Below are positions 1 to 64,000 of a DNA stretch of 64,000 nucleotides, piece after piece. Numbering within the stretch: position 1 is the first letter of the stretch; each line of letters begins with the position of its first letter. A program made the position numbers and the translations under genes. The notes under the pieces were generated by a model. It was not told the origin of the DNA. It ran no database searches and worked only from the letters and a program-made list of their open reading frames with translations. This stretch comes from an uncultured Pseudomonadales bacterium (lineage in GTDB: Bacteria; Pseudomonadota; Gammaproteobacteria; Pseudomonadales; Azotimanducaceae), in contig OY282447.1 of assembly GCA_958296165.1 (NCBI GenBank), positions 806,001 through 870,000 on the forward strand. The letters run 5' to 3'.

Positions 1-971
1 ACATCGCTCATGTTCTTGTTCACGGGCCATTCACGGAAGCCACCCCACAGCAGCCGTAGATGCTCCTGCTCGGCTTTCCTGATGATGACTTCCGAGTGTG
101 TCGCGACCAAGAGCTGCGACTTGGTTCGGGCAGCGAATGAGAGTAACTTCCGATACGTCGTCTCTTGGAGCAGCAGGTGCATGTGAGCATCGGGTTCGTC
201 GATCAGGATGACCGACGCTTCGTCGAACAGCACCGCCGCATACGAGGCCAATACTTGCAGGAACCCGCTGGCGCCGGCGCTGAGATCGTACGCTTCGCCG
301 TCAGGGCGATGGCGGTAGAGGGCAATGACATCCGCGCCGGCGGTCGGCTGGAGCAGCTCGTAGCCGAAGAACTCCTGCACAATGCCCTGCAATCTCTCCC
401 ACTTGGAGTTGTCCCGGCCCACATAGGCCAACACGTTCCTCAAGACTTCCGAGATTCGTCCGCGACGAAGCCTGGCTCGAACACCGTCTTCCGTTAAGGG
501 CCCCTCCGCAACAGGCAACCGCGAGAGCGGCGGCACGTACACCACGGTTGGCGGATTCTCCTTGCATCTCTCCAAGTGCGCTTCTCTCACCTCCTTCGCG
601 GGACGCACGCCGGATAGCTGCATCCCAGCATGAACGATCTCGAAGCCCACACGCCAAGTTTCGGTTTCCAACCAAATGCAGATCGGGTCGGTCACCAGCT
701 TATTGCGCCACAGGTGTGGAAAGTCTCGCAGCGGCACCGCGTCGAATCGCAACAGGTTGAGTTCGGCCGTAGCGTAGTTGCCATCCTCGATCCGCGCGAA
801 ATCCGGGTTGGTCTCAAACCAATGGTTGGCGATCTCGGACCAAGTCGCGACGGCCTGCAACAGCGAAGTCTTGCCGCAATTGTTCGGCCCTATCACCACC
901 AGGTGCTCAGGCAACTCGAAGACTTGCTCGCCGAAGACCTTGAAGTTCTTAACCTCTACCTTGCGTAGCAC
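1..971 (-). CDS. AAA ATPase (AAA_15/AAA_21, OLD-like), 3' end outside window
   Basis: Reading leftward from a GTG at 969-971, the frame stays open to the window edge (323 codons), so the C-terminus is missing. The N-terminus carries a Walker A loop, GPNNCGKTSLLQ, near residue 30. Towards the left edge it carries a Walker B motif, VILIDEPDAHMH, followed by a switch histidine segment, LLVATHSEVII. This arrangement is typical of SMC/OLD-like ATPases of anti-phage systems, which usually control a nuclease or other effector. It is the last visible gene of the ubiquitin-like operon and its start overlaps the end of the DUF6527 gene by 16 bases, which argues for co-translation. The effector, if there is one, may be the unseen C-terminus or a gene further left. 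The ATPase assignment is firm; its role in the ubiquitin-like pathway is inferred from position. Confidence 0.85.
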   Translation of the reverse strand, partial: MLRKVEVKNFKVFGEQVFELPEHLVVIGPNNCGKTSLLQAVATWSEIANHWFETNPDFARIEDGNYATAELNLLRFDAVPLRDFPHLWRNKLVTDPICIWLETETWRVGFEIVHAGMQLSGVRPAKEVREAHLERCKENPPTVVYVPPLSRLPVAEGPLTEDGVRARLRRGRISEVLRNVLAYVGRDNSKWERLQGIVQEFFGYELLQPTAGADVIALYRHRPDGEAYDLSAGASGFLQVLASYAAVLFDEASVILIDEPDAHMHLLLQETTYRKLLSFAARTKSQLLVATHSEVIIRKAEQEHLRLLWGGFREWPVNKNMSD

Positions 972-1300
972 CTGTTCTCCTTCGGCACGACAAGCCGGCC
1001 GCGGCGGAACCAGTAGTGACACCGGCACGGCATCGCGGTTACATGCACCGACGGCGTGAGGGAAATCGATCCATCCTCGTGTTCGTTCAGGTGCCATCGC
1101 CTCTCCACCTCATCCGCCAAGTCCAAATGGATCACCTGCCGGCAAGCGCGGCGCGGACACACAACGGCGGCATAGAACGGATGCTGGCGACCGCCGATGA
1201 TGTATACCGTCTCGCGCTGAACGTCGTCCGGCAGATCCTCTACCCACTCGGTTCGGTAGGTACGCCGAGCCGCCAACAGATTGAAGATCAGCTTAATCAC
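956..1300 (-). CDS. DUF6527 family protein of ubiquitin-like operon
   Basis: A 114-residue protein beginning at a GTG (1298-1300) that overlaps the stop of the upstream JAB-E1 gene by 8 bases. Near the middle it has a cysteine pair (VVCPRRAC) and later an MPCRCHYWFRRGRL segment, so two Cys-rich stretches could bind one zinc ion. The WVEDLPDD start and the IHLDL and SLTPSVH segments match what I recall of DUF6527, a small family found next to multi-ubiquitin, E2 and JAB-E1 genes. Its biochemical role is unknown to me. A longer form with an upstream ATG at 1348 would lie inside the E1 gene and is less likely. Confidence 0.75.
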   Translation of the reverse strand: MIKLIFNLLAARRTYRTEWVEDLPDDVQRETVYIIGGRQHPFYAAVVCPRRACRQVIHLDLADEVERRWHLNEHEDGSISLTPSVHVTAMPCRCHYWFRRGRLVVPKENRCYAR

Positions 1301-2687
1301 GGTGGACGTTGTTGCGTACCAACACGCTCCGATCGCCCGTTCCCACATGCGGCTTCAGCAGCGGATGAGGGCAAGCGTCGTCCGTATTGTTCTCGTAGCA
1401 GCCATGCACGAGACTAAAACGTTGCGTGGCAAAATCTCGATTGGCGTCGAATCGGTAGGCGTGGATTCGCGCCAGAAAATCGTTGAAGGCCATGCAGGCG
1501 GCTTGCATGTTCACGGACATGACCGCCGGCTGTTCTTCGCCCACTGCCGCCAAGTATCCGGCGATCCGTTGCCGGCGATAGTGCGCTGGATCATGGCGCC
1601 GGGCGTTTTCGGCAGCCACCTGCTCCATGGTGTAGGCAGCGCGGGCAAGCAGGCCAGCACCTTCGGGATGAACATAGTGCGAGACCGCATCCGCCGCTTG
1701 GATTCCTCCTTGCCCATCCGCTTCGAGATACACGCCAACATCAAAGTAGGGTATGAGATGGGCACTAGCGAGGCACTCCAAGTGATAGCGGCCAAAGGCG
1801 GTGTCTACGCAACCGAAGATCACATCGCAATCCACGAGCGCCGCTAGAACTTCAGCAGAATCCGTTTGCGCCTGCAAACAGTTCAGCCGGCAGCCGGTTC
1901 CCATGCGCTCCACGGCCTTCTTCAAGGCGGCTACTTTCGGTCGTCGCTGAAGTGCGTCCTCACGCGATGCGTTGACGATGCGGTTCAGGTTCTTCTCCTC
2001 CACAACGTCGCCGTCCACCAGCACCAGTTCGCCGACGCCATTGCGTGCGAGCAACTCCACGACGATGCTGCCGGTGCCGGAACATCCCACCACGCCAACG
2101 CGCATGGCTCGCAGAAGGGCCAATGTGCCGCTGCCAAAGGTCTGCGCGAGCTTGTTATCGAAGGCACTGGACTCTTGCGCCGACCTTCGAGACTTCCACA
2201 GGCGAATGTCGTCGCCTATCACTGCTACGGTTTCCATCGCGACGAATCGGCCCTGGTCGTCCACCGTGCGCCCAACGATCCGCCCATCCGCGAGCATGAT
2301 CGCTGAACCATTGACGCGCCCGTCGTCGAACCAATTGCAGACGGACGGGAACAGCATCCGGTCGTTCTCGTCGTCCACCGCGGAGAACGCAGCTTGGCCG
2401 TTTGGGTGAGAGTGAATCGTAACTATCGACTGGCCGTTGCGGTCAATCTGGGTAATTCGTTCGGGCGGAAGATGATCGCTGAACGGCCATGTGACGCGCC
2501 GTTGTTGCCGCGACGATCGGTCGTGCGGAAGATGGAGTTGCTCCGCCACCAGCAACCGTTGCGAGCGCCGCCCCGTGCCGCGATTGCAAACCAGAATGGC
2601 TGCGGCTTCCAAGCCATCGCCAGGGAACAGGTAGCTGCGCAAGGAGGCGTGGTGACGCTCCGTCATCACCAAAGCGGTGGCTTTCAT
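1293..2687 (-). CDS. JAB deubiquitinase-like / E1 (ThiF-type) adenylyltransferase fusion
   Basis: A 464-residue two-domain protein. The N-terminal JAB/MPN domain has the full metalloprotease pattern: Glu27, the HSHPN motif (His92, His94), Ser102 and Asp105. The C-terminal half is a ThiF/E1 Rossmann domain with the glycine loop VGVVGCSGTGS (about 197-207), LVDGD (about 223-227) and an E1-like GCVDTAFGR segment. Together these would process a ubiquitin-like protein and activate it with ATP. The start ATG (2685-2687) overlaps the E2 stop as ATGA, so translation is coupled. An ATG 34 codons upstream lies inside the E2 gene and would add a low-complexity Arg-rich leader, so I rejected it. Fusion of JAB and E1 in one chain is known in bacterial multi-ubiquitin operons. 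Confidence 0.9.
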   Translation of the reverse strand: MKATALVMTERHHASLRSYLFPGDGLEAAAILVCNRGTGRRSQRLLVAEQLHLPHDRSSRQQRRVTWPFSDHLPPERITQIDRNGQSIVTIHSHPNGQAAFSAVDDENDRMLFPSVCNWFDDGRVNGSAIMLADGRIVGRTVDDQGRFVAMETVAVIGDDIRLWKSRRSAQESSAFDNKLAQTFGSGTLALLRAMRVGVVGCSGTGSIVVELLARNGVGELVLVDGDVVEEKNLNRIVNASREDALQRRPKVAALKKAVERMGTGCRLNCLQAQTDSAEVLAALVDCDVIFGCVDTAFGRYHLECLASAHLIPYFDVGVYLEADGQGGIQAADAVSHYVHPEGAGLLARAAYTMEQVAAENARRHDPAHYRRQRIAGYLAAVGEEQPAVMSVNMQAACMAFNDFLARIHAYRFDANRDFATQRFSLVHGCYENNTDDACPHPLLKPHVGTGDRSVLVRNNVHRD

Positions 2688-3073
2688 CGCCCGGCCTCCG
2701 CGTGCAGTTCGTTCTTGGCGTACTCGATGTGGGTCGCGACGGTGTCCTCCCCGGGGTGCCACTCGTAGTGGCGTGACCATCGCTGCCAAGTGGTGCCAAA
2801 GTGGCTCTCTTCCGCCAACGCAGCTATGGTGTTGCCGTCTCGCCGTTGTATCGGTGGGTGTAGATAGAACATATCAATCGGCACGCCCGGGTACCCGCTG
2901 GGCACGAGCAGCATCAAGGTGGATTCACGCTCAACGTACCCGTCGGGAATAGGAAAGGGCTGCACGACGAGGCCGAACTTTCCGATTCCTTCCTTCACCT
3001 TGCGCCACGCGCCTGGATGTTGGGCGTTCAGATATTCCGCATCCTCGGGAAGCAGCTCGTAGGGCTCATCCAT
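2684..3073 (-). CDS. E2-like (Prok-E2 family E) protein without cysteine
   Basis: A 129-residue protein with the layout of a prokaryotic UBC/E2 fold: a strand, then LVPSGYPGVPIDMFYLHPPI, then a long C-terminal helix region beginning WQRWSRHYEWHPGEDTV. This matches my recollection of the E2 family that travels with multi-ubiquitin proteins. There is no cysteine anywhere in the sequence, so it cannot form the usual thioester at a catalytic cysteine; the conserved His/Trp segment is the candidate active or binding site. The gene overlaps the multi-UBL gene upstream by 8 bases and the JAB-E1 gene downstream by 3, placing it firmly in one transcript with them. Confidence 0.8.
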   Translation of the reverse strand: MDEPYELLPEDAEYLNAQHPGAWRKVKEGIGKFGLVVQPFPIPDGYVERESTLMLLVPSGYPGVPIDMFYLHPPIQRRDGNTIAALAEESHFGTTWQRWSRHYEWHPGEDTVATHIEYAKNELHAEAGR

Positions 3074-3794
3074 CGCCTTGCTGCGCCTGGCGGCTAACCG
3101 TCTCGAAGCGTTCCACGCCCGGCTTGCAGAGGTCGATCACGTCGTCTGGCTGTATCCGCACCCTCCGTCCGCCGTGCAGCTTCTGGTTCAGCGACCAATC
3201 GTGAGAGTTCTTCCCCACCAAGGCGAGCAACTCGGTGCCCGTTACCGTGGCGGTTTCCAGCGTGTGCTTGGTGCCGTCCACGCGAACTCGGTACTTGTGG
3301 CCTCTGGGCGGACGACGACCATGCTTGCCGCACTCCTCCAAATCGACCTCGCTGACCCCTTCCGGGGACGGGGGAACGACGAAATAGACATCCGTTTCCT
3401 GCACCACGACCGTCACGTCGTCTGGTATTTCCACGTCTACTTCGTCCACAGACTCCACGAACAGGCGGCCGTGCGGGAACTCAGTGTCGTTCTCTTTCAG
3501 GGCGAGGCCCGTTGCCTTGGCGTACTGGACTTCAAGGGTCTGACCATTGAGCGTTGGGCGAATCGCGTTCGCTAGGCGTGGGTTGTCGCTTGTCGCAACG
3601 TCGCCTCTGACAAGCCGTTCGCCGCCACGCAGCAAGATGTGATCGGAAGACGAGAGCGGCGTTGCCGCTTGGTTCGTGCGATCAAGGAACAGCAGGCGGC
3701 CGTCTTCGCCCGCCAGAGCGCACAGTTCATCTACGCGGCGCAGCCCTAGCTGAACAGCGACGCGCCGGCCATCGACTTCGATATCACCTTCCAC
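3066..3794 (-). CDS. Multi-ubiquitin (multiple UBL domain) protein
   Basis: About 242 residues holding tandem ubiquitin-like folds. The clearest is the last (residues about 166-233), which starts KYRVRVDGTKHTLE and ends IQPDDVIDLCKPGVERFETV, the hallmark of the multiubiquitin family. A first repeat is seen at about 3-62 (VDGRRVAVQL to HILLRGGERLVRGD) and a more diverged one at about 72-142. The C-terminus is QQGDG, not the diglycine of classical ubiquitin. I chose the GTG at 3792-3794 because a GGAGG ribosome site lies 5 bases before it; a GTG 25 codons upstream is possible but lacks one. It is the first gene of the ubiquitin-like operon, and the predicted substrate or modifier of the E1 and E2 proteins encoded just downstream. 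Confidence 0.85.
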   Translation of the reverse strand: MEGDIEVDGRRVAVQLGLRRVDELCALAGEDGRLLFLDRTNQAATPLSSSDHILLRGGERLVRGDVATSDNPRLANAIRPTLNGQTLEVQYAKATGLALKENDTEFPHGRLFVESVDEVDVEIPDDVTVVVQETDVYFVVPPSPEGVSEVDLEECGKHGRRPPRGHKYRVRVDGTKHTLETATVTGTELLALVGKNSHDWSLNQKLHGGRRVRIQPDDVIDLCKPGVERFETVSRQAQQGDG

Positions 3795-3962
3795 CTGCGC
3801 CTCCGACCGTCGTTCTACCGAGCGCCGACTGTCACGTCCGAAAAGCGTACCACAAGCAGCTTCTGGCACCCGCTACGGGTGCGCGAACCGCCGAACTTGC
3901 GGGTCCGACGACGACCGCACAAGCTGCACACGACAGTCAATGTCGCCCGAGCCCCGAAGCCC

Positions 3963-4577
3963 TCAGCCGCCGCGGTAGCGCGCCGGCAACGAACTACACA
4001 GGGCGGCTCGGTCTGAACCAATTTCGTTCACCACCCAGTCCAAGTATTGCTCCGGCACGCGCATGCGACCTATGCGGAGCGCATTGAAGACGGCATCTGG
4101 AGCAGAAGCACCAAGACTAGCCCATACATCGACATGGCCTAGCAAGTCCACCGTATTGCAGATCGTCAAATGTGGAAATCGTGTCAAGCACAGTCGGATT
4201 GCCTTCCTGTCGTCTATGAGGACCGTCGCGTTGCTCTCCAAGGCGTACGCGATCGTGGCAGCCTCACCGTCATCCAACGTGTCCTTCGCCATGCCAGAGA
4301 CTAGCTCAAGGAAATGCTCTGCGCTCCGTTCCCCAAGTTCCACGATTTCGACTTGCCCATTGTTAACAAGCAAGCTCAACTCTTGTGCGTCTTTGCGTCC
4401 CGTGTTTCGACCCTCCTCCAGCTCTAGCTGCACTTCCCGTACTACGAGCAGAGGTCCGCCGAGCTGTCTCAAGATCGTATTGGCGAACTGGCTGGCGATC
4501 AGGTTGATGACAACGCTCGCGTCCGCGATGATCGGCACAGCGACGTCATCGAGACAACTTCGGTATTCCATCGGCAT
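3963..4577 (-). CDS. PIN-domain protein (predicted RNase, toxin-like)
   Basis: About 204 residues with a PIN nuclease signature: an N-terminal IIADASVVINL (first acidic residue), a central TLDDGEAATIAYALE, and LIDDRKAIR. These four acidic positions normally bind the metal ions that cut RNA. The gene starts inside the end of the XRE-ImmA gene (ATG at 4575-4577 or 4569-4571), so the two are translationally coupled and probably work as a regulator/effector pair, much like a toxin-antitoxin module. The C-terminal 60 residues resemble no family I know. Exact start is uncertain between the two ATGs. Confidence 0.75.
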   Translation of the reverse strand: MPMEYRSCLDDVAVPIIADASVVINLIASQFANTILRQLGGPLLVVREVQLELEEGRNTGRKDAQELSLLVNNGQVEIVELGERSAEHFLELVSGMAKDTLDDGEAATIAYALESNATVLIDDRKAIRLCLTRFPHLTICNTVDLLGHVDVWASLGASAPDAVFNALRIGRMRVPEQYLDWVVNEIGSDRAALCSSLPARYRGG

Positions 4578-5712
4578 CGCCTTCAACGTCCGCAATGTCC
4601 AAAACGTCGCGGAGCGCGACCCTGTCAAGACGCAACAAACGAGCAAGCTGGCCCTCGCTCATCAACGCTTGGCGATGGGCTTCGGCGGCTAAGAGATTCA
4701 GTCGCAATGTACCGGGGCCTCTCGTCCCTAGCTGGTCCACATCATCTGAAACAAGGTCCTCTAGCACAGTCCTGGCCTGTTTGTCCGTGATCCCACCGTT
4801 GGCCTTGAACCAATCCCAAGCGCCGCGCCTGACTAGCTGAAGCTCCTCAAGTCGTCGAACCAGCACTTCTCGAGAAACGCCGAAACAGTGTGCCATCAAG
4901 ATGACATGCCGCCGCGTGAGCACCGTCGTGCCCTTAGTGAAATCCGCGAAGCGGTGCGTCACCGTGCGCGTCGGCATCAAGAAAGCTCGACCAAACGCAT
5001 CGGCATAGCGCTCCTCGCGGGATTGCGTCATGCCGTCATAGGTGATTGCCGGCGTTTGTCGGCACGACACGAGGTGCCCTAGTTCGTGTGCGGCGGTCTG
5101 CGCGCGCCGTTCACGTGAGTGTATGGCGTTCAGGAGCATGCAAGCTCCGACGGAATCGTCGTACGCGAACAGGCCAGCTACGCTCGAGTCGACCGGGCGA
5201 ATATAGACGCGAACGCCAAGGTCGATCTCAAGCAAGGTCACCATGTCTCTCACGGGCAATAGGCCCAACCCAAGCCGTTGCCTCAACTCCGCTGCGTCTG
5301 CGGCGGCTTGTGCTCGCACGTCGCCCGCCATAATTGGGCGCTCCGTGGGATAGGAGAAGCTCCGCACGACACCGAGCACCCTCTCAAGATCCACCTCAGC
5401 CTTCACGAGATCCATGAGCATCTCGGCCGCTTCCGCCTTCTCTCTACCACCTAAGCCTACCTTGCGAAACCGAGGTAGAAGGTCTATGTGCGCGGAGTCA
5501 CCGATCAACAGTCCATTGACAGACTCGCCGTAGTTCCGTGCTAGGCGGCGAATCTCATCCAACCGAGCACGCCGCTTCCCGCCCTCGATGGCGATCAACG
5601 TGGTACGGGCGACGGCCACAGCATCCGCTGCCTGGGCTTGCGTAATACCTGCACGCTCACGTGCAATACGCAGCCGCCTGCCAAGTTCGACGTTACTCAA
5701 CTCAACGGACAT
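4546..5712 (-). CDS. XRE HTH - ImmA/IrrE metallopeptidase regulator
   Basis: A 388-residue protein with an N-terminal XRE helix-turn-helix (about 8-62, GRRLRIARERAGITQ to TLIAIEGGKRR) and a central ImmA/IrrE zinc peptidase domain with HELGH at 209-213 followed by EERYADAFGRAFLMP. Proteins of this layout bind DNA and cut a partner or themselves in response to damage or infection signals. It is preceded by a strong promoter that contains overlapping dyads, so autoregulation is likely, and it is coupled to the PIN-domain gene downstream. The C-terminal 100 residues are unassigned. It could be an antitoxin for the PIN protein or a regulator of the wider island. Confidence 0.85.
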   Translation of the reverse strand: MSVELSNVELGRRLRIARERAGITQAQAADAVAVARTTLIAIEGGKRRARLDEIRRLARNYGESVNGLLIGDSAHIDLLPRFRKVGLGGREKAEAAEMLMDLVKAEVDLERVLGVVRSFSYPTERPIMAGDVRAQAAADAAELRQRLGLGLLPVRDMVTLLEIDLGVRVYIRPVDSSVAGLFAYDDSVGACMLLNAIHSRERRAQTAAHELGHLVSCRQTPAITYDGMTQSREERYADAFGRAFLMPTRTVTHRFADFTKGTTVLTRRHVILMAHCFGVSREVLVRRLEELQLVRRGAWDWFKANGGITDKQARTVLEDLVSDDVDQLGTRGPGTLRLNLLAAEAHRQALMSEGQLARLLRLDRVALRDVLDIADVEGDADGIPKLSR

Positions 5713-5826
5713 CGTCCCGCTCTAGCAACGAACTATGAAAAGAGCCCTTTCCAAGATGATTCTTAAACGCAGCGCCACGCAGCCGACAAGGGCAGAGTAC
5801 GGTGTGGCCCGTCGTTCATGTCAGGC

Positions 5827-5855
5827 ATTAGAGCGTCATCTCATGACATTGTCAA
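5827..5855 (-). promoter_or_regulatory. Sigma70-type promoter of the XRE-ImmA/PIN operon
   Basis: On the minus strand TTGACA (5850-5855) and TCTAAT (5827-5832) are separated by exactly 17 bases, a near-consensus promoter, unusual in this GC-rich window. It points at the XRE-ImmA start 115 bases downstream. Confidence 0.75.
5835..5854. promoter_or_regulatory. Overlapping operator-like dyads in the XRE promoter
   Basis: GTCAT-CTC-ATGAC (5835-5847) and TGACA-T-TGTCA (5844-5854) are perfect inverted repeats. They fill the spacer and overlap the -35 box, where a bound repressor would block RNA polymerase. The natural candidate is the XRE protein itself. Confidence 0.6.
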
Positions 5856-5910
5856 TATGTGCTATGGCGTCCACACGACTGCTTGGCGGCCTTTCTGGGC
5901 CTGCGTGCAG

Positions 5911-5933
5911 CGGGAGAAGATGAGCTCTTCCCG
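5911..5933 (-). terminator. Hairpin downstream of the DUF1156 methyltransferase
   Basis: CGGGAGAAGA and TCTTCCCG form an 8-bp stem with one bulged G around a 5-base loop, about 37 bases past the methyltransferase stop. There is no U-tract, so factor-independent termination is uncertain. Confidence 0.35.
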
Positions 5934-5969
5934 TGCCGCATAGATGTCGTCTACGTCTATGGCGCACGA

Positions 5970-8917
5970 TCATGCCGAATCTCCTGCATCCGCTTCGTCC
6001 AGCCAGAAATCCAACTGATTGGGCGGATCGACTTCGTCCTCATAGGCCAGCCGGGAGAGGTTGTAGAGCGCCTCGAAATCGTTGCTGGACGCGGCGGCCT
6101 CGCTTTGCAGATCCACGCCGGTGAATCGGCGCGACACCGGCAGCACTTCCAACACCGCCTCGAACGCCCGGAATAGGCGGGCGTCTTGATCCATGCCGGT
6201 ATCCGTCAGCAAGTCGCGCGCCGCCGCTAGCGAGCGGGTGCGCGAGACGTTGGCGGCATGATGCAACGTGTCGATCAGGCCCCGGCTGCCATCTACCGGG
6301 CCGAGGGCACCCTTCGCCGCCCTTGTGGCGCTATCCCAAAGCCGGAAATCGCTGCCGCGCTTCTCGCCGAGCCGCTTGGCCACTTGCGCATCCATATCCA
6401 CGCCAACGGCGCGGGCGAGACGCAGGGCCTCGTCGTAGGCGAAGATGGGGGCGCGGAAGGCGTCCCACGCCAGCACGAAGAACGCGGTGACGGCATCCAA
6501 ATCCTCTTTCGCCTTCTTGTGCGTGAGCTGCTCCAAGCGCCAGTTCTTCACTTCGCGGCGGGCGGCATCGAGGGCATCTTCGGGCGTTGCCGCATAGGGG
6601 TCCCACTCCTCTTCGAGTAACTCCCGCTGGCGGCGGCGACCTGGGTTGGGGCGCTCTCTGGGCGTGCCACGGGTGAGGGGCCAGTGGCGCGAGAACTCCT
6701 CAAGCGCCGGGCCGAAGGATGCGAGGTACAAATCCACGCCGGTGATGCCAGCCTTCTGGAACTCCTCCACGCGCTTACTCACGGCCTGTGCGACGCGGGG
6801 TTCCACGTCTTCCCAATAGGTGACGGAATCGCGCACTTCGGTGGCTTCTTCTCGTGGGCGTGGACGGCAGGCGAGAAACACCGTGCTGTTAGCCGCCGCC
6901 TTGTTGCGAATGTGCAGGCTGCCGCCGGCTTCGGTGTTGATGGGCCACGACGCGGTGATGACGAAACCGGCCTCGATCAATCCTTTGGTGAGCGCGTCCC
7001 ACGCGCCGGTAGCCTTGTGGGTGAACATCAGCGTCATGATGCCGTTGGCTTTGAGCACCCGCCGGCACTCGGCGAAGATGGCGGCCATCCGTTCTTGGTA
7101 GTCGCGGCCAGCCAGGGCCCGGGCACCTTTCTCACCGGCGAATCGCGCGGGATTGGCCACGGCTTCGTTCTCCTTGTCCGTGAGCTGGCGGCGGAACAGT
7201 TCGGGGAACACGTGCCCAGCGGTGCGCTTCAGCCAGACGTAGAAGAAATCCGACAGCTCGGCGTACATCACGTTGTCGTAGTAGGGCGGATCCATGACGA
7301 CGACATCGATGCTGGCGTTGGGGATGTGATCTAGGCTGTCTGCAGACTTGCAGGTGATGGTGACCGGGGGCGGTTCGCTTGGCGCTTCGGTGGCTTGGTC
7401 GATTAGGTCTGGGCGCTGTCCTTTGGGGTTGATGAGTTCGACGAGTTCTTTGATGCACTTAGCGGTCTTTTCGATTGCCCAGTCGTAGCCGACGCCGGTA
7501 ACTAGCGGTGCCATCTCCGCGTATGACCACACGAAGGCGAAGTCGTGCCTGTCGAAGATAGAGCGCACCCTTCCCGTGGTGCTGTCCCAGCGGCCAGCGC
7601 GGTTGTTGTAGTTCAACAGGGTGTCCAACGTGATTGCCAGATAACCGTAGGCGGCCTGCCGTACTTCGGTCAGTTCGCCCGCGGCACGGTCCGCTTCGAG
7701 CATCTGCCGGAACACCTCCACGCTGGTGCCGTGGCACAGCAGTTGGCGGGGCGAGAACAGGTCGCGCCACATGGACATGCCGTAGCGCTTGGGTTCTGTG
7801 GTCTTGTTGCCTTCCGGATGCGCTCGCTAGGCACGAAGTCGAACGCCCCCCACTCTGGCAGCTTTTCATCCAACGCGGCCTGAATCTGGGCACTGTTGTC
7901 GTCCTCCGGCCGCGGTGCCCGATAGCCGCGAACCCACTTTTCACGCTTGCGCCCGGTCTTCGTCTTGACGATCACCCGCTGCTTGTAGACCACTGCGTAC
8001 AGCTGCTCGCCCATGCGCCCGGCTTGCGCCTGCGCCTTGATCTCGTCGCCCTTGATCTGCCGCCGGCAATCCGAATACGGGCACAAGCCATCCCCACGCG
8101 CCACTGTGCCTTCAGACTGCTGCTCGACAGCTTCGACAATCTCGAACGCGCAAGCCCGCCCTTCGGTTCCCGGACCACCGCCAAGCTGCGGTACCAGCCG
8201 AACCCCCAACCCACCAGATGCCAGCCGCCAATTCGGCGACAACGGCACAAGACCGGCGCAATAGGGACAGGCGATGGTGCGGGCCCATAGGTAGCCTGAA
8301 ATCAGGACGTCTTCAGGCTCCGCCGGAAAGACACCTTCATACCCCGACTCAGCTCGGCTAACGAAGGCCATTGCCAATTCCTTGAACTCGTCAAGCACGG
8401 CGAGGCCGTGTCGCACAGGCCAATCAAAGGTTGCGTACTCAAGCAGGGCGGCCACAGCGTTCAGGTCGTTTGCCTCCGCCTGAAGCCCGAGACGAACTGC
8501 CTCGAACGGCACGCTACCACCACCGGCAGTTGGGTCCAGTACGACAGCACTTCCGACCGTGTTAGCCGCAACCCAATCTCTTTCTGACTCCGAGGGCGAG
8601 TAGCCGAAGGCGCGTGCATATCCAAAACCTCCGTCGGCCAGACGTTCCCCATTTCGGCTAGCGGCCGCAATACGCTCTTTGGCGACCACGGGGTCGCCGA
8701 GGATACCGAGGACTGAGAGAAACCGTTCCCGGTCCACATCCGAGCGCAACAGCGACGCCAGAATCGCTGCCCGACAGGCCACCAAGGGCCGCCTTGCCCA
8801 CCAGACGTGCAGGTAGTAGGTCGCTGGCAGTGCTGTCATGGACCCTCGTTCGCGCATGCTCTCAATGCCAATCTCTGCGATGGGTAACCAACGCTCGACT
8901 AGGCGGGTATCCGGCAC
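5970..8917 (-). pseudogene. DUF1156 DNA methyltransferase (COG1743-like), one frameshift
   Basis: The N-terminal part starts at a GTG (8915-8917) with a GAGGAG site 7 bases before it. It shows the DUF1156 start ([25 protein letters not shown]), a SAM-binding loop [14 protein letters not shown], and zinc-ribbon cysteines ([14 protein letters not shown]). At about 7814-7817 the frame breaks inside ATCCGGAAGG. Adding one C restores [20 protein letters not shown], which runs into the downstream frame carrying the catalytic VVMDPPYYDNVMYAELSDF motif. Repaired, the protein would be about 982 residues, a normal size for this family of N6-adenine/N4-cytosine methyltransferases. It may be a true inactivating mutation, a phase-variable tract or a consensus error. 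Such enzymes usually sit beside a DUF499 ATPase; here that gene is 8.7 kb away. Confidence 0.85.
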
Positions 8918-8965
8918 TCGTTGCTCCTCATCTAGGTCAAGTGCTATCTCTTAAATCAATAACTT

Positions 8966-8999
8966 ATAGTATTTCGTCGATGTCTACAGCCAAACATCG
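8966..8999 (-). promoter_or_regulatory. Promoter and dyad upstream of the DUF1156 methyltransferase
   Basis: On the minus strand TTGGCT (8988-8993) and TACTAT (8966-8971) are 16 bases apart, a fair sigma70 match, 49 bases before the GTG start. A perfect 6-bp inverted repeat CGATGT/ACATCG (8978-8983 and 8994-8999) spans the -35 box and could be an operator. Confidence 0.45.
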
Positions 9000-9019
9000 C
9001 ATCATCCAAAAGCTGTATG

Positions 9020-9025
9020 TATAAT
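9020..9025 (+). promoter_or_regulatory. -10 box upstream of the DprA-like gene
   Basis: A perfect TATAAT lies about 70 bases before the first possible start of the DprA-like gene. No good -35 box is visible at 16-18 bases, so this is a partial promoter call. Confidence 0.4.
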
Positions 9026-9093
9026 CACCATCCTGTCATCAGTAGGACAACAGGCAGCTTGGCGAAGTAGCATGAGAGTGTATTGGACAGCAT

Positions 9094-10065
9094 GTGAAGG
9101 TGGCGGGCCAAACGGCGATGCGCGTTGAGAAGGGAACAGTGTCTGCGAGCGATCATCAGTCGAGTTTGCCACTCGCCAACGCAGGACCGCTAGCGCTGAA
9201 TGCCGTGTCGCCCTTCGCCGAGATGGGTGCGTACGAAGCCATCTGGGCCGAGGAGAACGTGTCCTTCAAGACGCTCTCGGAGCGCTTCGCCGCACATCCG
9301 AACAACATTCTGTCGGACTTCGTCGCCCCCGCCAAATGTGACGAGTACGCACATGCTGCCCGCGCCAGCCTAGCCCAAGCAGGCGTCCATCGATTCGGCA
9401 TCCGTCTGAACGGTGCTGCGGAATACCCCGCCAAGCTCCGCGACGCCGCCCATCCTGTTGCACTGCTGTACTACGTCGGCAATTGGGATTTGGCGTGGTC
9501 GCCTGCTGTGGCCGTCGTCGGCACACGCCAGGCCACGGCCGGTGGGCTGGCTCGAACACGGAAGTTGGTGAAGTCGCTGGTGCAGGACGATTTCACGGTG
9601 GTGTCCGGTCTGGCGTCCGGAATCGACACCACCGCACACGAAACTGCGATCGCGTGCGACGGTAGGACGATTGCAGTGATCGGAACCCCTCTCTCGGCAT
9701 GCTACCCAACGGCCAATGAGCCGCTTCAGCGTGCAATCGGCGAGAACTACCTTGTTGTGAGCCAAGTGCCGGTGAAACGATACGAGATGCAGAGCTTCCG
9801 CGGCAATCGCTACTTCCTCCCCGAGCGCAACGCCACGATGTCCGCACTCACCGACGCCACCGTGATAGTGGAGGCCGGCGAAACGTCCGGAACGCTCATC
9901 CAAGCGATGGCAGCGCTCGAACAGGGCAGAAAGTTGTTCGTGCTGGACAGCTGCTTCGGCAAGGGCCTGCGCTGGCCAGAACGGTTGGAGGCCAAAGGCG
10001 CATTGCGCGTGAAGGAATATGGCGAGATCGCAGAGCAGCTTGCCGAGGCACTTAACGAAGGTTGA
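9094..10065 (+). CDS. DprA/Smf-like (SLOG fold) protein
   Basis: Up to 323 residues. The middle and C-terminal part is a DprA Rossmann-like domain: VAVVGTRQATAGGLA, VVSGLASGIDTTAHETA, GRTIAVIGTPL, then RNATMSALTDATVIVEAGETSGTLIQA. DprA proteins bind nucleotides or single-stranded DNA and load RecA, but this one lies in a defence island, lacks the usual C-terminal winged helix, and is followed by a phosphoribosyltransferase gene. Stand-alone DprA-like proteins of this kind occur in defence loci, where a nucleotide-sensing role has been proposed. The start is unclear: GTG 9094, ATG 9118 or GTG 9139; the last has the best ribosome site (GAAGGGA). Confidence 0.8.
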   Translation: MKVAGQTAMRVEKGTVSASDHQSSLPLANAGPLALNAVSPFAEMGAYEAIWAEENVSFKTLSERFAAHPNNILSDFVAPAKCDEYAHAARASLAQAGVHRFGIRLNGAAEYPAKLRDAAHPVALLYYVGNWDLAWSPAVAVVGTRQATAGGLARTRKLVKSLVQDDFTVVSGLASGIDTTAHETAIACDGRTIAVIGTPLSACYPTANEPLQRAIGENYLVVSQVPVKRYEMQSFRGNRYFLPERNATMSALTDATVIVEAGETSGTLIQAMAALEQGRKLFVLDSCFGKGLRWPERLEAKGALRVKEYGEIAEQLAEALNEG

Positions 10066-10673
10066 TGCACTAGCGCCGGACCACTGGCATCTGGAAGGGT
10101 CCGACGAATGCTACTTCCTCGGCGAATACACAGCTGGTGAGGGCTATCAGTTCAGTCCGACGAATCAGCTCATCTTCAACCTCAAGAAGAGCCCAGATCG
10201 CCGCGGGCGAGCGGAGTGGCACTACAAAGAAAACGCCATTCAGGAGGTCGCCAAGGCCTTGCGAGCGGCAATCAAGCAGGAGTATCTGGACACGATCACG
10301 TTCATGCCGATACCGCCCTCGAAGGTGAAGGCGGATCCGCTTTATGACGACCGGATGACGCGAGTGCTAGAGGCCATAAGGCCAGAGCCACCCTTGGACA
10401 TCCGAGAGTTGATCGTGCAGACGGCGAGTACGCAGGCCGCACACGAAAGCGAACATCGGCCCAGCCCGTCAGAAATGGAGGCACGCTACGCAGTGGATGT
10501 CGTGCTCGCCTACCCACCACACATATCATCTTCATCGTTGATGACATGCTGACAACCCGGGCCCACTTCCGGGCGGCCAAGTCACTGCTAACCAGCCAGT
10601 TCCCCGGAACAACAGTGGTGGGCGTTTCATGGCACGCCGGGTCCTACCCTCACGTCTCAAGGCACCCCTTTGA
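10019..10673 (+). pseudogene. Phosphoribosyltransferase-like gene with two frameshifts
   Basis: The first frame (from ATG 10019, overlapping the DprA gene by 47 bases) encodes an ISSFKNxxR-like N-terminal region with ITFMPIPPSKVKADPLYDDR. It then breaks at the CCC run 10513-10515. Adding one C leads into THIIFIVDDMLTTRAHFRAA, the PRPP-binding loop of type I phosphoribosyltransferases. A second break at the TTT run 10625-10627 is repaired by one T, giving VVGVFMARRVLPSRLKAPL and a stop at 10673, only 14 bases from the end of the convergent nitrilase gene. The repaired length is about 218 residues. The neat end after two repairs makes this reading convincing. It belongs with the DprA-like protein; the enzyme's substrate is unknown. 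Confidence 0.75.
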
Positions 10674-10687
10674 TCCTCTTGCGCGGC

Positions 10688-12439
10688 TTACCTCCTGCGA
10701 CGGTATCCTGGCGGCGGTGCTTTGAACGTCCGCGGCTTTTGCATTTTCTGCTTTCGACCCTGCCACTCTCTTTTGGCCGCATCGACCGCCGTCTTGACTC
10801 CTTTGATCTGTTCATCTAGCAGGCCCTTGACAGGTATTTCGACATCCGCCAGGAGGAGAAGGCCCGACCCTCGGAGCCTCGCAAGTTCACGTGCGTGGCT
10901 TCCCTTGGGCGTCCAGACGAATGATCCACCGTACAGCCCATGGTTCACCGCAAGAACATTGACATAGCTTTCGTAAGCTCGCACCCACGTCAAGGCGTCA
11001 AACAGCTCTACATCCTTGTTGAACGCGACTGTGAACAGGTGCAGCATCTCGCCACGGAAGACCCTCCAAGGCTCCGCGTCGATCAGGTCCGCACAAATTG
11101 CAATCGAAAAGTCGCCCCACCTCCGATGCACGAACCGATACCACCTTCTTCCCTTTAGAAGATGAAACTTGATCTTGGATTGTTTGGTTAACGCTCGAGC
11201 TAGCCCTTCCTCAATGTGAGCAGGAACGGGCTTGCGTACACGGAACCATCGCACGGTCGGTGGTCCGGGGGTGTCATGGCCCAACGGCACTATCAGCTCT
11301 GCCTCGTTCACTATCCAGCGTTGTCTAGTCTTCGGCAGTCTGACACGCCCTGGATAGACAGCCTGCAACTCCCGCCAAAAGAGGCCTGCTAGCGCGGCAA
11401 CGCCTGTCTTGGAGACCAGCTGCCGTAACGTGGCCACCTCATTTTGAGGTATAGATGCTTCTGGTAGCAATACGAGAGCAGGCTGGTTGTCAGATGCTCT
11501 GTTCTGGAACGCCCCTGCTACCTGCTGCATTACAGCGTGTGCCTCGTGCGCCGCGACAGCTGGAAAGCTATGTGTGACCTGCGAATACCATCTCGATACT
11601 TGGGCGATGCGCACATTCAGGGAACCCGACAATTTCTCGTCGTCAAGCTCAAGATCATCTCGCAGTTTCGGCGACCCTCGGAAAGGGCCTGCGGACCGAA
11701 CAACTTCAAGGTAGTGACCTTCTTGAAGCAGTACATCGATGCGCTCCGCGACGAAGTCTTGAAAACTAAAACTACGCGATAGCACACCGGCGAACTCCGA
11801 GAGCGTATTGACCGCCATCGGGACGGTGGGAAAAATCGCCCACTGAATGACTCTATCCACAGTCTTCCAAGTCTCTTCCGACAAATGAATTCGAGACCGC
11901 CACGCCCATCTGTCCTGGAATGGAACACCGGACAAGCCACTACGATGTAGCGAATCAAGGATGCGTTCTCCACCATCCAACGCAGTGAGGAACAGCAAGA
12001 CGTCGCAATAGAGAACATAGCTCGCAGCAAGGGCACGGAGCCGGGATGGTGACCGTAGCCGAGGCGTCGGAGGTTTCAACCCATTGACTAGCGGGATGTA
12101 GTACGCGGGATGTGGTGGCACATCCCAGCCCGTCGACCTAGTTACTACCGGGGTCTTTTTGCGCCGATCCTCGTCTGCTCCCGGATCTGAGTAGCCAAGC
12201 TGTAGCCGCCGGCCTGCCCCGATGACCTCCTTGCAGTTCTCTAGCGTCCATACCAAGGGGCCTTTGTTAATGCTCCAATCACTAGGGCGTTGCTTGTCTC
12301 GGGCCGCCAACAAGAGTGCAGCAGCAACGCGCGTGGGCAAGCCAACCGCGGGCACTTCGTAACAACGGATTCGCCAGTCGTCAACTTTGCGCGACTTCGA
12401 GACGCCCCACAATAGCTTGTGGAGCGTTACGGAGGCCAC
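10688..12439 (-). CDS. Nitrilase/C-N hydrolase-like protein paired with reverse transcriptase
   Basis: About 583 residues from a GTG (12437-12439) that overlaps the stop of the reverse transcriptase gene by 13 bases. The C-terminal 280 residues have the three nitrilase landmarks in order: LVLLPEASIP (catalytic Glu about 327), KGRRWYRF (Lys about 429) and FSIAICADLIDAEPWR (catalytic Cys about 449). The N-terminal 300 residues match no domain I know. In anti-phage reverse transcriptases of the UG1/DRT1 type a nitrilase domain is fused to the C-terminus of the RT; here it is a separate, coupled gene. All three catalytic residues are present, so activity is plausible, but the substrate is unknown. 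Confidence 0.8.
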   Translation of the reverse strand: MASVTLHKLLWGVSKSRKVDDWRIRCYEVPAVGLPTRVAAALLLAARDKQRPSDWSINKGPLVWTLENCKEVIGAGRRLQLGYSDPGADEDRRKKTPVVTRSTGWDVPPHPAYYIPLVNGLKPPTPRLRSPSRLRALAASYVLYCDVLLFLTALDGGERILDSLHRSGLSGVPFQDRWAWRSRIHLSEETWKTVDRVIQWAIFPTVPMAVNTLSEFAGVLSRSFSFQDFVAERIDVLLQEGHYLEVVRSAGPFRGSPKLRDDLELDDEKLSGSLNVRIAQVSRWYSQVTHSFPAVAAHEAHAVMQQVAGAFQNRASDNQPALVLLPEASIPQNEVATLRQLVSKTGVAALAGLFWRELQAVYPGRVRLPKTRQRWIVNEAELIVPLGHDTPGPPTVRWFRVRKPVPAHIEEGLARALTKQSKIKFHLLKGRRWYRFVHRRWGDFSIAICADLIDAEPWRVFRGEMLHLFTVAFNKDVELFDALTWVRAYESYVNVLAVNHGLYGGSFVWTPKGSHARELARLRGSGLLLLADVEIPVKGLLDEQIKGVKTAVDAAKREWQGRKQKMQKPRTFKAPPPGYRRRR

Positions 12440-15054
12440 GGGAGTCCCCGACTCAGAAAGACTTTGCGGGCACGCCCGTAATCCCAGAGCGCTAGCGGGT
12501 CGTCGATAACTCGCGACCTCGCATCGCAAACTGCTTTCAGAACTGCTTCGTCGGAGAGTCGCCACTCGCAATGGAAATGCCCCGCGACAGCAAGGGCATA
12601 AGAGGGATTTTCGTCTACATCGCGTATGGTTGAGTTACGGCCCTCAGGAAAAAGGACTTCTTCAACGCCCCCGTTTCCGCTAGCGAGCAACAGCTGGCCA
12701 ACGAGTGACCGTCGCAAGGAGCCGGGCCTGCTCCGTGGAGTCGCGAGCCGTCCGTTCCGCGCCAAAATTGCGCTGGTCGCGGGAGCGCTCTCCACTATTC
12801 CTTCTGGCGCGGCAATGTGGTTGCCACTCGACTTACTGCGACGCCACTCGTCAGCCGCGACCCGTTTCGTCACCGCTGCAAGGCAGGCGGCGACCAGCAG
12901 ATCCAGTTCCCACGGTGGGAGAACCACGGTGTGGGGATCATCGCCATACAGAAGTCCGGTCCATTTATCGACATCACCTAGAAACTGCGCGACATGCCTA
13001 TGCAGACCTTCCGGAACAGCACGCGTAGCCCAATGGTGGGGAGATGCACCGGTGCGCAGGGACTGAAGCAGTCCATGGGTGCCATGGTGTGGATCATGCC
13101 TCTCATGGTGTGAATAGAGTAGGCGGATGACATTCGCCAACGCCTGCCAGAAGGCTGCGCGGTGAAACGACAGATAGGGTCCGCGCCAATCAATACCGGT
13201 GCTCCGATGAGACGAACCTACTCTCTCTTCTGGCCAGTTCGATATCCAAGAGTCCTCTCCAGATGTGGCGACGCGTCGCAGAAGGCTAGTCAGCCAAGCA
13301 CTAGCTTCCTTGTCATCCTCGGCATCGCGACTCTCCGGATCGATTACGCGGCGAGATGCGGCGCGAACGACCGCACCCCAAACGGCGAACTTCCAAGGTG
13401 TCTCGGCAAATACTGCCGCAACGGAGTGACGTATTTCAGATAGCTCGCGTCGCGCTTGGCTCGGATCTGTCGAAAGCCACGCACCGGATAGTCGATTGAC
13501 CGCAAATGTACGGCGTGTGTCTGCCCGAACTTGCTCATCGGCAATGTCGAATCGTGCTAGATCGTGAAGTTGTACCTGCCGATCCCTCGCTCCCTGTCCA
13601 AAGCGATCCGCGAGAGTGTCCCTTCCGATCTCACTCAGGCGCTCGACAAGCGTGGTGACGAACGGGCCGACGTCACGCGGCCCGATGGACGCTCTCTTCA
13701 ACTCGTTGTGGAGCTGTTCGTCAACATTGTGCCATGACTGACCCAGGGAGGCAGATTTCGGTCCTGGCTCCAGTTCTTTGCACTCTGCGCAGATGCTCCA
13801 GCCGTTTGCCTTCAGGCAGCTCTGCACGGCCTCTTGAACCTGAGGCGGATTGACCTTCGACAAGTTGATGTGCAAGTTCGACTTTGAGTTCGGCTTGATG
13901 GGGCAGCGACCCTCCGTACCCTCTACCGCTCCCCACACCACATCGATCAGTCGAAATAGGCCCTCAGATGACCGAGCCATTAGGTACATGTCGTCCGCGA
14001 ACCTTACGACAGCCCCACGGTGTACCCCTCCAGCGTCCGCTAGATAGTCCAACACAGCGCTGTCAGCGCCGTGCATGACGACGTTGAAGAGCAGACCCGA
14101 CACGGCCAACCCTGTTGGCAGGCCCTTGTTCTTCGGTGGCAACTTTGCCCTTGCGTGGAAGGGCTTCCAAGATTCAATAGGGACATCGTCGCCTACGACG
14201 CTCACTCGCATGAGGGCGTTCACAAGGCCTTCGGAGAGAGCCCTTCGCACCTCTCGGTCCTGTAGCTCAGACGAGATTTCCTGTGGATAGCCGTCGAGCA
14301 GATCGGACGTCACGTACGGCACATCAACGAGATCACTAAGCTCTTTGGACAGGTCTGCTAGGCGCACCGAAGGATAAGCTAGTTGGATGTCAAGGGATGC
14401 CCAATAGGCTCTGCGATCCCCTTCGTCGCGCTGATCAATCCACCACCGATCTTGCACCCACTCTGGCAAGGAGCTGGCGTCATAGTTGTCTGGATGATGC
14501 ACTCGACCGGCATAGTTCTCCTCTCGAAGAGCGGCCTTGGTCATGCGCGAGACTGTCCAGTTCGCAACCCGACGAAACATGCCGTGGGACCTGGCGTAAG
14601 GCAAGTACGTTCGATGATTGAGGAAGGGGTACCCGCGTTGCTCCCACCGTGGCCTATCGAGGCGCGTGTTCCAAGCGACGGGTCGATACAGCCGATTCCC
14701 GAAGACGAATGGAAGGAACTCGTTGTCCAGTAGGGGTCCAAGGAGAACCAGATAGGCCATGAAAGCGACTTGGTCTTTGACGGTGGGCATCACGTAGTGG
14801 CGTAGGCAAGCGCCTCGTTTCGGATACGGTAGCTGTCGCCAAGCACTCGGTCGCCACTTACCGGCACGGAGTTTTTCGGCTAGATCCCGAACGGCTGCCT
14901 CTGGATGGAGACGCCATTGAGAGAGCTCCGGTTGCGGCGCGAGATTGCCAGAGCGGTACCACGCGTCGACACGCAGCCATGCGGCCCAAACAACAAGCGG
15001 GTGGGCCAGTGTCTCGGCAGCTGACGTGTTCGAGCGGGCCACCATATTAGACAC
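12427..15054 (-). CDS. Reverse transcriptase of the defence (DRT, UG1-like) class
   Basis: An 875-residue protein with reverse-transcriptase motifs: a finger region YPKRGACLRHYVMPTVKDQV (77-96), motif A SLDIQLAYPSV (Asp222), the template-grip loop KGLPTGLAVSGLLFN (about 310-324) and the catalytic RFADDMYLMA (Asp354, Asp355). All polymerase acidic residues are intact. There is no group II intron maturase domain, and no retron-type ncRNA is evident beside it. The C-terminal 450 residues are mainly helical and unassigned. The overlapping downstream nitrilase gene points to the class of RT-nitrilase anti-phage systems. The start is GTG 15054 or ATG 15045. It follows the AAA/PD-(D/E)XK gene by 117 bases and may share its transcript. 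Confidence 0.88.
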   Translation of the reverse strand: MSNMVARSNTSAAETLAHPLVVWAAWLRVDAWYRSGNLAPQPELSQWRLHPEAAVRDLAEKLRAGKWRPSAWRQLPYPKRGACLRHYVMPTVKDQVAFMAYLVLLGPLLDNEFLPFVFGNRLYRPVAWNTRLDRPRWEQRGYPFLNHRTYLPYARSHGMFRRVANWTVSRMTKAALREENYAGRVHHPDNYDASSLPEWVQDRWWIDQRDEGDRRAYWASLDIQLAYPSVRLADLSKELSDLVDVPYVTSDLLDGYPQEISSELQDREVRRALSEGLVNALMRVSVVGDDVPIESWKPFHARAKLPPKNKGLPTGLAVSGLLFNVVMHGADSAVLDYLADAGGVHRGAVVRFADDMYLMARSSEGLFRLIDVVWGAVEGTEGRCPIKPNSKSNLHINLSKVNPPQVQEAVQSCLKANGWSICAECKELEPGPKSASLGQSWHNVDEQLHNELKRASIGPRDVGPFVTTLVERLSEIGRDTLADRFGQGARDRQVQLHDLARFDIADEQVRADTRRTFAVNRLSGAWLSTDPSQARRELSEIRHSVAAVFAETPWKFAVWGAVVRAASRRVIDPESRDAEDDKEASAWLTSLLRRVATSGEDSWISNWPEERVGSSHRSTGIDWRGPYLSFHRAAFWQALANVIRLLYSHHERHDPHHGTHGLLQSLRTGASPHHWATRAVPEGLHRHVAQFLGDVDKWTGLLYGDDPHTVVLPPWELDLLVAACLAAVTKRVAADEWRRSKSSGNHIAAPEGIVESAPATSAILARNGRLATPRSRPGSLRRSLVGQLLLASGNGGVEEVLFPEGRNSTIRDVDENPSYALAVAGHFHCEWRLSDEAVLKAVCDARSRVIDDPLALWDYGRARKVFLSRGLPWPP

Positions 15055-15074
15055 AGCGCTCTTGCTTGGCGCTG
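15054..15074. other. Hairpin at the reverse transcriptase start
   Basis: CAGCGC and GCGCTG form a 6-bp perfect stem around a 9-base loop, directly next to the GTG start codon on the minus strand. In RNA it would cover the ribosome site and could restrain translation. It is the only clear structure in the 117-base gap before the RT gene. Confidence 0.4.
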
Positions 15075-15171
15075 CTGAGGCCCAACGGTGAAACGGCGTA
15101 CATGTGCGAATCGAACGCCTCCAACTGCTTGAAGTGTCGCAAGTGAGTGCATTTGGGTGACACCTGTCGAT

Positions 15172-16986
15172 TTACTCGGTGAGTTCGCACCGCACCAGTT
15201 CCCAGCCATGAAACACCACGACTAACCCGCTGAATCGCACGAACGGATATTGCCGTTCTAAACGCGCATCCGCCACATATCGCCGCAACTGTCCTTCCGC
15301 GTCCTGGACCAACGCTCGCACGGTGGCATCGCTCGCCCCCTCCCCACGCTTGATGTACTTCAACTCAACCAAGTACCCATACCGAAGCTCCGGGAACTGC
15401 GCAACGAGCGGTTCCAGCGAGATGTCGGCAAACCCCTTGTTGAGCTCCACCTCCGTACGCAGCAGGAAGTGCCGCGAAACACCCAAGTAGGCAGCGAGGA
15501 AGCCCTGGATGATCTTCTCCCCGTCCAAGTAGTCACGAACACTGGTTTGCGCGGCGATCGCATCCCGCAGAAAGTCGAACACCGGCCGCCACTCGCCGTC
15601 GAGCGCCATTCGCCGCAGTAGGCCAGCGAAGGCGTGCATGTCCACGGAGAGCACGCCAACGTCGTCGTAGGCATCCCGCAAATGGCCGTACAGGAGGCGC
15701 CGCACCGTCTGGTTGGGGATGCCTAGCTGAACCTCGCCGGCCTTCGCCGTGCGGATGCTCAGCAGGCCGAAGTAGTGCAGCAACGAGAGGAAGTTGTCGC
15801 GCTGGTTCAAACGCTCTAGAGGGAAGCTGGTCTGGATGTCGGCATGCACTTCGCCTTCGCCGATCACTTGCCGCAGCAAGTCGAAGTTGCCGTTTAGCCG
15901 CACCGAGCCTGCCGTTTCGCCCCCGCGAGTGGTGTCCGCCGCACGCCCGCTGTCTCCCATCTGCCGGCTGACGGTCAGCAGGTGGCGCAGCTTGCCGTAG
16001 TCGATGCGCACGTTCACGTCGATCAGGTCGTCCGGCATGGGCTTGTTCGGCAGGATGGCGTTCAGGAAGTAGAGCACCATGTCGGTGTTGTACACGGTCT
16101 CGTCCGCGTTCGTGGCGAAACGGTAGCCGTCGTACCATTCGCGCATCACATCAAGAGCAACGTTCGCATCTATGCTCAAGGCACCGGCGCGTCCATAGGT
16201 CTCCAGCAGGCCCCGCACTTCGTCCTCGGTGAAGCCCAATATGGCGTTGAACTCCTTGCGCAGGCTGATGTTGCTGCCGATGTTGAAGCCGCTGGTTACG
16301 TCGTCCAAGGTGACGGGCGATACGCCGGTGATGAACAATCGCTCCAAGCCGCCGCCGCTGCGCCCCGCGCCGCCTTTCAGCGCCGCGAAGAAGTTGCGGT
16401 AGAAGCCGCTGCCGTGTGTTAGTTTCTGGTACGCCTCAGCACCGTGGTGGGCCAGTATGGTGTTGGCGAAGTTGTCGTATTCGTCAATGAGCACGAATAG
16501 GCGAGTGCCATGCCGGCGCGCATCGCGGAACAGTGCGTTCAGCTTGCCGGACGCCGAGGGATGATCTAAGACGTGGCGCGTCGCCTTAGTAGAGAAGAGG
16601 TCCGAGTTGCGCTCCATTGCCTCCTCGATCTCCAAGTGGCAGTAGTCCTCAAACTCCCGCTCCAAGGTCTCCGGGGCATCGTGTACCACCGAGAAGTCAA
16701 AGCGCAAAACCGCATAGCTGTGGCGGTTGTCCGTGGGGTTGCAGCCGATGTACGTGCCGCCGAAGACCTGCTCGAACTCACCTGCCCACTTGCGGTCGTA
16801 GTAGTTCTCCAGCAAGGAAAGCCAGCAGGATTTCCCGAAGCGCCGTGGCCGGATTAGGAAAGTGAAGCGCTCGTTTTCCAGCGGGGGGATGAAGCGCGTC
16901 TTATCCACATAAAGGCGGCCTTCCAGCCGCATGGCGCGGAAATCGGCCCAGCCGTAGGGAATGAGGGGATAGGAGGTGGTGGACAT
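15172..16986 (-). CDS. AAA-ATPase_like / PD-(D/E)XK nuclease family protein
   Basis: A 604-residue protein of the family with an N-terminal AAA-ATPase_like domain and a C-terminal PDDEXK_9 domain. The start MSTTSYPLIPYGWADF and VDKTRFI are typical; Walker A is RPRRFGKSCWLSLLE (about 46-60) and Walker B is LFVLIDEYDNF (about 163-173). Near the C-terminus NKGFADISL and YLVELKYIKRG give the D...ExK nuclease core. These proteins are common in variable genome regions of bacteria and are thought to be selfish or defensive; their target is unknown. It lies 37 bases after the DUF7680-like gene and 117 before the reverse transcriptase, all on one strand. Confidence 0.88.
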   Translation of the reverse strand: MSTTSYPLIPYGWADFRAMRLEGRLYVDKTRFIPPLENERFTFLIRPRRFGKSCWLSLLENYYDRKWAGEFEQVFGGTYIGCNPTDNRHSYAVLRFDFSVVHDAPETLEREFEDYCHLEIEEAMERNSDLFSTKATRHVLDHPSASGKLNALFRDARRHGTRLFVLIDEYDNFANTILAHHGAEAYQKLTHGSGFYRNFFAALKGGAGRSGGGLERLFITGVSPVTLDDVTSGFNIGSNISLRKEFNAILGFTEDEVRGLLETYGRAGALSIDANVALDVMREWYDGYRFATNADETVYNTDMVLYFLNAILPNKPMPDDLIDVNVRIDYGKLRHLLTVSRQMGDSGRAADTTRGGETAGSVRLNGNFDLLRQVIGEGEVHADIQTSFPLERLNQRDNFLSLLHYFGLLSIRTAKAGEVQLGIPNQTVRRLLYGHLRDAYDDVGVLSVDMHAFAGLLRRMALDGEWRPVFDFLRDAIAAQTSVRDYLDGEKIIQGFLAAYLGVSRHFLLRTEVELNKGFADISLEPLVAQFPELRYGYLVELKYIKRGEGASDATVRALVQDAEGQLRRYVADARLERQYPFVRFSGLVVVFHGWELVRCELTE

Positions 16987-17023
16987 GACCGCTTCACGAA
17001 TCCTCTAGAGCAGATCGTCTCCG

Positions 17024-17593
17024 TTAGGCCAACGCGCCGATGTCGGCACCAGCCCCAAGCTGCTGTTCGCGTTCCGCTCGCTCGTGAGCGGGCCGCCCCG
17101 CAGACGGCTCCGTTAATAGCATCCGCAACGCGGCCAGCACTCGCCTTGGGCGCTTCCTATGCATGGCCATGCCAAGCCAATACGCAGCTTCCTCGCGCTG
17201 CATGGCCGCGATGCCCTCAGCCACCGTGCGCATGTTCTCCCGATTGCGCATGGGCGCCAAGGCGCGGAACAACAGGCCAAGCGTTAGCGCCAAGTCTTCG
17301 GTGAGTGCGTGGGCGTTCGCCTTGGCCCTACGCTTGCGCCCACGTCCGGCTTGCCCGGCCGATCCCAAGCGAACGCCAGATTGCGCCAACGTTCGCAGCA
17401 CACGATGTTCAACGAGGCTCAAGTTGCGCCCGTGCAGCCCGGCAACGCGAGCCGGCGCAGTCACCTGCGGCGTGGCAGGGCTCGGCAGTTGCCACACCGT
17501 GTACTCGCTATCCGCAAGGCCCAGTTGGCGCACGCGCAATTCGTAGCGCGGCGTCGGCGCTGCTGGCACCGCGATGGGTACAGGCTCTGCCAC
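17024..17593 (-). CDS. Small DUF499-associated protein (DUF7680-like)
   Basis: A 189-residue protein from a GTG (17591-17593) with an AAGGAG site 8 bases upstream, 5 bases after the DUF499 stop. An upstream ATG at 17656 would overlap the DUF499 end with an Arg-rich leader and lacks such a site. The conserved-looking parts are RYELRVRQLG, GLHGRNLSLVEHRVL and a helical LFRALAPMRNRENMRTVAEG followed by EEAAYWLGMAMHRKRPRRVL. I recall small proteins of this kind accompanying DUF499 ATPases, and the label DUF7680 is from memory. No catalytic motif is visible; it is probably a structural or adaptor subunit of the DUF499/DUF1156 system. Confidence 0.65.
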   Translation of the reverse strand: MAEPVPIAVPAAPTPRYELRVRQLGLADSEYTVWQLPSPATPQVTAPARVAGLHGRNLSLVEHRVLRTLAQSGVRLGSAGQAGRGRKRRAKANAHALTEDLALTLGLLFRALAPMRNRENMRTVAEGIAAMQREEAAYWLGMAMHRKRPRRVLAALRMLLTEPSAGRPAHERAEREQQLGAGADIGALA

Positions 17594-17598
17594 CGCCG

Positions 17599-20500
17599 CT
17601 ACTCCTTCGCGCTCGCCGTGGCCGAAACGAAGGCTGCGCCGTTGGCGTATTGGCACAGGTTCTCGGCCAGCTGCTCCGGGGCGCTGCCCTGCATGGCAAG
17701 ACCGTCGGGGTAGGTCAGTTCAAAGCACGCTTCAAGCGTGGTCTCTTTAGCAGCGCGCAGCTGTGGATCCAGAAACTCTCGCACGGGTTGCGCATCCGCT
17801 ACCGTGCCTTCGAACACCAGTTCACAAGTACCACCCTCGCTGGTTTCGTAGTCACCTTGGAGAGCCACCTTCTTATCCACCCCTGCGATTCGGCCCACCA
17901 CGCTCAGCAAACGGAACGCATCGCTGGCCTCGAACACGCGGATGTGTAGCTGGCCGATGCGTTCTACGCCCTTGTCGCGCGCCTGTTCCCAGAGGCGAAC
18001 TAACGCCTCGCGCAGAGGCCCTTCTGCACTGAGTTCTGGTGTTTCGGCAACAGGGGGCGTCAGCTGGTATTCCGCATCACCTTCGCGGATGCCTGTGGCT
18101 ATCGAAGGTTTGGCCGGGTCTTGCTTCGCTTCTTCGTCAACAGAGCGTCGCGGCCAAACGCTGGTATTCCTCGCATAGGCCATGGTCAGCACCACAGCTT
18201 GCTCGTCGATCATTACGGACGCCGGCGGGTCACCCGGCCCGAACAGCAAATCGCCTCGTTGGTAAACGTAATCGCCGCGCTCAACGCCCACCCGAATGCC
18301 GCGGATGAACGTGTCGTCGCCGATCAGCATGGGCAGAGAAGGGTCCCGGCGGAACTCGTCGCGCAAGGCCAGCGTGGTCATCTGGCCCTTCCTGAGTGGC
18401 GTGCGATCGCGCACATACACCGGCGCATCGGGTTCGTCCTCCGGCAAGCGCAGTTTGTTCAATTCGCGCAGCGCTCGCACGATGTGGCGTTGGCCAACGC
18501 CGGGCTGGTCTGCGGCGGAGTGGATGTCGATGGCGGTATGCGCCAAGGAAACATCCGGCGCCACGCGGTTGGGCGATGGATAGAACACATGCCGGTAGGC
18601 TTGTTGAATGGCGATGGCCAGTTCCTGCTCGGAGCGTGCCTCCATCTCCTGCACTTGGTCCTGTTGGTGTTCGGCCAGGTCGCGCAGGCGGTCGGCGCGC
18701 TTCAAGGCGCGTAGCGCGAGCCGGAGCCTGGTGCGGCGTTGCATTTCGGCCTTGCCGTTGTCGTCGGTGGCCACGAAAACGAGGTGATTGCGAAGGCCCC
18801 GCAATGCTTGGCCTTCGGAACCCTTGCGCGCGTAGATGCGTTCCACCAGTTCCGGCAGCTTGCTCGTTTGGCCGTCCAGCGAAACGGCATCGTAGGAGAG
18901 CACGATCAGCTTCGGGCGCCCGTCGCCCACTTCGTCCGGCACGTCGAACGGGCCGCCCGGAAAACGGATGGCATCGAATGTGTCGCCGTTGAAGATGTGG
19001 CCGATGCGGTCGTTGAGTTCGGCACGCGCGTCGCCAGCATCCACGTTGCGTTCCTCGCGGCGGATGATCTGATTGAGGTTGGCTTCGGCGAGAAAACGCA
19101 TCGCGGCGCCGGGGCGGTCGTCCAGATAAGCGGATTCCGCGATGAACCGCTTGCGGGCTTCCTCGATGAAGCTGATGTCCAGCGTTGGCGCCAGCACGGC
19201 GTAGCGCAGGTCTTCGGGCGAGAGGCCCTTCAACGGCTCGTTGAACGCCAAGGTATGCAGGAACGCGGTGCGAGCGACGTAGGCGGCGTAGGGCGGCAGG
19301 CCGCGGTAATGCTCGGCGTCGATGTTCTGCGCCAATGATTGGTTTTCGCTGCCGCCGGACGCGATGTCGTTGGCGATGGCCGGCACGAAGGCGGATTGGC
19401 CTAGGCGGGTTACCAGCTCTTGGCGGATCGGCTCGTGGCCCAAGTCCATATGGTGTAAGTGAATCGCGGTGGCATCGGCGGCGGGCGTTTGCCACAGATG
19501 GGCGATCGTGCGGGCCAGCAGGCGCAACATGCCGCGCACGCGCTGGAACTCGCTCAACGTGGAGGTCTTGCCTTTCAGCGTTGCCAGCACGTCGGGGTGC
19601 AGGGGATAGCTCGCGGCGAAGGCTTGCGCGGTTTCCGGCCGCACGGCTTCTTCGCAGAGCGCCGCGCGGTGCTCGCGCCACAGACTTTGATAGGCGGCGA
19701 CGACCTGGCGCTTGTCTTCGTCAACGCGCTCGAACAAGCGGCGCAGCAACACCGGCGCCGTCTCGAAATCCTCCGTTGGATTCATCAGCGTTGCTTTGCG
19801 GGCGGAAACGCTCTCCGCCTCGGCCATCGTGTCGTGGACGAACTGGTTTTCCTCGCCGTAGGCGTCCGTGGCGCGGCCATCGCTACCAATCGCCAACGTG
19901 TAGACGAGCGCCGCGTTCGGTGCGCCCTCAACGGCCTTGAACAAAGACGTGAGAAATGCTGTGAGCTGGTGGTGAGCGCCTTGGCTGCGCGACACCTTGC
20001 GTAGGTAGACGGCCAGTTCGTCCAGCAGGATCAGGGTCGGTTCGCCACCGAACAGTTCGGCCAAGGTTTCCGCACCGGGCGCTACGCCTTGTTCGTCGCT
20101 GCGGCGCAGGCGTTCGTAGCCGGCGCGGCCGGCAAGGGCGTAGGCGATCTCGCCCCAAGGCGTGTGCGCCAGAATGCCTTTGCCCATGGCGCGGCCATTG
20201 GCTGGATCGGCATTTTCGCCATCGAAGGCAGCGATGCGTACCGCGCTGGCTGGCAGCAGGCTCGAATCGACGAACTCGCTCACATCGCCCACGCCTTTCA
20301 TGCCGCCCGCCGCGTGAGCCAAGGCAATCAGGCCGTGGGTCTTGCCGCCGCCATAGGTGGTATCCAAGCGGAAGATGGCGGCCGCTTCGCCACCCGCACC
20401 GCTCAAGCGGCGGCAGACGTTCGCAAGCAAGTCGCGTAGGCCGCGCGTGGGGTAGGTATTGGCGAAGAAACGCGCCGGTTCGCGGTACTCGGCGCTGGCC

Positions 20501-20619
20501 GTGCCGGCGATCACGGATGCGAGATCGGCGGCGAAATCGGCATCCGCGATCCGGCCAGCCAACACGTCTGCACGCGGGCGGCAGAGGTCGAAGATGCTTG
20601 GGAGGGGTGATGTTGGCAC
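17599..20619 (-). CDS. DUF499 (COG1483-like) large AAA+ ATPase
   Basis: A 1006-residue ATPase. Walker A reads TTYGGGKTHGLIAL (about 87-100) and Walker B PTLILLDELAVYL (about 194-206), both characteristic of DUF499 proteins, as is the early PARFFANTYPTRGLRDLL. The C-terminal half has long helical segments and a beta-rich end. DUF499 ATPases are found next to DUF1156 methyltransferases in putative restriction or anti-phage loci. Here it heads a run of same-strand genes: DUF7680-like, AAA/PD-(D/E)XK, reverse transcriptase and nitrilase. The start is a GTG (20617-20619); a TATAGT box sits about 30 bases upstream. The helicase often seen in such loci is absent from the window. Confidence 0.88.
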   Translation of the reverse strand: MPTSPLPSIFDLCRPRADVLAGRIADADFAADLASVIAGTASAEYREPARFFANTYPTRGLRDLLANVCRRLSGAGGEAAAIFRLDTTYGGGKTHGLIALAHAAGGMKGVGDVSEFVDSSLLPASAVRIAAFDGENADPANGRAMGKGILAHTPWGEIAYALAGRAGYERLRRSDEQGVAPGAETLAELFGGEPTLILLDELAVYLRKVSRSQGAHHQLTAFLTSLFKAVEGAPNAALVYTLAIGSDGRATDAYGEENQFVHDTMAEAESVSARKATLMNPTEDFETAPVLLRRLFERVDEDKRQVVAAYQSLWREHRAALCEEAVRPETAQAFAASYPLHPDVLATLKGKTSTLSEFQRVRGMLRLLARTIAHLWQTPAADATAIHLHHMDLGHEPIRQELVTRLGQSAFVPAIANDIASGGSENQSLAQNIDAEHYRGLPPYAAYVARTAFLHTLAFNEPLKGLSPEDLRYAVLAPTLDISFIEEARKRFIAESAYLDDRPGAAMRFLAEANLNQIIRREERNVDAGDARAELNDRIGHIFNGDTFDAIRFPGGPFDVPDEVGDGRPKLIVLSYDAVSLDGQTSKLPELVERIYARKGSEGQALRGLRNHLVFVATDDNGKAEMQRRTRLRLALRALKRADRLRDLAEHQQDQVQEMEARSEQELAIAIQQAYRHVFYPSPNRVAPDVSLAHTAIDIHSAADQPGVGQRHIVRALRELNKLRLPEDEPDAPVYVRDRTPLRKGQMTTLALRDEFRRDPSLPMLIGDDTFIRGIRVGVERGDYVYQRGDLLFGPGDPPASVMIDEQAVVLTMAYARNTSVWPRRSVDEEAKQDPAKPSIATGIREGDAEYQLTPPVAETPELSAEGPLREALVRLWEQARDKGVERIGQLHIRVFEASDAFRLLSVVGRIAGVDKKVALQGDYETSEGGTCELVFEGTVADAQPVREFLDPQLRAAKETTLEACFELTYPDGLAMQGSAPEQLAENLCQYANGAAFVSATASAKE

Positions 20620-20726
20620 TCGGCTTCGAGCTTCGCTTGGCTGAATCCACTATACACCGTCGCCAGTTGGCCCATCGTGTGGGGCATGGGTAGAGGCGGC
20701 TACCTACGGTGCTATGCTGCCCGCCC

Positions 20727-21377
20727 ATGATGTCTCGTCAACGCCCCACCAGCGCATTCACGCAGCCAGTACACGCATCAGGCGGTACGCCGCTGGCCAC
20801 ACTGCTGTGCGACGTTCTGCCGCCGCAGGGCGCGTGGAGCGACGACGCCTACCTGTGGCTGACGGAACACAGCCGTCGGCTGATCGAGTTCACGGATGGC
20901 TGGCTTGAGGAACTGCCTATGCCCACTGCCACGCACCAAGCGGTGCTGCTATTCCTCTACGATCTCTTTAGCGCCTACCTCCGCGACCGTGGCGGCGTGG
21001 TGATGGTGGCGCCGCTGCGTTTGCGAATCCGCGAAGGCAAGTTCCGCGAACCGGACCTGCTGTTGCTGCGCGATCGCAAGGACGTGCGCTATGAGGATCG
21101 ATACTGGCTGGGCGCAGATGTGGTGGCCGAGGTGGTGAGCCCAGACGACCCAGATCGAGACCGTGTGCAAAAGCGCGCGGACTACGCCGAAGCCGGCGTT
21201 GCCGAATACTGGATCGTCGATCCAAGCGACGAGACGATCCTTGTGCTGGAACTCGCCGATGGTGCCTACCACGAAGGCGGCACTTACCGAAGGGGCGACA
21301 TCGCACCGTCCCGGCAGCTAGAAGGACTCGCAGCGGAAGTGGCGGCCGTGTTCGACGCACCGAAGCCGCCACCCTAA
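20727..21377 (+). CDS. Uma2 family (DUF820) PD-(D/E)XK endonuclease
   Basis: About 216 residues from the paired ATGs at 20727/20730. Recognised by the order of motifs typical of Uma2 proteins: YLWLTEHSRRLIEFTDGWLEELPMPT, then VVMVAPLRLRI, FREPDLLLLRDRKD (catalytic Asp), VVAEVVSPDDPDRDR (Glu) and KRADYAEAGVAEYWIVDP (Lys). The fold is restriction-endonuclease-like; the biological role of the family is unknown, though it is abundant in cyanobacteria and in variable regions. It diverges from the DUF499 gene and is 21 bases upstream of the AAA/TOPRIM pair, so it may be the first gene of that small operon. Confidence 0.88.
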   Translation: MMSRQRPTSAFTQPVHASGGTPLATLLCDVLPPQGAWSDDAYLWLTEHSRRLIEFTDGWLEELPMPTATHQAVLLFLYDLFSAYLRDRGGVVMVAPLRLRIREGKFREPDLLLLRDRKDVRYEDRYWLGADVVAEVVSPDDPDRDRVQKRADYAEAGVAEYWIVDPSDETILVLELADGAYHEGGTYRRGDIAPSRQLEGLAAEVAAVFDAPKPPP

Positions 21378-21398
21378 CAACGAGTTGGTTCGCACAGG

Positions 21399-22493
21399 AT
21401 GATTCGAAGGCTCTATATCGACAACTTCCGCTGTTTGAGCAATTTCGAGCTCGAACTTGCGGAGACGAACATCCTGCTTGGCGCCAACGGCACGGGCAAG
21501 ACATCTGTGCTCGGCGTTCTAAGGCGCATTCAGGACTTCATCGTACATGGTCTGACAGCATCCGATACTTTTGCCACCAGGCACGTTTCTATAGGACGCG
21601 AGGAAGCGCTCCAGCGCTTTGAGATTGACATGTCGGTAGATGGCGCGAACTACCGGTATTCTCTCGCCATAGAGCACGATCGCATACCCGGAGGCGCGCT
21701 GATCGACGAAGAGACGCTCTTTTGCGATGGTCGGCCCTTGTTGGAGTGTCGGTTTGGCGAGTCGCAGCTTTATCACGACGACTACGAGAAAGGGTCTGAC
21801 TATCCAATCGGCGCGACGCGATCAGTTCTGAGTATCCTTTCCGAGCGGCCTGATATTCAAAAGATCTTTCGGTTCAAAAAGGAAGTCGCCAACTGTATAT
21901 TCGTTCGTCCGTTCCCACCTCTGTTTCGCTCCGAGAGCCGAACCGAGGACGAATTCATACATCGCTCAATGAGCAATTTCGTCGATTGGTATCGTCATGC
22001 CACCCAGGAGAATATGGGCGCAGTACCTAGGCTCTTTGCCGAACTCGCCAATGTCCTGCCTGGGTTCGAGTCGATCAATCTGGTGGAGTCAGGCGATGCG
22101 CGTGTGCTCAAGGTGAGGTATCGCACCTCCGGCAGGCCGAAGGACTACCGTTTTGGCGACCTGTCCGATGGCCAACGAGCGCTCATCGCGCTGTATAGCC
22201 TTGTCTTTCTTCCCAATCGGCGCATCTCACTGTTCATTGACGAACCAGACAACTACCTTGCGTTGCGGGAGATCCAGCCTTGGGCAGCTGCGGTCACCGA
22301 GCGTTGCGGCGAATCTTTAGAACAGCTCGTGGTGATTTCCCACCATCCGGTGATGATCGACTATCTGGCGGGAACCGTCGGCAAGTGGTTTTCTCGCCAA
22401 CAGGACGGCCCCGTGCGCGTGAGCGACGAGCCGGAGAAACTGGTCGACGGACTGACGCTTTCCGAGACGATCACCCGAGGCTGGCACGAGTGA
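21399..22493 (+). CDS. AAA ATPase of an AAA/TOPRIM-like defence pair
   Basis: A 364-residue ATPase of the RecF/OLD-like AAA_21 type. It begins IRRLYIDNFRCL and has Walker A LLGANGTGKTSV (about 27-37), a signature-like FGDLSDGQRALIALYSLVF, Walker B ISLFIDEPDNYL and the switch VVISHHPVMIDYL. Its stop overlaps the GTG start of the next gene (GTGA), so the two products are made together. Such ATPases sense invading DNA or phage proteins and release or activate a nuclease partner; PARIS (AriA/AriB) and OLD systems are well-studied relatives in layout. Codon use is visibly less GC-rich than that of the neighbouring ahcY. Confidence 0.85.
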   Translation: MIRRLYIDNFRCLSNFELELAETNILLGANGTGKTSVLGVLRRIQDFIVHGLTASDTFATRHVSIGREEALQRFEIDMSVDGANYRYSLAIEHDRIPGGALIDEETLFCDGRPLLECRFGESQLYHDDYEKGSDYPIGATRSVLSILSERPDIQKIFRFKKEVANCIFVRPFPPLFRSESRTEDEFIHRSMSNFVDWYRHATQENMGAVPRLFAELANVLPGFESINLVESGDARVLKVRYRTSGRPKDYRFGDLSDGQRALIALYSLVFLPNRRISLFIDEPDNYLALREIQPWAAAVTERCGESLEQLVVISHHPVMIDYLAGTVGKWFSRQQDGPVRVSDEPEKLVDGLTLSETITRGWHE

Positions 22494-23020
22494 GCGTTAG
22501 GATCGTCTTGCTTTGCGAGGATAGTCAAACTGAGAGCTTCGTCCGTCGGTTTCTCTCGCATCGCAACTTCCGCAACCGCGACATCCTCACCAAGCCGCTG
22601 CCACACGGCAAACAATCCGGCGAACAGTGGGTGCGCACACAATTCCCGAACGAACTCAAAGCCATTCGTGCTCGGCAACAAGCCTACCTCTTCGTCGTGG
22701 TCGACGCGGACATGCGCACTACAGAAAACACTGTGGCTTGGTTGGATGCCGAGTGCGCCAACCGGCAAGTGGCCCCAAGAAGCAGCGACGATCCCGTGAT
22801 CGTGGCTGTGCCGAAGCGGAACATCGAAACTTGGTTCGAGTTTCTCAAGACGGAGGCAGAGGTCAACGAAGATCGCGAGTACCCGCGCCTCCGCCGCGCC
22901 CGGGACTGCCGCCCTCTTGCCGACAAGCTCTTCCGCATGTGCCAAGAGGAGCAGCTGCCGCCGTCCGCACCGCCCTCGCTTGTTGCAGCTTGCGCCCAAT
23001 ACCGACTGCTTAAGCGCTAG
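22490..23020 (+). CDS. TOPRIM-like partner of the AAA ATPase (DUF4276/DUF4435-like)
   Basis: A 176-residue protein beginning at a GTG that overlaps the ATPase stop. The N-terminal strand and helix VRIVLLCEDSQTESFVRRFL (Glu10 or Glu15) and LFVVVDADMRT (Asp72, Asp74) fit the TOPRIM Glu and DxD metal sites. A third conserved-looking segment, VAVPKRNIETWFEF (about 105-118), carries another acidic residue. TOPRIM partners of AAA ATPases act as nucleases in OLD and PARIS-type immunity. I recognise the fold from motifs only; the specific family name is uncertain. The gene is followed at once by a strong hairpin. Confidence 0.7.
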   Translation: MSVRIVLLCEDSQTESFVRRFLSHRNFRNRDILTKPLPHGKQSGEQWVRTQFPNELKAIRARQQAYLFVVVDADMRTTENTVAWLDAECANRQVAPRSSDDPVIVAVPKRNIETWFEFLKTEAEVNEDREYPRLRRARDCRPLADKLFRMCQEEQLPPSAPPSLVAACAQYRLLKR

Positions 23021-23021
23021 C

Positions 23022-23055
23022 GCCGTGGCCATCAGGTCGTGCATGTTGCCACGGC
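23022..23055 (+). terminator. Hairpin after the TOPRIM-like gene
   Basis: GCCGTGGC (23022-23029) and GCCACGGC (23048-23055) are perfect 8-bp complements around an 18-base loop, beginning 2 bases after the stop codon. There is no U-tract. It probably marks the end of the defence transcript just before ahcY. Confidence 0.45.
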
Positions 23056-23155
23056 CTTCACTCGCCACTCACTCACCCGCAGCGTTGGGATCGCGTTAGT
23101 CCTTCGGTCAGTCCTTTGGTATGGTGCGGCCCGCTCCACAGACCTCGAGTAGCCC

Positions 23156-24517
23156 GTGACCGATTACAGAGTGGCCGATATTGCGCTGGCCGAGTTTGGC
23201 CGCCGCGAGATCGCCTTGGCGGAAGCCGAGATGCCGGCGTTGATGGCCTTGCGCCGCAAGTACGAAGCCGCGCAGCCGTTGGCTGGCGCCAAGATCATCG
23301 GCTGCATCCACATGACGATCCAAACCGCTGTGCTCATCCGCACGCTGATGCAGCTCGGCGCCGAAGTGCGCTGGTCGTCCTGCAATATCTTTTCCACCCA
23401 AGATCATGCTGCTGCCGCCATGGCTGCCGATGGCGTGCCCGTCTACGCCTGGAAGGGCGAGACCGAGCAGGAATACGAGTGGTGCATCGAGCAGACCATC
23501 TTGAAGGATGGCGAACCGTGGGACGCCAACCTGCTGCTCGACGATGGCGGCGACCTCACGCTGATGATCCACGACAAATATCCGGCCATGCTGGAGCGCA
23601 TCCACGGCCTGAGCGAGGAGACCACCACCGGCGTGCATCGCCTGTTCACGATGCTGGGCGAGCAGCGGCTGAAAGTGCCGGCGATCAACGTGAACGACTC
23701 CGTCACCAAGTCGAAGAACGACAATCGCTACGGCTGTCGGCACAGCTTGAACGACGCCATCAAGCGCGCGACGGACGTGTTGCTGGCCGGCAAGCGCGCC
23801 CTGGTGATCGGCTACGGCGACGTCGGCAAGGGTTCGTCTGCAAGCCTCCGCCAGGAAGGCATGATCGTGCGCATCGTCGAGGTGGACCCGATCTGCGCCA
23901 TGCAGGCGTGCATGGACGGCTTCGAGGTGGTTTCGCCCTATGTGGACGGCAACAACACCGGCCAGGTCGCCAACATTAATTGGCGCCTGCTAGGCGAGAC
24001 CGATCTGCTCGTCACCTGCACCGGCAACACCGGCGTGTGCGATTCGGCCATGCTGCGCACGCTCAAGCGCGGCGCCATCGTGTGCAACATCGGCCATTTC
24101 GACAACGAGATCGACACCGCCTACATGCGCGAACACTGGCGCTGGCAACGGGTGAAGGATCAAGTGCATCAGGTCTTCCGCGGCGAAGATCCAATGGACT
24201 ACCTGATCCTGCTCTCCGAAGGCCGCTTGGTGAACTTGGGCAACGCCATGGGCCATCCATCGCGGGTGATGGACGGCTCCTTCGCCAATCAAGTGCTCGC
24301 CCAGATGCATCTCTATGAGCAGCGCTGGGCGGATCAGGCGCCCTCGCAGCGCAGCCCGGTTACGGTGGAGGTGCTGCCGAAGAAGCTGGACGAGGAAGTG
24401 GCGCACCTGATGGTGGAAGGCTTCGGCGGCGTGCTCACGAGGCTCACGGCGGAGCAGGCGGACTACATCAACGTAGAGGCGGCAGGGCCGTTCAAGCCGG
24501 CGGAGTACAAATACTAG
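23156..24517 (+). CDS. ahcY: S-adenosylhomocysteine hydrolase
   Basis: A 453-residue cytosolic enzyme that splits S-adenosylhomocysteine into homocysteine and adenosine, relieving product inhibition of methyltransferases. Clear motifs: [40 protein letters not shown], the NAD-binding loop [25 protein letters not shown] and the terminal PFKPAEYKY. The start is a GTG (23156-23158); the upstream ribosome site is weak. It is the first core gene after the defence island. Functionally it pairs with metK and metF located 27 kb further on. Confidence 0.97.
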
Positions 24518-24545
24518 GCGGTTCGCCGCCCACAGCGAGGCAGCG

Positions 24546-26234
24546 ATGACGGACGAAAGCCTGCTAGGCGAAGAGCAGATGCGGAGCTTCCTGCGCGACG
24601 GCTACGTCGTGCTGCGCCCGGAGGACTTGGATGCCGACCTTCACGCCGCGCTGTTCCACGCCGCCTGCCAAGTTCACGACGAAGCCCGCGCCATCGGCGG
24701 CGATTCGTCGCATTTGCAGGTGATCGGCGACAATCTCCGCGCCCGCATCCCGCTCTTGGAGAGCTTGCTGCGCTCAAGCACCGTGCATGGGGCGCTCACG
24801 AGCGTGCTAGGCGAAGGCTATCTGCTGCATCCGCACCACTTCGTCCACGAGGCCACACGCTCCGATCAGAGCTTCCACCAGGACGGCAACCTGCCCTGGA
24901 ACGACCGCGCCCACTACCGCACGCACCGGCCGAATTGGGCGATGCTGTTCTACTACCCGCAGGCGGTCACGCTGGCCAGCGGCCCCACCGAGGTCCTGCC
25001 CGGCAGCCAATACTGGACCACCAACTTCGAGAAGCCGGACGGCACTTGGCACCGCGGCGATGCGGTGGACAAAACACTGCGCCCGGACGAACTGAACCAG
25101 GGCGATCTTGCCGCCCGCGACCGCCGCCTTGAACGGGTGGTGGAAGCGCTGGGCGTCGACGGCATCGCGCGCCGCAAGATCGAACTGCCGGCCGGCAGCG
25201 TCGTGCTCGCACATTACGATCTGATGCATCGCGGTTCGCGCATGGAGGCAGCGTTCGAAGGCCGCCGCTTCATGTACAAGTTCTATTACCTGCGCACGCG
25301 CGATCCGGTGGGCCATGCTGGCCATATACCCAGCTTGCTGCCGGCGAGCGACCCCAGCCCGTCGGCACCCATCGTCGAAACCATCTGGCACTGGCTGCAG
25401 GGCGATGGCGATTGGCAGCCAGAAATCGCTGCCGCCGATCAAATCACGCGCCTGCAAGCTGCTCGCGCCGAGGACGAACGCGTGCGCCTCGCGTACGAAA
25501 TCGGCTGGCTGGCGCGGCGCGACCACGCGATCCTGCGTCAACTCGGCCAACTGCTATGCGCCGACGACGAGGCCGGGCGGCGTTCGATGGCGTACGCCGT
25601 CGGCATCGTTGGAGCAGCCAGCGAAGATATCGTGTTGAGTGCTTTGGCGAGCGAGGACGCTCGCGTGCGGCGGGTGGCGGCCTACGCCGCCGGCGAAGCG
25701 CGGCTGGCAACCGCGCCGGCCATCGAAGCCTTGTTCCGCTGTTTGGAGAACGACCCAGACGATTTGGCGCGCTCGAACGCCGCCTACGCTCTCGGCAACA
25801 TCGCCCGGGCTGCCGGCGGCGCTGTTTCAGCGTCACGCCTGCTTGCGCGTCTCGAGCCTGCGGCGGAACCGGACAACACCACCAACGGCGGCATGCCCCG
25901 TTCCACCGTGCGCGTGAACATCGTCTACGCGCTGTGCAACATGCAACTCGACGAAACAGATCTGGAAACGCTGGCCAGAACCGGCCTTGCCGACCACGAT
26001 CGCTATGTACACGGTTTAACGGTGGCGCTGCTCGAACGCCATGTGCGCGGCCATGCCGCGGGCTGGATGGCGCCGTTCATCGACCACCTTGCCAGCGCTC
26101 GCTACAGCCACCGCCCGCCGCGGCCCATCGGCGAGCGCCGGCAATGGGGGCCGCGGCTTAAACAAGCCGCCGGCGCAAAACAAGCCGCCGGCGCAAAACA
26201 AGCCGCCGGCGCAAAACAAGCCGCGCACGGCTAA
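24546..26234 (+). CDS. Phytanoyl-CoA dioxygenase (PhyH) domain fused to HEAT repeats
   Basis: A 562-residue protein. Residues 1-260 are a PhyH-type Fe(II)/2-oxoglutarate dioxygenase with the HxD pair in SFHQDGNLPW, a GPTEVLPGSQYW turn and the distal histidine in LAHYDLMHRGSRM. Residues about 300-500 are HEAT-like helical repeats, for example RVRRVAAYAAGEARLATAPA and ARSNAAYALGNIARAA. The C-terminus ends in a Lys-Gln-Ala tail made by an 18-bp DNA repeat. The substrate cannot be predicted. It begins 28 bases after ahcY and may be co-transcribed with it. Confidence 0.88.
   Translation: MTDESLLGEEQMRSFLRDGYVVLRPEDLDADLHAALFHAACQVHDEARAIGGDSSHLQVIGDNLRARIPLLESLLRSSTVHGALTSVLGEGYLLHPHHFVHEATRSDQSFHQDGNLPWNDRAHYRTHRPNWAMLFYYPQAVTLASGPTEVLPGSQYWTTNFEKPDGTWHRGDAVDKTLRPDELNQGDLAARDRRLERVVEALGVDGIARRKIELPAGSVVLAHYDLMHRGSRMEAAFEGRRFMYKFYYLRTRDPVGHAGHIPSLLPASDPSPSAPIVETIWHWLQGDGDWQPEIAAADQITRLQAARAEDERVRLAYEIGWLARRDHAILRQLGQLLCADDEAGRRSMAYAVGIVGAASEDIVLSALASEDARVRRVAAYAAGEARLATAPAIEALFRCLENDPDDLARSNAAYALGNIARAAGGAVSASRLLARLEPAAEPDNTTNGGMPRSTVRVNIVYALCNMQLDETDLETLARTGLADHDRYVHGLTVALLERHVRGHAAGWMAPFIDHLASARYSHRPPRPIGERRQWGPRLKQAAGAKQAAGAKQAAGAKQAAHG
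26161..26224. repeat. 18-bp tandem repeat, about 3.5 copies
   Basis: The unit ACAAGCCGCCGGCGCAAA is repeated exactly three times (26162-26215), followed by half a copy. It encodes KQAAGA units at the end of the PhyH-HEAT protein and lies just before the next gene. Copy number is likely to vary by slippage. Confidence 0.9.
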
Positions 26235-26253
26235 CACAGGCATAGCGCCAACA

Positions 26254-27051
26254 GTGCTCACGAGCCTGCGTAATGTCCGCGTGAAAGACGTAGTGCGGCT
26301 GCGCAATCGTCGCCACCGGGAGCGCGAACGCCGCTTCGTGATCGAAGGCAAACGCGAACTCGCCGCCGCTGCGGCGGCGCACTTTCCGCTGCAAACGCTG
26401 TTCTATTGCGAGGAGCTGCTTGCCGATGACAGCGACCGCGCATTGATCGGCGAGCTGGCAGGAGGCGGTGCGGAATGTGAAACTGCCAGCCGGGCGGTCT
26501 TCGAGAAGATGTCCTATAGACGCACGCCCGATGGCCTGATTGCCGTGGCTGCCATGCCCTCCATCGCGCTCGAAGCGCTGCCGGCGCCACCAGCCGACTC
26601 GCTCTGGCTGATCGCTGCCGCCATCGAGAAGCCCGGCAACCTAGGCGCGATGTTGCGCAGCGCAGACGCTGCCGGCGCCACTGGCGTGCTAATCGCAGAC
26701 GCCGCCACGGACGTCTTCAATCCAAACGTGGTGCGGGCCAGCGTCGGTACGCTGTTCAGCGTACCCATCGCCGCCGCCTCGGCGGACGCGCTGCGGGCTT
26801 GGCTGGCCGAACACCACATCCGCGTCCTAGCCGCCAGCGCCGAAGCGGCCACCGAGTACACGGCCGTGGACCTTCGGGGCAGCGTCGCGGTGGCAGTCGG
26901 TGCCGAGAGCGCCGGCTTGAGCGCGGCTTGGCTTGAAGGCTTTGAGACGATGCGCATACCGATGCTGGGCCGCGCGGATTCGATCAACGCCGCAATGGCC
27001 GCCGCCATCCTGCTCTTCGAGGCGCGCCGGCAGCGCTACGCTGCATCCTGA
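26254..27051 (+). CDS. TrmH/SpoU-family RNA 2'-O-methyltransferase
   Basis: A 265-residue SPOUT methyltransferase. An N-terminal substrate-binding part (RLRNRRHRERERRFVIEGKR) precedes the SpoU core: AAIEKPGNLGAMLRSADAAG, NPNVVRASVGTLFSVP, VAVGAESAGLSAAW and MLGRADSINAAMAAAILLFE. It methylates ribose in tRNA or rRNA using SAM; the exact target is not evident. I chose the GTG at 26254 because it follows the stop of the PhyH gene; an open frame from 26041 reads through the tandem repeat inside that gene and is probably not used. Confidence 0.88.
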   Translation: MLTSLRNVRVKDVVRLRNRRHRERERRFVIEGKRELAAAAAAHFPLQTLFYCEELLADDSDRALIGELAGGGAECETASRAVFEKMSYRRTPDGLIAVAAMPSIALEALPAPPADSLWLIAAAIEKPGNLGAMLRSADAAGATGVLIADAATDVFNPNVVRASVGTLFSVPIAAASADALRAWLAEHHIRVLAASAEAATEYTAVDLRGSVAVAVGAESAGLSAAWLEGFETMRIPMLGRADSINAAMAAAILLFEARRQRYAAS

Positions 27052-27153
27052 CGCATCCGTGCGGAAGGTGGAAAAGCACCGCCAACAGAACCTTGCACCC
27101 CTCCGCGTATACTCGAACTTGCCAAAGCGTTCCCGCCACGTCATAAGAGTTCG

Positions 27154-27759
27154 ATGATGAGCCAGCGTCAGGAAATACCGCTGTTTCCGCTCGGCAACGT
27201 GTTGTTCAGCGGCGCGCGGCTGCCATTGCAGATATTCGAGCCGCGCTATCTCGATCTCGTCGGGCGTTGCATGAAAACGGACAGCGGCTTCGGCGTGGTG
27301 CTGATTCGCGAGGGCTCCGAGGCGCGCCGCAGCAACCAGCAGGGGCCGCCATCGCTGTTTGACGTGGGCACCTACGCCCGCATCGTGGATTTCAACCAAC
27401 TGGCCAGCGGCATGCTGGGCATCGTTTGCGTCGGTGGCGAGAAGTTCCGCATCCATCGTGACTGGGAGGCGCAGGATCATCTGCGCCTTGCGGAGGTGGA
27501 GTTCCTGCCCGAAGAGCCGTCGAGCGCGGTAGCCGAAGACTTCCAGCCGCTGGTGGATACGCTGCGCGTACTCGCCAAGCATCCGATGATTCAGCAGCTC
27601 GGCTTGGAAGTGGACTACGACGACGCCCGCTCGGTGAGCTGGCGGCTGGCGGAACTCCTGCCGCTGGAGGCGGAAACCAAGCAGAGCCTGTTGCAGATGC
27701 AGCAGCCGCGCGAACGGCTGGTGGAGATACGGCGTCTTGTCGCCAAGCTCAGGGGCTAG
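27154..27759 (+). CDS. LON substrate-binding domain protein
   Basis: A 201-residue stand-alone LON N-terminal domain: IPLFPLGNVLFSGARLPLQI, FEPRYLDLVGRCM, FGVVLIREGSE and VGTYARIVDFNQL are textbook. There is no ATPase or protease part. The family (COG2802) is common in proteobacteria; its function is not established. The end overlaps the start of nadD by 23 bases, suggesting co-translation with the NAD and ribosome genes that follow. Confidence 0.93.
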   Translation: MMSQRQEIPLFPLGNVLFSGARLPLQIFEPRYLDLVGRCMKTDSGFGVVLIREGSEARRSNQQGPPSLFDVGTYARIVDFNQLASGMLGIVCVGGEKFRIHRDWEAQDHLRLAEVEFLPEEPSSAVAEDFQPLVDTLRVLAKHPMIQQLGLEVDYDDARSVSWRLAELLPLEAETKQSLLQMQQPRERLVEIRRLVAKLRG

Positions 27760-28426
27760 CGAGCAAGCGCCGGCCTGCAAGGCCATCTTCGGCGGCACTT
27801 TCGATCCCGTCCATCTCGGCCACTTGCACGCCGCCCGCGCTGGCCGCGAAGCGCTGGACGTCGGCAGCGTGACATTGCTGCCAGCGGGGCGGCCGTGGCA
27901 TCGTCCTGCGCCCGTTGCGAGCGTGGAACATCGTTGGCGGATGCTGGGCTTGGCGGTGCGGCAAGAGCCCGGATTGGCACGTTCCGATCTCGAAATCGTC
28001 CGCCAAGGGCCGTCCTACACCGTGGACACGCTCGGCGCGCTCGCTGGCGACGCCCCCGTGGTCTGGTTCATCGGCGGCGATGCATTGGCGGCCATCGCCT
28101 CTTGGCACCGGGCCGATGAACTTCCGGCGCTGTGCCACCTGCTGGCTTTCGACCGCCCCGGCAGCAATCCGCGCCAGCATCCGCCAAGAAACGTCCCCAG
28201 AGGCTTCGTGGAAGCCCAAGACGCCGCGGACCTAAAGCGTCATCAAGGCGGGCGCATCCACTTTCTGCGCTGCGACATGCGTGCCGTTTCCGCCAGCGAG
28301 GTGCGTCGCACCATCGCCGCCGGCGGCGACCCGAGCGCATGGCTGCCACAACCGATCTGGGCCTATATCAAGGCGCATCACTTGTACGGCGCGCGCATTG
28401 CCCGCGAACGGAATATGGGCCTATAG
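27737..28426 (+). CDS. nadD: Nicotinate-nucleotide adenylyltransferase
   Basis: A 229-residue enzyme that joins nicotinate mononucleotide to ATP to make deamido-NAD. The nucleotidyltransferase signature IFGGTFDPVHLGHLHAA, the SYTVDTL segment and the C-terminal RAVSASEVRRTIAAG are present. The start is a TTG (27737) inside the end of the LON gene; a start further in would remove little before the catalytic loop. Genes for RsfS and RlmH follow, a conserved order in gammaproteobacteria. Confidence 0.95.
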   Translation: MSPSSGASEQAPACKAIFGGTFDPVHLGHLHAARAGREALDVGSVTLLPAGRPWHRPAPVASVEHRWRMLGLAVRQEPGLARSDLEIVRQGPSYTVDTLGALAGDAPVVWFIGGDALAAIASWHRADELPALCHLLAFDRPGSNPRQHPPRNVPRGFVEAQDAADLKRHQGGRIHFLRCDMRAVSASEVRRTIAAGGDPSAWLPQPIWAYIKAHHLYGARIARERNMGL

Positions 28427-28464
28427 TTGCAGCCTACGACGCCCACTACCCAACGGATCGCAAC

Positions 28465-28833
28465 GTGACGGTGCAAAGCGCCGCTGAATTGAAGGACTTG
28501 GTGCTCGCTGCGGTAGACGACCGCAAAGGCATCGATCCCGTCGTCTTGGCAGTGTCCTCGCTCACCGAGGTAACGGACTACATGGTGATGGTCAGCGGCA
28601 CTTCGAGCCGCCACGTTAGAGCCATCGTGGACAACGTGCTGGAAACGGCGAAGGAGCACGATGTGCGTGTGCTGGGCGTCGAGGGTCGCGATCGCAACGA
28701 CTGGGTGCTGGTGGATCTAGCCGATGTGGTGCTGCACGTGATGCGCCCGCAAGCGCGCTCGTTCTACGACCTGGAGCGCTTGTGGGAGCTGCCCGATCCA
28801 ACGCCTGCCGAGAAGCCTGCGGCAAGCGTTTGA
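28465..28833 (+). CDS. rsfS: Ribosomal silencing factor RsfS
   Basis: A 122-residue protein that binds ribosomal protein uL14 and keeps the subunits apart in starvation. DRKGIDPVVLAVSSLTEVTD, YMVMVSGTSSRHVRAIVDNV, EGRDRNDWVLVDLADVVLHV and ARSFYDLERLW are the standard motifs. The GTG at 28465 gives the usual length; the frame is open further upstream inside nadD but those residues are not typical. It overlaps rlmH by 4 bases. Confidence 0.95.
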   Translation: MTVQSAAELKDLVLAAVDDRKGIDPVVLAVSSLTEVTDYMVMVSGTSSRHVRAIVDNVLETAKEHDVRVLGVEGRDRNDWVLVDLADVVLHVMRPQARSFYDLERLWELPDPTPAEKPAASV

Positions 28834-29279
28834 AGCTGCGGCTCCTGACGGTCGGCAAGGCACCGCGATGGATCGACGACGGCTTCGCCGACTACGCCCG
28901 ACGGCTGCCGCCGGAGCATGCGTTGCAGCTGGTCGTGGTGCCGCCGCGGCGCGGCCAGACGGACGAACAGCGGCTGCTGGCGGCACTGCACGCGAGCGAG
29001 ACGGCCGTAGCCTTCGACCAGCGCGGCCAAGCGCTCGACAGCGCCGGCATGGCCGCGCTCCTGGCCGAGTGGCGCATGGCCGGGCGAGACGTCGCGATGC
29101 TGGTGGGCGGCGTTGCCGGCTTCGGTGCCGACACGCGACAACGAGCGCAGCATGTACTGTCGCTGTCTACGATGACCTTTCCGCATCAACTCGTCCGCGT
29201 GCTGGTTGCCGAGCAGATCTATCGCGCCTGGACGATTCTGAGCGGCCATCCATACCATCGCGCCCAGGCGCGGCCATGA
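28830..29279 (+). CDS. rlmH: 23S rRNA pseudouridine-1915 N3-methyltransferase RlmH
   Basis: A 149-residue SPOUT enzyme that methylates pseudouridine 1915 of 23S rRNA. LKLRLLTVGKAP at the start, VAFDQRGQALDSAGMAALL, LVGGVAGFGADTRQRA and the tail QLVRVLVAEQIYRAW with PYHR identify it. The start is a TTG whose last bases overlap the rsfS stop (TTGA). Size and position match the canonical nadD-rsfS-rlmH-mrdA cluster. Confidence 0.95.
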   Translation: MKLRLLTVGKAPRWIDDGFADYARRLPPEHALQLVVVPPRRGQTDEQRLLAALHASETAVAFDQRGQALDSAGMAALLAEWRMAGRDVAMLVGGVAGFGADTRQRAQHVLSLSTMTFPHQLVRVLVAEQIYRAWTILSGHPYHRAQARP

Positions 29280-29283
29280 GGCG

Positions 29284-31350
29284 GTGCCAAGCACCGGCTC
29301 TGCTGCGCTTACGCGCCGGGGTGCGCTGAAGATGGTCGACGGTCACAAGCCGCCGCGCACGAAGGATGTGGAGCACGAACAGGCGGCATTCGCGTCGCGC
29401 ACCTTCGCACTGCTGTTGATCTTGGCCGCGCTGATCTGCGTGCTGATCGCCCGGATGGTCTATCTGATGGTCTTCAAGCACGACGACTATCGCACCCTTT
29501 CTGAAGAGAATCGCGTCCAAACCGTTGCCTTGGCACCCACCCGAGGCCTCATCTACGACCGCAACGGCGTCCTGCTGGCCACCAACCGCACCGTCTTCTC
29601 CGCGTTTGTGATTGCCGAGCGCACCAAGGATCTGCGCACGACGGTGGCAGAGGTCGCAACGCTGTTGGAGTTGTCCGAAGACGAGTTGGCCGGCATCAGC
29701 GACCGACTGGCCACACCGCGTCGGCCGCTGGCGCCGGTGCTGCTGAAGCTCAACCTGAGCCCACGCGAGCGGGCTGTGCTGGAAGTGAACGGCCACCGTC
29801 TGCACGGTGTGCAAGTCCGGCCCTCGACCATCCGCCGCTATCCGTTCGACGCGATGATGGCCCATGTGGTGGGTTCCGTTCGGCGCATAGCGGATGGCGA
29901 CTTGGCAAATCGGGATGCCCGCCGCTATCGGGCGACGCAGTTTATCGGCAAGCACGGCGTGGAGGCATTCTACGAGACGTCGCTGCACGGCGAGCCCGGC
30001 ATGAAGAGCGTGGAAGTGGATGTGCGCGGCAGCGAACGGCGCGAACTGTCCAGGCAGAAGCCCCGCAACGGCCAGAACATCACGCTGCATCTCGACAGCC
30101 GCCTGCAAATCGCCGCCAGCGCTGCGCTCGGCCAACGCCGCGGCGCCGTGGTCGCCATCGAGCCGGCGACCGGCGGCATCATCGCCATGGCGAGCAATCC
30201 AAGCTACGACCCAAACCTGTTCGTAACGGGCATCAGCGCCGACCAATACGCCGAACTGGTCAACTCCCGCACGGCGCCGATGGTCGATCGCGCTACGCGC
30301 GGACGCTACGCGCCCGGCTCCACTTTCAAGCCCATCGTGGGGCTGGCCGGCTTGGCATTGGGGATTACGGACTGGGAGCGCACCATAGTCGACAACGGCG
30401 AGTTTCGGCTGCCCGGCCGCCGCCGCGCCTATCGAGATTGGAGCTGGAAGCCCGGCAACTCCGGCGGCCAAGGCGTCGTCGATTTGCGCCGCGCCATCTA
30501 TCGATCCTCCAACGTCTACTTCTACGAGCTGGGCTCGCGCATGCCTACGGACGCGATGCCGGACTTCGCCGCCCAATTCGGCTATGGGCGCGTGAGCTCG
30601 TTGGACGTGGCCGGGGCAGACCCCGGCATCCTGCCCGACAGCGAGTGGAAGGCCGGCTACCGCGGCGAGGTGTGGTATCCGGGCGACAACGTCAACATGG
30701 CCATCGGCCAAGGCGATCTGCTGGTAACGCCGCTGCAACTGGCCACCGCCGTGGCCACCATCGCCAACCGCGGCCGGCTGGTGCCGCCGCGACTGCTGCG
30801 ATCGAGCGATGCGCCGCTGGCCGAGTACGCACACGAAGAGATCGTCCGCGTGAGTGCGGCCGCCTTGGCGGAGCACGACGCCAACGCACAGCGCCGCGAA
30901 CTGCAACCAGAGGACTGGGAGCGCATGGTGGATGCCATGGAAGACGTGGTGCATCGCGGCAACAAGGGCTATCGCCAGAACGGCACAGCGTGGGCGCATA
31001 TCGGTCGCGACATCCGCTACCGCATGGCCGGCAAATCCGGCACCGCGCAAGTTGTCGGCATAGCGCAGGGCGAGGAATACAACGAAGATGAGCTGGACGA
31101 ATACCAGCGCAAGCACGCTTGGTTCATGGCCTTCGCACCCGCCGATGCGCCGCAGCTGGCCGTAGCGGTGCTGATGGAAAACGGCGGCGGCGGGAGCTCC
31201 GTGGCGGGGCCGGTAGCGCGGGAAGTGCTAGACGCCTATCTGCTGCCGCGCATCGCCGAAGAAGCGGAAGCGCCGCTCGCGCAAGCGAATGCGCCAGGCG
31301 AGCCGAGGGCGACCGGCGAATCGGGCGATGCAATGAGCGGACGTTCCTAG
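29284..31350 (+). CDS. mrdA: Penicillin-binding protein 2, elongation transpeptidase
   Basis: Up to 688 residues: a short cytoplasmic start, one membrane helix (FALLLILAALICVLIARMVY), a PBP dimerisation region (TRGLIYDRNGVLLATN) and the transpeptidase domain with STFK (about 346), SSN (about 407) and KSGT (about 583). It cross-links peptidoglycan in the elongasome with RodA, encoded 4 bases downstream. The start may be the GTG at 29284 or the ATG at 29332, which is closer to typical. The C-terminal tail after residue 640 is rich in Ala and Glu. Confidence 0.96.
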   Translation: MPSTGSAALTRRGALKMVDGHKPPRTKDVEHEQAAFASRTFALLLILAALICVLIARMVYLMVFKHDDYRTLSEENRVQTVALAPTRGLIYDRNGVLLATNRTVFSAFVIAERTKDLRTTVAEVATLLELSEDELAGISDRLATPRRPLAPVLLKLNLSPRERAVLEVNGHRLHGVQVRPSTIRRYPFDAMMAHVVGSVRRIADGDLANRDARRYRATQFIGKHGVEAFYETSLHGEPGMKSVEVDVRGSERRELSRQKPRNGQNITLHLDSRLQIAASAALGQRRGAVVAIEPATGGIIAMASNPSYDPNLFVTGISADQYAELVNSRTAPMVDRATRGRYAPGSTFKPIVGLAGLALGITDWERTIVDNGEFRLPGRRRAYRDWSWKPGNSGGQGVVDLRRAIYRSSNVYFYELGSRMPTDAMPDFAAQFGYGRVSSLDVAGADPGILPDSEWKAGYRGEVWYPGDNVNMAIGQGDLLVTPLQLATAVATIANRGRLVPPRLLRSSDAPLAEYAHEEIVRVSAAALAEHDANAQRRELQPEDWERMVDAMEDVVHRGNKGYRQNGTAWAHIGRDIRYRMAGKSGTAQVVGIAQGEEYNEDELDEYQRKHAWFMAFAPADAPQLAVAVLMENGGGGSSVAGPVAREVLDAYLLPRIAEEAEAPLAQANAPGEPRATGESGDAMSGRS

Positions 31351-31354
31351 TCCG

Positions 31355-32479
31355 ATGGCCCAAGACTACATCCGCACCATGCCGGTGGGCATCAGCCTGG
31401 CGCGGCGCAAGCTCTACGACGTTCATTTGGATCCGTGGCTGCTGCTCGCGCTGGCGGTCGTCGGCGTGTTCGGTCTGGTGGTGTTGAACAGCGCGGCGCA
31501 TGGCGACCGCACCATCCTCAACAATCAGATGCTGCGGCTCGGCGTCGCCTTCGGGGCCATGCTGCTAGCGGCGCAGGTCAATCCGCGCGTCTACTTGCGC
31601 TGGTCGCCGGCGCTGTACGTGGCAGGGCTCACGATGCTCGTCGTCGTGCTGGTGGTCGGCACTACCGCCAAAGGCGCTCAGCGCTGGCTGGACTTACCCT
31701 TGCTGCCGCGCTTCCAGCCTTCGGAGATCATGAAACTCGCGGTGCCCTTGGCGATCGCCTGGTATTTGCACGAACGACCGTTGCCGCCGAGCTGGCGTGA
31801 TCTCGGCGTATCCATCGCCCTGTTCACCGTGCCCGCCGGCCTGATCTTCTTGCAGCCCGATCTTGGCACTGCCCTGCTGGTCGCGGGCGGCGGCATGGCG
31901 GTGGTGCTGCTGTCTGGCGTGCGTTGGCGAATACCGCTCGCGGGCATGGGGCTGGCGGTGGCCGCAGCGCCTCTGCTTTGGCTCGCCATGCGCGACTATC
32001 AAAGAGGGCGAGTGCTCACTTTCTTGGACCCAGAACGCGATCCGCTAGGCGACGGCTGGAACATCATTCAGTCCAAGACCGCGCTCGGCTCGGGCGGCTT
32101 CGCCGGCAAAGGCATCGGCGACGGCACGCAGAGCCAGCTGGAGTTCCTGCCCGAGAGCCGCACGGACTTCATCATCGCCGTGATCGGCGAGGAGCTCGGC
32201 CTCATCGGCGTCACGCTGTTGCTTGCGCTCTATCTAGTCGTCGTCACGCGGGCGCTGCTAATCGCCGTGCGGGCGCAGGACACGTTCGGGAGGCTCGGTG
32301 CCGGCGGCCTGACGCTGGTTTTCTTCGCCTACGTGTTTGTTAATATCGCCATGGTTTCCGGCTTGCTGCCTGTGGTGGGGGTGCCGTTGCCGCTAGTGAG
32401 CTATGGCGGCACTTCCGCCATCACGCTCTTGGTCGGATTTGGTATCGTTATGGCGATCCACACGCACCGTCGATGGTAG
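31355..32479 (+). CDS. rodA: Rod shape-determining glycosyltransferase RodA
   Basis: A 374-residue SEDS-family polytopic membrane protein that polymerises lipid II with PBP2. The motifs PRFQPSEIMKLAVPLAIAWY, VPAGLIFLQPDLGTALLV, PLGDGWNIIQSKTALGSGG, ESRTDFIIAVIGEELGL and the C-terminal PVVGVPLPLVSYGGTSAITL are diagnostic of RodA rather than FtsW. About ten hydrophobic segments are visible. It follows mrdA by 4 bases. Confidence 0.97.
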   Translation: MAQDYIRTMPVGISLARRKLYDVHLDPWLLLALAVVGVFGLVVLNSAAHGDRTILNNQMLRLGVAFGAMLLAAQVNPRVYLRWSPALYVAGLTMLVVVLVVGTTAKGAQRWLDLPLLPRFQPSEIMKLAVPLAIAWYLHERPLPPSWRDLGVSIALFTVPAGLIFLQPDLGTALLVAGGGMAVVLLSGVRWRIPLAGMGLAVAAAPLLWLAMRDYQRGRVLTFLDPERDPLGDGWNIIQSKTALGSGGFAGKGIGDGTQSQLEFLPESRTDFIIAVIGEELGLIGVTLLLALYLVVVTRALLIAVRAQDTFGRLGAGGLTLVFFAYVFVNIAMVSGLLPVVGVPLPLVSYGGTSAITLLVGFGIVMAIHTHRRW

Positions 32480-32507
32480 GGACGCCACGCCGCTCGAAAG
32501 GAACTCG

Positions 32508-33560
32508 ATGACCGATATCGCAGCCGTGCCACACGCCAGTCCGCGCCTGAAGGCAGCCGCCAGCCACCGACGTTGGGGCGTTCGCATCGCCGCAGGGATG
32601 CTGCTGTGGGCCGCTAGCTCAGGCATCGCCTGGGCCGACTACAGCGACCGGCCTGTGGTGCAGGATTACGTGGACGAACTGGTTGCCGAGCACGGCTTCG
32701 ACCGCGACTGGCTTCTGGCCGTGTTCGCCAAGGCGAGCAAGAACGAAGACGTGATCGCACGCATGTCCAAGCCAGCCGAGAAGGCGTTGCAGTGGTATCA
32801 GTACCGGCGCATCTTCATCCAAGACAAGCGCATCGATGGCGGCGTCGATTTCTGGCAGCGCCATCGTGCAACCATTGAACGAGCGGCTGCACAGTTCAAT
32901 GTGGCCGAGGAGATCATCGTCGCCATCATTGGCGTGGAAACCTACTATGGGCGCATCCTGGGCACGTTTCCGGTGCTGGATTCACTCGCCACGCTCGCCT
33001 TCGACTATCCGCGCCGGGCCGCTTTCTTCAAGGGCCAGCTCACCGAGTACCTGCTGATCGTGCGCGAGCAGGGCATGGACCCTACGGCGCTGACCGGCTC
33101 CTACGCTGGCGCGTTCGGCTACGGGCAGTTCATTCCGTCGAGCTTTCGCAACTTCGCGGTGGATTTCGATGGCGACGGCGCGCGCAATATCTGGTCCAAC
33201 GAAACGGACGCCATCGGCAGCGTCGCCAACTATTTCGCCCGCCACGGTTGGCGCGGCGACGGGCCCGTTGCCGTGCGCGTGACGCTCGCCAAGCCAGAGG
33301 CGGAACGGCTGGCGAACGGCGGCTTGGAGCTTGAACAAACCGTTGCCGCGTTGCGCGCTGGAGGCGTTCTGGGCATCGACGAACTCGACGGCGACGAGAA
33401 GGCCAATCTCATGCGCATGGACTTGGCTGACGGCGCCGAGCATTGGCTGGCGCTGCACGATTTCTACGTCATCACGCGCTACAACCGCAGCCGCATGTAC
33501 GCCTTGGCTGTGCTGCAACTCAGCCAGCTCATCCGCGAGCAGTTTGATGCGGGTTCGTAG
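32508..33560 (+). CDS. mltB: Lytic murein transglycosylase B
   Basis: A 350-residue periplasmic transglycosylase with an N-terminal signal segment (GVRIAAGMLLWAASSGIAWA). The catalytic Glu is in IIGVETYYGRILG; YAGAFGYGQFIPSSF and DGDGARNIWSNETDAIGSVA are family hallmarks. It cuts glycan strands during wall growth. A strong AAGGAA site precedes the ATG at 32508, which settles the start against a longer frame inside rodA. Its end overlaps rlpA by 14 bases. Confidence 0.95.
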   Translation: MTDIAAVPHASPRLKAAASHRRWGVRIAAGMLLWAASSGIAWADYSDRPVVQDYVDELVAEHGFDRDWLLAVFAKASKNEDVIARMSKPAEKALQWYQYRRIFIQDKRIDGGVDFWQRHRATIERAAAQFNVAEEIIVAIIGVETYYGRILGTFPVLDSLATLAFDYPRRAAFFKGQLTEYLLIVREQGMDPTALTGSYAGAFGYGQFIPSSFRNFAVDFDGDGARNIWSNETDAIGSVANYFARHGWRGDGPVAVRVTLAKPEAERLANGGLELEQTVAALRAGGVLGIDELDGDEKANLMRMDLADGAEHWLALHDFYVITRYNRSRMYALAVLQLSQLIREQFDAGS

Positions 33561-34332
33561 CATCGCGGCGCTGACCTTGCTGGGGCTGACGGCCGGCTGC
33601 ATGGCAACGCCCTCCACCGTGCCAACCGTGCCGCCGAAAGCCGATGCCGCGCCAGCCGCGCCGCCGCCCGGCTTGGCGGACCTGCCAGACCCAGTGGTGC
33701 GTCCGTTGGTGAGGAGCAGGCTCGGCAACAAGCCGTATGTGGTGTGGGGCAAGCACTACGATGTGCTAGACAGCGCCGCCGGCTATCGCAGCGAAGGGCT
33801 GGCGTCTTGGTACGGCACCAAGTTCGACGGTCGAAGAACTTCGAGCGGCGAGGTGTACGACATATACAAGCTCACGGCCGCGCACCGCTCTCTGCCCATC
33901 CCCTCCTACGTGCGGGTGACCAATCTCGACAACGGCAGGTCGTCCATCGTGCGCGTGAACGACCGCGGCCCGTTTCACGACGATCGCATCATCGACCTCT
34001 CCTACGCAGCGGCGGTGAAGCTCGGCTTCGCGCACCGCGGCACTACGCAGGTGCGCGTGGAAGCCGTGCTGCCGGCGCCGCCGGCCGGCCGGCCATCGCA
34101 GCGACCCGGCGCTGCTCCGTTTTTCGTTCGCGCCGGCCGCTTCAACGATTTCACGAGCGCCGACGCCGCCCGCAACGCGCTCGCGCTGGTGGCGCCGGGG
34201 GATGCGTTCGTGGTACGCACCGGCGACGCCTTCGCAGTGCGCATCGGGCCGTTGGGAACCCGCCACGAAGCGAACCGCCTGCACGCTTTTCTGGTGTTCC
34301 AAGAGCACACGCCGGTCATCCTAGAGAAATAG
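33547..34332 (+). CDS. rlpA: Septal ring lytic transglycosylase RlpA, lipoprotein
   Basis: A 261-residue lipoprotein: the lipobox is LTAGC (Cys about 18). A double-psi beta-barrel domain follows (LASWYGTKFDGRRTSSGEVY, VRVTNLDNGRSSIVRVNDRG, IIDLSYAAAVKLGF), then a C-terminal SPOR domain (FFVRAGRFNDFTSADAARNA). RlpA cleaves glycans lacking stem peptides at the septum. It starts inside the end of mltB and is 3 bases from dacA. Confidence 0.95.
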   Translation: MRVRSIAALTLLGLTAGCMATPSTVPTVPPKADAAPAAPPPGLADLPDPVVRPLVRSRLGNKPYVVWGKHYDVLDSAAGYRSEGLASWYGTKFDGRRTSSGEVYDIYKLTAAHRSLPIPSYVRVTNLDNGRSSIVRVNDRGPFHDDRIIDLSYAAAVKLGFAHRGTTQVRVEAVLPAPPAGRPSQRPGAAPFFVRAGRFNDFTSADAARNALALVAPGDAFVVRTGDAFAVRIGPLGTRHEANRLHAFLVFQEHTPVILEK

Positions 34333-34335
34333 CTC

Positions 34336-35601
34336 ATGCGCCCTTCTACCAAGCCGATCTCCACCAAGCCGATCGCCACCAAGCCCATCGCCACCAAGCC
34401 CAGCCCCGCCAAGTCCGCCTGCTTAGCCGCTTTGCGCTTGTGTGTCTTCGGCCTCGCCACGCACGCTTTGGCGGCACCGAATGTCTTGCCGAGCGCACCG
34501 CCGGTGTCGTCCAAGAGCTACATCCTCATGGACGCCTTCTCCGGCGCCGTAGTCGCCGAACGAGACAGCGACAATCCGCTGCCGCCGGCCAGCCTGACCA
34601 AGATCATGACCAGCTTCGTGGCCGCCAGCGAGCTCGCTGCCGGGCGCATCGCGCTCGACGACGACGTTCCCATCAGCGTCAAGGCATGGCGCACCGGCGG
34701 CTCGAAGATGTTCGTGCGCGAAGGCACCAGCGTGAAGCTCGAAGACTTGCTGCGCGGCATCGTCATCCAATCCGGCAATGACGCCAGCGTCGCCGTGGCC
34801 GAGTACATCGGCGGCGACGAGGATGGCTTCGCCAACATGATGAACGCTCACGCGCAGGAACTGGGCTTGGCGTCGTCGCGCTTCGTCAATTCCACCGGCC
34901 TGCCGGACGACGGACACCATTCCTCGGCGCGTGATTTGGCGTTGCTCACCGCAGCGCTCATCGAGCGCTACCCGGACCACTACGCGATGTACGCGGAAAA
35001 GTCCTTCACCTACGGCGACATCCAGCAGCCCAACCGCAATCGGCTGCTGTGGCGCGACAAATCCGTGGACGGGGTGAAGACCGGCCTTACCAACGCAGCT
35101 GGCTATTGCCTAGTGGCATCTGCGCTGCGCGACGGCACGCGGCTAGTCGCGGCAGTCATGGGCGCGGACACTAACGATGCGCGCTTCCAAGACGCGCAAA
35201 AGCTGCTCGCATACGGGTTCCGCTATTACGAAACACGAGAGATCTACCAGGCCGGAGACGTGCTGACCACAGCCGCGGTTTGGTACGGCACAGAGCGGAC
35301 CGTGGACATTGGCGTTGCCGACGCGCTGCGCCTGACGCTGCCGCGCGGCCGCTACGACGATCTCGATGCCGTCATCGACTTGCCGAAGATTGTCGAAGCG
35401 CCCATCGAAGCTGCCGCCGAACTCGGCAAGGTGCGCATCACGCTGGACGACGAGCTGCTCGCGGAAGCGCCGCTGGTGGCCAAGGCTGCGGTGCCACAAG
35501 CCGGTTTCTTCACTCGCATGAGCGACAGCGTGACGCTGTTCTTCCGCGATTTGCTCGGCATGTCGTCCGAGCCGCCGGCCGGCGAGCCGCCAGCTGATTG
35601 A
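34336..35601 (+). CDS. dacA: D-alanyl-D-alanine carboxypeptidase (PBP5/6 type)
   Basis: A 421-residue periplasmic carboxypeptidase that trims pentapeptides. Active-site motifs are PASLTKIMTS (SxxK), IQSGNDAS (SxN) and DGVKTGLTNAAGYC (KTG), and there is a C-terminal beta domain and amphipathic tail (TRMSDSVTLFFRDLLGM) as in PBP5. The N-terminus is odd: four copies of a TKPIA-like pentapeptide lie before the signal peptide, extending it by about 25 residues. It closes the wall-synthesis cluster. Confidence 0.95.
   Translation: MRPSTKPISTKPIATKPIATKPSPAKSACLAALRLCVFGLATHALAAPNVLPSAPPVSSKSYILMDAFSGAVVAERDSDNPLPPASLTKIMTSFVAASELAAGRIALDDDVPISVKAWRTGGSKMFVREGTSVKLEDLLRGIVIQSGNDASVAVAEYIGGDEDGFANMMNAHAQELGLASSRFVNSTGLPDDGHHSSARDLALLTAALIERYPDHYAMYAEKSFTYGDIQQPNRNRLLWRDKSVDGVKTGLTNAAGYCLVASALRDGTRLVAAVMGADTNDARFQDAQKLLAYGFRYYETREIYQAGDVLTTAAVWYGTERTVDIGVADALRLTLPRGRYDDLDAVIDLPKIVEAPIEAAAELGKVRITLDDELLAEAPLVAKAAVPQAGFFTRMSDSVTLFFRDLLGMSSEPPAGEPPAD
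34346..34405. repeat. 15-bp repeats at the dacA N-terminus
   Basis: Four imperfect copies of a 15-base unit (core ACCAAGCC-ATC-CC) encode STKPI, STKPI, ATKPI and ATKPS just before the signal peptide of dacA. Confidence 0.8.
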
Positions 35602-35603
35602 AT

Positions 35604-35619
35604 CGCGCTTGCGAGCGCG
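35604..35619. terminator. Hairpin in the dacA / DUF6491 convergent gap
   Basis: CGCGCT-TGCG-AGCGCG forms a perfect 6-bp stem with a 4-base loop in the 19-base gap between two converging genes. No U-tract is present on either side. Confidence 0.4.
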
Positions 35620-35620
35620 G

Positions 35621-36163
35621 CTATTCCTCGTCGGAGTCGGACCTTGCGGACTTGCGCGTCTTCCTCGCCATGTCCTCTACTTCGCGGCGCTCGACGACAG
35701 CGGCACGGAGCGCTTCCGCCTGAAGGCCGTCGATGGTCTCGAAGGTGCCGAGCCGACACTCGGCAGTGATGGCCACTAGCGGCTCGAAGCGGTAGCGGCC
35801 ACGGAATCGATCCAGGCGGCAGACGGTGCCGCCGAAGCTGCGCAGATTGATGACCATGTCTGGCGCCAAGCCTAAACACCGGCTAGACAGCTGATTCAGC
35901 CAAAGCTCGCGGCGTCTGCCGTGGAACAACACAACGGTGTCGTCCAAGACCTCCACGTCGTCGATGTCCCTAATGTTGAGACAGTTCTTCGTCTCGCGGT
36001 AATCGTCATCGGTTAGTGGCTTGGCCAGGATGTCGGCTACATCCAGCGTCGCCGCAGCTGCGGACGGCTGGCCCGAATCTGGTTCGGCGGCTTCATCTTC
36101 GCCGCCGTTTGCGGCTGCGCCAAGCAAACAAACGCCGCACAGGAGGGTGCAGGCAGCGCGCAT
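35621..36163 (-). CDS. DUF6491 family exported protein
   Basis: A 180-residue protein with an N-terminal signal segment (RAACTLLCGVCLLGAAANG). The mature part has CLNIRDIDDVEVLDDTVVLF, RRRELWLNQLSSRCLGL and FGGTVCRLDRF, which match my recollection of DUF6491, a small periplasmic or lipid-anchored family of gammaproteobacteria. Four cysteines remain after the signal peptide, possibly as disulfides. The C-terminal 20 residues are charged. Function unknown. It is 15 bases downstream of the HAD gene. Confidence 0.7.
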   Translation of the reverse strand: MRAACTLLCGVCLLGAAANGGEDEAAEPDSGQPSAAAATLDVADILAKPLTDDDYRETKNCLNIRDIDDVEVLDDTVVLFHGRRRELWLNQLSSRCLGLAPDMVINLRSFGGTVCRLDRFRGRYRFEPLVAITAECRLGTFETIDGLQAEALRAAVVERREVEDMARKTRKSARSDSDEE

Positions 36164-36178
36164 GGCTCAATGCCTTCC

Positions 36179-36922
36179 TCAGCTCCGCGGCGAGCAGAGC
36201 AGGCGGGCGAGGTCGCGGTAGTCCTCGGCGCACACGTCGAAGCCGGCCGTGTCGCCGCGGCTTCCCATCTCTTCGAGCTTCGGCTTGACGTAGGCGGTTC
36301 TCAAGCCGGCCGCGGCGGCGGCGGCAAGATCGGGCGGATGCACCGCCACCATCATCGTTTCTTCCGGGCGCACGCCAAACAGCCGCGCCGCTGTTTGGTA
36401 GGCACGCGCTTCTGGCTTGTAGACGCCTAGGAATTCGCAGGAGAGATAGGCGTCCCAATCGATGCCAGCGTGTTTCGAGCTGTCCACGACGATGGACAGA
36501 GACAAAACGGTGAGAATGGCAACCACATAGTGCTCGCGCAGCTGCGCCAAGGAGTCGGGGACGTCTTCCCAAACCCCTAAGCGGTGCCAAACGCGGTTGA
36601 GTTGGTCGCGGTCCGCGCTGCTCAATTCCAGCGCCGGGTATTGCTCGGCGAGTTCGTCGAGCACTGCGCGGTGCAACTGATCGGCGTTCTGCCACGGCCG
36701 GTCGCCGGCGCGGACTTCGCCAAGCTGCTCGAACATGCGTCGGCGCCAAGTGAAGGCGAATGCGCGGTCGTCCACTGCCACGCCGCGTTCTTCGGCGAGG
36801 CTTCGCACCGCTTGGCGCGTAGCCGTCTGCCAATCGAAAATGCTGCCGCCGACATCGAACGTCAGCACCTTTACTTGCTCAATCCCGTTCCGCACCTTCT
36901 TCAACTCCCTCAACTTCCTCAC
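36179..36922 (-). CDS. HAD superfamily hydrolase, haloacid dehalogenase type II-like
   Basis: Up to 247 residues. The nucleophile motif is VLTFDVGGSIFDW, followed by a helical cap (FTWRRRMFEQL), a motif II region AILTVLSLSIVV, the lysine in GVYKPEARAYQTA and the acidic loop MMVAVHPPDLAAAAAAGLRT. This spacing is that of type II haloacid dehalogenases, which displace halide or phosphate through an aspartyl ester. The start is uncertain: a GTG at 36922 adds 17 residues from a purine-rich repeat, and a GTG at 36868 starts just before the motif. Confidence 0.8.
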   Translation of the reverse strand: MRKLRELKKVRNGIEQVKVLTFDVGGSIFDWQTATRQAVRSLAEERGVAVDDRAFAFTWRRRMFEQLGEVRAGDRPWQNADQLHRAVLDELAEQYPALELSSADRDQLNRVWHRLGVWEDVPDSLAQLREHYVVAILTVLSLSIVVDSSKHAGIDWDAYLSCEFLGVYKPEARAYQTAARLFGVRPEETMMVAVHPPDLAAAAAAGLRTAYVKPKLEEMGSRGDTAGFDVCAEDYRDLARLLCSPRS

Positions 36923-36955
36923 TTACCCCAACTTCCTCAACTCCGATCATCCGTT
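36897..36955. repeat. Purine/pyrimidine-biased near-repeats
   Basis: On the minus strand the sequence GAGGAAGTTG and variants (GTTGAGGAAGTTGGGG, GTGAGGAAGTTGAGGGAGTTGAAGAAGG) recur several times. The stretch fills the gap between the acyl-CoA synthetase stop and the HAD coding region and contains several Shine-Dalgarno-like AGGAA motifs. Confidence 0.6.
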
Positions 36956-36967
36956 CAACCTGTGCAA

Positions 36968-38596
36968 TCATGGGTTCACCACTTGCTTCGCCCAGCGGTA
37001 GTCCGCCTTGCCGTTCGGGCTGCGCAGGATTTCGTTCAGAAACACGAACGCCTTTGGTAGCTTGTAGCGGGCGATGTGCTTGGCGCACTCGGCCAGCAGG
37101 CTGTCTTCGTCCGCGCTACGGCCTTCCTTGAACTGCACGATCGCCACCACCTCGCTGCCCCACCGTTCGGATGGCCGCCCGGCAACCACGGCGTCGTACA
37201 CGGCTGGATGATGCTTGATGGCCTGCTCCACTTCCTCCGCGAATATCTTCTCGCCGCCGGAATTGATCGTGACGGATTCGCGGCCGTGCAGCTCCAACGT
37301 ATTGTCGGCAAGCAAGCGCACCTTGTCGCCCGGCACCGCGTAGCGAACGCCGTCGACCACCGGGAAGGTCTCTTTGGTCTTCTTCGCATCGCCAAGATAG
37401 CCAAGCGGGATGTTGCCGGAACGCGCCCACCACCCCAAGCCGGCGTGGCCCGGCGCTAGCGCTGCGCTCATGTCTTCGTTGAGCACGGCATTGTGGGCGG
37501 AGAGCGTGAACCGGCCGGTGGCCGCGCCGGACTGGGCATTGCTCGTGTGCGACGCCTGGCCACCCGTCTCCGAAGAACCGGCACTGTCGATGATGTTGAC
37601 GCGCGGCAGCGCTTCGATCAATTCCGCCTTGATCTTCGCCGTCATGATGGCGCCGCCGGTGATGAGATTGCGCAACGTCGGGCAGGCTGCCTGCTTGCTG
37701 CGCACGGCGTCCACCAAGGGGCGGCCGAAGGCATCCCCCACCAACAGCATGTTGTTGATTCCTTCGCGTTCGATGAGGTCCACCGTGCCAGCGGCATCGA
37801 AGCGCTTCACTTCGTCCTGAATGACCACTGTGCTGCCGGTATGGAACGCCTGGAACGCGGCCCAATGTCCTGCGCCATGCATGAACGGAGGCGTCGGCAG
37901 CGTCTTGCGATGGCTGGCGAGGGCGCGATCGATGTAGCCCTGCAAGCTGTCGATTACCGTGCCGTCGGTACGCCGAGCGCCCAAGCTGGCGATGAGGATG
38001 TCGCTGTGCTTCCACAGCACCCCCTTCGGCATGCCGGTGGTGCCGCCGGTATAGATGACGTACAGATCGTCTGGATTCCAATCGAGATCGGGCTTGTCGG
38101 CGCTGGCGGCGGCCAGCGCAGTCTCGAAATCCACAGCGCCATCGAGCAGGGGCCGGTCGTCGTCGCGTACTTGCAGCAGGAGTTCAAGGCTTGGCACCTG
38201 CTCGCGAATGGCGGCGACGTGATCGGCCAGCGAGCTGTGATACACCAGCACGCGCGTTGCGGCGTCGTTCAATAGATAGACGAGCTCCTCGTCCACATAG
38301 CGATAGTTGACGTTGAACGGCGCCAGCCGCGCCTTGAAGGCGCCCACCATCGTTTCAAGGTATTCGTTGCCGTTGTAGAGGTAGATGCCCAGATGATCCT
38401 GGCCCGATTGCCAATCTTCGAGCCGGGCGCGTTCGGTGCGATGGCCAAAGCCCCGCGCGGCGAGGTAGTTGGCCAGCCGCCGCGTGCGCTCGGTGAACTG
38501 GCGATAGGTGAAGCGGCGATCGCGAAAGACGATGGCCTCACGGTCTGGCACCGCACCGGCGATCACCTCGTTGACGGTGGCGAGATTGAAATGCAC
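36968..38596 (-). CDS. Acyl-CoA synthetase (AMP-binding, fadD-like)
   Basis: A 542-residue ANL-family enzyme that activates a carboxylic acid to its CoA thioester via an acyl-adenylate. The P-loop YVIYTGGTTGMPKGVLWKH, the NIIDSAGSSETGGQ segment, the hinge ELHGRESVTINSGGEKIFAE and the C-terminal lysine in RSPNGKADYRWAK are all present. The GTG at 38596 starts VHFNLATVNEV, typical for the family; a longer frame runs into the esterase gene and is rejected. Substrate chain length cannot be told. Confidence 0.9.
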   Translation of the reverse strand: MHFNLATVNEVIAGAVPDREAIVFRDRRFTYRQFTERTRRLANYLAARGFGHRTERARLEDWQSGQDHLGIYLYNGNEYLETMVGAFKARLAPFNVNYRYVDEELVYLLNDAATRVLVYHSSLADHVAAIREQVPSLELLLQVRDDDRPLLDGAVDFETALAAASADKPDLDWNPDDLYVIYTGGTTGMPKGVLWKHSDILIASLGARRTDGTVIDSLQGYIDRALASHRKTLPTPPFMHGAGHWAAFQAFHTGSTVVIQDEVKRFDAAGTVDLIEREGINNMLLVGDAFGRPLVDAVRSKQAACPTLRNLITGGAIMTAKIKAELIEALPRVNIIDSAGSSETGGQASHTSNAQSGAATGRFTLSAHNAVLNEDMSAALAPGHAGLGWWARSGNIPLGYLGDAKKTKETFPVVDGVRYAVPGDKVRLLADNTLELHGRESVTINSGGEKIFAEEVEQAIKHHPAVYDAVVAGRPSERWGSEVVAIVQFKEGRSADEDSLLAECAKHIARYKLPKAFVFLNEILRSPNGKADYRWAKQVVNP

Positions 38597-38640
38597 GAGT
38601 TCTAATGCTGGTGCGCCAAGTTCCTCGTTCGCTAGGCGGG

Positions 38641-40305
38641 TTAAGAACCGTCTGGCTGATCCGGTTGGTCCGACTGCGCCGGCTGCTCGGCGGCGCGGCG
38701 AGCTGCCCACGCTTTCTCGATGAGCGCCATCTGTGCGGTGCGCAGATGCGTCTTGCTGCCGGTGTCCACGCCCAGCTCCATATATGCCTGGTTGGCGCGG
38801 GTGTACGCTGGCCATTCCGGCAAGCCTTCGCCATTCGGATTGCCTGTCTTGGCGAACTGCGTCCAGATGCCGGAGATGAGATCGGCAAACTCGTGGTCCG
38901 CCGGCGTTGGAACGGCACCGAAAAGATCGAGATTGCCGAATACATAGCCGAGCTCTCCAGCGTGGAAGGCGCCGTATTGCTCTTTGTTCTCGACCGGCGG
39001 CGCCCATGTGAACCAGTACAAGTAGGCGTCGCTGCTGACGTTCTCCATGCTTGCCGCCCACGCCTGCATCGGATAGGCGAACAACACATCGCCGAACATG
39101 TCCACCCAAGACCGGTAGGCTTGTTCTTCGCTTTCCGCCGGATAGGCTTCGCCTAACTCGTCGGCGACCTCGGGCAGGGTTGCCTGTGAATAGGCCGCGA
39201 AGCCAGCCGCGCCTTCGCCGAACAGCGGCGTAAAGAACTCCATGAACGTCGTGCCTTCGTCTGAGTTCGAGCCGATCAACACCGGCACGTCCGCTTGCCG
39301 GCCTTGCGCGAAGATGGTGGCCACTTCGTCTGGAATCACTTCGCCATCGACGATGGCCAGCGCATCGTAGCTGGAGAACTCCGGATCTGATTGGATCGTT
39401 TCTATCACATGCTCGGCCGGCAGCGCGCGTATTGCCGCCAACGAGGCATCGCCGCCCTCTCCGGCCAGGGCAAGAGCGAACCGTTCGCCCAAGGATTCAG
39501 CGCTGGTGGAGTATTGGGTTGCCTTGTCGCGGAACCACATCGGCTGGAAGGCGCCGCCGCTTTCGCCGATGACGCGATGGAAAAGGCCGTTCGCAAGCGG
39601 GCTCGCTTGCAGCAGGGACATGCTCAAGGAGCCGGCGGATTCGCCGAAGATGGTCACGTTGTTCGCGTCGCCGCCGAACTGCTCGATGTTGTCGCGCACC
39701 CATTCGAGTGCCGCAATCTGATCGCGCAACCCTTGGTTGCCGGAGACGCCCTGCGGGCTTTCGCCGTTGAGCGCCGGATGCGCCAGAAAGCCGAAACGGC
39801 CGAGCCGGTAGTTGGCCGTGACCAGCACGACGCCTTTGGCAGTGAGGAACTCGCCCGGATATTGCGAGCCAGCGCCCGTTACCAGTGCGCCACCGTGGAT
39901 CCACACCATCACCGGCAACTGTTCGCCGATGTGCTCGGCGCGCGTCCAGACATTCAGGGTGAGGCAGTCTTCATTCGCCTCGAAATCCCCGAAGCCGTAG
40001 AAGGAGCCGCCTTGGCCCTGCGGCTGCATGCAGACGGGGCCGGGCTGGCTCGCGTCCTTGACCTCGCTCCAAGGCTGCGGCGGTGCAGGGGGCGCCCAGC
40101 GCCGCTCGCCAGTCGGCGGTGCCGCAAAGGGGATGCCGTGATACTGCTTGAGCCCGTCTTCACCGACTACGCCGCGCACCATGCCACCCGATACCATCAC
40201 CTCAGCGACGATCGGCGGCGGCGGGGCTGGTGGCTCGACAGCCGCCTCTTCCTGGCCGCAACCAGCCACCAACGCTACGCCCACTACCGTTAAGGCCGCT
40301 CGCAT
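38641..40305 (-). CDS. Type B carboxylesterase, lipoprotein
   Basis: A 554-residue alpha/beta-hydrolase. It begins MRAALTVVGVALVAGC, a signal peptide with a lipobox, so it should be anchored in the membrane. Family motifs are YHGIPFAAPPTGERRW, EDCLTLNVWT, VMVWIHGGALVTGAG and the nucleophile FGESAGSLS. It hydrolyses esters; the physiological substrate is unknown. The C-terminal tail is low-complexity (Gln, Ser, Asp, Pro). It is followed 45 bases later by the acyl-CoA synthetase on the same strand, so released acids might be channelled to it. Confidence 0.9.
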   Translation of the reverse strand: MRAALTVVGVALVAGCGQEEAAVEPPAPPPPIVAEVMVSGGMVRGVVGEDGLKQYHGIPFAAPPTGERRWAPPAPPQPWSEVKDASQPGPVCMQPQGQGGSFYGFGDFEANEDCLTLNVWTRAEHIGEQLPVMVWIHGGALVTGAGSQYPGEFLTAKGVVLVTANYRLGRFGFLAHPALNGESPQGVSGNQGLRDQIAALEWVRDNIEQFGGDANNVTIFGESAGSLSMSLLQASPLANGLFHRVIGESGGAFQPMWFRDKATQYSTSAESLGERFALALAGEGGDASLAAIRALPAEHVIETIQSDPEFSSYDALAIVDGEVIPDEVATIFAQGRQADVPVLIGSNSDEGTTFMEFFTPLFGEGAAGFAAYSQATLPEVADELGEAYPAESEEQAYRSWVDMFGDVLFAYPMQAWAASMENVSSDAYLYWFTWAPPVENKEQYGAFHAGELGYVFGNLDLFGAVPTPADHEFADLISGIWTQFAKTGNPNGEGLPEWPAYTRANQAYMELGVDTGSKTHLRTAQMALIEKAWAARRAAEQPAQSDQPDQPDGS

Positions 40306-40413
40306 TCGCACCGTTACCTGCTCCCCTATCGAACCAGCCGCCATCATAGCTTGATCGAGCACCCGGTTGGGCGATGGCGGTGCGCACGCGGTCCGCAAAG
40401 ACATCGAACCGGC

Positions 40414-42159
40414 ATGGATGGTCTTGGCAACGTTGCGCCTGTGGGTTCAATTGCTGTCTCATTTCCCCGGCACACAGCAGCGAGGTTCGAGTTGCCATCA
40501 CTTGCGACACAGATTGTGGATATACGCGTCTCCGGCTTGGTCACGACTCACCTAGACGTCTTGGCCCTCGAACTGGGTTTGGAAACAGACGCAAGCAAGC
40601 GCTCTGCAGCGTTTGTGTTGCTCGTCGTGCAGACCGTCCTCGGCTTGGACGACGACGAAGCGTTGGAGAGCATCGTCGAAGGCAGCGGCGACTTCGGCGT
40701 GGATGCGCTGCACTTCGAGTATCCCGTGGATGGCGAGATCACCATTGCCTTGGTGCAAGGCAAATATCGCCAGAGCCTTGACGGTACCCAGGCTTTCCCG
40801 GAGAACGGCATCGCCAAGATGATCGACGCAGTCGGTGCCTTGTTCGACCCCGGCCGTCCACTCACGCTCAACCGCAGGCTGCGCAGCCGCGTTGAGGAGA
40901 TCCGATCGTTCGTGGCCGATGGCGCGATCCCGCGAGTGATCGCCATTGCCGCCAACAATGGCCTGAGCTGGACGCCCGAAGCGCAGCAGCGCATCGATGC
41001 CGCGACTCGGGACTTCGGCAAGCAGGTGGAGTGGCAGCATGTCGGGCCTGGAGATCTGCTCGCCCGACTTCAGCAGCGCTCGGCGATCAATGAACGCTTG
41101 CAGCTGGCGGGCGCTGCGACGGTGGAGACCTTCGACTTCCGCCGCGTCTTGATCGGGCGCTGTGCGGTGCGTGAACTGGCGCGGCTGGTGGACGATCATG
41201 GCGATCAATTGTTCGACAAGAATATACGCCGCTATCTCGGCCTTGCCGGCAACCGCGTCAACCAAGGAATGGCCAGCACTCTACGGGCGGCCGGCGAGCG
41301 CCGGAACTTCTACTTCTACAACAACGGAATCACCATCACCTGCTCCCAGTTTCGACACAACGCGCTGCAACAAGGCAACTGGCAGGTGCAGGTAGAAGAT
41401 CTGCAAGTCGTCAACGGCGGCCAGACGGCGCGAACCGTGCAGAGAGTTGCCGCGGAGGCGGGTGGGACGATCGACGATGCCGAAGTGCTAGTGCGCATCT
41501 ACGAGTTGCCGCCGGACGACAACGATTTCGTGGACGCCGTCACGTTCGCCACGAACAGCCAGAATCCGGTGGATCTGCGAGACTTGAGGGCGAACGACCC
41601 CAGGCAACGCGCATTGGCCGAATCCATCGGGGCGTTGGGGTTCCGATACCGCCCCAAGCGGGAAGAACGCTCGGTGGCAGCCGACGAGTTCACCAGCGCC
41701 TCGGTCGCCGAAGCCGTTCTTGCGGTGTGGCTGCATCGGCCACATCAGGCCAAGTTTCGGCGCCGTGAGCACTTCGGCACTCTGTACGACACGATCTTCA
41801 CGCCCGACTTGAATGGCGCACAGGCCACCATCGCCGCGCTGGCGCTGCGCCAGGCCGAGAGTCGCCGCAAGAGGCCGCCGCTCAATGCACCGGATTTCGT
41901 GCCCTATGCCTCCCGTTTCGCAGCCATGCTGATAGGCCGGTACGTCCTCGACGATCTGGACATCGACCTTGCCCAGCTCGACCATCGCAATTTCGCCCAA
42001 GCGCACGACTTCCTCGAGCGCGAGTCAAGTGGCTGCCTGTTGCGCGCCGAAACGGAAATAGACGCGGCGCTACGGCGGCTGTTCAATGGCAGAGAGCGCA
42101 CTTTGCAGCGGCTGGCCGCGACGTTCCGGCGCGCGGATCTAGTGGAAATGCTGGCCTGA
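40414..42159 (+). CDS. AIPR family (abortive infection phage resistance) protein
   Basis: About 581 residues. The AIPR core is clear: RNFYFYNNGITITCSQFRHN followed by VEDLQVVNGGQTARTVQRVA. The N-terminal part (SGDFGVDALHFEY, ITIALVQGKYRQ) looks like a restriction-endonuclease (Mrr-like) fold. AIPR proteins were named from lactococcal abortive infection and are linked to phage defence, though their mechanism is not firmly known. It stands alone between core genes, away from the main island. The start is uncertain: ATG 40414, or a TTG near 40492 just before the conserved region. Confidence 0.82.
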   Translation: MDGLGNVAPVGSIAVSFPRHTAARFELPSLATQIVDIRVSGLVTTHLDVLALELGLETDASKRSAAFVLLVVQTVLGLDDDEALESIVEGSGDFGVDALHFEYPVDGEITIALVQGKYRQSLDGTQAFPENGIAKMIDAVGALFDPGRPLTLNRRLRSRVEEIRSFVADGAIPRVIAIAANNGLSWTPEAQQRIDAATRDFGKQVEWQHVGPGDLLARLQQRSAINERLQLAGAATVETFDFRRVLIGRCAVRELARLVDDHGDQLFDKNIRRYLGLAGNRVNQGMASTLRAAGERRNFYFYNNGITITCSQFRHNALQQGNWQVQVEDLQVVNGGQTARTVQRVAAEAGGTIDDAEVLVRIYELPPDDNDFVDAVTFATNSQNPVDLRDLRANDPRQRALAESIGALGFRYRPKREERSVAADEFTSASVAEAVLAVWLHRPHQAKFRRREHFGTLYDTIFTPDLNGAQATIAALALRQAESRRKRPPLNAPDFVPYASRFAAMLIGRYVLDDLDIDLAQLDHRNFAQAHDFLERESSGCLLRAETEIDAALRRLFNGRERTLQRLAATFRRADLVEMLA

Positions 42160-42195
42160 CAGACCGCCGACTGGCGATGGTTGGTGGTTGCCGAC

Positions 42196-43872
42196 CTACA
42201 GGTATTTGTCCGTCACTGCACCTTCCGATGCGGACGACACCAGCTTGGCGTATTTGGCCAGCGTGCCGCGCTCGGCATAGGGAGCGGGCCTTTGCCAGCG
42301 TTCGCGGCGCGTGGCCAAATCGTCGCTGCTGACCTCCAAGTTGATCTCGCGCTTCTCGGCATCCACCGTGATGGCGTCGCCATCCTCCACCAAGGCGATC
42401 GGGCCGCCCTCGAAGGCTTCCGGCGTTACATGGCCGACCACGAAGCCGTGCGAGCCGCCCGAGAAGCGACCGTCGGTAAGCAATGCCACGTCCGCCGAGA
42501 GCCCCCGGCCGTTGATGGCGCTGGTGGGGCTTAGCATTTCTCTCATGCCGGGGCCGCCCCTGGGGCCTTCGTAGCGGATCACCACCACATCGCCCTTCTG
42601 CACCGTGCCGTCCATGATGGCGGCCATGCCAGCTTCTTCACCGTGGAAGACGCGCGCCGTGCCGCGAAAACGCAGCCCTTCGTGGCCAGTGATCTTGGCG
42701 ACTGCGCCTTGCGGCGCCAGGTTGCCGCGCAGGATCACGAGGTGGCCGTCTGGCTTGATGGGGTTATGGAGCGGGCGGATGATGCGCTGGCCTTCTGGAT
42801 AGGGGGAAACATCGGCCAAGTTCTCCGCCAGCGTCTTGCCGGTGACGGTGAGGCAGTCGCCGTGCAGCAGGCCCGCGTCCAGCAGCGTTTTCATCAGCGG
42901 CTCGATGCCGCCGATGCCAATGAGTTCCGACATCGCGTAGTTGCCGGCCGGGCGCATGTCCGCCAGCACTGGCACGCGGCTGCCGATGCGAGTGAAATCG
43001 TCAATGGCCAGGGGGATGCCGGCCGCGTGGGCGATGGCAAGCAGGTGCAGCACGGCGTTGGTGGAGCCTTCCAGGGCGGTGACCACGGTGATGGCGTTCT
43101 CGAAGGCTTCGAGGCAAAGGATGTCCGATGGCTTGATGCCGGCCTGCACCAATCGCGCCGCGGCGGCGCCGGCCTGATGTGCGTCTTGGCGCTTGTTTTC
43201 GCTCACCGCCTCTTGCGCGGAGGAATTGGGCAAGGACAGGCCCATCGCTTCAATGGCGGAGGCCATCGTGTTGGCGGTGTACATGCCGGCGCAGGAGCCG
43301 GGGCCGGGAATGGCGGTTTGTTCCACCGCCAAGAGCTGGTCGTCGTCCACCGTACCGGCCGCATGCCCGCCCACCGCCTCGAAGACGGAGATGATGTCGC
43401 GTCGTTCCGCGCCGGTTTGGATGGTGCCGCCGTATACGAAGACGCCCGGCCGATCCAGCCGTGCCAACGCCATGGCGCAAGCCGGCATGTTCTTGTCGCA
43501 GCCGCCGATGGCGACCACGCCGTCGAAGCCTTGCGCGGCCACGACGGTTTCGATGGAGTCCGCGATCACTTCCCGGGACACCAGCGAGTAGCGCATTCCC
43601 GGCGTGCCCATCGAGATTCCGTCCGACACCGTGATGGTGTTGAACACCACGCTCTTCGCGCCCGCTTCATCGGCGCCCGTCGCCGCCGCGTCCGCGAGCG
43701 CGTCGATGTGCATGTTGCAGGGCGTCACCATCGACCAAGTGGAGGCGATGCCCACCTGCGCTTTGGCGAAATCCTCGCGCTTGAAGCCTACCGGATAGAG
43801 CATGGCGCGGCTTGGCGCCTGCTCCACGCCGTCGACGACGATGGAGGAATGGGGGCGTTTGGGTTCCGTCAT
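42196..43872 (-). CDS. ilvD: Dihydroxy-acid dehydratase
   Basis: A 558-residue Fe-S enzyme of branched-chain amino acid synthesis that dehydrates dihydroxy acids to 2-keto acids. The cluster cysteines lie in [21 protein letters not shown] and [14 protein letters not shown]; the C-terminal [20 protein letters not shown] is a family signature. The start ATG overlaps the stop of a 43-codon gene upstream as ATGA. It is at the end of an argE, small gene, ilvD run on the minus strand. Confidence 0.97.
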
Positions 43873-44000
43873 TGGCCGAGATCCTTGACCTGCGAATTGT
43901 GCGCGTAGTTGTACAGCGCTTTGCGGCTCACGGGAAGGTCCGCCAGAGGCGCGGCGCCATTGCGCGTAAGCGTCGGTGCGCGACATTGAGGACAGAACAT
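43869..44000 (-). CDS. 43-residue CxxC protein between argE and ilvD
   Basis: This small frame begins MFCPQCRAPTLTRNGAAPL and ends NSQVKDLGQ. Its ATG shares a base with the argE stop (TGATG) and its stop overlaps the ilvD start (ATGA). Such tight packing on both sides is hard to explain unless it is translated. The single CPQC motif near the start suggests half of a zinc ribbon, perhaps completed in a dimer. I know no family for it. It could serve mainly to couple translation of ilvD to argE. Confidence 0.6.
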   Translation of the reverse strand: MFCPQCRAPTLTRNGAAPLADLPVSRKALYNYAHNSQVKDLGQ

Positions 44001-45139
44001 CACAGACAGTATTGCGCGATCAGCGCCGTGAGCGCATCTTCCATAGGCCGCAGCTGGCTGGCCTGCAGGAACTCGTTCGGCTGATGTGCCTGGTCGATGG
44101 AGCCGGCGCCGAAAACCACCGTTTCCATGCCCAGCGCTTGGAAGAAAGGCGCTTCCGTGCCGAACGCCACGGTGTGGGCTGGCCGCCCCGAAAGCGTCTC
44201 CAACGCGGCCACCAAACGGCCCTGCGCAGGTGTCTGATAGGGCGTTACGGGTCGGAACAGCGTTCTTACGGTGGCCGGCGTCTCGCCGCTTGCCCGCTCT
44301 ACGCACTCGCGCAAGTCGTCGACCACCGCCGCGGTATCCATGCCCGGCAGCAGGCGCAGGTCGATTTGCAGTTCCGCGTGTCCGCAGATGCGGTTGGGAT
44401 TGTCGCCGGCGCGCAGGCAGCCGAGATTGAGCGTTGGCACGCTGACCTCGAAACCAGGGTCGATGTGCTTCTCCGCCAGCCCGGCGCGAAACGCAATCAA
44501 TGCGCCGATGATGCGATGCATAGCTTCCAGCGCATTGTCGCCGAGCGCCGGGTTGGACGAGTGGCCGGATGCGCCGGCCACCGCGATGGAGATCATGGCG
44601 ACGCCTTTGTGCGCCCGCACCGGGCGCATGTCGGTGGGTTCGCCGATCACCGCGGCGGCAGCCTTCGGGATGCCCTTGGCAGCCAGGTAGCGAGCACCGT
44701 CCATGGACGACTCCTCATCGGCGGTGGCGACGATGGTGAGCGGACGTTTCAAGCGGCTGCGCTGGTGGTTGGCGGCAGCCGCCAGCGCAAGCGGAAAAAA
44801 CCCCTTCATGTCGCATGTGCCGAGGCCATAGAACTTCTCGCCATGCTCGCTCAGCGCGAACGGATCGGCGTTCCACAGAGCTTCGTCGCAGGGCACCGTG
44901 TCGGTGTGGCCGGCCAGCACCAGGCCGTCGGTACCGCTGCCGCGACGGGCAATCAAGTTGCCTTTGCCGGAGCGCTCCGGCAGCGCCAGCACCTCCACCT
45001 CGAACCCCAAGTCCTCGAGCCAGGTCGCCAAGTGACTGACAACGGCCAGATTGCCCATGTCTCGGCCCGCATCTACGCTGCTCACGGAAGGTTCGGCAAT
45101 GAGCGTCTTGAGCATCTCGACCGGCTTTGGGATGGGCAT
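44000..45139 (-). CDS. argE: Acetylornithine deacetylase
   Basis: A 379-residue M20-family zinc enzyme. VLAGHTDTVPCDEALWNADP, YGLGTCDMKGFFPLALAAA, TADEESSMDGARYLAAKG and VIGEPTDMRPVRAHKG give the metal and catalytic residues. It removes the acetyl group of N-acetylornithine in arginine synthesis. I chose the ATG at 45139 (MPIPKPVEMLKTLIAEPSVS); a longer frame reading through engB is spurious. Downstream is the 43-residue gene and ilvD. Confidence 0.93.
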   Translation of the reverse strand: MPIPKPVEMLKTLIAEPSVSSVDAGRDMGNLAVVSHLATWLEDLGFEVEVLALPERSGKGNLIARRGSGTDGLVLAGHTDTVPCDEALWNADPFALSEHGEKFYGLGTCDMKGFFPLALAAAANHQRSRLKRPLTIVATADEESSMDGARYLAAKGIPKAAAAVIGEPTDMRPVRAHKGVAMISIAVAGASGHSSNPALGDNALEAMHRIIGALIAFRAGLAEKHIDPGFEVSVPTLNLGCLRAGDNPNRICGHAELQIDLRLLPGMDTAAVVDDLRECVERASGETPATVRTLFRPVTPYQTPAQGRLVAALETLSGRPAHTVAFGTEAPFFQALGMETVVFGAGSIDQAHQPNEFLQASQLRPMEDALTALIAQYCL

Positions 45140-45196
45140 GGATGCGCCTGATGAGCTGCAAAGACGGCGGCCATCATACCGCCACCGGCCCGAGCG

Positions 45197-45214
45197 GCGC
45201 TGCCTGGACAGCGC
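45197..45214 (-). terminator. Hairpin at the end of engB
   Basis: GCGCTG-CCTGGA-CAGCGC is a perfect 6-bp stem and 6-base loop abutting the engB stop codon, in the 74-base gap before argE. It lacks a U-tract. Confidence 0.4.
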
Positions 45215-45837
45215 TAGGGGCTTGCGCTCAGGCGCAACGATGCCCGCAGCACCTGCAAGGCTTCGTCTGCGCCCAAGCCGGTTTGGGCGGAAAACAGGAT
45301 TGCCGTGGCCTCGGGTGGCAACGCTCGCTGCACCGCACGCAACGCGTCGGCGCCTTTGCTTCGATTCAGTTTGTCGGCCTTGTTGAGCAGCGCCAAGAGC
45401 GGTTTCTCTCGTTCCCCGCACCAGCGCAGCATGTCGCGGTCGAAGCGCTCCAACGGCCGCCGTGCATCCATCACGTGTACTAGCAGCACGAGGTTCAGGC
45501 GGTTGTGCAAATAGTCGTCCACCGACCTGCCCCACGCCTCGCGCCGATATTGCGGCACGCGCGCGTAGCCGTAGCCCGGCAGATCCACCAGGCGACCGCC
45601 AGCCTGGACGGTGAAGAAGTTCAGCAGTTGCGTCCGGCCGGGAGTCTTGCCAACACGGGCGAGACGCTTGTTGCCGGTAAGCCGATTCAGCGTGCTGGAT
45701 TTGCCGGAGTTGGAGCGGCCCACGAACGCAACCTCCGGCTCGTCGTCGGCCGGACATCGCTCCAGCGTGTCTGCGCTGGTTAGGTACTCGCTGACAAGCG
45801 GCGCTGTGCGGTACTCGGCCACAGTGATTCGCTCCAC
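45214..45837 (-). CDS. engB: Ribosome biogenesis GTPase EngB (YsxC/YihA)
   Basis: A 207-residue GTPase needed for 50S subunit assembly. G1 is VAFVGRSNSGKSSTLN, switch I TPGRTQLLNFF, G3 LVDLPGYGYA, G4 LLNKADKL. The start is a GTG at 45837. In many gammaproteobacteria this gene lies divergent from cytochrome c4 and dsbA, as here, but a decayed methyltransferase now separates them. Confidence 0.96.
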   Translation of the reverse strand: MERITVAEYRTAPLVSEYLTSADTLERCPADDEPEVAFVGRSNSGKSSTLNRLTGNKRLARVGKTPGRTQLLNFFTVQAGGRLVDLPGYGYARVPQYRREAWGRSVDDYLHNRLNLVLLVHVMDARRPLERFDRDMLRWCGEREKPLLALLNKADKLNRSKGADALRAVQRALPPEATAILFSAQTGLGADEALQVLRASLRLSASP

Positions 45838-45917
45838 CGTTGTGCAAGCCCGAGTGTAGCCGCTAGTCGCGCTAGACCCCGCTGCACCGGGCGTAGTTGT
45901 CGGCTACGATCTGGCCG

Positions 45918-46724
45918 ATGCCGCAAGCGGGATTGGGTTTGCGACAACGCGCGGACTACACGCACAAGTTCAACACCAGGACGGGCCGGCACGGGTGGCT
46001 GCGGCTTACGCCGGCCTATTCCGTCAAAGTCGTGCAGGAGACGATCTCGCGCTACGGGGAGAGCTAAACGTGCTCGACCCGTTCTGTGGCACTGCAACCA
46101 CGGCTCTTTGCGCGATTGCCGAAGGGCATCGAGCCACGACCGTCGATATCAATCCATTCTTGACGTGGCTGGCACGCGCCAAGACGAGCGCCTACTCCGC
46201 GAGTTCGCTTGCCGAGGCAAGGCGACGCCCGAGACCTCTCGCCGCTCGCGGACGCAGGCTTCGACTTGGTGATTACCTCGCCGCCGTATGCGAACCGCAT
46301 GTCCTACATCCGCGAGCTACGGCCCTACATGTATTGGCTGGGCTACTTGGCGCACGCACGCGATGCCGGCGAACTCGACTGGCAGGCCATCGGCGGCACA
46401 TGGGGCATTGCAACCAGTCGTTTGAGCGCTTGGACGAGAGGGAACGAGTGCTGGCTGCCCGACGAGCTGCATGGCATCGTGGCCGAGATCGCAGCGGACG
46501 CCAATGCGAACGGCGATCTGCTGGCCGCCTATGTGGCCAAGTACTGCGAGGACATGTCGCGGCACTTCGACAGCCTGCGAACGGTGTTGAGACGCGGTGC
46601 CCGCGTCCACTACATCGTGGGCAACTCCACGTTCTACGGCGTCCTCGTGCCAACGGAGCGTAAGCGCAACTCCAACAAGGCGCTGTTCGAGTTCGACGTG
46701 TCCGCAGTGTGGCCCGATGGTTAA
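45918..46724 (+). pseudogene. Decayed DNA methyltransferase
   Basis: Three pieces in different frames. First, from ATG 45918: LRQRADYTHKFNTRTGRHGW and SVKVVQETISRYGES, ending at a stop near 46068. Second, shifted by one base: NVLDPFCGTATTALCAIAEG (SAM-binding loop) and TVDINPFLTWLARAKTSAYS. Third: GDARDLSPLADAGFDLVITS followed by PPYANRMSYIREL, the TSPPY catalytic motif, continuing to a stop at 46724. The linker normally found between the second and third pieces is much too short, so an internal deletion is likely in addition to the frameshift. It is an N4-cytosine or N6-adenine type enzyme by motif order. It sits between engB and cytochrome c4 and looks like the remnant of a transferred restriction-modification gene. 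Confidence 0.75.
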
Positions 46725-46825
46725 CCAGCGCACCGCACGACGAACCCTATGAGCAAACACCAACCTGGCGGCACTTCGCACACTCTGGACGGTTCTAGGA
46801 TTATCTAGACGTGCGGCTGCGGTGC

Positions 46826-46831
46826 TATAAT
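46826..46831 (+). promoter_or_regulatory. -10 box of the cytochrome c4 / dsbA operon
   Basis: A perfect TATAAT about 33 bases before the chosen cytochrome start, in a GC-rich setting. No good -35 match is seen at 16-18 bases. Confidence 0.55.
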
Positions 46832-46841
46832 CCCGCCGTCT

Positions 46842-46856
46842 CGGCGCTTTGCGCCG
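46842..46856 (+). other. Leader hairpin before cytochrome c4
   Basis: CGGCGC-TTT-GCGCCG is a perfect 6-bp stem with a 3-base loop between the predicted transcription start and the ATG at 46864. It would lie where the ribosome binds. Confidence 0.45.
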
Positions 46857-46863
46857 CGCCTTG

Positions 46864-47574
46864 ATGAACGGGAACGAACGCTTGCTCCTGCACACACGAA
46901 ATACGGGCAGATCCAGCGCAACGAGGCGGCGCGGCGTCCGGCAGCCTATCGCGCTCATGTGGGTGCTGTGCCTGGGCATCGGCGGCGCTCACTACGCCTT
47001 CGCCGAGCCGGCGGACGAAGCCTTCGTGCCAGACCCGCAAGCCGGACGCACGTTGGCGGCGCCCTGCGTGGCCTGCCACGGCGAAGACGGCAACAGTGCC
47101 GTGCCGAGCTACCCTAGCATCGCCGGGCAGAACTTCCGCTATCTGGTGCGGCAGATGAAACTGATGCGCGACGGCGAGCGGCCGGCCGGGCTGATGGCGG
47201 GTCAGCTAGACAACCACACGGACCAAGAAATCGAGCATCTGGCGGCCTTCTACGAGAGCCAGCCAGCGCAGGTGGGCCAAGCTGACCCGGACGGCATCGA
47301 GCTTGGCGAAGCGATCTACCGCGGTGGCCTGCTGCAGAAGCAGGTAGCCGCCTGCACTGCCTGCCACGCGCCCGACGGCAGCGGCAATCCACCGGCCGGC
47401 TTCCCCAGCCTGTCCGGCCAGCAGCCGGACTACTTGGCAGCCCAGCTGCAAGCGTATCGCGAAGGAGTGCGCACCACCGACGCCGAGTACGGCGGCATGA
47501 TGCGGCAAACCGCCGCGAACCTTACCGATGGCGAAATCAGAGCCGTTGCCAACTACGTGCTAGGGCTGCATTAG
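46864..47574 (+). CDS. Cytochrome c4, di-haem
   Basis: About 236 residues with an N-terminal signal segment (LMWVLCLGIGGAHYAFA) and two CxxCH haem sites, CVACHGEDGN and CTACHAPDGSGN, each with a downstream methionine ligand region (LMAGQLDNHTDQEIEHLAAF, GGMMRQTAANLTDGEIRAVA). It carries electrons in the periplasm, typically to terminal oxidases. ATG 46864 is chosen; TTG 46849 would start inside the leader hairpin. One base separates it from dsbA. Confidence 0.92.
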   Translation: MNGNERLLLHTRNTGRSSATRRRGVRQPIALMWVLCLGIGGAHYAFAEPADEAFVPDPQAGRTLAAPCVACHGEDGNSAVPSYPSIAGQNFRYLVRQMKLMRDGERPAGLMAGQLDNHTDQEIEHLAAFYESQPAQVGQADPDGIELGEAIYRGGLLQKQVAACTACHAPDGSGNPPAGFPSLSGQQPDYLAAQLQAYREGVRTTDAEYGGMMRQTAANLTDGEIRAVANYVLGLH

Positions 47575-47575
47575 C

Positions 47576-48199
47576 GTGATCCGCGCCCTCGGCATCGCCC
47601 TTGTGGCCGCCACCGCCGTGGCCGAACAGGCACCTACGTATCAAGAAGGCGAGCATTATCTGGCGTTGCCCATCGCCGTGGAAACACGCGATCCGGCCAA
47701 GATCGAGGTGGTGGAGGTCTTCTCCTACGCCTGCATCCATTGCTATCGGTTGGAGCCGGTGTTGGATGCGTGGCGCCAAACGCTGCCGGACGATGTGGAC
47801 TTCCACCGTCTGCCCTTGGTAACGCAACGGCTGCGGCCTTTTGCGCAAGCCTTCTTTACGGCCGAGGCGTTGGGCGTGCTAGAACAGGTCCACCGGCCCA
47901 TATTCGTCGCCATCCACGACCACGGCATCGACATGAGCCGCCCGCAGTACATCCGCCGGCTGTTCGAGCGCGAGGCGGGCGTGGACGAGGAAGACTTCAG
48001 CCGAGTGTTCGATTCCTTCGGCGTGCGAGGCCGCGTCAACCAGGCGGACGGACAGGGCCGGACGTATCGCATCATGGGTACGCCGACGCTGATTGTGAAC
48101 GGCCGCTACGTCGTGGAAGTGCCAAGGACCGGCCTCGAATCGATGTTGCTGATCGCCAACTACCTGATCGAGCAGGAACGCGGCGCCGCAGAACGCTGA
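47576..48199 (+). CDS. dsbA: Thiol:disulfide interchange protein DsbA
   Basis: A 207-residue periplasmic oxidase that makes disulfide bonds. It has a short signal peptide (IRALGIALVAATAVA), the thioredoxin-fold active site VFSYACIHCYRLEP (CIHC) and the cis-proline loop MGTPTLIVNGRYVVE. Start GTG at 47576. It follows cytochrome c4, the usual order in Pseudomonas-like gammaproteobacteria, and its electron acceptor DsbB is encoded 15 kb away at 63398. Confidence 0.95.
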   Translation: MIRALGIALVAATAVAEQAPTYQEGEHYLALPIAVETRDPAKIEVVEVFSYACIHCYRLEPVLDAWRQTLPDDVDFHRLPLVTQRLRPFAQAFFTAEALGVLEQVHRPIFVAIHDHGIDMSRPQYIRRLFEREAGVDEEDFSRVFDSFGVRGRVNQADGQGRTYRIMGTPTLIVNGRYVVEVPRTGLESMLLIANYLIEQERGAAER

Positions 48200-48208
48200 T
48201 CCGGCGCT

Positions 48209-49030
48209 GTGATCGCGCTCGCCAACAAGATCGTCCAGGCGCGGTGGTTCCAGTGGGGAATCATCGCCGCCATCGTGTTGAACGGCGTGGTGATTGGGCT
48301 GGACACTTCCGCCGTGCTGATCGCCCGCTTCGGGCGTTGGTTCGAGCTCGCGAACCAAGTGTTTCTGGGCATTTTCGTGGTGGAAGCGGCCATCAAGATC
48401 GTCGCCCACTATCCGCGTCCGTGGCGCTACTTCAAGGACGGCTGGAACGTCTTCGACTTCAGCGTAGTGGTGGTGAGCCTGCTGCCCGGCACAGGGGAAC
48501 TTGCCACGCTGGCTCGGTTGGCGCGGCTTCTGCGCGTGTTGCGATTGGTCTCCGCGCTGCCGGAACTGCGCTTGATCGTGGCGACGCTGGTGCGCTCCAT
48601 ACCCAGCATGTTCAACGTCGTCTGCCTACTGTCCATCGTCTTCTACATCTATGCAGTGGCGGGCAATCATCTGTTCCGCGACATCGACCCTACGCACTGG
48701 CGCAACCTCGGCATGTCGTTCATTACGCTGTTCCGCATCGTCACCTTGGAGGACTGGACGGACGTGATGTACACCGCGATGGCGCACTACAGCTGGGCGT
48801 GGGCGTATTTCGTGAGCTTCGTTGTGCTGGGCACGTTCGTGGTTGTGAATCTGTTCATTGCGGTCGTGCTGAACAACCTGCAGGAAGCGAAGGCGGAACG
48901 CTTAGAGCAGCTTGCCCAACCGCCGTCGCGAGATGAGCTGCTGCGCGAATTGCGGGCAACGCAAGACTCTCTGCTGCGCTTGGAAAAGCGCCTGCAAGCT
49001 GGCGGCGCTGCGGAGCAGGAGCAGCGATAG
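48209..49030 (+). CDS. One-domain voltage-gated cation channel (BacNav/Cav type)
   Basis: A 273-residue Ion_trans protein with six membrane segments. S4 is LARLARLLRVLRLVSALPEL, with Arg103, 106, 109 and 112 at every third position. The pore loop LFRIVTLEDWTDVMY carries the filter TLEDWTD (179-185). S6 is VSFVVLGTFVVVNLFIAVVL, followed by a C-terminal coiled coil (about 226-265), as in NaChBac-like tetramers. The filter differs from the sodium type TLESWSM by two added acidic residues, which suggests calcium permeability. It follows dsbA by 9 bases (GTG start). Confidence 0.92.
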   Translation: MIALANKIVQARWFQWGIIAAIVLNGVVIGLDTSAVLIARFGRWFELANQVFLGIFVVEAAIKIVAHYPRPWRYFKDGWNVFDFSVVVVSLLPGTGELATLARLARLLRVLRLVSALPELRLIVATLVRSIPSMFNVVCLLSIVFYIYAVAGNHLFRDIDPTHWRNLGMSFITLFRIVTLEDWTDVMYTAMAHYSWAWAYFVSFVVLGTFVVVNLFIAVVLNNLQEAKAERLEQLAQPPSRDELLRELRATQDSLLRLEKRLQAGGAAEQEQR

Positions 49031-49082
49031 CGAGACCGCGGGCGAAAAGTCGTAGCCTTAAGCCCGACCGGACACCCAAGCA

Positions 49083-50822
49083 TCAGCCCCAAGTCGGGTA
49101 GCTAGGGTAGAGCACCTGCAAAGAAAGGCTGCTGTTGTAGAACGGATCGCGCCGGCAGTGCTCGGCCAAATAGTCGATCAATCGCGCATTGTCCTCGGGC
49201 GGGTCCGTGCGCAGGCGCGTCTGCATTTCGTAGTGCCGCAGCCGCACCTCGGGCAGATAGACGTTCAGGTAGCCGGCATTCATGGCGCGAATGCACATCT
49301 CCACATCGCCGCCGGCAACCCGATAGCGTTCGTCGAAGCCGCCGATGGCGTCAATGGTGCGCCTGGAGACGGCCATGCAAGCGCCGGTAACCGCGGCGAC
49401 GTTGCGCGGCAGCAGCGGCGACACGAACATGTGATCGTCGTCGTCGGGCCGCGCATGCCGATAGACGTGGTCGACGCAGCGTTCGTACCCGACCACCATG
49501 CCGGCGTGCTGGACGGCGCCGGTCTCATAGAGCAGCAGCGCCCCTACCGCCCCTACGTCGGGCCGCAGCGCCACATCCGCGAGACGCGACAGCCAGCCAT
49601 CGCAAAGCGGCTCGGTGTCGTTGTTCAGAAACACCAGCACGTCCGCCTGCGATGCCGCTATGCCTTGGTTGTTCAAGCGGCTCCAATTGAACTCGCCGGA
49701 CGCCGGCAGCACGTTCAGCTGCGGCCAGCGCCTCTTGGCTTCGGCAAACCAAGCCAACGTCGAGGCATCGGTGGAGCCGTTGTCGAGGATCAGCACCTCG
49801 AAGCTGCCGGTATTGCTCGCGAACAAGCCTTCCACGCAGCGCCGCAGCAGCGGCAGCCGATCGCGGGTCGGGACGACGACGGCAACGGTCGCGTTGCCAT
49901 TGCCGAACTCGCAGTGCCAACGGCCGCCTTGCGTCACCACGCGAGCGCGGTCGCCGTAGCAACGCTGCAAGTGTTCGGCTAGGTAGGCCGGCGGCCGCGA
50001 GCTGGGCGGCGCGACCGCCGCTTCGACAGGCACGAACCGATGCGCGGCAATGGCATCGAGGTGAACAACCCGCTGCGCTTGCGCCGCCAGCCGCAGCGCC
50101 AAGCTGTGGTAGTCGCCACAGGCATCCTCCGGCAATGCCGCCGCCAGCGCCCTCGACAAGATCAAACAGGAAGATAGGTAGTCGTGTACGAAAAGCAGAT
50201 CCGGGCAGAATCCCGGCTTGAAGAACGGCCGCTGCCGCGCTCCCTTTGCGTCGATTCGGTCCTCGTCGCCATAGAACAACACCGCTTCCTCGGTGACTGA
50301 ACACGGCGTCTCTGCGGCGATGCAGCCCGGCCCTACCAGCACGAGGAAGTCCGCTGCGGCACGGCGAGACCGAGCCACCGACAGCACGGCATCCACCGAC
50401 AGTGCCGGCACTGCGACCAGCATCGCGCCAGCCAAGTGCAGGCCGGCGGTGGCCGCAGCCCCGGCTGCATCGGTGACGACCACCAGCGTTGCCGCGGCCT
50501 GCTTGCGAGCCAGCGCCAAGCGCAGATAGCCCGGCAAATGCGCCGCCGCCACCCCTTGCGTAGACATCACCACCACGATCGCGCCGTTGGCAGGCGCGGG
50601 CGCCGGGCGTTGCGCCAGCCAAGCGCGGTAGCGCACCGCATTCGCGCGCTGGCTGTGCGCGATCGCGCCGAGCGCCCAAAGAGCAACGGCCGCGTAGCCA
50701 TCCTGCCGCCACAGCTTAAGCGCGGTGGCCGCGAACCTGCGCCAACCGCCAGCGTAGGCCGTCGCGTTGCAGAGCTGCCACAGCAGAACCAAGCGGCGCC
50801 GGAAGCGTCGAGCGCTACGCAT
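49083..50822 (-). CDS. Family 2 glycosyltransferase
   Basis: A 579-residue protein whose C-terminal half is a GT-A glycosyltransferase: VAVVVPTRDRLPLLRRCVEG, LILDNGSTDASTLAWF, VLVFLNNDTEPLCDGWLSRL (DxD-like NND) and VTGACMAVSRRTIDAIGGFD, then GDVEMCIRAMNAGY (ED-like). The N-terminal half also has a weak GT2-like layout (VLFYGDEDRIDAKGARQRPF), as in two-domain rhamnosyl or O-antigen transferases. It should act on cell-surface polysaccharide from the cytoplasm. No neighbours in the pathway are seen apart from manC at 59.8 kb. Confidence 0.88.
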   Translation of the reverse strand: MRSARRFRRRLVLLWQLCNATAYAGGWRRFAATALKLWRQDGYAAVALWALGAIAHSQRANAVRYRAWLAQRPAPAPANGAIVVVMSTQGVAAAHLPGYLRLALARKQAAATLVVVTDAAGAAATAGLHLAGAMLVAVPALSVDAVLSVARSRRAAADFLVLVGPGCIAAETPCSVTEEAVLFYGDEDRIDAKGARQRPFFKPGFCPDLLFVHDYLSSCLILSRALAAALPEDACGDYHSLALRLAAQAQRVVHLDAIAAHRFVPVEAAVAPPSSRPPAYLAEHLQRCYGDRARVVTQGGRWHCEFGNGNATVAVVVPTRDRLPLLRRCVEGLFASNTGSFEVLILDNGSTDASTLAWFAEAKRRWPQLNVLPASGEFNWSRLNNQGIAASQADVLVFLNNDTEPLCDGWLSRLADVALRPDVGAVGALLLYETGAVQHAGMVVGYERCVDHVYRHARPDDDDHMFVSPLLPRNVAAVTGACMAVSRRTIDAIGGFDERYRVAGGDVEMCIRAMNAGYLNVYLPEVRLRHYEMQTRLRTDPPEDNARLIDYLAEHCRRDPFYNSSLSLQVLYPSYPTWG

Positions 50823-50888
50823 GGCGGTAGGCGGCGCGGCTGGCAGTCCGGCAGTCGATGCCGGCGGCTGCCCCGTGACTGGCGCGAC

Positions 50889-51716
50889 TCAACCCAAGCC
50901 CAGTTCGGCGGCAATCGCCGTGCTTGGCCCGGCCTTGTTCAACGTGTAGAAGTGAATGCCGGGCGCACCGTCGCGCAATAGTCGCCGACACAGCGCCGTC
51001 ACTACTTCCGCACCGAACGCGCTCACCGCGTCACCGTCGCCATCCAACTCTTCAAGGCGCTTTCTGATCCAGCGCGGGATCTCCGCCCCGGCCTTGTCGG
51101 AGAAGCGCATCAGATTGGCGGCGTGCGTGATCGGCATCACGCCGGGCACGATGGGCACGTCGATGCCGGCCGCAATGCAGGAATCGCGAAAGTAGAAGTA
51201 GCCGTCGGCGTTGTAGAAGTATTGCGTGATGCAGCCGTTCGCGCCGGCGTCTATCTTGCGTTTCAGGTAGTCGATGTCGGCCGCCGCGGACGGCGCCTCC
51301 GGGTGAACCTCCGGATAGGCGGCCACTTCGAGCTTGAGCGGCTCGCTCACGCGGCGACGGATCAGACGCACCAAGTCTTCCGCGTGACGAACCTGGCCCC
51401 TCGCGCCGATGCCTGAAGGCACGTCGCCGCGCAAAGCCACCAGCCGGTCGACGCCGAGCTTGCGATAGGAGGCCAGCAAACCCAGCACGTGCGCTTCGTC
51501 GTCGCTCCCCCAGGAGAGGTGCGGCGCGACGTTTAAACCCGCCTCGCGCAAGCGGGCCACCGCGGCGAAGGTGCGCTCGCGCGTGGAACCGCCGGCGCCA
51601 TAGGTCACCGAATAGAACGCCGGCCGGAACGCGCCTAGGCGGTGCGCCGTGCGGAGCAGATTCGTCCTGCCTCGATCCGTCTGCGGGGGAAAGAACTCGA
51701 AGCTGATCTGCACCAT
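50889..51716 (-). CDS. metF: 5,10-Methylenetetrahydrofolate reductase
   Basis: A 275-residue FAD enzyme that makes 5-methyltetrahydrofolate for methionine synthesis. ISFEFFPPQTDRGRTNL, FYSVTYGAGGSTRERT, HLSWGSDDEAHVLGLL, LVALRGDVPSG, GANGCITQYFYNADGYF and IPIVPG-type VPIVPGVMPI are conserved. It follows metK by 13 bases on the same strand, so the two methyl-cycle genes form an operon. Confidence 0.96.
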   Translation of the reverse strand: MVQISFEFFPPQTDRGRTNLLRTAHRLGAFRPAFYSVTYGAGGSTRERTFAAVARLREAGLNVAPHLSWGSDDEAHVLGLLASYRKLGVDRLVALRGDVPSGIGARGQVRHAEDLVRLIRRRVSEPLKLEVAAYPEVHPEAPSAAADIDYLKRKIDAGANGCITQYFYNADGYFYFRDSCIAAGIDVPIVPGVMPITHAANLMRFSDKAGAEIPRWIRKRLEELDGDGDAVSAFGAEVVTALCRRLLRDGAPGIHFYTLNKAGPSTAIAAELGLG

Positions 51717-51729
51717 TAAGCGTTAAGCG

Positions 51730-52885
<1,156 letters not shown>

Positions 52886-52893
<8 letters not shown>

Positions 52894-54409
52894 GATTGCT
52901 CGAACCCCGTGCGCCGACAAAGCGCGGCATTGTAAAGGAAACCAGTACCGCCACGGCCAGCGCCAGCAATAGCGGCAGGTTGCCGAAGCGGCCAAACGGC
53001 GTGCTGCCCGAAGCAGCCTGCACCGTGCCAGTGAGCACGCCAGCCTCGAATTGCGGCAGGCGGGCGGCCACCGCCCCGCGCGGGTCGACGATGGCGGTGA
53101 TGCCGTTGTTGGTGGCGCGCAACAGATACTTGCCGTTCTCCAGCGCCCTCATGCGAGCGATTTGCAGGTGTTGGTGCGGGCCGATGGAAGCGCCGAACCA
53201 AGTGTCGTTGCTGATCGTGGCGAGCGCATCGGCGTGCCGCGCTTGCGCCGCCACGGCCCTTGGATAGGCGATTTCGTAGCAGATGGCCATGCCGAGACGA
53301 AGACCGCCGGCGCTCAAGAGCGGCTGCGTTCGCGCGCCCGGCGCCGTGTGCGACATCGGCAAATCGAAGAACGCAATGGCGCCGCGCAACACCGACTCGA
53401 GCGGCACGTACTCGCCGAACGGCACCAGCCGCCGCTTGCGGTAGATGCCGCCGCCGCTGGAAATCGCGGCGTTGTGGATGACGAACTCCTCGCCGCCGCG
53501 CAGGGCTTGCGCGGCAACCACGCCCAGCACGAGATCGCCGTGCGCTTCGCGCGTGATGGAGTCGATGAAGGCAGAGACGCGGTGGTGCAACTCCGGGATC
53601 GCCGCTTCCGACCACACTATGACGTCGCGATCCCAAACAGGCGCGGAGAGTTGCCGATAAAGCTCCTTGGCGCGGCGGACGCCGTCCACGCTCCACTTCG
53701 TTCCCTGCGCCTGATTGGCCTGCACGAGCGCCACGGTTCGCGTCTCGCCGAGCTTCGTCCAATCGACTGCTTGCAGCCCCCAGGCGGCGAGCCAGACCGA
53801 CGCGCCGACCGACAGCGCCCAAAGCTGCGTTCGGGCCAGCACCAGCGTCGTTGCGGTAAGCAACGCCGCGAAACTCACCATCAGAACGCCACCGCTCGGC
53901 GCGAGGCCGCCGGCAAGCGGCGTGTCGATGAAGGCGTAGCCGGCGAACAACCACGGAAAGCCGGTAAGAACCCAAGTGAGCGCCCACTCCATTGCTGTCC
54001 AGGCAGCCGCAAACAGCAGCGCATCGGCGCACCCAGTGCAGCGGCCGAGGCGGCGCGCCCAGTAGTACACGCAGCCGAGTACGCCATGGAACAGTGCCAG
54101 GCCGGCCACGAAAGCCGCTACCAGCAGCGCTGCGAGCGGTGCGCCGGCGCCGCCGTACACATCGATGCTCACGTACACCCAGGAGGCGCCGAGGCCGTAT
54201 TTGCCAACGCCGAACAGCCAGCCGCGCCAGAACGCCTCGGTGCCCGAAACGGCGCGTTGCAGGAGCCAGAAGCACAGCCCGCACGCCAACAGCATCAGCG
54301 GCCAGATCTCGAAAGGCGCAAGCGCGAGCGGCAGCGCGCCGCCAGCCAAAAGGACCAGCAAGGCGAACGCAAGGCGGTGTTGTTTGCCGCCAGCGTGGCT
54401 GCGGCCCAT
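52886..54409 (-). CDS. lnt: Apolipoprotein N-acyltransferase
   Basis: A 507-residue inner-membrane enzyme that adds the third acyl chain to lipoproteins. The N-terminal half has several membrane helices; the C-terminal nitrilase domain has the catalytic Glu in [11 protein letters not shown], Lys in [13 protein letters not shown] and Cys in [15 protein letters not shown]. Position after corC(ybeX) is canonical. It would process the RlpA and esterase lipoproteins encoded in this window. Confidence 0.96.
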
Positions 54410-54442
54410 GCGAACCGACCTCGCCCAGCGAACTCGGCGGCG

Positions 54443-55324
54443 TTAGCTCTCGCCGCAGTGCAGGTGCAGCAAGCGGACGCGGCGGCTGTCTGCGTTCAAC
54501 ACGCGGAACTGAAAACGGCCTATGCGGACGGTCTCTTCGCGCCTCGGCAGGTAGCCGAACTCCTTCACTACCACGCCGCCGATGGTATCGAACTCGTCGC
54601 CGGCCAAATCGGACTCGAACAACTCGTTGAAATCATCAATGGGCGTAATCGCCTTGACCGTGTAGCTGCGTTCGTCGAGCTGCTTGATGAAGTCGTCGTC
54701 GTCGACATCGTGCTCGTCCTCGATGTCGCCGACGATCTGCTCGAGCACGTCTTCGATGGTCACCACGCCCGACACGCTGCCGTACTCGTCAATCACTACG
54801 GCCATGTGCTTGCGGGTGGCCCGCAACTCCTGCAGCAAGTCGTTCAAGCGCTTGCTCTCCGGCACCACGATGGTGGGGCGGATGTAGTCCTTGATGTCGA
54901 AGCGATCCCAGTCGTCTTCGAGCAAGAGCGGCAGCATGTCCTTGGCGTGCAGGATGCCTTTGACGTCGTCGATATCGTCGCCCAGCACGGGAAAGCGCGA
55001 ATGCTTGGATTCGATGACGGTCGGCAGGAACTCTTCAATGCGGGCGTCTGCCGCCACCGTGACTAGCTGCGAGCGTGGAATCATCACCTCGCGCACCTGC
55101 ATCTCCGCCACCGCGAGGGCGCCGTGGATGATGTTCAGCGCCTCGTCGTCGACCAGCTGGCGCGCGTTGGCCTGTTGCAGCACCTGCAGCAGACCGCGCC
55201 GGTCGGCCGGTTCGATGGTCAGCAGCTCGGCCAGCCAATCGCGCCACGTCTTGCGCGTCTCTCTAGGCGGCCCTTCCGCGACGCCGTCCGCCGCTGCACC
55301 ATCGACGCGCACCAGCTCGCTCAT
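54443..55324 (-). CDS. corC: CorC/YbeX CBS-domain protein
   Basis: A 293-residue protein with a CBS pair (VREVMIPRSQLVTVAADARI, RKHMAVVIDEYGSVSGVVTI) and a C-terminal CorC_HlyC domain (VKAITPIDDFNELFESDLAG). In enterobacteria YbeX is linked to ribosome maturation and magnesium/cobalt handling. It lacks membrane helices, as expected for the short form. Its ATG overlaps the ybeY stop by 4 bases. Confidence 0.94.
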   Translation of the reverse strand: MSELVRVDGAAADGVAEGPPRETRKTWRDWLAELLTIEPADRRGLLQVLQQANARQLVDDEALNIIHGALAVAEMQVREVMIPRSQLVTVAADARIEEFLPTVIESKHSRFPVLGDDIDDVKGILHAKDMLPLLLEDDWDRFDIKDYIRPTIVVPESKRLNDLLQELRATRKHMAVVIDEYGSVSGVVTIEDVLEQIVGDIEDEHDVDDDDFIKQLDERSYTVKAITPIDDFNELFESDLAGDEFDTIGGVVVKEFGYLPRREETVRIGRFQFRVLNADSRRVRLLHLHCGES

Positions 55325-55752
55325 GTGCTCCTTTCCTCGTAAGGGTTGGCGATTCCCAGGTCCCGCAGCAGCGCCACTTCCTTCGCTTCCATCAGCGAGG
55401 CCTCAGCACTCGTAGCATGATCCATGCCGAGGAGATGCAATACGCCGTGGATCACCAGGTGGGCGTAGTGATCCGGCGGCGGTCTCTCTCGCTCTTGCGC
55501 TTCCCGCCCCGCCACGGCAGCGCAGATTGCGATGTCGCCTAGCACGCCGCGTTGCATGGCCGGGAACGCGAGCACGTTCGTGGCGCCGTCGCGGTGTCGA
55601 AAGCGGGCATTGAGCGTCGCCCCTTCGGCTTCGCCCACCACGCGCAGGCAGACATCGCGACCGTCTCCAGCCAGCGCCGCCGCAGCCCAGCGTGTGAACT
55701 CGCGCGCACTCGGCACTTCCTCGGTACAGGCGATTTGCACAGCCACCGTCAT
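55321..55752 (-). CDS. ybeY: Endoribonuclease YbeY, rRNA maturation factor
   Basis: A 143-residue metal-dependent RNase with the zinc motif HLVIHGVLHLLGMDH (His-x3-His-x5-His). It also has the RFRHRDGATNVLAFP segment. It matures 16S rRNA and takes part in ribosome quality control. Overlaps phoH upstream and corC downstream by 4 bases each. Confidence 0.96.
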   Translation of the reverse strand: MTVAVQIACTEEVPSAREFTRWAAAALAGDGRDVCLRVVGEAEGATLNARFRHRDGATNVLAFPAMQRGVLGDIAICAAVAGREAQERERPPPDHYAHLVIHGVLHLLGMDHATSAEASLMEAKEVALLRDLGIANPYEERST

Positions 55753-56810
55753 CTTGATCTGTCGGCCGCTTGGTCGGCCGCTTGGTCGGCGCGCGCGTAG
55801 GCTTCAACGATGCGCCGCACAAGGGGATGGCGCACTACATCCTTCGCGCCGAACCGCGTGAAGCTCAAGCCGGCGACCCCTTTCAAGACGTCCAGCACGT
55901 GCACCAGGCCGGAGCGATGCTCGCCGGGCAGATCGATCTGGGTGATGTCGCCGGTCACCACGGCGGTGGCGCCGAAGCCGATGCGCGTGAGGAACATCTT
56001 CATCTGTTCCACCGTGGTGTTCTGGCTCTCGTCTAGGATGATGAACGAGCCGTTCAACGTGCGCCCGCGCATGAACGCGAGCGGCGCCACTTCGATGATG
56101 TTGCGCTCGATGTACTTGTTGACGCGGTCCACGCCCAGCATCTCGTAGAGGGCATCGTAGAGAGGACGCAGGTAGGGGTCGATCTTCTGCGCCAAGTCGC
56201 CGGGCAGGAAGCCGAGCTTCTCGCCGGCCTCCACCGCCGGCCGCACCAGCAGGATGCGATTGACGGCATGGTTCTCCAGCGCCTCCACGGCGCACGCCAC
56301 GGCTAGATAGGTCTTGCCGGTGCCAGCCGGCCCGACGCCGAAGTTCAAGTCGTTGGCGCGGATGGCGGCGACGTAGCGCTTCTGGTTGGGGCCGCGCGGC
56401 TTGATGGTCTTCTTGCGCGTACAGACGACCATGTTTTCATCGCTTCGTTCGGCTTCGCCGTTGCCGTTGGCGAGCAATTCCTCCACCCCCGATTCTTGCA
56501 GGAAGAGATGCACCGTGTCGCCGTCTAGCGCATCGCGCTCGCTCGTCTCGCCATACAGCTGCGCCAAGAGCGCGCTGCCAGCCTCGACACGCGCCGCCGG
56601 CCCGCGCAGCCGAAAGGCGTTGCCGCGGTTGCGAATGCCAATGCCCAGCCGGCGCTCTATTTGCTTGAGATTCTGATCCAACGGGCCACACAGGGCAGCC
56701 AAGCGGCGGGAGTCGTTGGGTTCGAGGTTGACGTCCGCGATGTGAGCCGCGGCACGCGTCGAAATGTCTGTCAAGAACGTGGGGTGCAAGATCCTTGGGC
56801 GACGGAGCAT
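55749..56810 (-). CDS. phoH: PhoH-family ATPase YbeZ
   Basis: A 353-residue protein with a KH-like N-terminal part (RRLGIGIRNRGNAFRLRG) and a PhoH ATPase domain: Walker A GVGPAGTGKTYLAVACAVEA, KLGFLPGDLAQKIDPYLRPL, Walker B SFIILDESQNTTVEQMKMFL and VVTGDITQIDLP. It works with YbeY, encoded next, in RNA metabolism. The start codon is not certain; the listed start gives a typical size. Confidence 0.94.
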   Translation of the reverse strand: MLRRPRILHPTFLTDISTRAAAHIADVNLEPNDSRRLAALCGPLDQNLKQIERRLGIGIRNRGNAFRLRGPAARVEAGSALLAQLYGETSERDALDGDTVHLFLQESGVEELLANGNGEAERSDENMVVCTRKKTIKPRGPNQKRYVAAIRANDLNFGVGPAGTGKTYLAVACAVEALENHAVNRILLVRPAVEAGEKLGFLPGDLAQKIDPYLRPLYDALYEMLGVDRVNKYIERNIIEVAPLAFMRGRTLNGSFIILDESQNTTVEQMKMFLTRIGFGATAVVTGDITQIDLPGEHRSGLVHVLDVLKGVAGLSFTRFGAKDVVRHPLVRRIVEAYARADQAADQAADRSR

Positions 56811-56833
56811 AGCACGCCGCTGCGACGATGCTG

Positions 56834-58201
56834 CTAGACGGCGTCGGCTGCCTCGGTTGCCGACGCCGCATCCGCTCCGTCTGCTTCATCTACCAAAGCG
56901 CCGCGCAACGAGTTCGGCAGGGCGGCGACAATCTCCACCGTGGCGAAGCGGCCGATCAGATCCGCGCCACCCGTGAAGTTCACCACGCGATTGTTCTGCG
57001 CGCGTGCGGCGAACTCCGCTGCATCGCGTTTGGCGCGCCCGGTCACCAACACGCGCTGCCGCGTACCGACCATCGCCCTAGCGTGCGCGGCGGCTTGGCG
57101 CCGCAGCTGATCCTGCAAGATGGCGAGCCGATGCTTCTTCACCTCGATCGGCGTGTGGTCCGGCAGCGACGCCGCCGGAGTGCCAGGCCTTGGGCTGTAG
57201 ATGAAGCTGAACGAAATGTCGTAGTCGAGCGCGCGCACCAAATCGAGCGTTGCCTCGAAATCCACATCGGTTTCGCCGGGAAAGCCGACGATGAAGTCAG
57301 ACGACAGCGCCACGTTGGGGCGGGCTTGACGCAAGGCGCGGATTTTCGCTTTGTATTCGAGCACCGTGTGGCCGCGCTTCATCATCGCCAGTACGCGGTC
57401 CGAGCCGGACTGCACCGGCAAGTGCAAGTGGCTGGCCAGTTCCGGCACGTCACGGTAGGCGTCGATCAAGGTGGACGAGAACTCCACCGGGTGCGAGGTG
57501 GTGAAGCGAATGCGATCGATGCCGTCAATGCCGCTGGCGTAGTGGATGAGCTCCGCCAAATCCGCTTCGCCGCCGTCGATGCGGCCACGATAGGCGTTCA
57601 CGTTCTGGCCCAGGAAGTTGATCTCGCGCACGCCTTTGGCGGCGAGGCCGGCCACCTCGCGCATCACGTCCGCCACCGGGCGAGAGACTTCCGGGCCGCG
57701 CGTGTAGGGCACCACGCAGAAGGTGCAATACTTGCTGCAACCCTCCATCACCGAAACGAACGCGCTGGGGCCTTTTGCGCGAGGCGCTGGCAGGCGATCG
57801 AACTTCTCTATTTCCGGGAAGCTCACGTCCACCTGCGCGGCCCGCGTGCGGCGCGCGGCATCGACCATCTGCGGCAGCCGATGCAGAGTCTGCGGCCCGA
57901 ACACCACATCCACGTAGGGAGCGCGGGCGGTGATCGCAGCGCCTTCCTGGCTCGCCACGCAACCGCCGACGCCAAGCAAGACGTCTGGCCGTACCCGTTT
58001 CAAGCGCTGCCAGCGGCCGAGTTCGCTGAACACCTTTTCCGCCGCCTTCTCGCGGATCGAGCAGGTGTTGAGCAGCAGCACGTCGGCGATCGTCGGGTCT
58101 TCCACCAGCGTGGCGCCGTGGCTTTCGCGCAATAGGTCCGCCATGCGCGACGAGTCGTACTCGTTCATCTGGCAGCCGTGGGTTTTAACGTAGAGCTTCA
58201 C
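56834..58201 (-). CDS. miaB: tRNA-2-methylthio-N6-isopentenyladenosine synthase MiaB
   Basis: A 455-residue radical-SAM methylthiotransferase. The N-terminal UPF0004 domain has [40 protein letters not shown] and [10 protein letters not shown] (three cluster cysteines). The radical-SAM CxxxCxxC is in [22 protein letters not shown]-terminal TRAM domain follows ([13 protein letters not shown]). It adds a methylthio group to A37 of tRNAs. It heads the miaB-phoH-ybeY-corC-lnt cluster. Confidence 0.97.
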
Positions 58202-58274
58202 GCAAGCGCAGCCGGTTTCGGGCGGGGCGAGCGATTATAGCGGCCAGCGAAGCCGGAACTGCTATGCTCGCCGG

Positions 58275-59786
58275 GTGAGCGCCGACAACTCCAGAGACCG
58301 CTTGGTGCCGTATTCCAGCAAGCTGGCATTCGGCGTCGGGCAGTTTGCGGAAGGGTTGAAGAACACCGCGTTCGCGTTGTTCGTGCTCTTCTACTACAAC
58401 CAAGTGCTGGAACTGTCGGGTTCGCTGGCCGGACTGGCGCTCGCCATCGCCCTGATCTTCGATGCGGTCACCGATCCGCTGGCCGGTTCGCTGTCCGACA
58501 ACTGGAAGTCCCGGTTGGGGCGCAGACATCCGTTCATGTATGCCTCGGCGCTGCCGCTGGCACTGGCCTTTACAGGATTGTTCTGGCCGCCGAGCGGCGT
58601 GCAAGCGCTCGGCCAGTGGGGCCTGTTCGCCTGGCTGACGCTGTTTGCGATTCTCACGCGCGGCGCGATGACGCTCTATCACGTGCCGCATCTCGCCCTG
58701 GGCGCGGAGATGACGGAGAACTACAACGAGCGCAACCGGATCGTCGCCTATCGGCAATTCTTCAGCAGCTTGGGCGTCGCCGCGGTGTGGCTGGCGGGCT
58801 TCGGCTTCTTCTTTACCGACGCCAGGGGCGGCAACATGGCGGTGGAGAACTACGCGCCGTTCGCGGTCACGCTTGGCGTGCTGATGGTGGCGACCATTTG
58901 GTTTTCGGCTTGGGGTACTCAAAAAGAGGTGCCGTTTCTGTCCGAGCCGGCGCCCAAGCCAAAACGCAATCCCATCGCACAGCTGTATCTAGACCTCTTC
59001 GCCGGCTTCGCCAACCCTTCATTCACTTGGCTGTTCTCGGGCGTTTTCGTGGTGTTCGTGATGGCTGGCGTCAACAGCGCCCTGGACCTGTACATGCTGC
59101 AGTATTTCTGGGAGCTGCAGGACGGTGAGAAGCTTGGCTTGGGCATGGCGTCCGTGCTTGGCCTCGCGCTCGGCGTGTTCGTCGTCGTGCCACTGCTGCC
59201 GATCATCGGCAAGCTAAATGGCGTGCTGGTGGGCACGGCGGTCTGGGCGATCTGCCAAGTCATACCGGTCGTAATGCGGCTGTTCGACTGGCTGCCGGCC
59301 AACGGCAGCACCGAGTTGTTCATCACGCTGTTCGCGTTCAAGTTCGTGCAGGGCTTGATCCTGCAACTGGCGTTTGTCGCCTTCGGCTCGATGATGGCGG
59401 ATGTCGCCGACGAGCACGAATACCGCACCGGCGTGCGTCAAGAAGGCATTTTCTTCGGCGCCGTGGCGTTCTCCGCGAAGGCAACTTCCGGCGTCGGCAC
59501 GCTGCTCGCCGGCGTTGGCCTGGACATCATCAGCTGGCCGCGCGGAACGCAGATCCAAACCGCGGCCGACGTTCCCGCCAGTACCTTGGTCGATCTTGGG
59601 CTGTTCTACGGTCCCGTGGTGGCTGGCTTCTCGATCGTCTCGCTGTGGTGCTACACCCACTACAACTTGAGCCGCGAACGCCACGCCGAGATCGTAGCCA
59701 AGCTCAACGAACGCCGCCAAACCGCCGGCGCGGACGAAACAGCGGCGCCAGCCGCCACTGGCCCAGCCACCACCGCGGGCGGCTGA
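58275..59786 (+). CDS. MFS transporter, GPH (MelB-like) cation symporter family
   Basis: A 503-residue protein with about twelve membrane segments. Family motifs: KLAFGVGQFAEGLKNTAFAL at the start, FDAVTDPLAGSLSDNWKSRL (motif A with the cation-site aspartates) and RRHPFMYASALPLALAF. Such carriers couple sugar or glycoside uptake to sodium or protons, but the substrate here is unknown. It starts at a GTG (58275), divergent from miaB; the C-terminal tail is Ala/Thr-rich. Confidence 0.9.
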   Translation: MSADNSRDRLVPYSSKLAFGVGQFAEGLKNTAFALFVLFYYNQVLELSGSLAGLALAIALIFDAVTDPLAGSLSDNWKSRLGRRHPFMYASALPLALAFTGLFWPPSGVQALGQWGLFAWLTLFAILTRGAMTLYHVPHLALGAEMTENYNERNRIVAYRQFFSSLGVAAVWLAGFGFFFTDARGGNMAVENYAPFAVTLGVLMVATIWFSAWGTQKEVPFLSEPAPKPKRNPIAQLYLDLFAGFANPSFTWLFSGVFVVFVMAGVNSALDLYMLQYFWELQDGEKLGLGMASVLGLALGVFVVVPLLPIIGKLNGVLVGTAVWAICQVIPVVMRLFDWLPANGSTELFITLFAFKFVQGLILQLAFVAFGSMMADVADEHEYRTGVRQEGIFFGAVAFSAKATSGVGTLLAGVGLDIISWPRGTQIQTAADVPASTLVDLGLFYGPVVAGFSIVSLWCYTHYNLSRERHAEIVAKLNERRQTAGADETAAPAATGPATTAGG

Positions 59787-59794
59787 GCGCCTTC

Positions 59795-61237
59795 TCACTG
59801 CCGCCCGTAGCGGTCCTCGAAGCGCACGATGTCGTCTTCGGAGAGCAGCGCCCCCACTTGCACTTCGATCACTTCCAGCGTCGTCTGGCCGCGGTTGCTG
59901 AGCCGATGCCTTACGCCGACCGGGATGTAGGTGGATGCGTCGGCCGCCACTACGAAGCGTTCGTCGCCGCGTTCCACGGTCGCCTCGCCTCGCACCACCA
60001 CCCAATGCTCGGCGCGGTGGCGGTGCATCTGCAGCGACAGCGCCTCGCCGGGCGCGACGATGATGCGTTTGACCAGAAAGCCGTCGCCGGCCTTGAAGGT
60101 CTCGGCCCTCCCCCAGGGCCGGTAGACGGTGGTGTGCGCCTGGTGTTCGCTGCGCGACTGACGGCGCAGTTCGTCCACCACCGCACTCACGTCGTGAGCG
60201 CGGTGCTTGGCAGCCACCAATACGGCGTCTGACGTTTCCACCACCACCACTCGATCCATGCCGAGCACGGCCACGAGCCGGTCGTTGGCAGCTATGTGGG
60301 AATCGCGTGTGCTGACCGCGATCACGTCGCCATCGATGGTGTTGCCATCCTCGTTCTGGTTCAGAGTGGCCGACAGCGCACTCCACGAGCCTAGGTCGGT
60401 CCAGTCCATGTGCGTTGGCACCACCACCGCGCGCTTGGTGTGTTCCATCACCGCGTAGTCGATGGAATCCGCGGGGCTGTCTCGGAACGCACGGCCAGGA
60501 CGCAGGAAATCCAGATCCTCGCGTTCGGACGCCATCGCGCTGGCACAGGCGGCGTATATCTCGGGCCGAAACGCCTGCAACTCTTGCAGATAGACGCTCG
60601 CGCGTACCGCGAACATGCCGCTGTTCCAGAAATAGCCATCGGCGGCCAGATAGCGTTCTGCCACTCGCAGCGCTGGCTTCTCCGTGAACGCTTCGACCTC
60701 GAAGGCGTCCGCGCCGGCGGCGAGAGGCTTGCCGGCGCGGATGTATCCGTAACCTGTTTCGGGCCGAGTGGGCACGACGCCGAAAGTGACGATGGCGCCC
60801 TGCGCGGCGTGCGTAGCCGCTCGCCGCAGCGCGGCGTGAAACGCATCCACCGCACCAATGTAGGCGTCTGCCGGCAGCGCCAGCAGCACCGGATCACCCT
60901 CCTGTACGGCGCGCAGGGCCGCCAGCGCCAGTGCCGGAGCGGTGCTGCGAGCGGCAGGCTCGAGGACGATGGCGCTGGGCCGCACGTCGATCTGGCGACT
61001 CTGTTCGGCGACGATGAAGCGATGGTCGTGGTTGCAGACGATCACCGGCGCGGCATGTTCCACGCCATCAAGCCGGGCGAGGGTGTGCTGCAACATCGTC
61101 GCGTCGCCGATCAGACGCAGGAACTGCTTCGGATACAGCTCCCGCGACAGCGGCCACAGGCGCGTGCCAGCCCCGCCGGCCAGAATAACGGGTAGAAGTG
61201 CGTCCGCCACTTGCTGCTCGCTCTTGCGTATGAACAT
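59795..61237 (-). CDS. manC: Mannose-1-phosphate guanylyltransferase / mannose-6-phosphate isomerase
   Basis: A 480-residue bifunctional enzyme. The N-terminal nucleotidyltransferase has LPVILAGGAGTRLWPLSREL with YPKQFLRL, and FTEKPALRVAERYL. The C-terminal cupin carries RPWGRAETFKAGDGFLVKRI and SLQMHRHRAEHWVVVRGEAT, with the metal histidines. It makes GDP-mannose for surface polysaccharide. It may be called cpsB or algA in other genomes. Start ATG 61237, close to and divergent from the sigma-factor gene. Confidence 0.94.
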   Translation of the reverse strand: MFIRKSEQQVADALLPVILAGGAGTRLWPLSRELYPKQFLRLIGDATMLQHTLARLDGVEHAAPVIVCNHDHRFIVAEQSRQIDVRPSAIVLEPAARSTAPALALAALRAVQEGDPVLLALPADAYIGAVDAFHAALRRAATHAAQGAIVTFGVVPTRPETGYGYIRAGKPLAAGADAFEVEAFTEKPALRVAERYLAADGYFWNSGMFAVRASVYLQELQAFRPEIYAACASAMASEREDLDFLRPGRAFRDSPADSIDYAVMEHTKRAVVVPTHMDWTDLGSWSALSATLNQNEDGNTIDGDVIAVSTRDSHIAANDRLVAVLGMDRVVVVETSDAVLVAAKHRAHDVSAVVDELRRQSRSEHQAHTTVYRPWGRAETFKAGDGFLVKRIIVAPGEALSLQMHRHRAEHWVVVRGEATVERGDERFVVAADASTYIPVGVRHRLSNRGQTTLEVIEVQVGALLSEDDIVRFEDRYGRQ

Positions 61238-61281
61238 GGTACGCGAGAAATCTGCGACCTTTTGCGGCGCTCAAGCATCTA

Positions 61282-61896
61282 ATGGGTATGTCTCGGTTTG
61301 CCGGCATTCGCATCGACCTCGGCATCGTCCGTCGTCTGCAAGCCGGCGATCGCAAGGCTCAGGAGATCGTCTATCGCGCCTACGTCGACGCCGTCTATAC
61401 GATGGCGCGGCGCGTCCTGGGCGATGCGGCGCTGGCCGAGGAAGTGACGCAGGACACGTTTGTGGACATGATTGAGAAGGCCGCTCAGCTTGATCGCCCG
61501 GCGCAACTCGGAGGCTGGCTGCGCAGCATCGCGGTGAACCACTGCCTGATGCGTCTGCGTTCACCGTGGTTCAAGCTCCGCGAGCCTATGGCGGACGACT
61601 TGCGAACGGTCTCGGAGGGCATTGGCCGCGCTTTGGACGTCGAAGCGGCGCTCGACCGGCTGCCCAGGCAAGCGCGCATGATCGTCTGGATGCACTGCGT
61701 CGAGGGCTACACGCACGAGGAGATCGGCCACGCCTTCGGGCACACGGCCAGCTTCTCGAAATCAAAGCTGGCACGCGCGCTTGCCCAACTCCGCCGCCAA
61801 ATGGCTGCACCTCAGGCCTTGAATCACCATCCCGTCGGTACGCTAGAGAAACGAAATGAGCGATCGCTACCCACTGTCGCCGCCTGTGCGTCCTGA
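61282..61896 (+). CDS. ECF-type RNA polymerase sigma factor
   Basis: A 204-residue sigma factor of the extracytoplasmic type. Region 2 reads AQEIVYRAYVDAVYTMARRV, EEVTQDTFVDMIEKA and LGGWLRSIAVNHCLMRLR; region 4 is ALDRLPRQARMIVWMHCVEG with YTHEEIGHAFGHTASFSKSK. It should direct transcription of a small stress or envelope regulon. The next gene, overlapping by 41 bases, is probably its anti-sigma factor. The start could be ATG 61282 or 61288. Confidence 0.93.
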   Translation: MGMSRFAGIRIDLGIVRRLQAGDRKAQEIVYRAYVDAVYTMARRVLGDAALAEEVTQDTFVDMIEKAAQLDRPAQLGGWLRSIAVNHCLMRLRSPWFKLREPMADDLRTVSEGIGRALDVEAALDRLPRQARMIVWMHCVEGYTHEEIGHAFGHTASFSKSKLARALAQLRRQMAAPQALNHHPVGTLEKRNERSLPTVAACAS

Positions 61897-62401
61897 CGAC
61901 TCCAACGCCGCGGCAGTCGAGGCGCTGCGCGACGAGTTGCGCGAACTGCCGAATCTGGCGGCCCCGCCAGCCGTCTGGACCAACGTAATCGCGCGCGTTG
62001 ATCGGGCGGCGCGGCGACGACGTCGCCGGCTGCCCGTGGCGCTCGCCGCCAGCGCATTGCTGGCGTGTACCGCAACCATCGCGTTCCTCGCGTCATCCCC
62101 GCAAGCCCCAAGCGTCAGTGCCGCGCCAGCGGGCGAGCTGGCGGCGCTGTTGGAGCACTCGCGGCGCTTGGAAGAAGGCCGTCGCGCCATCCCACGGCTG
62201 CCGCCGAGCGGCACAGAGCTCGTGCTGCGAGCCCGCATCGGCGGCATCGACGCCTCGCTCAACGATCAGCTGCTGCAGGAAGCAACCCTCTCCTTCGACC
62301 GCCGCGAACGCCTGTTGCGCGAGCGCGTCGACTTGATGGAGAGCTTGATGCACATCGAAAGGGACCGGCACCGCGAGCTGGTCCGTCAAGCGGTGTTCTA
62401 G
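61856..62401 (+). CDS. Putative anti-sigma factor, single-pass membrane protein
   Basis: A 181-residue protein with a soluble N-terminus, a basic stretch (RAARRRRRRLP), one membrane helix (VALAASALLACTATIAFLAS) and a periplasmic helical part (about 95-175, many Arg/Glu, ending ESLMHIERDRHRELVRQ). No zinc-binding anti-sigma motif is visible. The role is inferred from the topology and from overlap with the ECF sigma gene. The family is not recognised. Confidence 0.7.
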   Translation: MSDRYPLSPPVRPDDSNAAAVEALRDELRELPNLAAPPAVWTNVIARVDRAARRRRRRLPVALAASALLACTATIAFLASSPQAPSVSAAPAGELAALLEHSRRLEEGRRAIPRLPPSGTELVLRARIGGIDASLNDQLLQEATLSFDRRERLLRERVDLMESLMHIERDRHRELVRQAVF

Positions 62402-62469
62402 GACGCCAATGCACGCGGACTTCGCCGGCTTCACCCGACTTCACCCCTCCACCAGACTTGAGGAAACCC

Positions 62470-63387
62470 ATGAAACACTTGACGATCATCGCCATCGCCG
62501 CCATCGGCGCGATGGCATACGCCGACACCAGCGACGAGGCCGACAGCGCCGCGACACAGCTAGCAGAGGCACAAGAGAAGATGGCCGCAGCGCGCGTTCG
62601 GATGGCTGAGGCGGCCAAAGAGATGGCGGCAGCTGCGAAGCTGCGCTGGCAACAGCCGGACCGAGCCTTCTTGGGCGTCCTCATCGCCGACGAAGACCAA
62701 AGCGGCATCAAGATAGCGGGCATCTCGCCGGACAGCGGCGCCGCCGAAGCTGGCCTCGAAGCGGCCGACGTCATCGTCGCCATCAACGACGAATCCCTGC
62801 TCGGCGACGACCGCCCTCTCAAGGTGCTGCACGGAGTGCTCGAAGGCGTCGAGCCAGGCGAGAGCGTGCGGCTGATGATCCTGCGCGATGGCGCGGAGCA
62901 GACTGTCGAGGTGACCACAACGCCCTACCTGGCCCAGAGCGGCTTGCACCACTTCCGCTGGTGGGACGCTCTCGATGATGTCGACGTCAACATCGACTTG
63001 CCGAGCTTCGCGATCGACGCGCGATCCTTGCGCCAGCCGCGCCGCGACGGTCTGCGGCTCGCAGACATCGGCGAAGACCTAGGCGACTACTTCGGCGTCG
63101 ACGCTGGCGTGCTAGTCCTCGATACGCCAGCACAAAGCGAACTCAAGCCGGGCGACATCCTCAAACGCATCGACGGCGCCGCAGTTTCGTCGACGCAAGA
63201 TGCCTACCGACTCTTGCGCCGGCTGGAACAAGACGCGCCAGCCGAAGTACGCCGCAAGAACCGCAAAGTCACCGTCAACGTGGCCGCCGCGTCAGCACGG
63301 ATGAGGCTCAGGACAGGGCCCAGGACAGGCAATGTGATGTTCATCGAGAGCGACGAGGAAATACACGAGGAGCAGGAACACCACTAA
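62470..63387 (+). CDS. Exported PDZ-domain protein
   Basis: A 305-residue protein with a signal peptide (KHLTIIAIAAIGAMAYA), an Ala/Glu-rich coiled coil (about 27-58) and two PDZ-like domains. The first runs FLGVLIADEDQSGIKIAGIS to VRLMILRDGAEQTVEV; the second has GVLVLDTPAQSELKPGDILK. There is no protease domain. It may sense unfolded envelope proteins and bear on the ECF sigma module just upstream. A GAGGAAA site lies 5 bases before the ATG at 62470. Confidence 0.85.
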   Translation: MKHLTIIAIAAIGAMAYADTSDEADSAATQLAEAQEKMAAARVRMAEAAKEMAAAAKLRWQQPDRAFLGVLIADEDQSGIKIAGISPDSGAAEAGLEAADVIVAINDESLLGDDRPLKVLHGVLEGVEPGESVRLMILRDGAEQTVEVTTTPYLAQSGLHHFRWWDALDDVDVNIDLPSFAIDARSLRQPRRDGLRLADIGEDLGDYFGVDAGVLVLDTPAQSELKPGDILKRIDGAAVSSTQDAYRLLRRLEQDAPAEVRRKNRKVTVNVAAASARMRLRTGPRTGNVMFIESDEEIHEEQEHH

Positions 63388-63397
63388 CGGTGAAGCC

Positions 63398-63913
63398 TCA
63401 GCGCATGCGCCAGTAGTTCACCGTGATCGCCGCCATCGCCACGAAGCCCACTAGCGCCAGCGCCGGAATCCATGCCGCCTGCTCGGCGCAGTCGCCGGTG
63501 CCGACCGTCATGGCACGCAGGATGTCCATGAGGGGGAAGACCTCGATCAGATAGTCGAAATCCACGCCGCAGCCCGGCACTTGCTCCGCCGGCAGCGTCA
63601 GCAAGTACAGATGCCGCGCGGAGAAGTAGCCGCCGGCCACCGCCGCCAGAGTCGCCAAGAGCGGGTAAATGCCAAGGCGCGGATTGTGCGCCAAGCCGAG
63701 CACGGCGATCAGGCCAGCCAGCAACACGAAAGCGCGCTGCGTCAAGCACAGAGCACAGGGCGCCAGATCAAAGCCATATTGCAGCACCAGAGCGGCGCCG
63801 GCCAGCATTGCGGCCCACCCCACGGCGGCCAAGTTCCACGCTTCCTTCAACGGCAAGTTAGCGAACTGCCGCGATGCGCTTGGCGATTGTTCCAGCGTCG
63901 TGTTTTCCATCAT
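63398..63913 (-). CDS. dsbB: Disulfide bond formation protein DsbB
   Basis: A 171-residue inner-membrane quinone reductase with four membrane helices. The first cysteine pair is in LAPCALCLTQRAFV (CxxC), the second in VPGCGVDFDYLIE and TGDCAEQ, as required to re-oxidise DsbA. It is convergent with the PDZ gene. Confidence 0.93.
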   Translation of the reverse strand: MMENTTLEQSPSASRQFANLPLKEAWNLAAVGWAAMLAGAALVLQYGFDLAPCALCLTQRAFVLLAGLIAVLGLAHNPRLGIYPLLATLAAVAGGYFSARHLYLLTLPAEQVPGCGVDFDYLIEVFPLMDILRAMTVGTGDCAEQAAWIPALALVGFVAMAAITVNYWRMR

Positions 63914-63926
63914 GGTCCTAGCAGTC

Positions 63927-64000
63927 CTAGAAGATGTCCTCTGGCGTCACCGACGACCTCGAACCCGGTCCGGCGAGCCGGCCATCGACCCGTTGCCGGG
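63927..64000 (-). CDS. C-terminal end of an upstream gene (partial)
   Basis: The minus strand carries an open frame from the window edge that ends SSVTPEDIF and a stop at 63927-63929, 14 bases before the dsbB start. Only about 24 codons are visible, too few to identify the product or to be sure it is coding. Confidence 0.3.
   Translation of the reverse strand, partial: RQRVDGRLAGPGSRSSVTPEDIF

What the first reader, a model, noticed from the sequence alone, without database searches (positions are those of the whole stretch)
10688..15054. Reverse transcriptase and nitrilase encoded as two overlapping genes
Seen: an 875-residue RT with intact motif A and FADD catalytic residues, followed with a 13-base overlap by a 583-residue protein carrying the Glu-Lys-Cys nitrilase triad. 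Known: UG1 (DRT1) anti-phage RTs carry the nitrilase domain fused in one chain. Inference: this is a split version of that system, or a separate related class; the nitrilase also has 300 residues of unknown N-terminal sequence.
Basis: partly seen in the sequence, partly recalled or inferred. Interest (0 to 1): 0.82.

Follow-up and report, generated by a model that had tools for sequence, protein, structure and literature searches.

The report
Broken fused reverse transcriptase–nitrilase defence gene
Two overlapping bacterial genes for a reverse transcriptase and a nitrilase look like the two halves of one fused anti-phage gene whose reading frame was broken, in a stretch where two neighbouring defence genes are also broken; it belongs to a known kind of defence system but to a little-sampled branch of it.

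Summary
In detail: an 875-residue RT (12427..15054, minus; RFADD) overlaps by 13 bases a 583-residue protein (10688..12439) ending in a nitrilase with E327/K403/E410/C449.

A naturally split system is the weaker reading. The one close relative found (L039, 50% identical over 583 residues; its contig starts inside the RT's C-terminus) reads in one frame across the junction. Of 31 further loci of that scan, 27 have the nitrilase in an open frame of at least 1167 residues. The cut falls inside the region between RT and nitrilase, whereas two-gene UG6 systems part at the nitrilase border (3 of 3 loci). ShosT and an HmaB-like methylase nearby are also frame-broken.

Best reading: a class-3 UG/DRT gene, on its own branch nearest UG6, fused by ancestry, with its frame broken here by decay or sequence error. 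Abortive-infection defence by RT-nitrilase is known for DRT1; RT plus separate nitrilase is catalogued for UG6. A working two-chain version is not excluded (about 0.15).

The parts
12427..15054 (-). Reverse transcriptase chain, 875 aa: RT core (about 1-420), a loop with S456 (candidate priming serine, unproven), then helical region to the C-terminus
10688..12439 (-). Second chain, 583 aa from GTG 12439: helical N-terminal 270 residues, then nitrilase domain 275-583 with E327/K403/E410/C449 and C-terminal lid motif FKAPPPGY (K573)
12427..12439 (-). Overlap of the two ORFs, the junction where the reading frame changes by -1; in L039 the homologous place is one continuous frame
15172..16986 (-). 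Neighbour upstream: AAA-ATPase_like + PD-(D/E)XK protein, 604 aa, one frame; not shown to belong to the system
10019..10725 (+). Neighbour downstream (convergent): ShosT-like gene in two frames (profile 3-163 in the ORF ending 10552, 172-214 in the frame 10348-10725), i.e. frame-broken
9094..10065 (+). ShosA (DprA-like) gene, one frame
5970..8917 (-). HmaB/DUF1156-like methylase in two frames (ORFs 7670-8917 and 5970-7778 match successive parts of the same profiles), i.e. frame-broken

Best explanation
The pair is the two frame-separated parts of what was one class-3 UG/DRT gene: RT, then a long helical region, then a C-terminal nitrilase. It is a lineage nearest to UG6 and distinct from DRT1 and UG5. 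By analogy with DRT1 (inferred, not shown here) the intact protein would make template-free, protein-primed DNA, assemble through its nitrilase domains, and on infection free the nitrilase to stop the infected cell. Here the frame is broken in a short linker inside the helical region, most likely by mutation in a decaying defence stretch or by a sequence error, so this copy is probably not making the fused protein. Shown: the domains, the catalytic residues, the relative that is one frame at the junction, the broken neighbours. Inferred: the mechanism, the loss of function, and the choice between decay and error.
For: Closest relative L039 is one frame across the junction; its first 80 residues match the last 70 of our RT with score 43, above all of 1000 shuffles (max 39; against the whole RT 40 of 1000 shuffles reach it), and its frame then runs into TLHKLLWG, where our second chain begins after MASV. 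Of the other 31 loci of that scan 27 have the nitrilase in an open frame of >=1167 aa; in the order sample 10 of 11 other hits lie in frames of >=1013 aa; 2 of 2 hits in the 15 other same-genus genomes lie in frames of 1250 and 1275 aa; the 3 other strong hits of the class sample lie in frames of 954-1078 aa. The cut is inside the region between the domains: from R-x-D-T after the RT to the nitrilase start the two window pieces sum to 366+274=640 residues, against 621+about 8 in UG6, where all but about 8 lie in the RT chain. Neighbours ShosT and HmaB are also frame-broken.
Against: Only one close relative, and its contig begins inside the RT C-terminus, so its whole gene was not seen and no RT was found elsewhere in its genome. 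The break lies in a short non-conserved linker; the second ORF has a GTG four codons before the first conserved residues with a GGGG Shine-Dalgarno-like stretch before it (-5.7, as strong or stronger in only 14% of 222 start-like codons of the locus; the RT's own start has -2.1); both parts keep their catalytic residues: that fits a tolerated split too. UG6 has separate nitrilases and PADLOC has an RT_UG5_small model beside the fused UG5 one, so parting is possible in this class. My frame-switch count does not show the window to be clearly worse than the rest of the genome (1 strong switch in 64 kb against 2 in 400 kb).
Confidence: 0.75

Rival explanations
1. A working two-chain system: a fused ancestor underwent fission, and the RT chain and the helical-nitrilase chain, translated from overlapping genes, assemble without a covalent link and defend as DRT1 does.
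For: Break in a short linker; GTG start with a Shine-Dalgarno-like stretch; catalytic residues kept and the lid lysine that DRT1 needs; separate nitrilase genes are a layout found in UG6.
Against: The cut is inside the region before the nitrilase rather than at its border; the relative is one frame there; two neighbours are broken too; no second example of this split in the searches made, which see samples only.
Confidence: 0.15
2. An ancestral two-gene system of the UG6 type (RT gene plus separate RT-associated nitrilase gene).
For: RT nearest UG6 in the tree (90/92) and by PADLOC profile; nitrilase outside DRT1 together with UG5 and UG6.
Against: In 3 of 3 UG6 loci the second gene is 298-299 aa, nitrilase only, with 1-4 bases between the genes; here it carries about 270 more residues that lie between RT and nitrilase, and L039 is one frame. 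Long branches meet in the RT tree.
Confidence: 0.04
3. Programmed -1 frameshifting at the overlap makes both a short RT and a fused RT-nitrilase.
For: The second ORF is in the -1 frame of the first and stays open for about 200 bases upstream of the RT stop.
Against: No X_XXY_YYZ slippery heptamer in the RT frame in the last 270 bases before the RT stop; L039 needs no shift.
Confidence: 0.03

Closest known systems
DRT1 (UG1), solved structure 9yfd
   Same: RT, helical region, C-terminal nitrilase; our RT aligns to a DRT1 profile over 12-526 (1.8e-11); catalytic Glu/Lys/Glu/Cys kept; K573 aligns with the DRT1 lid lysine K1219
   Different: The 34 DRT1 proteins collected (picked for length) are one chain of 1222-1330 aa; both trees put ours outside DRT1; ours totals 1458 aa in two frames
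UG6 RT + separate RT-associated nitrilase (PADLOC RT_UG6 / RTasNitrilase)
   Same: Best PADLOC profile for the RT (2.8e-22) and sister in the RT tree; nitrilase in a second gene downstream
   Different: UG6 parts at the nitrilase border (RT 1070-1127 aa + 298-299 aa nitrilase, 3 of 3 loci); ours is cut inside the region before it and L039 is one frame there; the lid lysine is not kept in the 3 UG6 nitrilases
UG5 RT-nitrilase (PADLOC RT_UG5-nitrilase)
   Same: Nitrilase domain of the same class (1.9e-25)
   Different: The 5 UG5 proteins used (picked for length) are one chain of 942-1073 aa; our RT matches their profile only over 83 columns (1e-4)

Membership tests
class-3 UG/DRT (RT with nitrilase) | RT domain with intact catalytic aspartates | tested here: met
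class-3 UG/DRT (RT with nitrilase) | nitrilase domain with catalytic Glu-Lys-Cys, fused or adjacent | tested here: met
class-3 UG/DRT (RT with nitrilase) | phage protection; [quoted passage not shown]
   protection shown for DRT1 and template-free synthesis for DRT1 and DRT5 in PMC13275509, not for this gene
DRT1 (UG1) | placed inside the DRT1 clade | tested here: not met
   RT tree DRT1 85/81 without window_RT; nitrilase tree DRT1 100/99 without window
DRT1 (UG1) | single RT-nitrilase chain | tested here: not met
   two frames here; relative L039 is one frame at the junction
DRT1 (UG1) | priming serine S402 | tested here: inconclusive
   S456 in RASIGPRDV lies near the equivalent place, alignment loose, read by eye
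UG6 | RT groups with UG6 | tested here: inconclusive
   90/92 support but long branches meet; hhalign 1.6e-7 over 312-525; L039's RT not available
UG6 | separate, nitrilase-only second gene | tested here: not met
   second chain has about 270 extra residues. That this defines UG6 rests on 3 loci from a 295-genome sample of one family

The most novel reading that the evidence does not exclude
A fourth RT-nitrilase lineage, apart from DRT1, UG5 and UG6, in which one member works as two separately translated chains that meet inside the helical region, so that RT-driven assembly and nitrilase activation run through a non-covalent contact.
Probability: 0.13. Interest if true: 0.55.

Novelty: new variant of a known kind. 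Interest (0 to 1): 0.32.

Why it matters
The split itself is probably not a design feature. What remains is a little-sampled branch of RT-nitrilase defence (window and L039) in which fused and two-gene layouts lie close together in the trees. That makes it a useful place to ask when RT and nitrilase were joined or parted, and whether the DRT1 mechanism needs one chain. If the two chains did work, they would let the DNA-synthesis and effector halves be made and tested apart.

Tried and rejected
Close relatives in plasmids and phages by tblastn: no match for the RT in either or for the second chain in plasmids; the second chain was not searched in phages. Viral contigs with the single proteins: no relative; with A2 two DRT1 in one frame each; with A3 none. 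Own relatives with the RT: of 38 genomes 2 matched, the own one and one at 1.5e-4 that by eye is a group II intron type RT. RT N-terminal part elsewhere in L039's genome: none found. In the class sample (369 genomes, 8 with a match, own included) four weak hits in frames of 504-548 aa were not followed up. Wide samples around L039's genome gave only it and 3 frames of 954-1078 aa (of 274 genomes) or 1013-1335 aa (of 144).

Homology of the second chain's N-terminal 285 residues to UG6 or DRT1 by profile comparison is not significant (0.049 over 19 columns; 0.11 at a non-colinear place), so its place in the helical region rests on length, order, L039 and predicted helices. AlphaFold2 models were of low confidence (mean pLDDT 49 and 45); only the nitrilase fold (amidase 3.5e-9) and the RT fold (6e-5) come out of PDB searches, and 9yfd is not among the 50 rows listed. 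Rfam and tRNA scans of the window: nothing, so no catalogued RNA partner.

Selection: the DRT1 and UG5 sets used for profiles and trees were picked by ORF length (900 aa or more), so their being fused is by construction and is not counted as evidence; 18 of 34 DRT1 rows went into the trees. L120's UG6 RT was used without its first 57 residues. Four of ten candidate outgroup loci gave no usable RT ORF and were dropped.

Sequence-quality control: 20 stretches of 20 kb (400 kb of the 5.07 Mb genome) gave 8 same-strand frame switches with a stop 30 or more bases past the switch; 6 have a start within 18 bases of that stop, as in ordinary overlaps, and 2 have the stop over 150 bases past. The window gave 3, the strongest being HmaB (146 bases past). 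So by this count the window is at most mildly enriched. The method scored the nitrilase part and ShosT as non-coding, so it cannot count those two breaks, and it does not decide between decay and error.

Literature: listings show no paper on this lineage or on an RT-nitrilase cut in the helical region. The main UG/Abi paper (10.1093/nar/gkac467) and a 2021 review are not held, so absence from print is not claimed. Passages only were seen of PMC8934634, PMC12632851, PMC13213688 and PMC12489045.

Full report
What is there. On the minus strand an RT ORF (12427..15054, 875 aa, GTG) is followed with a 13-base overlap by an ORF read from GTG 12439 to 10688 (583 aa; the open frame also allows a TTG start at 12571). 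The RT carries SLDIQLAYPS (220) and RFADD (351), matches RVT_1 at 2e-7 and PADLOC RT_UG6 at 2.8e-22, Drt1a only at 2.4e-4. The second chain matches no Pfam family at E<=0.1 but RTasNitrilase at 3.3e-37, RT_UG5-nitrilase at 1.9e-25 and Drt1a at 5.2e-13, all within residues 195-581, and the solved DRT1 chain 9yfd at 1.4e-5. The catalytic Glu, Lys, second Glu and Cys (E327, K403, E410, C449) are invariant in both nine-row alignments of nitrilase domains. The C-terminal lid lysine (K573) is invariant in the first, which holds UG5 and DRT1, but not in the three UG6 rows of the second. In DRT1 the lid residue K1219 is needed for defence (PMC13275509, section 8 read); numbered back from the C-terminus of the close homologue L037 and by the alignment, it corresponds to K573.

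Is it one gene or two? The genome-contig scan with A2 returned 32 loci. L039 (a gammaproteobacterial MAG) is by far the closest: 55% identity in the tblastn segment, 50% over the 583-residue chain. Its ORF is open at the contig start and runs, without a stop, from a stretch like the end of our RT (..RVEAFRADPFRLQEYADARRVIL..) into PTLHKLLWG, where our second chain begins after MASV. The RT-like stretch scores 43 against the last 70 residues of our RT, more than all of 1000 shuffles; against the whole RT 40 of 1000 shuffles do as well, so the match is carried by its place. Of the remaining 31 loci, 27 have the nitrilase match in an open frame of at least 1167 aa (one, L064, open at a contig end); L040 (862 aa, near a contig start), L042 (a lone 293-aa nitrilase), L051 (991 aa) and L060 (broken into three ORFs) do not. 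Two of the 27 (L041, L044) were checked against profiles and match Drt1a over its length. In the order sample (293 genomes) 12 had hits, the own genome included; 10 of the other 11 lie in frames of 1013-1343 aa and one is the lone nitrilase again. Two of 15 other genomes of the genus have hits, in frames of 1250 and 1275 aa. In the class sample the three other strong hits lie in frames of 954-1078 aa; four weak ones were not followed.

Where is the cut? Past the RT core our chain has VRADTRRTFAVNRL (509), aligned with a like motif in DRT1 and UG6. From its R to the nitrilase start the window has 366 residues in the RT chain and 274 in the second chain, 640 together; UG6 has 621 in the RT chain and about 8 in the nitrilase chain. 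In UG6 the genes part at the nitrilase border; here the cut is deep inside the region before it. Low-confidence models show helices on both sides of the cut. Direct profile similarity of the second chain's N-terminus to UG6 or DRT1 is not significant. PADLOC's RTasNitrilase profile, matched from its first positions, covers DRT1 residues from about 750-784 to the end, so that model includes part of the helical region and separate proteins with such an N-terminus may have been used to build it; ours matches only from position 141. I could not see which proteins that model was built from, and if they are separate genes they would be a precedent for a cut like this one.

Two-gene RT plus nitrilase is known. 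Of a sample of 295 genomes of the family of Paenibacillus macquariensis, 3 have a UG6 hit at E<=1e-8. All three have the RT gene followed, after 1-4 bases, by a 298-299-aa gene matching RTasNitrilase at 5.6e-52 to 1.8e-55. A 2021 paper's table already lists a UG6 RT with a nitrilase neighbour (PMC8934634, passages seen). So the layout 'RT and nitrilase as two genes' is not new.

Where does it belong? RT tree of 33 rows: window_RT with UG6 (90/92), outside DRT1 (85/81) and UG5 (100/100); the window's branch is long and the program warns that long branches meet. Nitrilase tree of 29 rows, unrooted: window + L039 are one group (99/98), lying with UG5 and UG6 and apart from DRT1 (100/99). Profile comparison of the RT alone: DRT1 1.8e-11, UG6 1.6e-7, UG5 1e-4; the profiles differ in depth (34, 3 and 5 rows), so these are not a ranking.

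Surroundings. The stretch is a defence island: ShosA and ShosT, HmaB and HmaC/DUF499, an AAA-ATPase_like + PDDEXK protein. ShosT is in two frames (profile 3-163 in one, 172-214 in another). The HmaB-like methylase is in two frames, with coding signal changing at about 7816 and the first ORF's stop 146 bases later. Three frame changes in neighbouring defence genes are more easily explained by decay or local error than by three designs. A control sample of 400 kb of the same genome gave 2 comparable strong switches; the window gave 1 by that method, which misses weakly coding genes, the nitrilase part and ShosT among them. So the clustering rests on the profile matches, not on that count.

How it would work if whole (by analogy; nothing tested). 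In DRT1 the RT makes template-free DNA primed on a serine, the nitrilase domains form the tetramer core, DNA adducts drive a dormant filament, and infection is met by abortive infection that needs both active sites (PMC13275509, abstract and sections 4, 5, 7, 8 read, other passages seen). DRT5 proteins also make template-free DNA. Our RT has a serine (S456) near the place of S402 in a loose alignment read by eye; that is a lead only, and the paper says S402 is not kept in other class-3 DRTs. With the frame broken, the RT chain would lack the second part of the helical region and the nitrilase; the second chain might still be started at its GTG.

Verdict. The sequence observation is right. The most likely meaning is a fused class-3 gene of a UG6-near lineage with a broken frame, not a naturally split DRT1. 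DRT1 and UG6 are each failed on a tested feature, so it is filed only as class-3 UG/DRT, sub-lineage unnamed. That class 3 joins RTs with nitrilase or phosphohydrolase is from PMC13275509 (section 4) and a passage of PMC12489045; UG1 = DRT1 and the UG6 and UG5 labels follow PADLOC profile names and recall. No call names the organism.

Noticed in passing
window 1293-3869 (-): Multi-ubiquitin protein (PF14452, 7e-13), a 129-aa ORF, and a ThiF + JAB protein: looks like a bacterial ubiquitin-like modification operon next to the defence island.
   Followed up: partly
window 5970-8917 (-): HmaB/DUF1156-like methylase broken into two frames.
   Followed up: partly
window 10019-10725 (+): ShosT broken into two frames beside an unbroken ShosA.
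   Followed up: partly
L042 7821-8702; L087 6761-7642: A lone DRT1-type nitrilase of 293 aa, with no RT ORF seen beside it, among what by eye look like polysaccharide-synthesis genes in Paraperlucidibaca; it nests in the DRT1 clade.
   Followed up: no
L044 640-4503: A DRT1 protein on a contig binned as Crenarchaeota; in the RT tree next to one from the window's own order, so transfer or a binning error.
   Followed up: no
L060 4910-8708: A DRT1 gene of Sporosarcina thermotolerans lies in three successive ORFs, so broken copies occur elsewhere too.
   Followed up: no
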